From assembly GCA_025362675.1 (NCBI GenBank), contig JANYFN010000128.1, positions 1 through 41,213 of the forward strand: 41,213 nucleotides of DNA, given 5' to 3'. The notes beneath the pieces were generated by a model. It was given only the letters and a program-made list of their open reading frames with translations. It was not told the origin of the DNA and searched no databases. Positions 1 through 41,213 of this stretch are shown here, in pieces (the first letter of the stretch is position 1; the number at the start of each line of letters is the position of its first letter). The DNA comes from Limisphaerales bacterium. GTDB taxonomy: Bacteria; Verrucomicrobiota; Verrucomicrobiia; Limisphaerales; UBA11358. The position numbers and the translations under genes are program-made.

Positions 1-28
1 TTCAACAGAAACAAGGGTGCTCCGGCTT

Positions 29-141
29 CCTCTCCCCCGAGGGGGAGAGGATTGAGGTGAGGGGGCAACGTGGTAACTGTTGGCGCCAACGGATTGACGG
101 AAGCCTTGACCCCTAACCCTCTCCCCTAACAAGGGAGAGGG
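29..141. repeat. Inverted pair of REP-like palindromes
   Basis: Two related hairpins face each other. The first has perfect 10-base arms, CCTCTCCCCC at 29-38 and its complement at 41-50. The second has 9-base arms, CCCTCTCCC at 117-125 and its complement at 133-141, with a 7-base loop. Read on the opposite strand, the second copy repeats the layout of the first: arm, loop, arm, then a GGTGAGGGG-like tail. The pair therefore resembles a REPIN-type doublet. It lies upstream of the first glycan gene and has no coding potential. That such GGGAGAGG hairpins are dispersed in many bacterial genomes is general knowledge; a role here is not shown. Confidence 0.6.
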
Positions 142-217
142 AACCGACGCAAGCGATACCAATACCATTTTGTCTGGCGATTTGCGCGTCGTCCGGCAAA
201 ATCTATAAAACCGACGC

Positions 218-1186
218 ATGAAAAATCGCATCGTTCAACCCGGATCGCCGCTGCGGAAACTGTTTCCGCTCGCGAAAAAATTGCGTCACGCGGCCAAAAA
301 ATTTTACGACCGCACTGGCGAACGCCTCGTCGTCAGCGGCGGGAAAATTCAGTTCATGGACGCGGAACTGGTGTTTCCCGAAAACGTCGCGCTCACCTAC
401 ACCACGCCGCTGTTCTGGAGTGGGCCCGATGCCTACGAAGCGCCGACCAGCCGCGCCATCGCCCTGCTCGCCAGCCGCTCAAAAGTTTTTTTGGACATCG
501 GCTCGAACATCGGCATCTACGCGGTATATGTGGGCGTGAAATTTCCGACGGTGAAAACGTTCGCGTTCGAACCGGTGCCGGACATCTGGAAAAAAAACTG
601 CGCGTTCCATCGCGCCAATGATCTTTCTGAAAAAATTGTCCAAAACCTCGCGTTGAGCGACCACGACGGCCCGCAGAAAATTTATCTGCCGGTGGAAACG
701 AATTGCATTGAGGAAGAACAGACCGCCACGCTCAACGAAAATTCCTGGCAGGCGAACGCGGCAAAAGTCGCGGCTCTCGAAATCCAATGCCTCACGCTCG
801 ACACCTTCGCCGCGCAGAACGCACTGCCGTCCGGGGCGTGCAGCGTGAAGATTGACGTGGAAGGTTTCGAGGCCGGCGTGTTGCGCGGCGGAAAAAAATT
901 TCTAAACGCGCGCCGTCCGTGGATCGTGTGCGAGCTGCTGCCGTGCGAGGAATTTGATCCCGTCACCAAAACACTTCGCAATAACAATGGCCCGGCGCTC
1001 GCGGTGCTGGAGGAATTGAACTACGCGGCCTTCGCCATCACCGCCGATGGATTTTTCCGCATGAACACAGGGGATTTCTCGCGTCCGCGCACGCTGAAAG
1101 ATTTCCTGCTGGTGCCGAAGGAAAAAATTTCCGCCGACACATCCTACCTCGCGGCGGAAAACGTTTTGCAAATTTTTTCCGCATGA
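218..1186 (+). CDS. FkbM family SAM-dependent methyltransferase
   Basis: This is a cytoplasmic class I methyltransferase of the FkbM type, which usually O-methylates sugars or polyketides. The SAM-binding motif DIGSNIG is at residues 93-99, the acidic FEP motif at about 117-119, and the family signature KIDVEGFE at 211-218. The length of 322 residues is normal for the family with a short N-terminal extension. It is the first gene of a glycosyltransferase set and its stop overlaps the next start in ATGA, so its substrate is probably a sugar in the glycan made here (inference). A TATAAA at 204-209 sits very close to the ATG; no Shine-Dalgarno site is visible. Confidence 0.9.
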   Translation: MKNRIVQPGSPLRKLFPLAKKLRHAAKKFYDRTGERLVVSGGKIQFMDAELVFPENVALTYTTPLFWSGPDAYEAPTSRAIALLASRSKVFLDIGSNIGIYAVYVGVKFPTVKTFAFEPVPDIWKKNCAFHRANDLSEKIVQNLALSDHDGPQKIYLPVETNCIEEEQTATLNENSWQANAAKVAALEIQCLTLDTFAAQNALPSGACSVKIDVEGFEAGVLRGGKKFLNARRPWIVCELLPCEEFDPVTKTLRNNNGPALAVLEELNYAAFAITADGFFRMNTGDFSRPRTLKDFLLVPKEKISADTSYLAAENVLQIFSA

Positions 1187-2091
1187 AGGTTGCGCTGATA
1201 GCCACGGTCTTCAATGAGGAAAGCAATCTGCCGCGCTGGTGGAAATGTTTGCAGGAACAGACGATTCTGCCGGATGAAATCGTCATCGTGGACGGCGGCT
1301 CCAAGGATCGCACTTGGGAAATCTTGCAGGAACTCGCGCGGCAATCGCGCGTGCCGGTGAAGCTGGAGCAGCGCCGCTGCAACATTGCTGGCGGGCGCAA
1401 CCGCGCCATCCAGCTGACGGACGCGGACATCATCGCCGCCTCGGATGCCGGGAGTTTTCCTGAACCGGAATGGTTGGCCGAAATCACGCGACCATTGATC
1501 GAAGATAAAACCTTGGACGTGACCGGCGGCTTGAACATGGCTAACGACGTCACGCCGTTTCAAAAATTTCTCGCGCAGATCGAGCCGCGCGTGGATACCG
1601 GCGTTTCCAGCAACGGCATTCATCCGTCGTCGCGCAACACCGCGTTCCGTCGTCGCGCGTGGGCGGATGTCGGCGGCTATCCCGAATGGCTCACGCTCGC
1701 GGGCGAGGACGCGCTGTTCACGCACGAGCTGCATAAAATCGGGCGGAAATTTTTTTACAATCCCAAAGCCGTCGTGCATTGGTCGGTGCGCGACACGGCG
1801 GAAGCCTATTTCAAATTGTTTTATCGCAATGCCTATGGCGCAGCGGAGGCGCAATTGTTCTGGCCGTATTTCCGCCAGCGCCTCATCATTTCGCTTTGTC
1901 CGCCGCTGCTGCTGCTGTCGCGGCACCGGTTCCGGCATTTCAAGTTTCGCTACCGAAAAAATTTCTCCAGCGCCCACGGCTGGGTGGCGGGAAAAATTTC
2001 CGGCCATCGTCCACCGCCGGGCTGGCAACGTGTGGCGGGAATTTTGTTAAGCCCCGAGGCATTGAAAAACTTACCTCATGTCGCAGCCTGA
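1183..2091 (+). CDS. GT2 family glycosyltransferase
   Basis: A GT-A fold, inverting family 2 glycosyltransferase of 302 residues that should move a sugar from a nucleotide donor onto a lipid-linked or growing glycan at the inner face of the membrane. The N-terminus has the NEE motif at 11-13 and DGGSKD at 37-42. SDAG at 87-90 stands at the usual DXD position, and GED near 175 fits the catalytic acidic motif. No convincing membrane segment follows, apart from a hydrophobic stretch near 225-245. The gene overlaps the FkbM gene by 4 bases and the next glycosyltransferase by 14, so translation is probably coupled. The acceptor cannot be read from the sequence. Confidence 0.9.
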   Translation: MKVALIATVFNEESNLPRWWKCLQEQTILPDEIVIVDGGSKDRTWEILQELARQSRVPVKLEQRRCNIAGGRNRAIQLTDADIIAASDAGSFPEPEWLAEITRPLIEDKTLDVTGGLNMANDVTPFQKFLAQIEPRVDTGVSSNGIHPSSRNTAFRRRAWADVGGYPEWLTLAGEDALFTHELHKIGRKFFYNPKAVVHWSVRDTAEAYFKLFYRNAYGAAEAQLFWPYFRQRLIISLCPPLLLLSRHRFRHFKFRYRKNFSSAHGWVAGKISGHRPPPGWQRVAGILLSPEALKNLPHVAA

Positions 2092-3241
2092 AAATAAAAT
2101 CCAAGTGCTGGTGACGACGCCGGGCTCGTGGTGGCTGCGGCACACGGGCAAGGCGTTTGAAAATCGCGCCGCGCTCGCCGCGCTGTGGGTTTCCGACGCG
2201 AATAACACGCGCATCGCGGCGGCCAAATTCAATCGCTGCTGGCCGTATCATCTCGCGATGAAACCGTTCTACCAGTTCGCGCCGCAAATCTGGATTGAGC
2301 ACGCGCACTATTTTAATTTTCCGTTCTGGCGCGCGTGGGTGAACCGCCAGCCTTGGCCGCACGCCAACGTGGTGCAGGCCACCATCGGCTTCGCCACGGA
2401 GCCGTTTGATCGCGCGGAAAATTCCGGCGCGCTGAAAGTCGTGGACTGCCCGAACAGCCATCCGCTGACCTATTTCGGCTTCTGGCAACGCGAGTGCGAC
2501 CTCTGGTGTCCCGGTGAAAAAGTTCCCATCCCGCGCTGGAACTTCGCGCGCATGAACCGCGAGCTGGAGCGCGCGGACATGATCATCGTGCAGTCTGATT
2601 TTTGCCGTGACTCGATGTTGTGGAATGGAATTCCGGCGGAAAAAATCATGGTCAATCCGATGGGCGTGGATACGAGCATTTTTCAGCCGCGCGAAACCCT
2701 GCCGGAAAAAATCCGCTTCATCGCCGTCGGGACGATCTGCCTGCGCAAAGGCCACCAGTATTTGTTCCGCGCGTTTCAAAAGGTGAAACAAAAATTTCCC
2801 GATGCGGAACTGGTATGCGTGGGCGATGTCAAAACGGATTTCCGCCGCGAATGGCCGAAGTGGTTGGGCACGTTCACGCATCACGAACATTTGACGCATC
2901 CCGAACTCGCGAAATTATTGCAGACCTGCACCGCGTTTGTTTTTCCCTCGCAGGAAGAGGGCATTGCCCGCGCGCAGATCGAGGCGCTTGCCGTCGGCCT
3001 GCCAGTGATCGGCACGCACGAAGGTGGTGCGACCACGCTCGTGCGCGACGGCGTCGAAGGTTTCATCGTGCGCGGACGCGATCCGCAGCACATCGCCGAC
3101 GCGATGATCCGCGTGGCCGGCGACCGCGCGCTGAACCAGAAGATGGGTGCCGCCGCCCGCATCAAGGGCGCGGAGAAAAACACCTGGCAGGATTACGGCG
3201 ACCGCTTGCTCGCAGAATACACCCGCCGACTAAATCCATGA
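2078..3241 (+). CDS. GT4 family (group 1) glycosyltransferase
   Basis: A GT-B fold retaining glycosyltransferase of 387 residues. The C-terminal half carries the typical donor-binding sequence FPSQEEGIARAQIEAL, which contains the E-x7-E motif, followed by GLPVIGT and a glycine pair. A GVDTSIF segment in the middle is the usual linker between the two Rossmann-like domains. The gene begins inside the end of the GT2 gene and ends in an ATGA overlap with a 70-codon gene. It presumably adds one sugar of the surface glycan; donor and linkage are unknown. Confidence 0.9.
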   Translation: MSQPENKIQVLVTTPGSWWLRHTGKAFENRAALAALWVSDANNTRIAAAKFNRCWPYHLAMKPFYQFAPQIWIEHAHYFNFPFWRAWVNRQPWPHANVVQATIGFATEPFDRAENSGALKVVDCPNSHPLTYFGFWQRECDLWCPGEKVPIPRWNFARMNRELERADMIIVQSDFCRDSMLWNGIPAEKIMVNPMGVDTSIFQPRETLPEKIRFIAVGTICLRKGHQYLFRAFQKVKQKFPDAELVCVGDVKTDFRREWPKWLGTFTHHEHLTHPELAKLLQTCTAFVFPSQEEGIARAQIEALAVGLPVIGTHEGGATTLVRDGVEGFIVRGRDPQHIADAMIRVAGDRALNQKMGAAARIKGAEKNTWQDYGDRLLAEYTRRLNP

Positions 3242-3450
3242 ATCCGCTTCCTTTCATCCGTGGCAAGCTTCGTGAACGCCGCGCCGCGCGCGCACTGGCG
3301 GATGCCGCGTTGAAATGGTGGGAGAAAATTCGCGCCGGGGAAAAGATTGGTGGCATTGCGGAACTGAAACGCCGCGCGGGCTTTCAGGAATTCGAGAATA
3401 ATTTTATCGGCCACTTGACGCGCCTCGGCATCAAATCGGCGCACGCATGA
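3238..3450 (+). CDS. Small 70-residue protein of unknown function, translationally coupled
   Basis: I do not recognise this protein. It starts at the ATGA that ends the upstream GT4 gene and ends at the ATGA that starts the downstream GT4 gene, so it fills the gap between them exactly. The product is 70 residues, basic and probably helical, with RGKLRERRAARALADAA near the start and a WWEKIRAGEKIGG stretch around 27-39. It has no signal peptide or membrane segment. A longer open frame in the same register begins at 2620, but that part lies inside the GT4 gene and is a shadow. The exact double overlap is the main evidence that this short gene is real. Confidence 0.75.
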   Translation: MNPLPFIRGKLRERRAARALADAALKWWEKIRAGEKIGGIAELKRRAGFQEFENNFIGHLTRLGIKSAHA

Positions 3451-4607
3451 AAATCGCCCTGCTCACCACGGAAAATCGGGATCATGACAAGGATTACGCC
3501 TCACCCACGCCACGTTTTGGCACCGCGCCGGAAGCATTGCTTCAGGGATTCGCACTGCTGCCGGAAGTTGAAGTCCACGTGGTTTCCTGCGTGCATCGCC
3601 CCGTCATTTCGCCGGAGAAAATCGCGCCCAATATTTTTTATCACAGCGTCGTCGTGCCCAAGCTCGGCTGGATGCGGTCGCTTTATCTAGGTTGTGTCCA
3701 TGCGTCGCGAAATAAATTGCGCGCGCTCCGGCCGGACATCGTTCACGGCCAGGGCACCGAGCTGGATTGCGGCCTCAACGCCGTGCGCAGCGGATTTCCC
3801 AACGTGCTCACCATCCACGGCAACATGCGGGCCATTGCGGAAATTTACCGCGCCCGGCCCGGCACTTTTTTCTGGCTCGCGGCGAAACTCGAAGCCCACA
3901 CACTGAAGAAAACCAACGGCGTCTTCTGCAATTCTGCCTACACGGAAGGGCTGGTTTCGCCGCGCACGAAAAAAACCTGGCGCGTGCCGAATGCGCTGCG
4001 GATGGAATTTTTTTCGCCCGCGCCCAGCGTGAAAAAAAATGCCGTCCCCGTGCTGTTAAACATCGGCATGATGGAGGCACGCAAACAGCAGTTGCAAATC
4101 TTGGAGACCGCGAAGCGCTTGCATCATCGCGGATTCAAATTTCAACTGCACTTCATCGGCAAAGTGGCGGACACAGACTACGGAAAAAATTTTCAGCGCG
4201 AACTCGCTGCCGCTGAACGCGAGGGTTTTGTGCGGCATCTCGGAACGCTATCCACGCAGCAGATCATTGACGCGATGGATGCGGCGGAGGCGCTGGTTCA
4301 TTTTCCGAGCGAAGAAGCGTTCGGCTTGGTGACAGCCGAGGCGCTGGCGCGGAACCTGAAATTTTTTGGCGCGGCGGTGGGCGGTGGCATCGAGATCGCC
4401 AGTGGCGCAGAAGGCGCGGAACTGTTGCCGGCGGATGATTTTTCAGCGCTCGAAAATGCCCTGGCACACTGGCTGACTGCCGGTTGTCCGCGCCCGCAAA
4501 ATGCGGCGGTGACGATGCGGGAACGCTATCATCCCGAAGTCGTGGCGCGGCGGCACTTGGAAATTTACCGCGAAGTGCTGCATCATAAAGGCGCGAATGT
4601 ATTCTGA
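3447..4607 (+). CDS. GT4 family glycosyltransferase
   Basis: A second GT-B family 4 glycosyltransferase in this set, 386 residues. The N-terminal acceptor domain contains DIVHGQGTELD and a TIHGN motif. The C-terminal donor domain has LLNIGMMEARKQ and then FPSEEAFGLVTAEALA with the E-x7-E signature. It overlaps the 70-codon gene by 4 bases and the acyltransferase by 11 bases. It should act at the cytoplasmic side of the membrane in glycan assembly. Its donor sugar is not predictable from sequence alone. Confidence 0.88.
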   Translation: MKIALLTTENRDHDKDYASPTPRFGTAPEALLQGFALLPEVEVHVVSCVHRPVISPEKIAPNIFYHSVVVPKLGWMRSLYLGCVHASRNKLRALRPDIVHGQGTELDCGLNAVRSGFPNVLTIHGNMRAIAEIYRARPGTFFWLAAKLEAHTLKKTNGVFCNSAYTEGLVSPRTKKTWRVPNALRMEFFSPAPSVKKNAVPVLLNIGMMEARKQQLQILETAKRLHHRGFKFQLHFIGKVADTDYGKNFQRELAAAEREGFVRHLGTLSTQQIIDAMDAAEALVHFPSEEAFGLVTAEALARNLKFFGAAVGGGIEIASGAEGAELLPADDFSALENALAHWLTAGCPRPQNAAVTMRERYHPEVVARRHLEIYREVLHHKGANVF

Positions 4608-5745
4608 AACCAAGCGCATTGATTATCTTGATAGCATCCGCGGACTGGCGGCCCTGACGGTGCTTTGGTCTCATTCGCTGGGCGCTTTCGACTGGCCGGC
4701 ACCCGTTTTTAATTTCATCAACCTGCCGTTCATCAACATTATTTTTGACGGACATTCGGCGGTCACCATGTTTTTTGCATTAAGCGGGTTTGTGTTGTCA
4801 CGCCCGTATCTGGCGGCGACCGGACCGGGGCAGCCACCGCGCAACCTCACTCTGCCCACGTTTTATCTGCGCCGGTTCACCCGCATTTGGCTGCCGTGGT
4901 TGGCAGCTTATATTTTAAGCGTGGTGGCTCAACGCTGGTGGTTTAATACCCCCGCGACCACACCGCCAGTTTCCCAGTGGCTGGGTTCGTTCTGGCACAT
5001 CCTGCCGACTTGGGGAAACTTTCTGAAGCAGTGCGTTTTTTTGGAGCATAACAGTTATGTGCAACTCCTGAATCAGGACCGGACTCTGGGAGTGGAATTA
5101 AAAGGATCGCTGCTCATCCCGCTTCTAGTTTTTTTATTGGTTGGACGCCGTTGGCTGTTTTTGGGGTTGCTGACGCTGGCCCTGTTTTGGGGACCGAACA
5201 CCGGGTCTGCCTACGTCACTTTTGTGCTCGGGGCGTTACTGGCAAAATATGGTGATGGGCTGGCGCAATGGCTCAAGGCCTGTTCCCTTGCCGTTCGGGT
5301 CGGATGTTTCGCCACCGGCTTGGCGTGCTATGAAACCCATCATATCGCGCGGGATCTTTATGGGGTGACCGAGCATAGTCAATTACTCATGACCGGCACC
5401 GCGATCGGTTGCGGCTTAATTCTGTTAGCCTGCCTGTCCAGCAAGCGGCTGCAAGCGATGTTGAACTGGCAGGTGCCGGTGCTGTTCGGCAAAATATCCT
5501 TTTCGATCTACCTGCTTCAATTCATCCCGATCCTATGCGGGCTGCCGCCACTGGTTCGCTACTTGAACGACTGCGGCATCCAGCAAACTTGGATTTTGCT
5601 GCCCTTGACACTTATTGCCAGCACCGCCATGACGGTGGGGCTTTCGCTGGCCAACTTTCGTCTGGTGGAAATCCCCAGCATTAAACTTGGGCATCGTTTA
5701 ACCGCCCGGCTACAGCAGCGCTTTCTAAAAAAACGATCCGGCTAG
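4597..5745 (+). CDS. Acyltransferase 3 family (OafA/YrhL-like) membrane protein
   Basis: A polytopic inner-membrane acyltransferase of 382 residues, of the family that O-acetylates or otherwise acylates surface polysaccharides. The N-terminus has the family motif DSIRGLAALTVLWSH at about 10-24, with the conserved Arg and His. About ten hydrophobic segments follow, including YLLQFIPILCGL near the end. It lacks a C-terminal SGNH domain. It overlaps the preceding glycosyltransferase by 11 bases. The DNA of this gene looks less rich in GCG/CGC runs than its neighbours, which may point to separate acquisition. A second member of the family lies at 13167-14237. Confidence 0.9.
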   Translation: MYSETKRIDYLDSIRGLAALTVLWSHSLGAFDWPAPVFNFINLPFINIIFDGHSAVTMFFALSGFVLSRPYLAATGPGQPPRNLTLPTFYLRRFTRIWLPWLAAYILSVVAQRWWFNTPATTPPVSQWLGSFWHILPTWGNFLKQCVFLEHNSYVQLLNQDRTLGVELKGSLLIPLLVFLLVGRRWLFLGLLTLALFWGPNTGSAYVTFVLGALLAKYGDGLAQWLKACSLAVRVGCFATGLACYETHHIARDLYGVTEHSQLLMTGTAIGCGLILLACLSSKRLQAMLNWQVPVLFGKISFSIYLLQFIPILCGLPPLVRYLNDCGIQQTWILLPLTLIASTAMTVGLSLANFRLVEIPSIKLGHRLTARLQQRFLKKRSG

Positions 5746-5840
5746 ATTGGGGGTTTCGTTTCCCGAATTGACCTGATAACTTAAGCCAACTGCTCTTAAA
5801 CGTTTTCAACCAAACAACCGGCCTCAAACCCTGAACAACT

Positions 5841-7403
5841 ATGTCCGGCATTGAATTCAAAACCGCCATCCACCTCACGCCGCAAAAAAATGCGCCGGAT
5901 GAAAACCGCGCCAGTGCTCGTTTTATTAAACCGCTCGCAGTTTTTCTCCTGCTGGCCTGCCTCCATGTTTTTTTCTATACCCATCTGCCAGAACCGCGCC
6001 GCGATGGCGGCTGGCCAAGCATCGTCATGCGCAACTGGCACGAAAACGGTTACTGGCCGTTGCACGGGCAGCTCGTCGCCAATCCCGGCGGACTGGAAAC
6101 CGGTGAAGCTCAATTCGTCTATCCCGGACATCGCCCGACTTTTTTGATCGCGCCCTATTTGCTCAAAGAATTGCCCGGCGCGGCGTTTCACGATGGCGCA
6201 CTGTATGATTTCGCCGTGCTCGCCGCGACCTATGCCGCGATGCTCGCGCTCTTCGGCTGCAACTGGCGCGGAATCTTGCTCGGCAGCGTGGTCTGTTTCA
6301 CCCCCGGTTTTATCAACAACATCGCAGAGATTGACACCATCAATATTCCCGCCCTGTTCGGCCTCGCGGCCATGGGTTATGCCGCCAGCCGTTTCGCCCG
6401 GCATGAAACCGATGTTTCGGCCTACGCCATTCCGGTCATCGTGACTCTGCTGTTCATGTGCCTGAACTGGTCCACCCTGTTTCCGCTGGGCATCGCGGCG
6501 GTTTACGTTCTGTGCAAACGATCAGACTGGAAAATTACCGCCCTGTTTTTCACCCCAGCACTGATCGCGGGTCTGCTGGTGCTGGCCATTGCCATGCACA
6601 GTAAACATAGTTCCAATACCTCTACCGATTCTGGAGAATTTTGGAATGCCTATCTTTGGGGCCCGCTTGGCTACGACCACGCGGGCATGACGTTTGGCAA
6701 GGCGTTGGTCCGCATCTCTGCCGTGAATTTCATGGCGTGGCTCTCGCTGGGTATCGCCGGGCTGGTGGTTCTCCTCATCAACGGCCTCGGCGAAAAATGG
6801 CGCCGCGCTGGGTGGCCGCTGCTTGCCGGCATCGCCGCCGTATTCGCGCTGCGCAACTACAACGCGCATCATCCATGGAACGCCATCTGTAACATCGGGC
6901 TCGGACTGCTTTTTTCCATCGAGCTGCTCACCGACCGACAGTCGCTGGCCTTTCCGAAATGGCAGCGCGCGGCAACCACTGCGACCGTGGCTTTCGCGTT
7001 TTTGTTCGCGGTGGCGTGGATGGCGCTGGACGATTTCAACAATCGCGGCTTCAATTTGCTGCGCGGCCTCGTTTACCAAAACACCCCGCGCCACGCGCTC
7101 ATCGTCGTGGATAGCCTCCTCCCGGCCGGGGATCCGCCTTTGAAAGAATTCTCGGAAAGTTTCGATCGCCGGTTGGTGGCGCTCGAAGGCTGGGATCATC
7201 AGGCTAACGGACGAGAAGTTTTTGTGCTCACGCATACGAATCTGCCGGCAGGGGCCACGCTGGTCGCCCAAAGCCATCAAGCCCTGACTGGAGCGGATAA
7301 AATCATTGCGCCGCTCTTTGATTTTTACCGGACCAAAATCTCCCGCCGCGCGCCCGGCAACCGCAAAGAATATTTCGACGACTATCAGCTCGGGAAATTT
7401 TGA
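5841..7403 (+). CDS. Polytopic membrane protein, GT-C-like, unassigned
   Basis: A 520-residue protein with a short cytoplasmic N-terminus, a first membrane segment at about 30-50, and then roughly ten more hydrophobic segments up to about residue 400, followed by a soluble C-terminal part. The layout, with an acidic and aromatic loop after the first segment (EPRRDGGWPS), resembles GT-C glycosyltransferases or PMT-like proteins, but I see no decisive motif. It is separated from the acyltransferase by 95 bases, so it may have its own promoter; a TTGACC at 5768 has no good -10 partner. It ends 8 bases before the end of the convergent gene. Confidence 0.6.
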   Translation: MSGIEFKTAIHLTPQKNAPDENRASARFIKPLAVFLLLACLHVFFYTHLPEPRRDGGWPSIVMRNWHENGYWPLHGQLVANPGGLETGEAQFVYPGHRPTFLIAPYLLKELPGAAFHDGALYDFAVLAATYAAMLALFGCNWRGILLGSVVCFTPGFINNIAEIDTINIPALFGLAAMGYAASRFARHETDVSAYAIPVIVTLLFMCLNWSTLFPLGIAAVYVLCKRSDWKITALFFTPALIAGLLVLAIAMHSKHSSNTSTDSGEFWNAYLWGPLGYDHAGMTFGKALVRISAVNFMAWLSLGIAGLVVLLINGLGEKWRRAGWPLLAGIAAVFALRNYNAHHPWNAICNIGLGLLFSIELLTDRQSLAFPKWQRAATTATVAFAFLFAVAWMALDDFNNRGFNLLRGLVYQNTPRHALIVVDSLLPAGDPPLKEFSESFDRRLVALEGWDHQANGREVFVLTHTNLPAGATLVAQSHQALTGADKIIAPLFDFYRTKISRRAPGNRKEYFDDYQLGKF

Positions 7404-7424
7404 CTGCGCCGTCAGTCTTTTTTT
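7402..7424 (+). terminator. Candidate short intrinsic terminator between convergent genes
   Basis: GACTG at 7402-7406 and CAGTC at 7413-7417 form a 5-base stem with a 6-base loop, followed directly by seven T residues at 7418-7424. It overlaps the stop codons of both convergent genes. The stem is short, so termination may be weak. Confidence 0.35.
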
Positions 7425-9244
7425 AAACTCATCCACGCCGGCAGCGCCCCGACGCCGACATAAATTTTGTCGGTCGAGAGCGAAGGATCAATGATGTCGC
7501 CAGCCCTTACGGACACAAATTCAATCAGATGCCAGCAGCCAAAGCTGCCAGCGCAAATGGTTCGCCCCGTTTTAGCCAGCGTGGATTTCACCCGCATTTC
7601 GCCCTTCGAAACGAGCGTGACTTTTTTGCCCGCCCAATCCGGCGAGATTTGTTTCAACGCGCTGGTTCGTTCCAGCCGGAATTCATCCGGACCGAAACTC
7701 TGACTCAAAGCCCAGAAGGCGGCGCTCGAAAAATCGCCAAGGTCCGGCGCGTTTGTCACGCACCGGAGCAGGGTGATGCCATGCCAGTTCGCGGACGTTG
7801 TGGGCACAAAATTGTAACGGGCGAAAAAATAATTCCCCACTTCCACTGGCCAGCTGAATTGTAACCGCATCAGCGTGCGGCTCTCGCTATAGATCACGGG
7901 CGGCAGCAGCAATGCCTCCTCCGAAGTAAGATGATACACGTGGGGAACTTCATTCTGTAAACGGATGGAAAATTTTAGGTAGCTCTCCATCGGCGTCCAA
8001 ATCAGCGGCACCGTGCCGGTGGCATCGGCTTTAAATTTAGTGTCCCGGGCCGCCACCCAGACCGCTTGATTATGGTCGAGATAACCATTGAGTTGTTTTA
8101 CCGAAAGTAGAAAACCCAGGAACCCGCCCGCCGGAGCCACGCCCGCTGCGGACGGCAGCAAAGTCCGTTGTAAAAAAGAAATTTTGGGATGATGCAAGTC
8201 GGCCAGATTCAGTCCCACCAGCAGCGGTATAACTGCAACGCCCACAAAAATTATTTTTAATCCGCCACCGGAAAAACGTATGCGGAAATAACTTTGCATC
8301 AGCGCGCGGCCGCGGCGCGCACACATAAAAACGGCCGTCGCCATCGCACCAGCCACGCAATGACGGGGCGATAACATCTGAAAACTGTAATAGCCCATCG
8401 GCAAGGCCAGCGCGATTCCCAGAAACAGAATCCAGACGCGGCGAGGCTCCAACTGGCGCGCCTTGAACGCGGCGTGCAGCCCCGCTAAAAGCAGCAACCC
8501 CGTTGCGCCCAGCCCGAAGACGAGGTAGCCGAGAAATTGTTTCAGATGCAGCGTGCCCACCGCGACGTCGGCAGAAAAGATCGGAAACATGACGCGGCCA
8601 AAAATAAATGCCGTCAATCCGCCGGTCGCCAGCAGCCAAGTGTTCGGCGCATAAAATGCGCTGCTAAAATTACGGCGCGGACTGTGCAACATCGCCAGCA
8701 GCGGCATCACCAGCAAGGCATCGGCGCGCGCGCCCACCGCCAGGAACGCGAGTAAAAAAATCCCCGCGCGCGACAGCGGGTTCCACTTGAGGCGGGCTAG
8801 ATGTGTGGCCAACAAAAAAACCAGCGCCGCCGAGGTGAACGCGCTGGCATAAAACGGCGAATACATCAGGAACGCCGGCGTCAACAGCAGAGACAACGCC
8901 ACCGCGAACGACAAGCGATGGGCGGAACGCGCGAGCAGGAGCCACAACGCACCCCAAAAAAATGCGAAGCTAAACGTGTTCGTGGCATAAATCAACGTGT
9001 CGGTCACGAGCGGACGCGGCACGCAACGATTCACCAAGGCCGCGAGATAATAGCTTACGAATTGCTTGTCGAAATTGAACTCGGCAAACCCAAGCTGTGG
9101 ATGCCCCTTGGCGATCGCCAGGCCGCTATCGAGAAATCTTGCCTGATCCGTCTCGCGCATGAAGGGGCCGAGCGTGAGCGCGCCCAGTGCCAGCGCCACC
9201 AGTAGGCACACCATGGCGGGGGCAGAAAAAAAGCGGTATTTCAT
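7412..9244 (-). CDS. Large polytopic membrane protein, probable GT-C-type glycosyltransferase
   Basis: A 610-residue membrane protein with a first membrane segment at about 8-28, then a periplasmic loop with the acidic pair RETDQARF near residue 31, followed by about ten hydrophobic segments to roughly residue 345 and a long soluble C-terminal domain of about 250 residues. This topology is that of GT-C enzymes, which use polyprenyl-phosphate sugars on the outer face of the inner membrane. It is the last gene of the minus-strand set, its start overlaps the oxidoreductase stop in ATGA, and GtrA- and GtrB-like genes are upstream in the same set. That context makes a GtrC-like role likely, but no specific family motif was identified. 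Confidence 0.55.
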   Translation of the reverse strand: MKYRFFSAPAMVCLLVALALGALTLGPFMRETDQARFLDSGLAIAKGHPQLGFAEFNFDKQFVSYYLAALVNRCVPRPLVTDTLIYATNTFSFAFFWGALWLLLARSAHRLSFAVALSLLLTPAFLMYSPFYASAFTSAALVFLLATHLARLKWNPLSRAGIFLLAFLAVGARADALLVMPLLAMLHSPRRNFSSAFYAPNTWLLATGGLTAFIFGRVMFPIFSADVAVGTLHLKQFLGYLVFGLGATGLLLLAGLHAAFKARQLEPRRVWILFLGIALALPMGYYSFQMLSPRHCVAGAMATAVFMCARRGRALMQSYFRIRFSGGGLKIIFVGVAVIPLLVGLNLADLHHPKISFLQRTLLPSAAGVAPAGGFLGFLLSVKQLNGYLDHNQAVWVAARDTKFKADATGTVPLIWTPMESYLKFSIRLQNEVPHVYHLTSEEALLLPPVIYSESRTLMRLQFSWPVEVGNYFFARYNFVPTTSANWHGITLLRCVTNAPDLGDFSSAAFWALSQSFGPDEFRLERTSALKQISPDWAGKKVTLVSKGEMRVKSTLAKTGRTICAGSFGCWHLIEFVSVRAGDIIDPSLSTDKIYVGVGALPAWMSLKKD

Positions 9245-10554
9245 TTAGTAGCCTCTTGGCGAATCAATTTGGCAATTTTTTCGCCGTCACGCACGGCAAA
9301 ATTTGTGCCGCGATCTTCGGGGAAAATCTGCGAGAAATTGGAAAGGAATACACTCGGCAGCGGCGTTTTGAATTCTGGAATTTTTTCCTCGTAGCCCGTA
9401 TCCACGATGTGCTGCGCGGCGCGAAAACGGAAAACGAATTTTTCCTCCACGCGCTTCACCTCGAAGTGCGGAAACATTTTCGGCAGATACGCGAACCACT
9501 TTTGGGTCAACTCCGCGTCTGGCAGCGCGAAGGTTTTTCCGTCCGGGTCGAGATACGCGCCGATGTAATACACATTTTTTCCGCCGTAAGTTTTCGGCCC
9601 GACGAGATTCGTGTGCTGGATGAAAACGAGGAACGGCGCGTCAGGTTCATTCACATTCACCCAGTAAAAATCACCGAGGCTCTGGTCACTCGTGAAGATC
9701 AGGCACGCCGCGCCGAGATACTCGATGCTGCGGAGTTTCGCCGCGTAATCATTGAGCGATTCTGTTGTGGGTAATAATTTCGCAAACGCGGGTGACGGGC
9801 CGGTGAAGAGGCAATAATCAAACGAAACGGTTTCGCCATTGATGACGGCGGTGCGTTCGGAGGTGATTTTTTCTACCAGCGTGCCGGTCAAAATTTTTAC
9901 GCCATTCGCGCGCAATTGTTTTTCCAGCGCCACCGTGATGACGTTGAAACCGCCTTTGAAATAGCCGAGCTTTTCGCCGCCGCCGCCGGACCGCGAGTTG
10001 GCGCGGATGTGGATGCGCGCCCAAAACCACGCCATCGCCACCTTGTCGTAATGGCGGTCGAATTTGCCCTTGAGCAGCGGCGTCCAGATGCTCGCCATCG
10101 CACTCGCGCCGCACGCGCGGGTCATCCAGTCGTGCGCCGTCACGCGCGTGAAGCCGCGCCAGTTTTTCTGGTGCTTGAGATAGAGCGCGGCGAATCCGGT
10201 GCGGAGACGTCCGAGAAAATTGCATGGCGAAAACTTCAGCAGATCGCCCGGCGTCTTGAACGGATGGATTTTTTTATCACGGAAAATTCCGACCGAACTG
10301 TCGCACCAGATCAATTTTTCGGAGAGGCCGAGTTCCTTGACCAAATCCAAAATGCTTGTGTCGGTTAGGAAAAGATGGTGATAGGTTTTTTCCAGCGAGG
10401 TGCCTTGGATTTGAAATCCGCCCGCGAGACCGCCGAGTTCCTTGGAACCTTCGACGAGCGTGACGGAGAAATTTTTATCCGCCGATAACCGCAGCGCCGC
10501 CGTGAGGCCGGTGAAGCCGCCGCCGACAATCAGGATTTTTTTTGGCGCGCTCAT
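9241..10554 (-). CDS. FAD-dependent oxidoreductase (amine oxidase/UGM-like)
   Basis: A flavoprotein of 437 residues with an N-terminal dinucleotide-binding motif, ILIVGGGFTGLTAALRL at about 7-23, and the acidic residue of the second strand in LVEGSKELGGLAGG. The rest resembles NAD(P)/FAD-dependent oxidoreductases of the protoporphyrinogen oxidase and UDP-galactopyranose mutase superfamily that are common in polysaccharide loci. The start overlaps the GtrA stop in TGATG and the end overlaps the next start in ATGA. The substrate is unknown; a sugar-nucleotide or lipid-linked sugar modification is inferred from context only. Confidence 0.8.
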   Translation of the reverse strand: MSAPKKILIVGGGFTGLTAALRLSADKNFSVTLVEGSKELGGLAGGFQIQGTSLEKTYHHLFLTDTSILDLVKELGLSEKLIWCDSSVGIFRDKKIHPFKTPGDLLKFSPCNFLGRLRTGFAALYLKHQKNWRGFTRVTAHDWMTRACGASAMASIWTPLLKGKFDRHYDKVAMAWFWARIHIRANSRSGGGGEKLGYFKGGFNVITVALEKQLRANGVKILTGTLVEKITSERTAVINGETVSFDYCLFTGPSPAFAKLLPTTESLNDYAAKLRSIEYLGAACLIFTSDQSLGDFYWVNVNEPDAPFLVFIQHTNLVGPKTYGGKNVYYIGAYLDPDGKTFALPDAELTQKWFAYLPKMFPHFEVKRVEEKFVFRFRAAQHIVDTGYEEKIPEFKTPLPSVFLSNFSQIFPEDRGTNFAVRDGEKIAKLIRQEATK

Positions 10555-10949
10555 CAGTTGGTTTTGCGGAAGGAAAATATCCGGTTCAAATTATATTGCA
10601 GCAGCAGGACGGCGAGAATCACGATGACGTAGGCGTAGAGCGCGTTCCAGCGCCATTGCGTGACGAGGATGTGGAGCAATCCCGCCGACGCGAGCCAGCC
10701 GAGAAAGGCGACGCCAAAAAAAGCGGCGAGACGTTGGGCGATTCGGTCCGACACGCGGAAGTTGAACCACGCGTTCAGCCCAAAGGAGAGCAGCGTTCCC
10801 GCCGCGTAGCCGATCGCGTTGGCGACTTGCACGGTTTGCCCGCCGTATTGGACGAGCAGCGCGTAGAGCAGACAAGTCACCGCCGTGCCGGAGCCGCCGA
10901 TGAGGCAGTAGAGGAGAAATTGTTTTTTTTGTAGGAGAAAGTTTTTCAA
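10554..10949 (-). CDS. GtrA family membrane protein
   Basis: A small four-helix membrane protein of the GtrA family, thought to flip polyprenyl-phosphate sugars across the inner membrane. The core reads FLLYCLIGGSGTAV, then GYAAGTLLSFGLNAWFNFRV, and ends with a last helix followed by NRIFSFRK, all typical of the family. I place the start at a TTG at 10949, giving 131 residues, because the first helix then begins about ten residues in, as in known members. An ATG at 11027 or 11057 is possible but would overlap the upstream gene by 47 or 77 bases. A GtrB-like glycosyltransferase is encoded in the same set. Confidence 0.82.
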   Translation of the reverse strand: MKNFLLQKKQFLLYCLIGGSGTAVTCLLYALLVQYGGQTVQVANAIGYAAGTLLSFGLNAWFNFRVSDRIAQRLAAFFGVAFLGWLASAGLLHILVTQWRWNALYAYVIVILAVLLLQYNLNRIFSFRKTN

Positions 10950-10980
10950 GGGCAAATCACAGTTGTTGGCAGGCAGTATC

Positions 10981-11325
10981 TTAATGATGTTTTTCACAAA
11001 CAACAATCGGCGCTCCGTCTGGTCCATTCCATTCAGAAACAAAGTAGCAATAGCCATTCGGGAAGTTATCCAAACATGCCTTGGCTTCCGGGTCTGCCAA
11101 ATGTGGCTGCACCTCTAGCTTCCAAAAGTTGTAGCAATCATTGAGCAAAATCCATCGCAGCGAAGCCCCGACATCTGCTACGACAAATTGAACGCTACCG
11201 GCATGAAACATACTTTTAATGTCGTCTCTTGAAAGCGATCTGCCGCGCGAACTGGCTACAACTCCACTATCGCGCCACAATTCTATGAGTGGTAATTGAG
11301 TTACGACTTTGAGCGAGGCGCGCAT
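10981..11325 (-). CDS. Hypothetical protein, 114 residues
   Basis: I do not recognise the family. The product is soluble and mixed alpha/beta, with no signal peptide or membrane segment, and ends in YCYFVSEWNGPDGAPIVVCEKHH. It contains an FVVADVGASLRWI stretch near the middle and a CYNFW motif. Its base composition is visibly less GC-rich than both neighbours, which suggests a later insertion into the operon. It begins 8 bases after the TylF-type gene ends, and is followed by the GtrA gene, so it is probably co-transcribed. The composition and the ordered protein sequence argue that it is a real gene, not a shadow. Confidence 0.7.
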   Translation of the reverse strand: MRASLKVVTQLPLIELWRDSGVVASSRGRSLSRDDIKSMFHAGSVQFVVADVGASLRWILLNDCYNFWKLEVQPHLADPEAKACLDNFPNGYCYFVSEWNGPDGAPIVVCEKHH

Positions 11326-11333
11326 ATTTGCGA

Positions 11334-12023
11334 CTACTTGATGATCACCGCCGCCTGCTCGTGATAGCAGCAGTAGCCGATCCAGTCGTATTTCATGCCG
11401 GTCTCGGCGATGAATTCGTTGAAGGCTTTGAACTCGCCCTGTTGCCAGCCGGAGTAATTGAACATCTCGTCAAACACGATGACCGTGCCGGGGCGGATGC
11501 GGTCGCGGAACAATTGGAAAATCGTTTTGGTCGAGGAATACAAATCGCAATCAATGTGCAGGAACGCAGCAACGCCTTTATTCGCGGCGAGAAACGGCGG
11601 GAGCGATTCGTTGAACCAGCCTTTGTGCAGTTGCACGTTGGCGCGAACGGCCGGCAGTTTGGTGACGGCGAAACGACCTTTGTCGAAATTGGGCCGCCAG
11701 AATTCCGGCAAGCCCTCGAACGAATCGAAGCCGTGAATCGTCTTCGTCGTGAGTCCGGCGAGATGATTGATGGTTGTGCCTTGAAAGACGCCGAACTCGC
11801 AGTGGAGGCCGTCGAGCGTCACTTTTTTCAGCGCGAATTCCAGTAGCGCGAAATCATTTTTGAACGCGGCCACATCCGCCAGGTTCGCCTCGATATAGCG
11901 CGCGGTGTCTTCCAGCGCGAGGTCCTGCAATTTGCGCTCGATGTTCTGGCCGTCGAGAAAATGCAGGAAGCGCGGATACAGCCGACGCGTGATCGGATTG
12001 GTGAGGATGAAATGCTTGGTCAT
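11334..12023 (-). CDS. TylF/MycF family methyltransferase
   Basis: A class I SAM-dependent methyltransferase of 229 residues, similar to macrocin O-methyltransferase. The SAM-binding region reads CEFGVFQGTTINHLA, followed by GFDSFEGLPE. The metal-binding and catalytic part contains HIDCDLYSSTKTIF and VIVFDEMFNYSGW, both diagnostic of the family. These enzymes need a divalent metal and usually methylate a sugar hydroxyl. Within this locus the likely target is a glycan sugar (inference). It is separated by 18 bases from the GtrB-like gene and by 8 bases from the next gene. Confidence 0.9.
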   Translation of the reverse strand: MTKHFILTNPITRRLYPRFLHFLDGQNIERKLQDLALEDTARYIEANLADVAAFKNDFALLEFALKKVTLDGLHCEFGVFQGTTINHLAGLTTKTIHGFDSFEGLPEFWRPNFDKGRFAVTKLPAVRANVQLHKGWFNESLPPFLAANKGVAAFLHIDCDLYSSTKTIFQLFRDRIRPGTVIVFDEMFNYSGWQQGEFKAFNEFIAETGMKYDWIGYCCYHEQAAVIIK

Positions 12024-12041
12024 ATTCTGATTAGAAGGTGA

Positions 12042-13016
12042 TTATTTTTTCTCCGACGAAATTTGCGGCGGAACCAGGCCCGCGCTGTCACGGAGAATCC
12101 ACAGTGGACGGCCTTTGACTTCCTCGTAGATGCGCCCGATGTATTCGCCGAGGATGCCGAGGCAGATGAGTTGCACGCCGCCGAGAAACAGCACGGAAAT
12201 CACAATCGTCGGAAAACCTGCGCCGGGCGCGAAACCGATTTTGGCGAACTGGGTGGCGAAAATTTTCTGCGCGAGCGTGAACAGCACGCCCAAAAAAGCA
12301 AACGCAGAAACCCATAGGCCCAGATACGTGGCCAATCGCAACGGCGCGGCGGAGAAGGAAAACAATCCGTCCATCGCGAGCTTGAAAGATTTTTTAAACG
12401 TGTATTGCGGCACACCGGCGGCGCGTTCGGCGCGGTCGAACTCCACGGACGTTTGCCGAAAGCCGCACCACGTCCGCAGGCCGCGCAAATAGCGGCTGCG
12501 TTCGGGTAGCGCGTTCATCACGGCGACAACTTTTTTATCGAGCAGACAAAAATCTCCGGCGTCGCGCGCCATCGGGAGCGGCGTCATTTTTTGCAGCAAC
12601 CGGTAAAATCCCCAAGCGAGAATTCTTTTGATGAGTGGATCGCGGCGTTGTTTGCGCGTGGCGAAAACGACTTCAAAACCTTCGCGCCATTTTGCGAGCA
12701 GCCGGGCAATTTCTTCCGGCGGGTCTTGCAAATCCGCATCAATGACCACGGCGCAATCGCCGGTGGCAAAATGTAATCCGGCGCTGACGGCGGTCTGATG
12801 GCCGAAGTTGCGCGCGAAGGAAACGCCGCGCCAGTGCGGGTCTTTGACGTTTTGCGCCTTGAGAATTTCCCAGGTTTTATCGCGCGAGCCATCGTCCACG
12901 CAGATGATTTCGTAATCCGCATTCCACGTCCCGGCGACCGCGCTGAGCCGTGCAAATAATTTCGGCAGCACGTCCTCCTCATTAAAACAGGGAATGATGA
13001 TGGAAATTTTGGGCAT
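12042..13016 (-). CDS. GtrB/DPM1-like GT2 polyprenyl-phosphate glycosyltransferase
   Basis: A 324-residue GT2 enzyme with an N-terminal catalytic domain and two C-terminal membrane helices, at about 228-253 and 269-290. Motifs include FNEED at 11-15, DDGSRDKT at 41-48, and DADLQDPPEE near residue 95, which holds the metal-binding DXD. The closing sequence LGEYIGRIYEEVKGRP is typical of GtrB and ArnC-type enzymes, which attach a sugar to undecaprenyl phosphate on the cytoplasmic face. With the GtrA protein encoded downstream it would supply a flipped lipid-linked sugar. The bacterial members usually use UDP-glucose or a similar donor; the donor here is not determined. Confidence 0.9.
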   Translation of the reverse strand: MPKISIIIPCFNEEDVLPKLFARLSAVAGTWNADYEIICVDDGSRDKTWEILKAQNVKDPHWRGVSFARNFGHQTAVSAGLHFATGDCAVVIDADLQDPPEEIARLLAKWREGFEVVFATRKQRRDPLIKRILAWGFYRLLQKMTPLPMARDAGDFCLLDKKVVAVMNALPERSRYLRGLRTWCGFRQTSVEFDRAERAAGVPQYTFKKSFKLAMDGLFSFSAAPLRLATYLGLWVSAFAFLGVLFTLAQKIFATQFAKIGFAPGAGFPTIVISVLFLGGVQLICLGILGEYIGRIYEEVKGRPLWILRDSAGLVPPQISSEKK

Positions 13017-13166
13017 GGCGCGCGGCAGTAGTTAAATGGCCACCTGCCCTGGGACGCAAGTGAAATTAGATGGACGAGGTCTGTTTAAATTTTCACGTCT
13101 GAACTTGATCAAACAAAATCGGCAGATCGGTGTTGGAGAAACATCATGGTGCATTGGGACAGGCTT

Positions 13167-14237
13167 TCAGCTGTTGCCAGCGGGTGGGAGCGGCGTTGGC
13201 GGCGTTGACGTGGCCGTCCTTCCCAGCAGGATGGTTCGCAACCCGGGGATGCGCCCCAGTCCGTCGCCGACCCAAAAACTGAGCCAGCATAAAATCCCAG
13301 CCAGCAACGGTGCCAGCAGCCAGCTAAACCACGGAGAATCTTTTGCCGAATGAATGCAGGCGATTAATATTTCTACGAAGAAAAGGTGAATGATGTATAT
13401 GTCCAAACTGCGACGACCCCAGGCGGAAAGTAGCGGCGATTTCACCCGCTGGTAAACCCAAAATGTTAGCACGACAAATAACACCGAGATCACGACTCCA
13501 GCCAGCCAGCGAAGCGCGATATTAGGCAGGTTGGCCGAAGTGAGTCGCATCCGAGTGGTATAGACATAGGTATCTTCGGACCACAATAAATAGCAGCCGA
13601 TTCCTATTATCACCAAAGCCAAAATCTTGGGCCACGAGCGGATGGCTTGGATCTGGATTTGATCACCCTTGGCAAGCGCGTAACCGAGACAGAAAAATGG
13701 GAATGTATATTTGAATAAATAAAGGTAAGCCGCTTCTGGGGCGAATAGCATCACGCCGGTGAACAACCCAAAAAATTCTAGCCGATCCAGGCGGAGTTTT
13801 TTTGAAATGGCCACGAGGCAGGTGGCGCCAAACACGGCCCAGAGAAACCAATAGCCCGGGCGATATTCCACCATGAAATCGCGGAAGAGTTGTCGGCCAC
13901 CTGCCACCGTGCCGGCGATCAAAATAAAAATAATGAGTTTGACGAATAGATACACTAGCGGCCAACAAATGGCGGGGACGACGATCTGCCGGAATCGCCG
14001 CCAACTGCACTCAAGCCAGCTAGATCGGTTGATTGCTTGAAATGAAACATAGCCGCTCACCGCCATAAAAAGCGGCATGTGAAACGTGTAAATCGCTTTA
14101 AACAACGGATCGAGGTAGTAACCGGGTTGGCCAGCGTATCCGATAAACTGGATCAGATGCCCATACGCCACTAAAAAAATGAGCACACCTTTTAAATAGT
14201 CGGCAAAGTCATTGCGCATGGCATTCGGTGCAGACAT
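13167..14237 (-). CDS. Acyltransferase 3 family membrane protein
   Basis: A polytopic acyltransferase of about 356 residues. The N-terminal signature is DYLKGVLIFLVAYGHLIQF, with Lys in place of the more common Arg and the conserved His present. The protein has about ten membrane helices and no additional domain. The open frame reaches back to 14291, but that would overlap the upstream glycosyltransferase, so the ATG at 14237, 4 bases after the upstream stop, is preferred; an ATG at 14219 is also possible. Its DNA is less GC-rich in style than the flanking genes. It probably O-acylates the surface glycan. Confidence 0.87.
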   Translation of the reverse strand: MSAPNAMRNDFADYLKGVLIFLVAYGHLIQFIGYAGQPGYYLDPLFKAIYTFHMPLFMAVSGYVSFQAINRSSWLECSWRRFRQIVVPAICWPLVYLFVKLIIFILIAGTVAGGRQLFRDFMVEYRPGYWFLWAVFGATCLVAISKKLRLDRLEFFGLFTGVMLFAPEAAYLYLFKYTFPFFCLGYALAKGDQIQIQAIRSWPKILALVIIGIGCYLLWSEDTYVYTTRMRLTSANLPNIALRWLAGVVISVLFVVLTFWVYQRVKSPLLSAWGRRSLDIYIIHLFFVEILIACIHSAKDSPWFSWLLAPLLAGILCWLSFWVGDGLGRIPGLRTILLGRTATSTPPTPLPPAGNS

Positions 14238-14241
14238 AGCG

Positions 14242-15246
14242 TCATCCCGCCAAAACTTTTTCGTAGATGGTTTTGAACTGCCGCGCGACATCCGGCCACG
14301 TCGCGGGTTTGGGCGGCGGCGGTAATTGCAGCGCCTCGGCGTAGAATTTTTTCAGTGCGGCGGCCGTCACGGAAACCGCATCGGTGACGGGACAAAATTG
14401 CGTGCCAATCTCAAATGAATGGCGCGCCCACGGCAGGTCGCTCAGGAGCAGTGGGCATTCGCAGGCCGCAGCTTCGAGTGCGGAGAGACTCAAGCTTTCC
14501 ATCGCGCTCAACAGCACGAAGCCGCGCGCGGCGCGATAAATTTTTGCGAGTTCCGAGCGATTGCTCACGCCGCCCTCGTAGCGGATGACTTTGGGATTTT
14601 GTTTGGCGAGCGTAAAAAATTTCTGCGCATAAGGATCGTTATCCGCGTAAGCCTTGCCGAGAATCCACACGGGTGTCTGCGCTACGACGGCAGCCTCGGC
14701 GAGTTCGAGCACACGCTTGCGTTCGGTAATGGTCGCCGTGCAAACCAGCCACTCACCGCGCGGCGTTTTAGGGGCCGCAAAAAATTCCGCTTCGACACCG
14801 TTCGGCACGACAAAAATTTTCTCCGCCGCCGCGCCGAATTTATATTCCATCAGATGTTTTTCCCACGCCGTGAGCGCCACGCACGCATCCGCGAGGCGGT
14901 AAGGTTCCCAGCCAAACTTGTCCGCCATCGCGCGTGGGGCGATTTTTTCCACGCCCCAGCGAAAAATCCGCCGCACGCGCCGCTGCATATTGGTTTGCGA
15001 GCCTTGCTCGGTGAGCAGGTTGGCCAGGAGAATCTTGATTTTTTTTTGCTGCGCAAAACGAATCTGATCCGACGGCATCAGCCCGAAGTAATGGATAAGA
15101 TCGCCGGTCTGGTTTTCGTCCCACCAGCGGAGCGGTTCGGCGTCCACGCCGATTTCACGGAGGGCGGCGAGAGTTTTCTGGATTTGGATGGCCTGCCCGC
15201 CGTGCGCGAGCGCGAACGGGAGTGTGCAATTCACCAAAATTTTCAT
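14242..15246 (-). CDS. GT4-type glycosyltransferase
   Basis: A GT-B glycosyltransferase of 334 residues. It begins MKILVNCTLPFALAHGGQ, a normal family start, so I take the ATG at 15246 over the upstream open frame that starts at 15354. The C-terminal part has WLVCTATITERKRVLELAEAA and then SAMESLSLSALEAAACECP, which carries the E-x7-E donor site. It is the first gene of the minus-strand glycan set, transcribed away from the spacer at 15247-15805. The sugar it transfers is unknown. Confidence 0.85.
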   Translation of the reverse strand: MKILVNCTLPFALAHGGQAIQIQKTLAALREIGVDAEPLRWWDENQTGDLIHYFGLMPSDQIRFAQQKKIKILLANLLTEQGSQTNMQRRVRRIFRWGVEKIAPRAMADKFGWEPYRLADACVALTAWEKHLMEYKFGAAAEKIFVVPNGVEAEFFAAPKTPRGEWLVCTATITERKRVLELAEAAVVAQTPVWILGKAYADNDPYAQKFFTLAKQNPKVIRYEGGVSNRSELAKIYRAARGFVLLSAMESLSLSALEAAACECPLLLSDLPWARHSFEIGTQFCPVTDAVSVTAAALKKFYAEALQLPPPPKPATWPDVARQFKTIYEKVLAG

Positions 15247-15395
15247 GCGGGAAAATACTGACCTGCGAATGAGAAAAACACGTTTTGCATGAGCGCGAAT
15301 TATCCAAACCGCACCGGCTTCGTGCAACGACAAATTCCATGGCGCGTTGGCCAACGGCGCATGTTAAAACTGCCCTTGATTGGCCAATCGCCGGA

Positions 15396-15528
15396 GGTAG
15401 AGGTTTTCGCGCTGCGAAAACCAGCGCTGCGGGCAGCGGCGCAACGCCTTTTGGGAAACGGATATTTCTCTCACCCGTTCCGCCGGCTGCTGCGCGGGCG
15501 GAGTTCTCGCCGCGCGAGAACTTCCACC
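15396..15528. repeat. REPIN/MITE-like element, copy A
   Basis: The element is about 133 bases and ends in inverted hairpins. The left hairpin has arms GGTTTTCGC (15402-15410) and its perfect complement (15414-15422); the right has arms AGTTCTCGC (15502-15510) and its perfect complement (15514-15522). GTAG at 15397-15400 precedes the left hairpin and TCCACC follows the right one. The outer 21 bases form terminal inverted repeats with about 4 mismatches. A related copy lies at 17990-18132 and shares both ends and an internal GCTGCTGCGCGGGC stretch. GTAG-type heads and hairpins are known for REP sequences moved by RAYT transposases; that link is inference. Confidence 0.75.
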
Positions 15529-15591
15529 ATTCTGCGGCAGGGTCGGGATGGCCCGCCGCCAAGGGTTTTGAAATGTGAACAACTCTGCCAC

Positions 15592-15636
15592 CGATGCGTG
15601 AACTTCACGCACAATGCGTGAAATTTTCACGCATCG
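15592..15636. promoter_or_regulatory. Two tandem palindromes with TGCGTGAA half-sites
   Basis: Four half-sites TGCGTGAA occur in alternating orientation within 45 bases. The first dyad is TGCGTGAACTTCACGCA (15595-15611, 1-base centre). The second is TGCGTGAAATTTTCACGCA (15615-15633, 3-base centre). The outermost arms, 15592-15602 and 15626-15636, are also perfectly complementary over 11 bases. The site is about 170 bases upstream of the pseudopilin ATG and in the divergent spacer, so operators for a dimeric regulator are likely. The spacing does not match CRP. An alternative is a cruciform or RNA hairpin. Confidence 0.6.
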
Positions 15637-15730
15637 CGATCTTTTCCAAAAGTGCGCAACTCGTTTTCATTGGCTTTTTCGCAGATTCGCAGTTGGCACT
15701 TGGGCTGCTAATTGGAAATTACAGATTCGA

Positions 15731-15759
15731 TTGACAGTCTCGGCGGTTCGCGCAAATTT
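15731..15759 (+). promoter_or_regulatory. Possible weak promoter for the pseudopilin gene
   Basis: TTGACA at 15731-15736 is a perfect -35 box. The best -10 at 17-base spacing is AAATTT at 15754-15759, a poor match, so this is only a candidate. Confidence 0.25.
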
Positions 15760-15805
15760 CGCCGCCTGTCACCCGGATAAAACAAAACAACAACACCGTA
15801 GAATT

Positions 15806-16624
15806 ATGAAAACACAAAAAAAAGCGTTCACGCTGATTGAACTCCTCGTCGTGATCGCGATCATCGCGATCCTCGCGGCCATGCTCCTCCCCGCCCTCGC
15901 CGCCGCTAAGAAAAAGGCGCAGAAAATCGCCTGCACCAACAACGTCAAGCAAGACGTGCTGGCCTTCAAAATTTGGGCCGGCGACAACGGTGACCGTTAT
16001 CCCCAGCAAGTCACTTACTCCTCGGGCGGCGCTAACGAATATTATGGACACGGCGGCGCGGCGATTGTTGCGGGTGGCGCGAACTTGCCCGGTATGGCGT
16101 TCATGGTCATGTCCAACGAACTTTCCACCCCTAAGGTTGTAGGTTGCCCTTCTGACAGCATAGTGGGTCATGGCACTTATGCCACCAACTGGACTTATGC
16201 CGACGTCATGGGTGCTCCTAATCCGCCTGTAAACACGCGTCCGGCAGCGGCGACTTCGGTCGGCAAAATTAGCTACTTTGTCAATGGTGATGCTTCGGAT
16301 TCTGATCCGCAAATGATTCTCATCGGCGATTTGAATTTCGGCACCTCGGGCACTGCCAACAATGCCGCTTCAGCTTGGGCGTTTGGCAATACCTCAGCTT
16401 CGGCTCGTGGAAACACCACCCCCTCAGCAACCACCACCACCGGCGGGGCCTTTGCCAGCAGTGCTAACGGCGCTTGGTCCTGGACGACGGAAACTCATTC
16501 CAAATCCGGTAACATCGGTCTCGCTGACGGCAGCGTGCAATCGGTCACCATCAGCTCGTTCCACACTGCGTTGCAAAACAGCACGAACACAACGTTGGCC
16601 CAGACGTTTGCTTTTCCTTGGTGA
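15806..16624 (+). CDS. H-X9-DG pseudopilin (type II secretion-type N-methylation domain protein)
   Basis: A 272-residue secreted pseudopilin. The start is the ATG at 15806, giving [13 protein letters not shown], a short basic leader with the prepilin peptidase site before Phe and Glu at +5; the longer open frame from 15614 is rejected. One hydrophobic helix follows to about residue 34, ending [13 protein letters not shown]. The globular part ends with [12 protein letters not shown], an H-X9-DG motif typical of large Verrucomicrobiota and Planctomycetota families. It is a single-gene unit with its own terminator, 23 kb from the secretion operon. It may be a pseudopilus or surface-fibre subunit; the exact role is unknown. 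Confidence 0.9.
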
Positions 16625-16644
16625 TTTAATTTAACGGTCAGCTC

Positions 16645-16673
16645 AAAGGCGCTCCGCAAGGGGCGCCTTTTTT
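16645..16673 (+). terminator. Intrinsic terminator of the pseudopilin gene
   Basis: The arms at 16645-16655 and 16660-16670 form an 11-base stem (one G-T pair) closed by a GCAA tetraloop, with a T run at 16668-16673. It lies 20 bases after the stop codon. Confidence 0.9.
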
Positions 16674-16747
16674 GTTATGACCGGCGTCGACGCTTTTTAC
16701 CGGACGCCCGGCTTCCGCTCACAGGCAGGCTGTGCCACCCGAAATAA

Positions 16748-16778
16748 ATTCAAACAAATAATTCAAACAGGTGTTTGA
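16748..16778. promoter_or_regulatory. TetR-type operator palindrome with an extra half-site
   Basis: TCAAACAGGTGTTTGA at 16763-16778 is a perfect dyad of 7-base arms around GG. A further half-site, ATTCAAACA at 16748-16756, repeats the left arm 13 bases upstream. The right arm contains the -35 box of the promoter at 16775-16803, so a bound protein would block it. Operators of this form are typical of TetR/AcrR repressors of efflux genes, but no such gene is in the window. Confidence 0.55.
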
Positions 16779-16803
16779 CATTTAACAGACCACAAAATAT
16801 GCT
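16775..16803 (+). promoter_or_regulatory. Promoter of the efflux operon
   Basis: TTGACA at 16775-16780 and TATGCT at 16798-16803 are separated by 17 bases and lie 20 bases before the adaptor ATG. The -35 box matches the consensus fully and the -10 box matches at four of six positions. Confidence 0.6.
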
Positions 16804-16823
16804 GCGCACCCAAAGGATAGAAA

Positions 16824-17948
16824 ATGAAATCAAAAATTTTAATCGGGCTGCTGGTGGTTCTCGTGCTGGGTGGCGGGCTGGCAGCGGTAAAAACGATGCA
16901 GATCAAAGCCATGATCGCTGCGGGGGCAAACTTCACGCCTCCGCCGGAGACGATTGCCTCCGCCGTGGTGGCCGAGGATTCGTGGCCGGACGTGCTGCCG
17001 TCCGTGGGCACGGTGACCGCTGAGCACGGCATCAATCTGATGGTGGAGATCGCCGGGCCGGTGCGGGAACGGTTATTTGAATCGGGCGCGGAAGTGGCGG
17101 CCGGCGACCTGATCGTGAAGCTTGATACGTCCTCGGAAGACGCCCAACTGCGCGCGGCGGAAGCGCAAGCGGCCTTGGCCAAAGTCACGGCTGATCGGTT
17201 GCGCCTATTGCGCGCGGACAAGACCATTGCGCAATCTGATTTGGATCAGGCGGAGGCGACGTTGCTCCAGACCACGGCCAGCGTGGAGAACCTCCGGGCC
17301 GTGATCGCCAAAAAAAATATCCGGGCACCGTTCGCAGGGCGGCTCGGCATCTGGCAGGCGAACCTGGGCCAATTTCTGGAGGCCGGAAAACCGCTGGTAT
17401 CATTGACGGCGCTCTCGCCGCTGTTCGTGGATTTTTCATTGCCGCAGCAGGAACTGTCCCGACTGGCGACGGCGCAGACCGTGCGCGTGACTTCGGATGC
17501 GTATCCGGACAAACATTTTGAGGGCGAGATTCAAGCGATCAATCCCGATTTAAATGCCGCGACGCGCAGCGTGGGCATCCGCGCAAAATTTGCGAATGCG
17601 GATAAATTATTGCGTCCCGGCATGTTCGTGCGCGTGGAGGTCATCATGCCGGAGGCGAAAAAAGTTTTATCCATTCCGGCGACGGCCATCTTGAGCGCGC
17701 CGTCGGGTGATTCGGTGTTTGTCATCACGCAGCCGCCAGAAAAGGGCGGAACCAATCTCGTGGTGCAACAGAAATTCATCCGCACCGGCGCGGCGCACGG
17801 CGATTTTATTGCGGTGGAGACCGGTTTAAAATTGGGCGACCACGTCGTGACGGCGGGCATTTTCAAACTCCGCAATGGCATGACAGTGTTGGAGAATAAT
17901 GATGTCGCGCCCAAGCCATCGCTCACCCCGACGCCGCCGAATTCCTGA
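16824..17948 (+). CDS. RND efflux periplasmic adaptor (HlyD/AcrA family)
   Basis: A 374-residue membrane fusion protein that links an RND pump to an outer-membrane channel. It has an N-terminal uncleaved anchor helix at about 4-22, with no lipobox Cys. The lipoyl/barrel-sandwich part contains EIAGPVRERLFESGAEV and later IRAPFAGRLGIWQANLGQFL; between them is a short alpha-helical hairpin rich in Ala, Glu and Gln. A beta-barrel and membrane-proximal domain with LLRPGMFVRVEV follows. The start is supported by an AAAGGA Shine-Dalgarno site 6 bases upstream, one of the few clear ones in this window. A promoter and an operator-like palindrome lie just upstream. The pump is the next gene, after a repeat element. 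Confidence 0.92.
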   Translation: MKSKILIGLLVVLVLGGGLAAVKTMQIKAMIAAGANFTPPPETIASAVVAEDSWPDVLPSVGTVTAEHGINLMVEIAGPVRERLFESGAEVAAGDLIVKLDTSSEDAQLRAAEAQAALAKVTADRLRLLRADKTIAQSDLDQAEATLLQTTASVENLRAVIAKKNIRAPFAGRLGIWQANLGQFLEAGKPLVSLTALSPLFVDFSLPQQELSRLATAQTVRVTSDAYPDKHFEGEIQAINPDLNAATRSVGIRAKFANADKLLRPGMFVRVEVIMPEAKKVLSIPATAILSAPSGDSVFVITQPPEKGGTNLVVQQKFIRTGAAHGDFIAVETGLKLGDHVVTAGIFKLRNGMTVLENNDVAPKPSLTPTPPNS

Positions 17949-17989
17949 TAATTTTTCCCATGAACCCAGAATCGGCCAAGGCATTTTTC

Positions 17990-18132
17990 GGTGGCGGTTT
18001 TCGCGCTGCGAAAACCCCGTCGCCGAGCGCAGCGTCAGGCGACGGCTCCGAACGGGCGAGTCGTGAACTTTACGCCGCTCGTTCCGCCCGCTGCTGCGCG
18101 GGCAGAGTTCTCGCAGCGCGACAACTGCCACC
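17990..18132. repeat. REPIN/MITE-like element, copy B, inside the efflux operon
   Basis: About 143 bases long, with 21-base terminal inverted repeats that differ at 2 positions. The left hairpin has perfect 9-base arms at 17996-18004 and 18008-18016; the right hairpin at 18106-18126 has one mismatch. Internal complementary arms CCGTCGCC and GGCGACGG add a third stem. It shares its ends and a GCTGCTGCGCGGGC stretch with copy A. It separates the adaptor and permease genes and ends 18 bases before the permease ATG, so it is carried in their common transcript. An open frame at 17960-18154 runs through it and is not a gene. Confidence 0.78.
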
Positions 18133-18150
18133 ACTAATTTTTTCCATCCG

Positions 18151-21100
18151 ATGAAATCTTCCTTCACCGACATTTTCATACGCCGCCCGGTGCTGGCGGT
18201 GGTCGTGAACCTGATCATTTTGATCGCGGGTTTGCAGGCCATCCGCTCGCTGAATATCCGCCAATACCCGCGCAACGAAAACGCCATCGTTACCGTGACC
18301 ACGGCTTATGTCGGCGCGAGCGCGGAGCTGGTGCGCGGCTTTGTGACCCAGCCGCTCGAACGCGCGATCGCAGCGGCGGACGGGATTGAATACATCGAAT
18401 CCGCCAGCAAACTCGGCCTCTCCACGATCACCGTGCGGCTGAAATTAAATTACGATGGCAAGCGCGCGGCGAGCGAGATCAGCACCAAGATCAATCAAGT
18501 GCGCAACGACCTGCCGCCGGAAGCGGAAGTTCCCGCGATCAATGTGGAGACGGCCGACTCGCAATTTGCCGCCGCGTATCTGAGCTTTTCCTCGGACATT
18601 TTGCAGGCTAACCAGATCACGGATTATCTCACGCGCATCGTGCAACCGCGTCTTGCCGCGCTGGAAGGGGTGCAGCGCGCAGACATTCTCGGCGGCCGCA
18701 CTTTTGCGATGCGTATCTGGCTCAAGCCGGACCGGCTCGCAGCTTACAACATCAGCCCCAATGAAATCCGCATGAAGTTGGCGGCTAATAATTTTCTCGC
18801 CGCCGTGGGTCACACCAAAGGCTCGCTGGTGCAGGTGAATCTCACGGCGAACACCGATCTGCGTTCGGTGGATGAATTCAAAAATCTTGTAGTGCGACAG
18901 AACGGCGATCAACTCGTGCGGCTAAGCGAAGTCGCCGATGTTTCGCTCGGGGCGGAAGATTACGACAGCGAAGTGCGGTTCAGCGGAGAACGTTCCGTGT
19001 TCATGGGCGTGTGGGTTTTGCCGAACGCCAATTCGCTCGATGTCATCAAGCGTGTCCGCACCGAAATGGAATCCATCCAAAAAAGTTTGCCCGCCGGACT
19101 CAGCGCCCGCGTAGCTTACGACGCGACTAAATATATTGAGGACGCGATCCACGAAGTTTTGGGAACACTCACGGAAACGCTTTTGATTGTGAGCGTCGTG
19201 ATTTTTCTATTCCTCGGTTCGCTGCGCTCGGTGCTGATTCCGTTGGCGGCGATTCCCATGTCGCTCATCGGCGGCGTGTTCCTGATGCAATCCCTGGGCT
19301 TCTCGCTGAATTTGCTCACGCTCCTCGCGATCGTGCTGTCCGTCGGCCTCGTGGTGGACGATGCGATTGTGATGGTGGAAAACGTGGAACGCCATGTGCG
19401 CGAAGGGAAATCACCGTTTGACGCGGCTATTCTTGGCGCCCGCGAACTCGTCGGCCCCGTCATCGCCATGACGATCACATTGGCGACGGTGTATATGCCG
19501 ATCGCCTTTCAAGGCGGTCTGACTGGCTCGTTGTTCCGCGAATTTGCGCTGACGCTTGCCGGGGCGGTGTTCATTTCCGGCATTGTGGCATTGACGTTGT
19601 CGCCGGTGATGGCCTCGCGGCTGTTGAGCCACGATCGCGAAGATCGCGGGTTGCCCGGCCACATCAACCGCCAGTTTGATCGGTTGAAAAAATTCTACGG
19701 GCGAATTATTGATACCACACTGGCTGCACGTCCGGCGGTTTACCTTGTGTGGATCGGATTGAGTCTATTGATGGTTCCGATGTTCATGATGGCTTGGCGC
19801 GGAAAAGAACTCGCGCCGACGGAAGATCAAGGCGTGGTGTTCGGCATCGTCGAAGGCCCGCCGAATGCGACGATTGAACAGACCTCATTTTATACCGAGG
19901 CCGTGAACAAATCGTTCGAGAAGGTTCCGGAAACGGCGCACACGTTTCAACTCACGTTTCCCGACAGCGGTTTCAGCGGCATGATTTTGAAACCGTGGGG
20001 CGAACGCAAGCGCACCGTGTTCCAGATCCAGCCGGAAATTCAGCAGATGGTCAACGACGTGCCCGGCATTCATTTGCTCATGATCACGCCGCCCGCATTA
20101 CCCGGCGGCGGTCAGTTCCCCGTCGAGTTCGTCATCTGCGCCACGGCCAACCCCGAAGAAATTTTACCCTTCGCACAACAGCTCGCTGAAAAATGTGCGA
20201 CGAACGGGATGTTCGCCTTCCCGCCCATCGTGGACACGAAGGTGGATCAGCCCGAAGTGGAACTGGTGATTGACCGCGACAAAGTGGCGGCGCTCGGTCT
20301 CGATTTGCAGACCGTCGGCTCCGATCTCGCCGCGCTCGTCGGCGGAAATTATGTGAACCGTTTCAACCTTGCCGGCCGCAGCTACAAGGTCGTGCCGCAA
20401 ATGCGCCGCAGTGCCCGCCTCAATTCCGACCAGTTGGCAACCGCGTATGTGCGTGGGCCCAACAGCCAATTGATCCCGGTCAACACCTTCGCCCACTTCG
20501 AGAAAAAAACCACGCCGCGCTCGCTGAACCGGTTTCAGCAGTTGAACTCCGTGAAGCTCAGCGGCGTGGCGATTGTGCCGCTCGGAACCGCGCTGAAATT
20601 TCTCGAAGACGAGAGCAATAAAATGCAAATGCTCGGCGGCGCTTATCGCCTTGATTACACGGGCGAATCGCGCCAGTTGAAAACCGAGGGAAATAAATTT
20701 TTGCCCGCGCTGATTTTATCGCTCGTGCTGATTTTCCTCGTGCTGGCCGCGCAGTTCAACAGCTTCCGCGATCCGTGGATCATCATCTTGGGCTGCGTGC
20801 CGCTCGCGATGTTTGGCGCGCTGATATTCTGTTTCCTGAAAATGCCGAACCCCAATATCCCGTTCTGGACGAACGGGTGGACGACAACGTTGAACATTTA
20901 TTCGCAGGTCGGTCTCGTCACGCTCGTCGGCCTCGTGACAAAAAACGGAATTCTCATTGTGCAATTCGCCAACGAACTGCAACGCGCCGGCCGCCCGAAA
21001 ATTGCCGCCATTCGCGAAGCATCGCTGCTGCGATTACGCCCCGTTTTGATGACCAGCGTGGCCACGGTCGCGGGCCATTTTCCGCTGACGATGGTGACGG

Positions 21101-21267
21101 GCGCCGGTGCTGCCGCACGTAATTCCATCGGCCTCATCGTCGTTTCCGGCATGGCGCTCGGCACGCTGTTCACACTGCTGGTGATTCCGGCAATTTATGC
21201 CTTGCTCGCGAAGGATCACACGCACGAAAGCGTTGGAAACATTAGTGAAAACCCAATTGAGGTATGA
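18151..21267 (+). CDS. RND multidrug efflux permease (HAE-1 family)
   Basis: A 1038-residue proton-driven inner-membrane pump of the AcrB/MexB type, which exports drugs or other amphiphiles via the periplasm. The length is normal. The proton-relay residues are present: the adjacent Asp pair at 403-404 in LVVDDAIVMVENVERH, and Lys 931 in LVTKNGILIVQFANE. The N-terminus IFIRRPVLAVVVNL is typical. It follows its adaptor after a REPIN-like element, and its stop overlaps the start of an EmrA-like gene in ATGA. No outer-membrane TolC partner is encoded nearby, so a channel must be supplied from elsewhere. The substrate is not predictable. Confidence 0.95.
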   Translation: MKSSFTDIFIRRPVLAVVVNLIILIAGLQAIRSLNIRQYPRNENAIVTVTTAYVGASAELVRGFVTQPLERAIAAADGIEYIESASKLGLSTITVRLKLNYDGKRAASEISTKINQVRNDLPPEAEVPAINVETADSQFAAAYLSFSSDILQANQITDYLTRIVQPRLAALEGVQRADILGGRTFAMRIWLKPDRLAAYNISPNEIRMKLAANNFLAAVGHTKGSLVQVNLTANTDLRSVDEFKNLVVRQNGDQLVRLSEVADVSLGAEDYDSEVRFSGERSVFMGVWVLPNANSLDVIKRVRTEMESIQKSLPAGLSARVAYDATKYIEDAIHEVLGTLTETLLIVSVVIFLFLGSLRSVLIPLAAIPMSLIGGVFLMQSLGFSLNLLTLLAIVLSVGLVVDDAIVMVENVERHVREGKSPFDAAILGARELVGPVIAMTITLATVYMPIAFQGGLTGSLFREFALTLAGAVFISGIVALTLSPVMASRLLSHDREDRGLPGHINRQFDRLKKFYGRIIDTTLAARPAVYLVWIGLSLLMVPMFMMAWRGKELAPTEDQGVVFGIVEGPPNATIEQTSFYTEAVNKSFEKVPETAHTFQLTFPDSGFSGMILKPWGERKRTVFQIQPEIQQMVNDVPGIHLLMITPPALPGGGQFPVEFVICATANPEEILPFAQQLAEKCATNGMFAFPPIVDTKVDQPEVELVIDRDKVAALGLDLQTVGSDLAALVGGNYVNRFNLAGRSYKVVPQMRRSARLNSDQLATAYVRGPNSQLIPVNTFAHFEKKTTPRSLNRFQQLNSVKLSGVAIVPLGTALKFLEDESNKMQMLGGAYRLDYTGESRQLKTEGNKFLPALILSLVLIFLVLAAQFNSFRDPWIIILGCVPLAMFGALIFCFLKMPNPNIPFWTNGWTTTLNIYSQVGLVTLVGLVTKNGILIVQFANELQRAGRPKIAAIREASLLRLRPVLMTSVATVAGHFPLTMVTGAGAAARNSIGLIVVSGMALGTLFTLLVIPAIYALLAKDHTHESVGNISENPIEV

Positions 21268-22478
21268 GTGAAAATCCAGGCTCGACAGCCCCGGTGAACC
21301 ACGGTGGCAGTCCGCCATCCAAGTTCAATTCGGCGGTGTTTCTCTGGCTAGCCGCCCTCGCACTGGCAGTGCTGTTTTATTTCAGCATCGCCTATTTGCT
21401 CGTGGTGCTGACGCATGAATCCACCGACGACGCCTTCATCGCCGCGCACATTGTTTCCGTTGCGCCGCGAATTTCCGGGCAAGTGGCCACCGTGCCCGTC
21501 CGCGATAACCAAGTAGTTCATTCCAACGATTTACTCGTGGAACTGGATCCCGCGGATTACGCGGTGACAGTCGCGCAAAAAGAATCCGCGGCCGTGTCGC
21601 AGGAGGCAAATTTTCGCACCGTCATCGCGGCGTATGAATTGATGCGCGCCAAAGTCGCCACCGCTGAATCTGGGGCGCGCAAGTCCGGTTTAGATGCGGA
21701 TTCCGCTGCCACCACCGCCAATCGCGCGCAACAGGATTTCAATCGCGCGCGTGATTTGGTGAAAGACAAAACCATTTCGCAGCAGGAATTTGATGCCGCG
21801 CAGGCCGCGAACGACAAGGCGCAGGCGGATTTGAAATCCGCACGCGAAAATGTGGCGGGCCAAAATTCCAAGGTGGACGAGGCGCAGAAACAACTTGCCG
21901 CCGTCGTCGCGGAAAAAGACATGGCGCTATCGCAATACAATGAATCAAAAACGAATGTTGCCGCCGCGAAATTAAATCTCTCCTACACTAAATTGTTCGC
22001 GCCGTGCGATGGCCGCGTCACGCGTAAAGCGGTCGAAGGCGGCGATTATGTCCAGACCGGCCAGCAACTCATGTCCATCGTGCCGCCGGAAGTTTGGGTC
22101 GTGGCCAATTTCAAAGAATCACAGCTCGCCAAGATGCAGACAAACCAGCCGGTGATCGTGGACATTGACGCGCTCGGCGGAAAAAGTTTTCGCGCGCACG
22201 TGGATAGCCTTCAAGCTGGCAGCGGCGCGCAATTCAGTTTGTTGCCGCCGGAAAACGCGGTGGGCAATTTTGTGAAAGTCGTCCAGCGCGTGCCGGTGAA
22301 AATTGTTTTCGACGAACCGCTGCCCACCGACCGCGTGCTCGGCCCCGGACTATCCGTGACGCCAACCGTGGAAGTCGGCACAATCAATTTCCCTGCGTGG
22401 CTGATCGCCTTGAGTTCGATTATTCTGGCCGTCGTCAGCGTGTTCGCCTTTCGTTTTTTCCTGAAACGGAAAAAATAA
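21264..22478 (+). CDS. EmrA-like HlyD family adaptor with an extra C-terminal helix
   Basis: A 404-residue adaptor for an MFS pump. After a proline-containing N-terminus comes a membrane helix at about 29-52, then the family start ESTDDAFIAAHIVSVAPRIS. A long alpha-helical hairpin rich in Ala, Gln and Lys runs from about 95 to 235, followed by SYTKLFAPCDGRVTRKAVEGGDYV and a beta-barrel. Unlike EmrA of E. coli, the protein ends in a second hydrophobic helix, LIALSSIILAVVSVFAFRFF, and basic residues. It overlaps the RND gene by 4 bases and is followed after 4 bases by the MFS pump, its probable partner. Confidence 0.9.
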   Translation: MSENPGSTAPVNHGGSPPSKFNSAVFLWLAALALAVLFYFSIAYLLVVLTHESTDDAFIAAHIVSVAPRISGQVATVPVRDNQVVHSNDLLVELDPADYAVTVAQKESAAVSQEANFRTVIAAYELMRAKVATAESGARKSGLDADSAATTANRAQQDFNRARDLVKDKTISQQEFDAAQAANDKAQADLKSARENVAGQNSKVDEAQKQLAAVVAEKDMALSQYNESKTNVAAAKLNLSYTKLFAPCDGRVTRKAVEGGDYVQTGQQLMSIVPPEVWVVANFKESQLAKMQTNQPVIVDIDALGGKSFRAHVDSLQAGSGAQFSLLPPENAVGNFVKVVQRVPVKIVFDEPLPTDRVLGPGLSVTPTVEVGTINFPAWLIALSSIILAVVSVFAFRFFLKRKK

Positions 22479-22482
22479 TTCC

Positions 22483-24054
22483 ATGTCCGACCTTCCGAAA
22501 CAGGAATGGCATCCGCGCCATAATCCATGGCTCATCACGCTCACAGTGATGATGGCGGTGTTTATGGAAGTGCTGGACACCTCCATCGCCAACATCGCCC
22601 TGCCACACATCGCCGGTGGTTTGTCAGCGACGCCCGAGGAAGCGACCTGGGTGCTGACCAGCTATCTCGTCTCGAACGCCATCATTTTGCCGATGACCGG
22701 TTGGCTGGGAAATTATTTCGGACGCAAGCGGGTTTTGCTTTCTTGTATCATCATGTTCACGTTCGCATCGGCGTTGTGCGGACTGGCGTGGGATTTGCCG
22801 ACGCTCGTGATCGCACGGATTTTACAGGGCTTCGGCGGCGGCGCGATGGTGCCGATCGCGCAGTCCATCATGCTCGAAAGTTTCCCGCCACAAAAACGCG
22901 GCGCGGCCATGGCGGTGTTTGCGCAAGGCGTGGTGGTCGCACCGATTCTCGGCCCGACGCTCGGCGGCTGGATCACAGACAGCTATTCCTGGCGCTGGAT
23001 TTTTTACATCAACGTGCCGGTGGGAATTTTTGCGGTGCTCATGGCGAAATGGGTCGTGGAAGATCCGCCGTATATCAAACGCAACGTCGCGGCGACCATT
23101 GACTACATCGGCTTCGGCCTGCTCGCCGTGTGGCTGGCGACGATGCAGATCGTTTTGGACAAAGGCCAGGAAGCCGATTGGTTTGGCGCGGAATGGGTGC
23201 GCTGGTTCACGCTGATTTCCATCGTCGCATTTTTCGTTTTCATCTGGTGGGAATTTCAAACCGATCATCCGCTCGTGGACTTGCGCGTTTTCAAAAACCG
23301 GAACTTCACGGTCGGCTTGATTTTAATGACGTCGCTCGCGGCGATTCTTTACGGCACGACCGCGCAACTCCCGCTGTTCCTGCAAACGCTCATGGGCTAT
23401 CCCGCGTTGCAAGCGGGCTATGCGATGAGCCCGCGCGGCGTCGCGGCGTTCTTCACCACTTTTCTGGTCGGCCGCATCGTGGGAAAAATCCGTATGCGCT
23501 GGCTGCTTATCATCGGTTTTACGACGCTGGCGTATTCCTCGTTTTTGCTCGCCAACATCAATCTGCAAGTGAGCCAGATGACCGTGATCTGGCCGAGCAT
23601 CATCAACGGCATCGCCATCAGTTTTATTTTTGTGCCGCTGACCACAGCGACGATGAGTCAGCTCGGCCAAGCGCAAATCGGCAATGCCAGCGGCCTCTAC
23701 AACCTCATGCGCAATCTCGGCGGCAGCATCGGCATCGCCTTTGTGACCACGATGCTCGCGCGCGGCGCACAGGCGCATCAGGCCCTCATGGTCGGGCATC
23801 TTACGCCCACCGATCCAGCGTTCACGCAGCGCATGGCCGCAGCAAAAAATGTATTATCGCAGCACACTGATCCCGTGACCGCGACCCAACAAGCCTACGC
23901 CGCGGTGTATTCCTTGCTCGATCAGCAGGCGCATCTCTGGGCGTTCGTGGATAATTTCTTTTTGTTCGGCCTGCTTGCGCTCGCCGGTATTCCGCTGGTT
24001 TTCCTCTTCAAACGACCGCAATACATGAAAAAGCCGGTAGCGGGTGCACATTAA
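22483..24054 (+). CDS. DHA2 family MFS drug transporter (EmrB/QacA-like)
   Basis: A 523-residue proton antiporter with about 14 membrane helices. The first helix has MEVLDTSIANIALPHIAGGLSAT-like residues at about 26-48, with the LDTSIANIALP motif typical of DHA2 exporters. The loop GNYFGRKRVLL is motif A, and GPTLGGWI in helix 5 is motif C, the antiporter motif. It lies 4 bases after the EmrA-like gene and is the last pump gene of the operon. With that adaptor and an unidentified outer-membrane channel it would form a tripartite exporter. No terminator is visible after the stop. Confidence 0.93.
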   Translation: MSDLPKQEWHPRHNPWLITLTVMMAVFMEVLDTSIANIALPHIAGGLSATPEEATWVLTSYLVSNAIILPMTGWLGNYFGRKRVLLSCIIMFTFASALCGLAWDLPTLVIARILQGFGGGAMVPIAQSIMLESFPPQKRGAAMAVFAQGVVVAPILGPTLGGWITDSYSWRWIFYINVPVGIFAVLMAKWVVEDPPYIKRNVAATIDYIGFGLLAVWLATMQIVLDKGQEADWFGAEWVRWFTLISIVAFFVFIWWEFQTDHPLVDLRVFKNRNFTVGLILMTSLAAILYGTTAQLPLFLQTLMGYPALQAGYAMSPRGVAAFFTTFLVGRIVGKIRMRWLLIIGFTTLAYSSFLLANINLQVSQMTVIWPSIINGIAISFIFVPLTTATMSQLGQAQIGNASGLYNLMRNLGGSIGIAFVTTMLARGAQAHQALMVGHLTPTDPAFTQRMAAAKNVLSQHTDPVTATQQAYAAVYSLLDQQAHLWAFVDNFFLFGLLALAGIPLVFLFKRPQYMKKPVAGAH

Positions 24055-24107
24055 GCTGTTAGTTATTTTGAAACAAATCCGGGGTTAGCGCGTCTAAACC
24101 TTTGAAT

Positions 24108-24467
24108 ATGAAAAAAACAACTTTGGTGAAAACGATATTAATCGCTGCCAGTCTGCCACTGATAGCTGGTTGCGTGGAGCGGCGGGTGGTCTATCGCGAC
24201 CGGCCGGTTTATGCGCAACCACAACCCGCGCCGATAATCGTGGAGCAATATCCGGCGCCGCCACCGCCGCCGACAGAATATGTCACCGTCGCGCCCGGAC
24301 CACCGGATGCTTGGCTGTGGATTCCCGGCACTTGGGAATGGCGCGGTCGCTGGGTTTGGAGTGGTGGCCACTGGGCCGCTCGTCCGCATCGTGGAGCAGT
24401 CTGGCTGGCACCGCATTGGGAGCATCGCGGTCACGGCCACATCTGGATCGGTGGCTGCTGGCGTTGA
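24108..24467 (+). CDS. YXWGXW-repeat-like lipoprotein
   Basis: A 119-residue predicted outer-membrane or periplasmic lipoprotein. From the ATG at 24108 the signal peptide ends in the lipobox LIAGC with Cys at 22. A TTG two codons upstream is a less likely start. After a proline-rich linker (QPQPAPIIVEQYPAPPPPP), the rest is a tryptophan-rich repeat: WIPGTWEWRGRWVWSGGHW, then WLAPHWEHRGHGHIWIGGCW. This pattern matches YXWGXW-type proteins of unknown function, common in Verrucomicrobiota and Proteobacteria. Its stop touches the stop of the convergent phosphomannomutase gene with no spacer. Confidence 0.82.
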   Translation: MKKTTLVKTILIAASLPLIAGCVERRVVYRDRPVYAQPQPAPIIVEQYPAPPPPPTEYVTVAPGPPDAWLWIPGTWEWRGRWVWSGGHWAARPHRGAVWLAPHWEHRGHGHIWIGGCWR

Positions 24468-25991
24468 TCAACTGCTAATTCTTGCGAGCGCGTCCGTGGT
24501 GATGACCCGGGCGCGCTCGTCTGTCTTTGCCTCGGCATAACAGCGAAATTCCGGCGCATTGCCCGACGGCCGCAGATGGATAATTTCCTCGTTCGCGAAC
24601 GTGATGCGCAAACCGTCGGTTCGATTTAAGCTTGCGACTTGGCCGCAGATTGACCTGAACATTTTTTCGAGCGCGGCCTTATCGGCAGCTTCCGAGCCAG
24701 CGTTGAACTGCGTAATAATCGCCGCGCTTTTTTCCGTGGGGAAATTTTTCAAGCGGTCGCTCGCCGTGAACCGCGCCGGCAGCGTGGCCACAAGTTCCGA
24801 AACTTTTTTACCATGCGCTTTTGCCAGTAATAAAATTCCCAGCATCACAATGACCGCATCGCGCGTCGGCAAGGCGCGCAGAAATTTCCCGTCATTTTCA
24901 ATATCCGAATTTAACAGAAACCCGCCATTCGCTTCGTAGCCCACCACGCGTTTCGCCCCGTCAATACTAGCTTGAATCATCGAAGCCACCACGAACGGCG
25001 AGCCGATGCGCGTGCGCCGGATGTCGTGAAACCAACCACATTTTTCGACCGCCGTGTTGCAGCTCACCGGCGTGCTGATGGAATCCGCCTCCAGAAATTT
25101 CGCACACAAAATTCCCGCCACGTCGCCGCGCAACCAGTTTCCATTTTCATCGCTGACCAGTGGACGGTCGCTGTCGCCATCGGCAGAAATGAGGGCGTCA
25201 TATTTTCCCGACGCCGCCCAGTCCTGCGCCAGCTTGACGTCTTCGGGCCGAATCGCTTCGGTGTCCACGGGAATGAATTTATCCGACCAGCCAAGCGCCG
25301 TGACTTCTGCGCCGAGGTGCGAAAATATTTTCACCAGCACCTCACGCCCGACGGCGGAATGTTGATACACGCCAATGCGCAAACCTTTCAAAGCGTCGTG
25401 GGCGAAAAAATTCAAATAGCGCATCGCATAATTTTCTCCGGCCTCGGGCGAGACTTCGCGCGGAGCGCCACGCTGGAGTTCACGTTTCAGCGTCTTCCCC
25501 GGCCAGCTAAAGCTTGAACTCCAGCTCCCATCGGCACCGAATAGTGCGTCGTCCCACTCGACAATCTGGCTACTCATGCCCTGTTCATCCGACTTCAAAA
25601 CTTCGCCGCCACACTTGTTGAACTTGATGCCGTTGCGGTCATCAGGAATGTGGCTGCCCGTGACCATGATCGAAGGAATTTTATTTTCAAAACCAAACAG
25701 CGCGACGGCGGGCGACGGGATTTTCCCGCAATTCACCGCGCGATAACCCATGTCCTCGGCAGCGCGACACACGGCTTCCATCACGCGGCTCGTGCTCGGA
25801 CGAAAATCGCCGCCGATCGCGACGCGCTCGCCGGCGCGCTTGATTTCGCCAATGGATTCAAGGTATTGGAGAAAACCCTGGGCGTAGGCGTAACAAACGG
25901 AATCGGTCATCGCCGTCGCCAGACCGCGCGCGCCGCTCGTGCCAAACGCCACGCCGCTGCGCACCATGAGTTCTTGGATAGAAATTTTCAT
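24468..25991 (-). CDS. Phosphomannomutase/phosphoglucomutase family protein
   Basis: A cytoplasmic phosphohexomutase of 507 residues that should convert hexose 6-phosphate and 1-phosphate, supplying precursors for nucleotide sugars. The phosphoserine loop is TGSHIPDDRNGIKF with Ser at 113; the magnesium loop DGDSDRP is at 271-277; the sugar-specificity loop GYEANGG is at 351-357, all in family order. The GYEANGG form and overall similarity favour mannose over glucose, which is an inference. It is a single gene on the minus strand, divergent from the AddB-like gene. It could feed the glycan locus of this window, though it is not linked to it in an operon. Confidence 0.9.
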   Translation of the reverse strand: MKISIQELMVRSGVAFGTSGARGLATAMTDSVCYAYAQGFLQYLESIGEIKRAGERVAIGGDFRPSTSRVMEAVCRAAEDMGYRAVNCGKIPSPAVALFGFENKIPSIMVTGSHIPDDRNGIKFNKCGGEVLKSDEQGMSSQIVEWDDALFGADGSWSSSFSWPGKTLKRELQRGAPREVSPEAGENYAMRYLNFFAHDALKGLRIGVYQHSAVGREVLVKIFSHLGAEVTALGWSDKFIPVDTEAIRPEDVKLAQDWAASGKYDALISADGDSDRPLVSDENGNWLRGDVAGILCAKFLEADSISTPVSCNTAVEKCGWFHDIRRTRIGSPFVVASMIQASIDGAKRVVGYEANGGFLLNSDIENDGKFLRALPTRDAVIVMLGILLLAKAHGKKVSELVATLPARFTASDRLKNFPTEKSAAIITQFNAGSEAADKAALEKMFRSICGQVASLNRTDGLRITFANEEIIHLRPSGNAPEFRCYAEAKTDERARVITTDALARISS

Positions 25992-26129
25992 TTAGTAAAT
26001 GAGGCGGCAATCTATCGCAACTATTGCGGCGAGGAAATAGTTTTCAAATTACCCGGGCTGAACGGACACAACTCCCGGGCGGTAAATATATTTCTTTGCG
26101 CCTCCCCGGCTTTGCGTGAAAATAAATTT

Positions 26130-29100
26130 GTGCAAGCGCGCTTTCTCCTCGGCCCCGCCGGCAGCGGCAAAACTTTCCGCTGTCTCGCGGAAATACGCGC
26201 CGCCTTGCGCGACGAGCCCGACGGCCCGCCGCTCATTCTGCTCGCACCGAAACAGGCGACCTTCCAGCTCGAACGCCAGTTGCTCGCGGGGACGGAGATC
26301 TCCGGCTTCACGCGCTTGCAGATTCTTTCATTCGACCGCCTGGCCCAATTCGTTTTTGAAAAGCGCCGCATCGCGCCGCCCAAATTGTTATCCGCCGAAG
26401 GACGCCTCATGGTGTTGCGCGCCCTGCTCCATCAGCACGCGGAGAAATTAAAACTATTCGCTAGCAGCGCCCGCCGGGCCGGTTTCGCGCAGGAACTCGG
26501 CACGCTACTGGCGGAATTGCAGCAACATCAGTTCACGCCCAAGAAACTGCGCGCGCTATCAGCCGATGAAAACCTTCGCCGCGAATTGCGCGATAAGCTC
26601 CACGACCTCGCATTGCTCTCCGAAAAATATTCAGAATGGCTGGCCAAACAGGGATTGCAGGACGCCAATAATTTGCTGGATTTTGCAACCGAGGCGTTAC
26701 GCGGAAAAACCTTCAACCTTGCCGGTTTGTGGTTGGATGGTTTTGCCGAAATGACGCCGCAAGAACTGGCGTTGCTCGCCGCCATCATTCCGCACTGCGG
26801 CCAAGCCACGCTCGCGTTCTGCCTCGGAACGGAGCCGACGCCGACTGAATCATGGCTCTCTATCTGGTCCGCAATCGGCAAAACCTTTCAGCAATGCCGC
26901 GACCAAATCCAGGCGTTGCCCGGCGTGGTCGTTTCGACAAAAACCTTATTGCGCGTGCCGGGCAAAAATCGTTTTGCAACCGATTCCGACCTCGACGTGT
27001 TGGAAGCGAGCTGGTCGCAGTTGGTTCAAAATGCTGAAACAACCGTTCAAAATCCCGAAGCGCTCCGCCTCGTCGCCTGCGTCAATCCCGAGGCCGAGGC
27101 CGTGTTCGCCGCCCGCGAGATTTTAAAATTTGTTCGCGCTGGCAACCGCTTTCGCGACTGCGCCGTTTTGGTTCGCCAGCTGGATGGTTATCACAAGCCG
27201 CTCGCCCGAATTTTTCGGCGCTTCGGCATTCCATTTTTTCTCGACCGCCGCGAGAGTGTGGCGCATCACCCGCTGGCCGAACTGACGCGCAACGCGCTGC
27301 GCACGATCGCGAGCGACTGGAAGAATAGTGAAGACTGGTTTGCCACCCTGAAATCGGGCTTTGCGCCGGTGACCGAGATAGAAATCGACCGACTGGAAAA
27401 CACGGCGCTGGAGTTCGGTTGGCGCGGCAAAAAATGGCGCGAGCCATTACCCGACGAACACTGCGAGCGATTGCGAGAGATCATTTTCCCACCGTTTGAA
27501 CATTTTCGGACTGAGCTTGCTCAACTGAATTTTAAGCCAAACGGGATGCAACTGGCGCACGCACTGCGCCAGTTGTGGAGTGACTTAAAAGTTGAAGCCA
27601 CGCTCGAAGGTTGGACCCGCGCGGAGGCGGCTTTGGTGCTCGCCGCGCGTCACGCATCGCCGCACCAAACCGTTTGGGAACAGATGAATTCGTGGCTCGA
27701 TAATCTCGCGCTCGCGTTTCCGGGCGAGGCTTTGGAGTTACGCCACTGGCTGCCAATTCTGGAAGCCGGCCTCAGCAACCTCACGGTCGGCGTGATTCCG
27801 CCGGCGCTCGACGAAGTATTGGTGGGCGCGATTGATCGCGCCCGGAATCCGAGTTTAAAATTTGCCATGTTGCTCGGCCTGAACGAATCCGTTTTCCCCG
27901 CCCAACCGGTGGCGCCAGTGATCCTGACCAGTTCCGACCGCGCCGATTTGGAAAAGCAAAGCGTTGATTTGGGAGCCACTTTGCTCGACCAGATTTCCCG
28001 CGAACGTTATCTCGGCTACATCGCTTGCACCCGCGCTAATGAAAAGCTGCTGTTAACGTTTTCAAAACAGAGCCCGGACGGAAAAAAGTTGAACCCCTCG
28101 CCGTTCATCGCACAGATCCAACGGATTTTTCCGCAGCTAACCGTGGGAGAGGTTTCCGCCGAAATAGATTGGCACAACGCGGAACATGCCAATGAGTTGG
28201 TGTCGGCGCTGGCTAGCGGTCTGGAAATCGAGAAGCGCGCGCGCGCGGGCGTTCAAGTTTTAGCGCGGGCGGGCAGCGCCCTAAATGGTGAACTCCAACA
28301 AATCCCCGCGCTGAAACTGCTGACGGAGCAACTGGCCGCGTTACACGAGCCCGATCAAACGGAGAACCTTTCACAATCGTTGGCGGAAAAACTTTACGGA
28401 CCGGTCTTGCGTTCATCCGTGAGCCGGCTGGAAGAATTTGCGCAATGCCCTTTTAAATTTTTTATCAAGTCAGGGTTACGCGCGAATGAGCGGAAAGTTT
28501 TTGAACTGGACGCCCGCGAGCGCGGCAATTTTCAGCACGACGTTTTGAAGATATTTCACGAGCAATTGCAGGCTGAAGGTAAATTCTGGCGCGACCTGAC
28601 ACCGCTCGCGGCGCGGGAACGAATCGGCACGATCGCAGCGTCGGCCATGCAGTTGCACCGCGATGGATTGTTTCTGGATTCGGCGGAAACCAAGTTTGCG
28701 GCCCAGGCGATGACGACGGCGTTGCAGGATTTTGTGGAGGTCATCATTGGTTGGATGCACACGCAATATGACTTTGATCCGGCGGCGGCGGAACTGGGTT
28801 TTGGCGGTAAGGACGACGCTGCACCCGCATGGGAGATTGATGTGGGCAGCGCACGCAAACTGGCGCTGCAAGGCCGGATTGACCGCGTGGATCTGTGGCG
28901 CAACCCGGCGGATGGAAGCGCGTTGGCAGTCGTCACCGATTATAAATCGGGCGTCAAAAAACTGGAATCGTTACTGGTCGAGAACGGATTGCAGTTGCAA
29001 CTGCTCGCTTATCTCGGCGCGCTGCGGCAATGGAAAAAACCGGCAGATGTTTTTGGCGCGGAGAAAATTATTCCAGCCGGCGCATTTTACGTCAGCCTGC

Positions 29101-29516
29101 GCGGAAAATTTGAGAATGGCGGATCGCGCGCGGAAATCCTTGGGGACACGGCCGCGAAGAAAAATGCCTATCGTCACAACGGGCGTTTCGATGCGGATGA
29201 GTTGCGCAAGTTTGACCGGCGCAACGTGACGAAAGGCGACCAGTTCAATTTTAAGTTGAACAAGGATGGAAAATTGCCGTCCAATTCAACAGAGGCGATT
29301 CCTGGCAAGGAATTCACCGCCTTGATCGATCAAGTAGAAGAACAATTACGCGGGCTCGGCGAGCGGATTTTTGAAGGTGCGGCGGCGGTGGATCCGTTTC
29401 GCAAAGGCAAACAGACGCCTTGTGAATATTGTGATTATCGCGCGGCGTGCCGGATTGACGAGTGGGCGCACGACTATCGGCAATTACGCACTGCCGAAAC
29501 GACAGCAACAACATGA
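26130..29516 (+). CDS. AddB-like helicase-nuclease subunit (PD-(D/E)XK family)
   Basis: A protein of about 1128 residues related to AddB of the AddAB recombination complex, which processes double-strand breaks. I choose the GTG at 26130, giving MQARFLLGPAGSGKT, because AddB proteins start a few residues before the Walker A motif (8-15 here); a TTG at 26112 is possible. The open frame extends to 25650 but overlaps the mutase gene. The nuclease part has GRIDRVDLW and DYKSG with Asp 937 and Lys 939. Cys 773 plus the C-terminal Cys 1098, 1101 and 1107 (C-x2-C-x5-C) match the iron-sulfur staple of AddB. An AddA gene is not in the window. Confidence 0.88.
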   Translation: MQARFLLGPAGSGKTFRCLAEIRAALRDEPDGPPLILLAPKQATFQLERQLLAGTEISGFTRLQILSFDRLAQFVFEKRRIAPPKLLSAEGRLMVLRALLHQHAEKLKLFASSARRAGFAQELGTLLAELQQHQFTPKKLRALSADENLRRELRDKLHDLALLSEKYSEWLAKQGLQDANNLLDFATEALRGKTFNLAGLWLDGFAEMTPQELALLAAIIPHCGQATLAFCLGTEPTPTESWLSIWSAIGKTFQQCRDQIQALPGVVVSTKTLLRVPGKNRFATDSDLDVLEASWSQLVQNAETTVQNPEALRLVACVNPEAEAVFAAREILKFVRAGNRFRDCAVLVRQLDGYHKPLARIFRRFGIPFFLDRRESVAHHPLAELTRNALRTIASDWKNSEDWFATLKSGFAPVTEIEIDRLENTALEFGWRGKKWREPLPDEHCERLREIIFPPFEHFRTELAQLNFKPNGMQLAHALRQLWSDLKVEATLEGWTRAEAALVLAARHASPHQTVWEQMNSWLDNLALAFPGEALELRHWLPILEAGLSNLTVGVIPPALDEVLVGAIDRARNPSLKFAMLLGLNESVFPAQPVAPVILTSSDRADLEKQSVDLGATLLDQISRERYLGYIACTRANEKLLLTFSKQSPDGKKLNPSPFIAQIQRIFPQLTVGEVSAEIDWHNAEHANELVSALASGLEIEKRARAGVQVLARAGSALNGELQQIPALKLLTEQLAALHEPDQTENLSQSLAEKLYGPVLRSSVSRLEEFAQCPFKFFIKSGLRANERKVFELDARERGNFQHDVLKIFHEQLQAEGKFWRDLTPLAARERIGTIAASAMQLHRDGLFLDSAETKFAAQAMTTALQDFVEVIIGWMHTQYDFDPAAAELGFGGKDDAAPAWEIDVGSARKLALQGRIDRVDLWRNPADGSALAVVTDYKSGVKKLESLLVENGLQLQLLAYLGALRQWKKPADVFGAEKIIPAGAFYVSLRGKFENGGSRAEILGDTAAKKNAYRHNGRFDADELRKFDRRNVTKGDQFNFKLNKDGKLPSNSTEAIPGKEFTALIDQVEEQLRGLGERIFEGAAAVDPFRKGKQTPCEYCDYRAACRIDEWAHDYRQLRTAETTATT

Positions 29517-30058
29517 AACAAATTTTTCTCAGCCTGACTTTAAGTGCGGTGGCGTTTGTCACCGGTTGCAACGCCGCGCCGACGAACAGTCCCGCCGCGC
29601 GAAATAATTTAACCAACACCAATTCAACCATGAAATTCCCATTGCAACGCAGCGAAGCCGAGTGGCGTAAAATTCTGACGCCGGAACAATATCATGTGCT
29701 TCGCGAGGCCGGAACAGAACGCGCCTTCACCGGTAAATACTGGGACACGAAAACACTCGGTGAATATCGGTGCGCGGCCTGCGGCGAAATTCTTTTTAAG
29801 TCGGATGACAAGTTTGATTCGCATTGCGGCTGGCCAAGTTTTTCGGAAGTCGTCGCGCAGGGAAAAGTGATCGAGCACAAGGACACAAGCTTCGGGATGG
29901 TGCGCACGGAAGTGTTGTGCGCGAATTGCGGGAGCCATCTCGGCCACGTTTTTGATGACGGCCCCGGCCCGAAAGGTCTGCGCTACTGCATCAATTCGGC
30001 ATCGATTGATCTCGCCGACACCAACGCACCAAGTTGGAAACCAGCCGAGAAAAAATAA
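29513..30058 (+). CDS. MsrB-type methionine sulfoxide reductase, predicted lipoprotein
   Basis: A 181-residue enzyme that reduces methionine-R-sulfoxide in proteins. The N-terminus is a lipoprotein signal with lipobox VTGC and Cys at 19, so it acts outside the cytoplasm on damaged envelope proteins. The MsrB domain has the zinc sites CAACG (Cys 87, 90) and CANCG (Cys 136, 139), HCGWPSF at 104-110, and the catalytic Cys 159 in RYCINSASI. The start at 29513 overlaps the AddB-like stop in ATGA; the longer open frame from 29462 would destroy the signal peptide. Pairing with a DNA-repair gene is odd and may only reflect compact gene order. Confidence 0.92.
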   Translation: MKQIFLSLTLSAVAFVTGCNAAPTNSPAARNNLTNTNSTMKFPLQRSEAEWRKILTPEQYHVLREAGTERAFTGKYWDTKTLGEYRCAACGEILFKSDDKFDSHCGWPSFSEVVAQGKVIEHKDTSFGMVRTEVLCANCGSHLGHVFDDGPGPKGLRYCINSASIDLADTNAPSWKPAEKK

Positions 30059-30083
30059 CGTTCCGGGGTCAAGGTTTCACGAT

Positions 30084-31616
30084 TCACGGTGCCGCAATCT
30101 TCAAATGTGAAATACGGAACACCGCACCATGTGGTGCGTTGGGCAGACACGCGATATCCCAGCCATGCGCGTGGACAATCTGTTGCACGACGGCGAGGCC
30201 AAGGCCGGTTCCTTTTTGGTGCGTCGTGAAGTAGGGCTTGAAAATTTCTGCTCGATTTTCGTCAGTAACCCCAGGCCCGTCATCGCGTATTTCCAATATC
30301 CCTTCGCTGTGAACGCGCTGCGTGACTATCTGAATTTTCCCGTTTTCAACCGCCGCCTGAATGGCATTAAGAATCAGGTTGAACAAAACTTGCCGCAGCA
30401 GTTGTTCATCCGCCTCGATTGAAAAAGTTTCGCCGGTGACGTCCACACGCAATTTCTTTTCCTCGATGTCGTAGCCCAGTGTGCGCACGACCTCGCGGCA
30501 GGCGGCGGCGAGCGAAACATTGGAGCGGCGAACTTCACGCGGGCGCGAGTAATTAATGAATTCGGTGAGCTGCGCAGTGACCTTATCTGTTTCATCCACG
30601 ATAGCGCGGGCTTTTTCCTGCACTGATGCCGGGGCATCCGGCAAGCGTCCGAGCATCTGCGCCTGACCACGAATGATGTTGAGCGGATTACGCGTTTCGT
30701 GCGCAAGTCCAGCCGCGGCCAGGTTCAATTCTTTCAAATGCGAATTCTGTTCACTGGCCCGGATAAGGCGAATTTGCAATTCCGCATTGCGCGACGTATT
30801 GCGCCACGCCAAGCCAACTCCGAGCGCGGAGATGCCCGCAAAAAAACCAATGACACAGCGCAGCCACCAGTCGTGCGTGCAGCCGGCGCGGAAATTTTCC
30901 GTGGACATGACCAGCACGAGTCCGTGCAGTTCGCGCTTGGCGGCGATGGCCTTGAAATCGGCATCGCTCATCCCGCGCATCCACGGTGGCCGGCGATTAC
31001 CACCGCGCGGGCGCTCGCCCTCCGGTGGCCGACCGTTTTCATCAGGCGGCGGTGGCTGAAATTCCCGGTCAGCATTGGTGTGTGGCGGCGGCAGGTTCGT
31101 TGATGAAAAGCTATTACGGACCTCGCGCGGAAAGCTGTTCGTCAGGTTGCGAAATGAAGGGAGCACTACGGTGGGGTTAGTCGTGCCGCCTTCAGCGTTC
31201 ACGCTCCCACCCTCGACTGGCAGCACGAAAACGACGTTGTCCTCGGACCAGCGTTCGCCCTCGCCCGCCGACTCACGGGAGATTAAATTCGTCTGGCCCG
31301 CCGCCGCCACCGTGTCGCCCTCGTTGTTCAGCAATCCAACGGCAAGTAACTGGCTGGCGCTTACGAGCGCGTTGGTGCGGATGCTGGCGAGTTCGTTGAG
31401 CACTGGATCAAGCCGGTCCTGAAACAGCGCGCCCCGAAAACGCACCGCCCGCGTCACGGCATTCAAAGTCCGGGCGATTTCGTGCGAGCGATTGCGGAGG
31501 TCGGCCTTCGCGGCGTCAACCACGCGGCGATGCTCGGTGATCTGCCACACGATAACGAGCAACCAAGCAGCAAGTAGCAGGGTTTGGACAAAACTGCTAT
31601 GACGTCTCATTTGCAT
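30084..31616 (-). CDS. Sensor histidine kinase
   Basis: A 510-residue membrane kinase. It has a helix at about 9-26, a periplasmic domain to about 250 that includes a proline- and arginine-rich stretch at 186-212, and a second helix at 252-271. The cytoplasmic part has the H box AHETRNPLN with His 306, the N box NLILNAIQ at 413-420, DDGPGV at 445-450, and GTGLGLAVV at 469-477. This resembles NtrB/ZraS-type kinases. No response regulator gene is adjacent. It starts 34 bases after the secretin gene in the same direction, without a visible terminator between, so it is probably read from the secretion operon. Confidence 0.93.
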   Translation of the reverse strand: MQMRRHSSFVQTLLLAAWLLVIVWQITEHRRVVDAAKADLRNRSHEIARTLNAVTRAVRFRGALFQDRLDPVLNELASIRTNALVSASQLLAVGLLNNEGDTVAAAGQTNLISRESAGEGERWSEDNVVFVLPVEGGSVNAEGGTTNPTVVLPSFRNLTNSFPREVRNSFSSTNLPPPHTNADREFQPPPPDENGRPPEGERPRGGNRRPPWMRGMSDADFKAIAAKRELHGLVLVMSTENFRAGCTHDWWLRCVIGFFAGISALGVGLAWRNTSRNAELQIRLIRASEQNSHLKELNLAAAGLAHETRNPLNIIRGQAQMLGRLPDAPASVQEKARAIVDETDKVTAQLTEFINYSRPREVRRSNVSLAAACREVVRTLGYDIEEKKLRVDVTGETFSIEADEQLLRQVLFNLILNAIQAAVENGKIQIVTQRVHSEGILEIRDDGPGVTDENRAEIFKPYFTTHQKGTGLGLAVVQQIVHAHGWDIACLPNAPHGAVFRISHLKIAAP

Positions 31617-31650
31617 GCATCAAGCCAGGTATTTTACCGCCCGGGAAACA

Positions 31651-32892
31651 TCATTTTCCCTTTTTCAACGGCACCCGTTCGAGGAAGCGGTTAAGCTCCT
31701 GTTCGCTCACCTCATTCGTGATGACTTGGGACTGGCGGGTTTCTGTCACCGCGAGCGCGGCCAGATCTGAAGGCTGATTGACGATGTGCGGCGTGAGAAA
31801 CATGAGTAGCTCGGTCTTGTCATTCGAGCGCTTCGAGGCTTTGAACATATGGCCCAGAATCGGGATGTCGCCCAAAATCGGCACCTTGCTTTCGCTCGAA
31901 GATTTTGAATTGGCGATCAAGCCACCGATGACGACGGTCTGTCCGTCCGGCGTCACCACGACGGTATCGGCAGAGCGGATGTTGATGTTCGGCGCGAACA
32001 CCGGTGAGCCGAGCAAGCCGCCCGTCGCAATTTGCTGGCCGGGAGTGGAGGTGTCCACTGACGAGGTTTGCGGCTGCAAAATCATTTCCACGAGATTGTT
32101 TGCCCCGATGAACGGCGTGACGTTGAGAATGATTCCGACGTCAGTATAATTACCGTTGATGATCGGCGTCGTCGTATTGCCCGTAGTGGTGAAAGTGACA
32201 CCGCTGGGCAAATAGACCTGCTGCCCGACAACAATTTTCGCGAGCTGACCGTCGCGGGCCAACACAGACGGCCGCGAAAGAATCTGCGCCTTACCCGCCG
32301 TCGCAATCGCCTTGAGCGTCGCCTGAAAATCAGAGCCGACGATCTGGTAAAATCCGTTCGGATTGCTGTTGGGCGTCAGAGCATACTGGCCGGTCACTGG
32401 ATTGCGTCCGCCGACATTGAAATTCGTCACCAAGCTGTTGGCACCCGCGAGTCCAAAAACATTGGCCGCGCTACTATTCAAATTATTCCCAATTCCCTTG
32501 GAATAGGATCCCTCAACGCCGATGTCCGAGCCGTTATTACGCTGCACTTCCAGAAAAACCATTTTGATCAGCACCTGCGGTTTCGGCACGTCTAGATTGG
32601 CGATGACGTTGCTGATCGCCAAACTCGTCTCCTCGTCCGCGATCACAACGATGTTATGCGTTTGCGGGTCCACCGTGATGACGGCATTGCCGACGGAGCC
32701 GTTGTTATTGTAAGCCGTCGTGTTGCGGCTGCTTGCATTGCCACCGCCGAAACCACCAAAACCGCCGCCGCCAAAGCCACCAAAACCGCCAAAGCCACCG
32801 CCGCCACGTTGTTGAGCGTGAAGTTGAACTTCCGCGCCCAGCACGAACGCCAGCGTGACCAGCGAAATTTTCTTGAACAGATTCGTTTTCAT
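31651..32892 (-). CDS. Secretin C-terminal part (half N3 plus outer-membrane gate)
   Basis: A 413-residue protein with its own signal peptide (basic start, hydrophobic core, cleavage after LHA at about 26). Next is a glycine- and phenylalanine-rich segment at 29-52. Residues 69-102, with VITVDPQTHNIVVIADEETS and LDVPKPQVLI, form only the second half of a secretin N domain. The secretin core follows, with VGQQVYLPSGV and IGGLIANSKSSSESKVPILGDIPILG, ending with a short tail. It should form the outer-membrane ring of the secretion system. It lies 24 bases after the gene for the N-terminal part and in the same reading frame. Confidence 0.92.
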   Translation of the reverse strand: MKTNLFKKISLVTLAFVLGAEVQLHAQQRGGGGFGGFGGFGGGGFGGFGGGNASSRNTTAYNNNGSVGNAVITVDPQTHNIVVIADEETSLAISNVIANLDVPKPQVLIKMVFLEVQRNNGSDIGVEGSYSKGIGNNLNSSAANVFGLAGANSLVTNFNVGGRNPVTGQYALTPNSNPNGFYQIVGSDFQATLKAIATAGKAQILSRPSVLARDGQLAKIVVGQQVYLPSGVTFTTTGNTTTPIINGNYTDVGIILNVTPFIGANNLVEMILQPQTSSVDTSTPGQQIATGGLLGSPVFAPNINIRSADTVVVTPDGQTVVIGGLIANSKSSSESKVPILGDIPILGHMFKASKRSNDKTELLMFLTPHIVNQPSDLAALAVTETRQSQVITNEVSEQELNRFLERVPLKKGK

Positions 32893-32916
32893 AAAATTGT
32901 ATCGCGATGAGATTGG

Positions 32917-34377
32917 TTAGAATTGCAATCCGCCCGCCCCACCACCGCGGGTGTTGCCGCCGCCGCCGCCAAAACCAGAACTGCTGCTGGATGAGGTGGT
33001 CGTCGTGGCGTTGTTTTGTGACCGCTGCATCAGCGCGCTGTTCTGCGAAGAGCTGCTGCCGCTGCGCGAGGTGCTACTCGATTGGAACATGGTTTGCAGC
33101 ACCTGCGCCGCTTGCTGCGCATCACCATTCTTCATCTGGAACACGTAAACTTTCTGGTCGCGCGTCGAGGGCACGTCGAGGTCTTTCATCATGTTACCAA
33201 TCTGATCCATCAAATCCTTTGGCGCCGTGACGATCACCGCTTGAATGCGCGCGTCCGCCACCGCCGAAACCTGCGTCGCTTTTTTGATGCGATCATTGGA
33301 AGTTCCGCTGCCGCCGGTATTACCCCCGCCACCGCCGCCACCACCACCGCCCATCATGCGCGAGAAAAATCCACCGGGCCCACCGCCACCACCAAAGCCA
33401 CCGCCAAAACGAATCGGCGATTGAGAACTGCTGCCCGAACCACTGCTGGGAAATATACTCGCCAGCTCCGTCGCCACATCGGTCGGACTCGCGTGCTTGA
33501 GATGGAATACACGAATTTCTGTTTCCGCCTCCGCACTGCTATCAATCGCCTTGATGATCTCCGTGAGGTGCCGGATGTTTTGCTGCGTATCCGTGATGAC
33601 CACAGAATTGCCCGCCTCATTCGCGACCACGGTTGCCTGCGGCGAAACGAACGAGGTGAGGTCCGAGACGAGTTGCCTGGCTTCGACAAAACGGATCGGA
33701 ATGATCTGCGTGACGATCTCCGCGTTCTTCGGAATCTCATCAGGATTGTTGCCCGACTTCACCGGAATATCGCGCGTCTTCGCATCGTTCTTATCCACGA
33801 TCGTCAGCGTGCGCCCATTGCGGATCGCGGCGTAACCATTTTTATTCAACACGCCGCTCAACAGATCCACCGCTTCATCCTTGGTCACTGGCTGCCCGCT
33901 GATGATGCTCACGTTGCCGTTGACATGCGTGTCGAGGACAATGATAAAGCCAGCAGCATCGCTCAAATAATTCAGCACCATCTCCAACGGCGCATTGTGA
34001 AAATTCAAGCGCAGCTCGTTCGGATTATTTGTCCCGCTCACACTCGTCGGCGGCAGAAAATGGGAATCATAAGCGCCGCGCGGCGGGTGCGCACTATCGG
34101 CGGGCAAGATCACGTTTGGCCCTTGGTCTTTTTGTGGCTCGGCGGAGTTGCCGCCATTGCCGGACGCTGGCTCCGCCGCCGCAGGCAAGGCCGCTGCCGC
34201 TTCCGCCGAGGTCGGGGCATTAGCTTCCGGCTCACCCGCCGTCGCGGGCACGGCTTGATCCGGCGTTGGCGGCGGCGGATTATTATCGCCCGTCGGTGGT
34301 GTTTGTTCCTGCGCGGACGCTGACACCAGCAGACCCGCGAAGACCAAGGTTAAAAATTTTAAACTGATCGTTTTCAT
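32917..34377 (-). CDS. Secretin N-terminal part (N0-N1-N2 and half N3)
   Basis: A 486-residue secreted protein. A signal peptide (about 1-22, cleaved after ASA) is followed by a proline- and alanine-rich linker to about 115. N0 is at 121-197 (LRLNFHNAPLEMVLNYLSD), N1 at 221-280, and N2 at 286-402 with a long glycine-rich insertion at 324-358. A third repeat begins at 409 (VYVFQMKNGDAQQAAQVLQTMF) but breaks into serine- and glycine-rich sequence and ends at 486. No gate domain is present. The product would form the periplasmic vestibule of the secretin and pair with the next gene's product. The start overlaps the GspC/PilP-like gene by 4 bases. Confidence 0.9.
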   Translation of the reverse strand: MKTISLKFLTLVFAGLLVSASAQEQTPPTGDNNPPPPTPDQAVPATAGEPEANAPTSAEAAAALPAAAEPASGNGGNSAEPQKDQGPNVILPADSAHPPRGAYDSHFLPPTSVSGTNNPNELRLNFHNAPLEMVLNYLSDAAGFIIVLDTHVNGNVSIISGQPVTKDEAVDLLSGVLNKNGYAAIRNGRTLTIVDKNDAKTRDIPVKSGNNPDEIPKNAEIVTQIIPIRFVEARQLVSDLTSFVSPQATVVANEAGNSVVITDTQQNIRHLTEIIKAIDSSAEAETEIRVFHLKHASPTDVATELASIFPSSGSGSSSQSPIRFGGGFGGGGGPGGFFSRMMGGGGGGGGGGNTGGSGTSNDRIKKATQVSAVADARIQAVIVTAPKDLMDQIGNMMKDLDVPSTRDQKVYVFQMKNGDAQQAAQVLQTMFQSSSTSRSGSSSSQNSALMQRSQNNATTTTSSSSSSGFGGGGGNTRGGGAGGLQF

Positions 34378-34970
34378 TTGTTTTCCTGTGCTCGTTTTTC
34401 CATCAACCGTTTCAAAATATCATTTGGCTCACCCGCTGCCGCTGGCTTGCTCTCGCTGTCACCAACGCTTTTATCCGCTGCCGCACCGCTGCTGGCTGCG
34501 CCCACGGGCAAGTCAGCCGCGCCCGCTAATTGCCAGCCACCGTTTTCCTGCCGCAACACTTCGCCCACTTTCATGTTCATTTGTTTTTTGTCGGCCGCCT
34601 CCAGCGTCACGCTCGTCGCGCCGATCGCCACAATCGTGTAGCCCGCGATCTTTTCCGACACCGGCAGAACCTTTTTCAGCTCCACATCATTGCTGCTAAA
34701 AAAGGCGAACGTCCCCTTCTCGTAGGCCATGGTCCCGACAAGCGCAATCGTCGGCGCCGAGGTGGAATGCGTCGTGCGTCGCGGACTCTGCGGCCGCGCG
34801 TTGGACGAATAATGCGGCTGCCGGTTCGGGTCAAAAATATTGCGCTCCGTCACAAAACGACTGAACGCCGGATAATCCGTCGGCCCGGGAATATTCTTGT
34901 TCGTCTGCGCGAATAGTTGGCCCCCGCCTAACAGCAGTGCGAGCCACAAAAATGTTGATTTAATTTTCAT
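34374..34970 (-). CDS. GspC/PilP-like inner-membrane-to-secretin linker
   Basis: A 198-residue protein with an N-terminal signal or anchor at about 1-22 (a cleavage site LFA-Q is possible). The segment FSRFVTERNIFDPNRQP at about 36-52 resembles the start of the homology region of GspC and PilP. A small beta domain follows, with IALVGTMAYEKGTFAFF and YTIVAIGATSVTLEAADKK, which is expected to bind the N0 domain of the secretin. The C-terminal part is alanine-rich and ends in a helix. It overlaps both neighbours by 4 bases. The assignment rests on position and the short conserved motif. Confidence 0.75.
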   Translation of the reverse strand: MKIKSTFLWLALLLGGGQLFAQTNKNIPGPTDYPAFSRFVTERNIFDPNRQPHYSSNARPQSPRRTTHSTSAPTIALVGTMAYEKGTFAFFSSNDVELKKVLPVSEKIAGYTIVAIGATSVTLEAADKKQMNMKVGEVLRQENGGWQLAGAADLPVGAASSGAAADKSVGDSESKPAAAGEPNDILKRLMEKRAQENK

Positions 34971-35503
34971 TTTTTATCGCTGATCTGCAACGCCAGCCCA
35001 TTCAATTCCAGCGCGAGGGTCATCAACTGACCCGAAGCGTCCCGCGCCGTCAGCTCGATTGAATCCAGTTTCACCGCGAGCGGTCCACGCTCCACCGCGT
35101 TCAACAACTTACTTAATGATGCTAAATCGCCCGCCGCTTCCACGCGACACGCCAGCGTCAGAAAATTCGTCGATTCATTTTTCCATTGCGGCATGATGCT
35201 GGTGACTTCTGCGCCCGCTTCCCGCGACCAACCATCGAGCGCTTTCAGAAACTGCTGCTCCGCCTGTGACGTGTTTGCCGCCAGCGCATTCGACTGCATT
35301 TCGCTCCAGCGACTGCGGATGCCCGTCTCCCGTTTCACGAGTTGCTGCCCCTCGCTCACCTGCGTGCGCAAATTTTTTATCTGCGTCTGCCGCGACGACC
35401 ACCAGTCGCCCAGTGGGAATAAAATAAAATTAATCGCAAGTGCCAACCCGCCCACCGCGATAGTCATGGCGACGAGAAATTGCTGCCGGTTTTCAATTTT
35501 CAC
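34967..35503 (-). CDS. GspM/PilO-like protein
   Basis: A 178-residue bitopic protein with a membrane helix at about 11-30, a coiled-coil-like segment to about 90 and a small C-terminal ferredoxin-like domain. The order, helix then coiled coil then small domain, fits GspM or PilO, which forms a heterodimer with GspL or PilN. There is no diagnostic motif, so the call depends on its position directly after the GspL/PilMN-like gene, with an ATGA overlap, and before the GspC/PilP-like gene. Confidence 0.72.
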   Translation of the reverse strand: MKIENRQQFLVAMTIAVGGLALAINFILFPLGDWWSSRQTQIKNLRTQVSEGQQLVKRETGIRSRWSEMQSNALAANTSQAEQQFLKALDGWSREAGAEVTSIMPQWKNESTNFLTLACRVEAAGDLASLSKLLNAVERGPLAVKLDSIELTARDASGQLMTLALELNGLALQISDKK

Positions 35504-36954
35504 TCCGCACCTCCGTTGTTGAATTTGAAGCTGAACACAAATTGGATCGGCGGTTTATTGCCCCGGCTCTGCTCCCGATGCACCGCGCTCACGCCTTGGA
35601 TTTTGCTAAGGTTCGCCTCGACCGCAAGCAGCGATGAATTGTCCCGTGCCGTCCCGGCGCACGTCACCGTGTTGCCGTCGCGAATGGTGATGTTCTTCGC
35701 CGTCACCGCGCCGTCCTCAGGAAACGCCAGCGATAACTGCCGCAGAATCGCAAGATGCTTATAGTTCCCGCCATACCACGGTCGATACTGGCGGATGTTC
35801 GACTGAATATTTTCGAGCTGGCCAACCTTCTTTTCGATTTGCGCCCATTGCGAGCGCAATCGCCACAGTTGGACTTGCTGATAAAGAAAAAATCCTATCA
35901 CGATCAGCGCCACGCCAGCCGCAATCGCCCCCGTCGTGCGCAACCGGCCGGAAGAATATTTTTTGGTGAACTGCTCGAGGAGGCTCGGCTTCGGCGGCAG
36001 AAATTCAAACGCCGGTTTCCGTTCTGCTAATAGATTTGCCGCGAGGCTGAACGCCGGTGAAATCGTTGCGCCCACCGGCAACGTCGCGCCGAATTCATCC
36101 GCCGCGTAAGCCGTCGCGAGTTCCACTGCCAAACCCATCGGCTCAAATTTTAATTCCATTTCATCCGCCAATTGCTGCGCCAGTTCGCGCGGCCCGAAAA
36201 TGCGGATGCGTTTCACCTTCGCGCGCAATTCCGCCGGTAACTGGCCCAACGTCACGCGCGTCTCACGGGCAATCACCTCCGTGTGCAACGTGCGCCGCCC
36301 GGCTTCGTTTTCCACCGCGCCCTCCAGTCCGCGCAGCGCCGCCACCCCGCCGCCGGTGGTGATCTGCAAGCCGAGACTGCTCTCGCCAATCACGAGCGCC
36401 AGCACGCCGTCTGATTTTTTATCGCCGCAAAATTGCAGCGCAGAAATTCCGAGACCGAAACTCACCGGTTTTAATTTTGCCGCTGCCAAAACTTTTTCCA
36501 GCGTGGCGAGGTGTGAATTCGGAATACCCGCCAGCAGCACAAATTGTTTGTCTGCCGCCAACGGCGCGCGGGATTCGCCAATCTGCAACGTCGTAATGTC
36601 CGCGTGAAAATTCTTCTCCGCCTCCATCTGCAACAAGCTCGCCGCGTCCGCCTCGGGCAACGGCGGCAATTCCGTTTGCGCCGTCAGCACCCATTTCAAC
36701 GGCACGCCGACAATGCAGTTACGCTCACGAACCCCAGCAGAATCAAGGTGATTGCGAATTTCCTGGCCAACCAGTTCCGGCGCGGCGGTCAGCGGATCAA
36801 GGGTGAGCACCACGGAAAAATTCTGGAGCGATTGCAACGCGCCATTCACGCGTTTGAGCACCACACCGTCGAGGCGGCTGCCGTCAAGCGTGAGGCCGAG
36901 CACCGAGGACAATTTTTTCCCTTTGCCAGATTTTGGTTTGAAATCAGAGTTCAT
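35500..36954 (-). CDS. GspL-like protein (fused PilM and PilN architecture)
   Basis: A 484-residue assembly protein. The cytoplasmic part, residues 1 to about 310, has an actin-like PilM fold, with VLGLTLDGSRLDGVVL at the start and LALVIGESSLGLQIT in the middle. A segment at about 306-322 (ANLLAERKPAFEFLPPK) resembles the N-terminal tail of PilN. One helix crosses the membrane at 341-360, then a coiled coil and a small periplasmic domain follow. This corresponds to GspL, or to PilM and PilN in one chain, and should connect the ATPase to the pseudopilus machinery. It overlaps gspK and the GspM-like gene by 4 bases each. Confidence 0.82.
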   Translation of the reverse strand: MNSDFKPKSGKGKKLSSVLGLTLDGSRLDGVVLKRVNGALQSLQNFSVVLTLDPLTAAPELVGQEIRNHLDSAGVRERNCIVGVPLKWVLTAQTELPPLPEADAASLLQMEAEKNFHADITTLQIGESRAPLAADKQFVLLAGIPNSHLATLEKVLAAAKLKPVSFGLGISALQFCGDKKSDGVLALVIGESSLGLQITTGGGVAALRGLEGAVENEAGRRTLHTEVIARETRVTLGQLPAELRAKVKRIRIFGPRELAQQLADEMELKFEPMGLAVELATAYAADEFGATLPVGATISPAFSLAANLLAERKPAFEFLPPKPSLLEQFTKKYSSGRLRTTGAIAAGVALIVIGFFLYQQVQLWRLRSQWAQIEKKVGQLENIQSNIRQYRPWYGGNYKHLAILRQLSLAFPEDGAVTAKNITIRDGNTVTCAGTARDNSSLLAVEANLSKIQGVSAVHREQSRGNKPPIQFVFSFKFNNGGAE

Positions 36955-38321
36955 TGCGTATTTTTCGCGACCAGAGTTTCCCGCGCTTTTTCGCCCAGCG
37001 CCCAGCCGAGCCGGCTCAGGTCTTGTCGGTATAAAATTTTTGGCGAACCATCGCTCACATCGAAAATAAATTTAACGCGCCGGTAGCCGCGACCGAACGC
37101 GCCGACCGCCGCGATGTCCGCCGTGAACTGATAACTGTGCGTCGTCACCGAATTGCCGCGCGCCAACGCCGTCACCACCGGACTATTATTTCCCAGCGCA
37201 TCAATCAGCCACGCGCTGGAAGTGAGATTATTCAGATTCTGCGCGCGATAATTGATCAACGTCTGCGCCGCGCTCTCCGCCGTGGATTCATCCACGTTCG
37301 CGCCCATGAACAAAGCCGTCAGCACATCCATGTTCGCTGTGTTGATGTTCACTCGCCCGCGAAAATAAGTGTTCGTGCTGGTGGTCACGTTGTTCGCGAT
37401 CTTGTTAAAATCGTCCGAACTCATGCCGGCGTTTTTGCAGCGCAACGCAAAATCCAGAATGCCGTTGCAAGCAATCGTCCGCTGCGTGCCCGGCGGGTGG
37501 ATCGTGCGGTAAATGGATTGCGCCATGCTCGTCGCACTGGCGGTGCCGGCGCTTTGAAACAAGGAACGAAATTGTGCTTCCGTGATGGCGTTCACGTTCG
37601 TCAGCGATGTGCCGTCGGAATGAAAATTAGGTTCGCGCGTGTAAACCGTGGTGTATTCAAACAGACCGGGATCGAGTTCGCCATTGCTGTTCAAATCTTT
37701 TTCGCTCTTGTCGAGCACGCCGTTGCGATTCACATCCTCGCCCGCGAGCAATTCCACCGTCGCGCCGGAAACCAGCCGCAATTCATCCACCGTCTCGAAC
37801 GGCGCGTATTTCGACTGATAACCCGCCGACGTATAATCAGCGCCAAGGATTCCATTCGTGCCGCGCCAGTCTTGGATCGCATCGGAAAAATCTGTGGTCA
37901 TGTTCGGCAAATACTGAAGCACGTTCGTGCTGGAATTGTTCAAGCTCAATTTGCCGCCTTCATCCACGAGCCCAAAGTAAGGATCGGTGGAACTCTTGCC
38001 CGATGGATCGCGGCCAATCAGCCAAAACTTCGCGTCACCCACCGCGACAGCCTCGCAACTAAACTGGGTGTTGTCCGGCACCGCACCGTTCGTCGCAAAA
38101 TTCTGGAGCGCATAACCGACGTAGCGCGCCGCGCCTTCGATGGCTTGATCCGCGACAAGTCCGCTGACGCGATTATCGGCCGCGCGCAATTCGAACGTCA
38201 TCTGATTCGCAAAATACAGCGCGATGCTGACCAGACCAAGCGCCACCCAAAGCACGATGATGAGCACCGACGCATTATTGCGCCGTTTTCCAATGCTCAA
38301 ATTGGCTTGGGTTAATTTCAT
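36951..38321 (-). CDS. GspK-like minor pseudopilin
   Basis: A 456-residue type II secretion minor pseudopilin, the tip component. The N-terminus NNASVLIIVLWVALGLVSIALYF is a class III-type signal without Glu at +5, which is typical for GspK. The long globular region contains DEGGKLSLNNSS and an aspartate- and asparagine-rich DVNRNGVLDKSEKDLNSNGE segment near 200, which could bind calcium. INTANMDVLTALF is a helix-hairpin-helix-like motif common in GspK. The start overlaps the GspJ stop and the end overlaps the GspL-like start, each by 4 bases. Confidence 0.9.
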   Translation of the reverse strand: MKLTQANLSIGKRRNNASVLIIVLWVALGLVSIALYFANQMTFELRAADNRVSGLVADQAIEGAARYVGYALQNFATNGAVPDNTQFSCEAVAVGDAKFWLIGRDPSGKSSTDPYFGLVDEGGKLSLNNSSTNVLQYLPNMTTDFSDAIQDWRGTNGILGADYTSAGYQSKYAPFETVDELRLVSGATVELLAGEDVNRNGVLDKSEKDLNSNGELDPGLFEYTTVYTREPNFHSDGTSLTNVNAITEAQFRSLFQSAGTASATSMAQSIYRTIHPPGTQRTIACNGILDFALRCKNAGMSSDDFNKIANNVTTSTNTYFRGRVNINTANMDVLTALFMGANVDESTAESAAQTLINYRAQNLNNLTSSAWLIDALGNNSPVVTALARGNSVTTHSYQFTADIAAVGAFGRGYRRVKFIFDVSDGSPKILYRQDLSRLGWALGEKARETLVAKNTQ

Positions 38322-39070
38322 GTTCCGCTCAAAACCATATTCGTCCGTGCGACCGCATCAATCGGCACGATCAACTGGATCGGCTCCGTGATATTTTTTT
38401 TATCACCCGCCATCTGGATTTCCACCTTCACGGCCAGCGGCAGGTTGGTGTTGATCGTGTTCGCATCGCTCGTGTCCCACGTGTCCTGCCAGCGCGAACC
38501 GTCGTAGCAGGAAAATTTCACGCTCTCCACACCGCTCAACATCAACTGATCTTGCACGTCCGGCGTCGCACTGATCGCCAATAAATTCCGCGTGATGCTG
38601 CGATACAAATCGCGCCGCCCGCTGGCGTCCGTGGAGTTTTTTAATTCATACGTCACGCGCTGGATATCGCCCCACGGTGTGGTGGCGTTCAGCGCGCCGG
38701 TCGCCGTGCACATTTCCACCGCCACCGGTTCGGTCACGCCGGGACTGTTGATCGTGCCCGCCTTGAAATTGCCTGACAAAATCTTGCTCGTGCCATTCGT
38801 CGGCGTGACACAGCATTGCAAATCGCGCCGTATGAACGTCACGGTCGCATCGAGCGGCGTCGCCGCGTCCACCACATTGCTGGTCACTTCGCGCAAATGC
38901 AGTGCGGTGAACAGCACTGCGTTGACCGCCACCAAAACAATCGCCGCCACACCGATGGCGAGAATCATCTCGATGAGCGTGAAGCCGGCGGCGAGTGACG
39001 AAATGCGAACGACGCCACTTTGCTTTCGCAAGGCAGCTATTAGACTTTCATTTGTCATTCCAATTTTCAT
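38318..39070 (-). CDS. GspJ-like minor pseudopilin
   Basis: A 250-residue pseudopilin with a leader of about 29 residues, unusually long, and the prepilin site AAGFTLIEMILAIGVAA with Glu at +5. A hydrophobic helix and a globular domain of about 190 residues follow, which fits GspJ in size. It lies between the GspI and GspK genes, with 4-base overlaps on both sides. An in-frame start nearer the cleavage site is possible, but the ATG at 39070 makes the ATGA overlap with GspI. Confidence 0.85.
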   Translation of the reverse strand: MKIGMTNESLIAALRKQSGVVRISSLAAGFTLIEMILAIGVAAIVLVAVNAVLFTALHLREVTSNVVDAATPLDATVTFIRRDLQCCVTPTNGTSKILSGNFKAGTINSPGVTEPVAVEMCTATGALNATTPWGDIQRVTYELKNSTDASGRRDLYRSITRNLLAISATPDVQDQLMLSGVESVKFSCYDGSRWQDTWDTSDANTINTNLPLAVKVEIQMAGDKKNITEPIQLIVPIDAVARTNMVLSGT

Positions 39071-39558
39071 TTACTCGTCATGGTGCTCGCCGTCCCGGTC
39101 TGTCCCAGCTGACTCACTAGCGTATCCAGCTTCACCGCATAATCTTTTCCTTGCGCGGAGAACTTCACTTCCGCCGTCACCACTTGCATCGCCGAATCTT
39201 GCGACCAGCCAGCGCTCGTCAGCGTCCACCGGAATTCCCGGCCGCCTTCCGTCGCCGTCCCATTCTGCGTGCCGTTGCTCCAGTTCGTCATCACTAAGCT
39301 TTCGTTCAGCACGCGGTCCGCGATGCGTGCCGCCGAACCTTTGCGCGCCGCGACTTCGCCCGCGAGGCTTGCGACATGAATCGCCTCGACCGCCGCCGGA
39401 ATCACGATGGCGAGAAACAACAGCGCGGCCAAAACTTCGGCGAGCGTGAAGGCGGACTGCTGCGTGCTGCGTGCTGCGTGACGGAAACCCGCCGCACGCA
39501 GTCTCCGCTGGTCACGCTCCACGCAGCACTCGTCACTGTTGCGCGTCAGTAATTTCAT
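39067..39558 (-). CDS. GspI-like minor pseudopilin
   Basis: A 163-residue pseudopilin, with prepilin site SAFTLAEVLAALLFLAIVIP and Glu at +5. I choose the ATG at 39558, because the longer open frame to 39597 lies inside the GspH gene. The leader before the site is still about 34 residues, basic and low in order. It overlaps the GspH gene by 26 bases and the GspJ start by 4. The short globular domain (RKGSAARIADRVLNE) fits GspI. Confidence 0.82.
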   Translation of the reverse strand: MKLLTRNSDECCVERDQRRLRAAGFRHAARSTQQSAFTLAEVLAALLFLAIVIPAAVEAIHVASLAGEVAARKGSAARIADRVLNESLVMTNWSNGTQNGTATEGGREFRWTLTSAGWSQDSAMQVVTAEVKFSAQGKDYAVKLDTLVSQLGQTGTASTMTSK

Positions 39559-40054
39559 AACCCATCCGCGTTTTGCCCAGCACCAGCCACCGGGCAAATC
39601 CTGCTGAGTCTGTCAATTTGAACGTCGCTGGGCTGTTGTCATCCACCGTGCCGTCCGCCGAAAATTTTATCGCGGGCAAATCGTGAAACGTGGTCGGCGT
39701 GGCCGCACCGGCGCTCACCACGGCGATTTGCAACGTTGAATCCACGTTCAACTCCTCCGCCTTCGCATCGCCGTTCTGCCCGCTCGTCTCCGCCTGCAAA
39801 CCGTAACTGCCCGATTTTTCATTCACCCACAACAGCATCGTGGCGCCCTCGGAAACCGCGCGACTTTGCCCCGCGTGAATCAGCGCCGCGAACCGGCGCG
39901 CCTCGGAATCCAGCGCGCGTCCCCGGATGAACCGCGCCATCGCCGGGGCCGCAATGGACGTGATGACCACCAGCAGCGCGAGCACGAGGATCAACTCGAT
40001 CAACGTGAACGCGCGGCGGCGTAAATTATTTTGTCCAGTTGCCCACATCATCAT
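39533..40054 (-). CDS. GspH-like minor pseudopilin
   Basis: A 173-residue pseudopilin with the site RRRAFTLIELILVLALLVV, Glu at +5, and the following ARFIRGRALDSEARRFAALIHAGQSRAVSEG, a helix typical of GspH. The beta-rich C-terminal half contains IKFSADGTVDD, also usual for this family. Three consecutive ATG codons at 40054, 40051 and 40048 can serve as start. It overlaps gspG by up to 29 bases and the GspI gene by 26. Confidence 0.88.
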   Translation of the reverse strand: MMMWATGQNNLRRRAFTLIELILVLALLVVITSIAAPAMARFIRGRALDSEARRFAALIHAGQSRAVSEGATMLLWVNEKSGSYGLQAETSGQNGDAKAEELNVDSTLQIAVVSAGAATPTTFHDLPAIKFSADGTVDDNSPATFKLTDSAGFARWLVLGKTRMGYEITDAQQ

Positions 40055-40493
40055 CCGTTCCCTCCTTGGCGTCGGGTCCGACGGACACCAAGTCGTAAGA
40101 ATTCGCGTTGTGTTTGCCGGGGAAATAATAATTGTAGTTATTGCCCCACGGGTCGGACGGAATTTTATCGAGATACGGCCCGTGCCAATTCTTCGCGTTA
40201 CTCGGCAAGGTCACGAGATCACCCAGGCTTTTCGGATAGTAGCCATTGTCCACCTCGAACGCGTCGAGCGCGGTCTTGATGGCAGAGAGGTCCGCGCGCG
40301 CGGCGGTCGTGCGCGCCTGTTCGCTGCGCCCCACGATTTTAGGAATCACCAGCGCCGCGAGAATGCCGATGATGGTGACGACCAGCAGCATTTCCACGAG
40401 CGTGAAAGCGCGGCGCGCCAATGAGCGCGCCAATGAGCGCGTAAATCGTAAATCGTAAATCGTAAATTTATTTTGTTTGGTTTGAATGTTCAT
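40026..40493 (-). CDS. GspG major pseudopilin
   Basis: A 155-residue major pseudopilin. The site RRAFTLVEMLLVVTIIGILAALVIPKIVGR is class III, with Glu at +5, and the C-terminal part has NGYYPKSLGDLVT, DPWGNNY and SVGPDAKEGTDDDVGNW, which are the GspG calcium-site signatures. The ATG at 40493 lies 13 bases after the gspF stop. The resulting leader of about 28 residues is unusual: it is encoded by four heptamer repeats and two 12-base repeats. A TTG just before ARRAFT would give a leader of normal length. The upstream open frame to 40565 overlaps gspF and is rejected. Confidence 0.9.
   Translation of the reverse strand: MNIQTKQNKFTIYDLRFTRSLARSLARRAFTLVEMLLVVTIIGILAALVIPKIVGRSEQARTTAARADLSAIKTALDAFEVDNGYYPKSLGDLVTLPSNAKNWHGPYLDKIPSDPWGNNYNYYFPGKHNANSYDLVSVGPDAKEGTDDDVGNWTK
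40413..40440. repeat. 12-base tandem repeat in the gspG leader
   Basis: GCGCGCCAATGA is repeated twice (40413-40436) and then begins a third copy (GCGC). On the coding strand it encodes the repeated tetrapeptide SLAR. As 12 is a multiple of 3, copy changes would keep the frame. Confidence 0.8.
40440..40467. repeat. Heptanucleotide tandem repeat, four perfect copies, in gspG
   Basis: CGTAAAT is repeated four times without error over 28 bases. On the coding strand it spans the 5' part of gspG and encodes FTIYDLRFT, where the frame shifts by one base per copy. Gain or loss of one copy would change the reading frame between the ATG at 40493 and the prepilin site. Confidence 0.9.
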
Positions 40494-40506
40494 AATTGCG
40501 TTGTGT

Positions 40507-41213
40507 TTATTTGATGTATTCGCCCATCGAAAGCACCGGCAACAACATGCCGATGAAAATGACACCGATGAATCCCGCGATCAAAAACAGCATCAGCGGC
40601 TCGGCAAATGCCACGGCGGTTTTCAAGTTGCGATCCAAATCCACTTCCGTGACAGCGGCAACGCGCACGAGTTCAACGTCAAGTTTACCGCTCTCTTCCG
40701 CGACGGAAATCATTTCCAGCACCGAGCCGGGAAAAAGCGTTTTACAATCCGCGAGACTCTGGCCGAGCCGTCCGCCCTGCTGCACGCGCTCGATGGCTTG
40801 CGCAACGGCATCCACCAAAATCTGGTTGCCGATGGAACGGCGCGCGACGTTCAAGCCGTGAACCAGCGGCACGCCCGCACCGATGAGCGTGCCGAGCATG
40901 CGACAGAAACGCGCCATTGCAAATTGCGCGATGAGCGGGCCGACGAGCGGCATTTTCAAAATCAATCCCTCCCACGAGCGCTTGCCTTTTTCGGAAACGA
41001 GCCACGTGCGCACCAAAAATCCAATGCCCAGCAAAGCGGCGGCCACGATCAAACCGTAGTGCCGCATCAAATCACTCGCAGCAATAATCACCTGTGTTAT
41101 CAAGGGCAAAGCCCCGTGGATGCTCGCGAATACTTTCTGAAATTTGGGAATGAAAAACACCAGCAACACGACGAGCACCACCAACGCGAGCACCAGCAGG
41201 ATGGACGGATACA
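40507..41213 (-). CDS. GspF inner-membrane platform protein (5' end outside the window)
   Basis: The C-terminal 235 residues of a type II secretion platform protein, cut by the window end at 41213. The visible part begins YPSILLVLALVVLVVLLVFFIPKFQKVF, a typical GspF/PilC helix. It continues through GPLIAQFAMARFCRMLGTLIGAGVPLVHGL and ends GVIFIGMLLPVLSMGEYIK, the usual C-terminus. GspF links the cytoplasmic ATPase to the pseudopilus. It lies upstream of gspG in the same operon; gspE would be expected beyond the edge. Confidence 0.95.
   Translation of the reverse strand, partial: YPSILLVLALVVLVVLLVFFIPKFQKVFASIHGALPLITQVIIAASDLMRHYGLIVAAALLGIGFLVRTWLVSEKGKRSWEGLILKMPLVGPLIAQFAMARFCRMLGTLIGAGVPLVHGLNVARRSIGNQILVDAVAQAIERVQQGGRLGQSLADCKTLFPGSVLEMISVAEESGKLDVELVRVAAVTEVDLDRNLKTAVAFAEPLMLFLIAGFIGVIFIGMLLPVLSMGEYIK

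What the first reader, a model, noticed from the sequence alone, without database searches (positions are those of the whole stretch)
31651..34377. Secretin split into two secreted proteins inside the N3 domain
The upstream gene encodes N0, N1, N2 and the first strand-helix of N3; the downstream gene has its own signal peptide, then the second half of N3 and the gate. The break falls at the loop where N2 carries a Gly-rich insertion, and both new ends are Gly/Ser-rich. The two chains should reassemble N3 by fold complementation, giving a secretin with a detachable periplasmic vestibule.
Basis: partly seen in the sequence, partly recalled or inferred. Interest (0 to 1): 0.75.

Follow-up and report, generated by a model that had tools for sequence, protein, structure and literature searches.

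The report
Secretion pore split into two proteins
In these bacteria the outer-membrane pore of a protein-secretion machine is encoded as two separately exported proteins that each carry half of one folded domain, so the pore is complete only if the two halves find each other.

The parts
32917..34377 (-). gspD-N (D1): signal peptide, N0, N1, N2, first half of N3, Gly/Ser tail; 486 aa
31651..32892 (-). gspD-C (D2): signal peptide, Gly/Phe-rich linker, second half of N3, secretin domain; 413 aa
33814..34008 (-). N0 domain (D1 residues 124-188)
   Evidence: Pfam PF21305
33535..33711 (-). N1 domain, best Pfam stretch (D1 residues 223-281)
   Evidence: Pfam PF03958
33178..33522 (-). N2 domain with Gly-rich insert in its helix1-strand2 loop (D1 residues about 286-400)
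   Evidence: alignment A2, model
33073..33153 (-). N3a: strand 1 and helix 1 of N3 (D1 residues about 409-435)
   Evidence: models; alignments
33022..33045 (-). D1 tail motif QNSALMQR (Arg 452 in 153 of 153 rows, Leu 449 in 148 of 153; rows = window plus 152 loci, repeats included)
32893..32919 (-). the break: stop TAA and 24 nt before the D2 start
32815..32892 (-). D2 signal peptide (residues 1-26, cleavage expected before QQ)
   Evidence: sequence; rule of thumb; cleavage site by eye
32695..32814 (-). D2 Gly/Phe-rich linker (residues 27-66)
   Evidence: sequence; survey
32584..32688 (-). N3b: strands 2 and 3 and helix 2 of N3 (D2 residues about 69-103)
   Evidence: models; Pfam (under cut-off)
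31780..32307 (-). secretin (gate/barrel) domain
   Evidence: PF00263
34374..34970 (-). GspC-like by place and a weak match
   Evidence: NF041515 E 1.2e-6, under its cut-off; no Pfam match
34967..35503 (-). GspM-like
   Evidence: NF040576 E 6.2e-9, under its cut-off
35500..36954 (-). GspL/PilM-like (weak)
   Evidence: TIGR01709 E 0.0044, under its cut-off
36951..38321 (-). GspK
   Evidence: PF21687 29.2 bits; NF037980 under its cut-off
38318..39070 (-). GspJ
   Evidence: PF11612 48.9 bits; TIGR01711 under its cut-off
39067..39597 (-). GspI-like
   Evidence: TIGR01707 E 9.6e-7, under its cut-off
39533..40054 (-). GspH-like
   Evidence: PF12019 28.9 bits; TIGR01708 under its cut-off
40026..40565 (-). 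GspG major pseudopilin
   Evidence: TIGR01710 133 bits, over cut-off
40507..41193 (-). GspF at the contig end
   Evidence: PF00482 86.9 bits

Best explanation
This is the outer-membrane channel (GspD) of a type II secretion system that is built, through an old gene fission, from two exported proteins. Shown: the gene pair, the place of the break, its conservation, one clade, the operon. Inferred from models: D1 gives strand 1-helix 1 and D2 gives strands 2-3-helix 2, and the last N domain (N3 in the window) closes only when both meet, which pins the N0-N2 vestibule onto the gate ring with one complemented domain per subunit pair. Inferred from known secretins: D2 forms the outer-membrane ring, D1 stacks under it and meets the inner-membrane platform through N0. 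The break falls in the helix1-strand2 loop of N3, which varies in fused GspDs and was left unmodelled in PulD, so two new flexible ends per subunit are made there without breaking a strand or helix.
Against: Both models are single read-through chains, which favours contact within the chain, with modest overall scores (mean pLDDT 66.4 and 58.3, pTM 0.39 each); in the first, N3a is only at about 61-75 and just 3 of 13 D1 rows reach it. Some row residues strayed over the break. The structural matches are to N1, N2 or N3 of secretins (PulD matched with its 187..258), so they show an N domain rather than N3 as such. Plain Foldseek on the N3 model gave nothing at E <= 0.001 (best E 0.29 over 32 columns). 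The strand 1-strand 3 covariation does not beat shuffles within tight clades (17 of 60 as high), helix 1-helix 2 beats none, and an unexpected parallel ladder did as well as or better than the antiparallel one. No expression, export or binding data.
Confidence: 0.77

Rival explanations
1. Two stacked but separate rings: D2 works as a short secretin whose half N3 folds or stays loose by itself, and D1 is a periplasmic ring that touches D2 without completing the domain.
For: XcpQ N012 self-assembles without its C-domain (PMC5646246, abstract and other passages); D1 keeps its own conserved tail motif.
Against: Strand 1-helix 1 of N3 stays in D1 with its core positions kept (V410 149, L427 151, F431 146 of 153 rows), and the models close the domain.
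Confidence: 0.14
2. One functional chain after all: stop read-through, frameshifting, or a sequencing or assembly error.
For: In the window the frames coincide and only TAA plus 24 nt part the genes.
Against: Relative frames 0/1/2 in 50/40/51 of 141 distinct loci; D1 stops TGA 73, TAA 61, TAG 19 of 153; D2 has its own signal peptide, which would lie inside the domain if read through; same split in two single-contig genomes, G167 and G324.
Confidence: 0.02
3. D2 alone serves another, vestibule-free machine, and D1 is a leftover or regulator.
For: The genome has other secretins, including an intact GspD in a second type II operon.
Against: D1 lies just ahead of D2 in 153 of 154 loci, one of them with an 800-nt spacer; in single-contig genome G324 the order is E, F, H, an unassigned frame, J, K, an L-like frame, an unassigned frame, D1, D2; D1 keeps N0.
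Confidence: 0.05

Closest known systems
GspD, the type II secretin (PulD, XcpQ, ExeD, EpsD)
   Same: N0, N1, N2, N3 and secretin domains in order, at the end of a type II operon; joint TIGR02517 score over the cut-off.
   Different: Two exported chains instead of one; neither alone reaches the GspD cut-off.
Split secretin of rhizobial type III systems, RhcC1/RhcC2 (also HrcIIC1/HrcIIC2 of some Pseudomonas syringae)
   Same: An N-terminal part and a pore part made by two genes; significance of the split said to be unknown (PMC3574062, passages; see also PMC3973906, passages).
   Different: There the two genes have distinct origins, an older N-terminal remnant plus a Tad-like secretin (PMC3459982, passages; PMC4500985, whole text), and are separately located. 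Here one gene appears cut inside one folded domain and the parts stay adjacent.
TadB/TadC gene fission of the inner-membrane platform
   Same: Fission of a component in the same superfamily of machines (PMC6668835, passages; PMC10191384, passages).
   Different: Cut between two repeated domains, not inside one; the passages seen name no secretin fission.

Membership tests
GspD (TIGR02517) | N0 domain | tested here: met
   PF21305 in D1, E 3.6e-14
GspD (TIGR02517) | Three further N domains (N1-N3) ahead of the gate | tested here: met
   Met only across the pair: three Secretin_N stretches in D1 and profile 25-69 in D2, the latter under the cut-off; closed N3 in single-chain models
GspD (TIGR02517) | C-terminal secretin domain | tested here: met
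   PF00263 in D2, E 1.3e-46
GspD (TIGR02517) | One polypeptide that reaches the curated cut-off of 351.35 bits | tested here: not met
   200.7 and 232.7 bits apart; 435.9 only when the two are taken as one place. It is a two-chain GspD, not a GspD protein in the usual sense
GspD (TIGR02517) | Place in a type II operon | tested here: met
   F, G, H, J, K over a Pfam or NCBIfam cut-off and weaker I, L, M, C in the window; E, F, H, J, K in G324
GspD (TIGR02517) | S-domain and pilotin | not tested
   D2 ends in a conserved stretch SExELDRFLxxxP; no pilotin search was made
Rhizobial split secretin RhcC1/RhcC2 | Pore part of Tad origin, different from the origin of the N part | tested here: inconclusive
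   Against it: D1 and D2 both score best on the GspD model among those listed, over adjoining stretches, and D2 groups beside fused GspDs; but no Tad rows were in the tree
Rhizobial split secretin RhcC1/RhcC2 | The two genes are separately located | tested here: not met
   Adjacent, median gap 32 nt over 144 distinct loci; one has about 800 nt between

The most novel reading that the evidence does not exclude
The split is functional: the N3 joint lets the vestibule (D1) dock on and leave the gate ring (D2), and the two sets of new ends made at the N3 loop, D1's Gly/Ser tail with its invariant Arg and D2's Gly/Phe-Gly-rich end, lie at the N3 constriction and form a flexible, perhaps FG-like, plug that helps gate secretion.
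Probability: 0.15. Interest if true: 0.88.

Novelty: new variant of a known kind. Interest (0 to 1): 0.62.

Why it matters
Secretins are usually treated as one-chain pores. A pore whose covalent link between vestibule and gate was lost, apparently once, and stayed lost in every locus of this family read here, while the number of whole N domains kept changing, is a natural two-part version. It makes directly testable whether the two rings assemble separately, in which order, and whether the vestibule must stay bound during secretion. The window's own genome carries a one-chain GspD in a second type II operon, an internal control.

Tried and rejected
Sequencing or assembly stop: rejected by the frame counts. 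Rfam search of the window: no family at the gathering score. Covariation as proof of pairing: inconclusive; 136 rows, effective number 70. The ten strongest inter-half couplings exceed all 60 shuffles in each of three schemes, but within tight clades the strand 1-strand 3 block does not stand out (17 of 60 as high), the antiparallel ladder only partly (6 of 60), helix 1-helix 2 not at all (36, 34 and 20 of 60 in the three schemes), and a parallel ladder, which I did not expect, was exceeded by 0 of 60 in all three. Contacts were not taken from a structure; the strand limits came from the model's DSSP, after I had seen the couplings.

Alignments with longer relatives as a second structure query failed, because D1 halves slid onto D2 halves in MAFFT; the N3-only window query was used. 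Counting N domains in D1 by regular expression was poor; chain length from N0 was used, which mislabels some rows, so the 9 changes of form (at least 6 forced by well-supported branches) are rough. The family tree is the quick one (the careful search did not finish), has several long branches, and among its 39 non-split rows four (L105, L109, L118, L129) had no D1 match and so are not proven fused; own-genome secretin L185 dropped out for want of the anchor motif. The 154 loci were chosen by D2 matches; not all 211 genomes were read, and its weakest groups (for example families f2 and f26) were not. L163 was left out of the covariation and motif counts (no anchor). D1 of L070 is itself broken between two frames.

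The D1 Leu-x-x-Arg motif: meaning not found; by eye no such conserved motif in the N3 loops of the fused sequences printed (23 of 34 printed, three of these anchored elsewhere). Literature searches listed only the rhizobial type III case as a split secretin; a truncated pilQ of a Xanthomonas strain is discussed as a frameshift (PMC3826837, passages).

Full report
What is there. The finding lies at the end of a type II secretion operon on the minus strand of the window, which is a whole 41,213-base contig (C207) of a 4.3 Mb genome in 306 contigs. The order is F (at the contig end), G, H, I, J, K, then L-, M- and C-like genes (weak matches), then two genes that share the GspD role. D1 (34377..32917, 486 aa) has N0, N1, N2 with a Gly-rich insert, and a last stretch that fits strand 1 and helix 1 of N3, followed by a Gly/Ser tail. 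D2 (32892..31651, 413 aa) has a signal peptide, a Gly/Phe-rich linker, strands 2 and 3 and helix 2 of N3, and the secretin domain. On TIGR02517, D1 covers 1-296 and D2 284-599 of 600. Apart, each stays under the cut-off; as one place in the genome they reach 435.9 bits with one TAA inside.

Is the break real? P0002 was sought in 59 genomes, own included, and its alignment A1 in 286 genomes of the class, 288 of the phylum and 320 of the order. In the order, 211 of 320 genomes have a match at E <= 1e-80, 115 of 154 of the better ones. In the class sample 46 of 286 match at E <= 1e-100; 5 more match only between 1e-55 and 1e-69, through other secretins. In the phylum sample 6 of 288 match at E <= 1e-65, two of them from other classes. 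I read 154 loci, all chosen by a D2 match: 153 have D1 and D2 as separate genes, none is fused, and one (L251) shows no D1 because the contig ends there. Nine are exact repeats, leaving 144 distinct. The median gap is 32 nt. D2 lies in frame 0, 1 or 2 of D1 in 50, 40 and 51 of 141 distinct loci with a gap under 200 nt, and D1 ends in TGA, TAA or TAG in 73, 61 and 19 of 153. Three wide gaps (L088, its repeat L290, L279) come from a wrong start choice by my rule; one (L267, 805 nt) is a real spacer. D1 of L070 is itself broken between two frames. Two of the genomes are single contigs, G167 and G324. A chance stop or an error in the window is excluded.

Age. The named split loci L083-L095 are Verrucomicrobia subdivision 3, Pedosphaera parvula and other Verrucomicrobia, with one contig labelled PVC group and one labelled Omnitrophota. 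In a quick tree of 71 secretin domains all 32 split rows lie on one side of a branch (SH-aLRT 99), beside two Planctomycetota GspDs, L098 and L099 (98) (several long branches among the others, four of which are not proven fused). The simplest reading is one fission in the verrucomicrobial line. Since then whole N domains have come or gone in D1: of the distinct loci 73 have the short form (N0, N1, N2, half N3), 60 a long form with one more N domain, 7 are cut off and 4 fit neither. The change of form needs about 9 steps on the tree, at least 6 by well-supported branches (labels by length, some wrong). In the rows aligned, the cut always falls between helix 1 and strand 2 of the last N domain.

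The same genome is its own control. A second type II operon on contig C268 (E, F, pseudopilin-like genes, K, an L-like gene) carries an intact 931-aa GspD with N0, four Secretin_N stretches and secretin, 457 bits. So this genome does not split every GspD.

Conservation agrees with a domain that is still built: D1 V410, L427 and F431 are kept in 149, 151 and 146 of 153 rows, and D2 V83, V96, L100 and D101 in 133, 142, 150 and 152. Covariation between the halves (136 rows, effective 70) is only suggestive. The ten strongest inter-half couplings exceed every shuffle, even within tight clades (0 of 60). The strand 1-strand 3 block exceeds global and loose-clade shuffles (0 of 60 each) while the strand 1-strand 2 block does not (19 and 23 of 60). 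Within tight clades the strand 1-strand 3 block is no longer special (17 of 60), helix 1-helix 2 never is, and a parallel ladder scores at least as well as the antiparallel one. I do not count it as proof.

Why there? In fused GspDs the stretch between helix 1 and strand 2 of N3 is a loop of very different lengths, often rich in Gly, Ser or Gln. In PulD that loop (288-303) could not be modelled by cryo-EM, and the N3 domain makes a constriction in the channel (PMC6882859, passages; register). A cut there breaks no strand or helix. XcpQ N0-N1-N2 assembles into rings without the C-domain (PMC5646246, abstract and other passages), so a D1 ring by itself is plausible.

The new ends may not be idle. 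D1's tail has a motif QNSAL..R with Arg in 153 of 153 and Leu in 148 of 153 rows. D2's mature end before N3b has a median of 40 residues and 36% Gly; 105 of 148 rows hold at least one Phe-Gly pair, 43 none. I have no mechanism shown for either. The boldest reading is that they line the constriction as a flexible plug.

What is known. In the passages seen, the one split secretin in print is that of rhizobial type III systems, RhcC1/RhcC2, with matching Pseudomonas syringae genes (PMC3574062, PMC3973906: passages). That pair joins genes of distinct origin (PMC3459982 passages; PMC4500985 whole text) that are separately located, so it is another kind of event. TadB/TadC is a fission between domains (PMC6668835 passages). 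Searches listed no split or two-gene GspD and nothing on GspD of Verrucomicrobia; the library holds open-licence papers only. I therefore call it a new variant of a known kind: a two-chain GspD by fission within a domain.

Noticed in passing
L080:1-11412 (+); L081; further frames listed: Giant secretins: a frame of over 3,800 aa in the stretch held (4,142 aa) with 26 Secretin_N stretches and one secretin domain; one search lists secretin matches in frames of 2,928-4,276 aa in 11 genomes of the order.
   Followed up: partly
L188:2296-5391 (-), own genome contig C140: A 1,032-aa frame with a BlaR1/M56 peptidase front and a partial secretin match near its end (45.6 bits).
   Followed up: no
L189:2417-4192 (-), own genome contig C27: A 592-aa frame with an ECF sigma factor front and a weak partial secretin match near its end (33 bits).
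   Followed up: no
L184 and L307, own genome contig C268: A second type II operon with an intact 931-aa GspD that has four Secretin_N stretches.
   Followed up: partly
window 30084-31616 (-): A histidine kinase gene follows D2, 34 nt downstream; whether relatives share it was not checked.
   Followed up: no
L267 (G539:C1:27150-31200): About 800 nt lie between D1 and D2 in this one locus, against a median gap of 32 nt.
   Followed up: no
L313 (own genome contig C302), 2514-3275 (-): A further GspD N-part match (TIGR02517 positions 1-158) in a 264-aa frame on a 3.3-kb contig; the PF00263 search listed no secretin domain on that contig.
   Followed up: no
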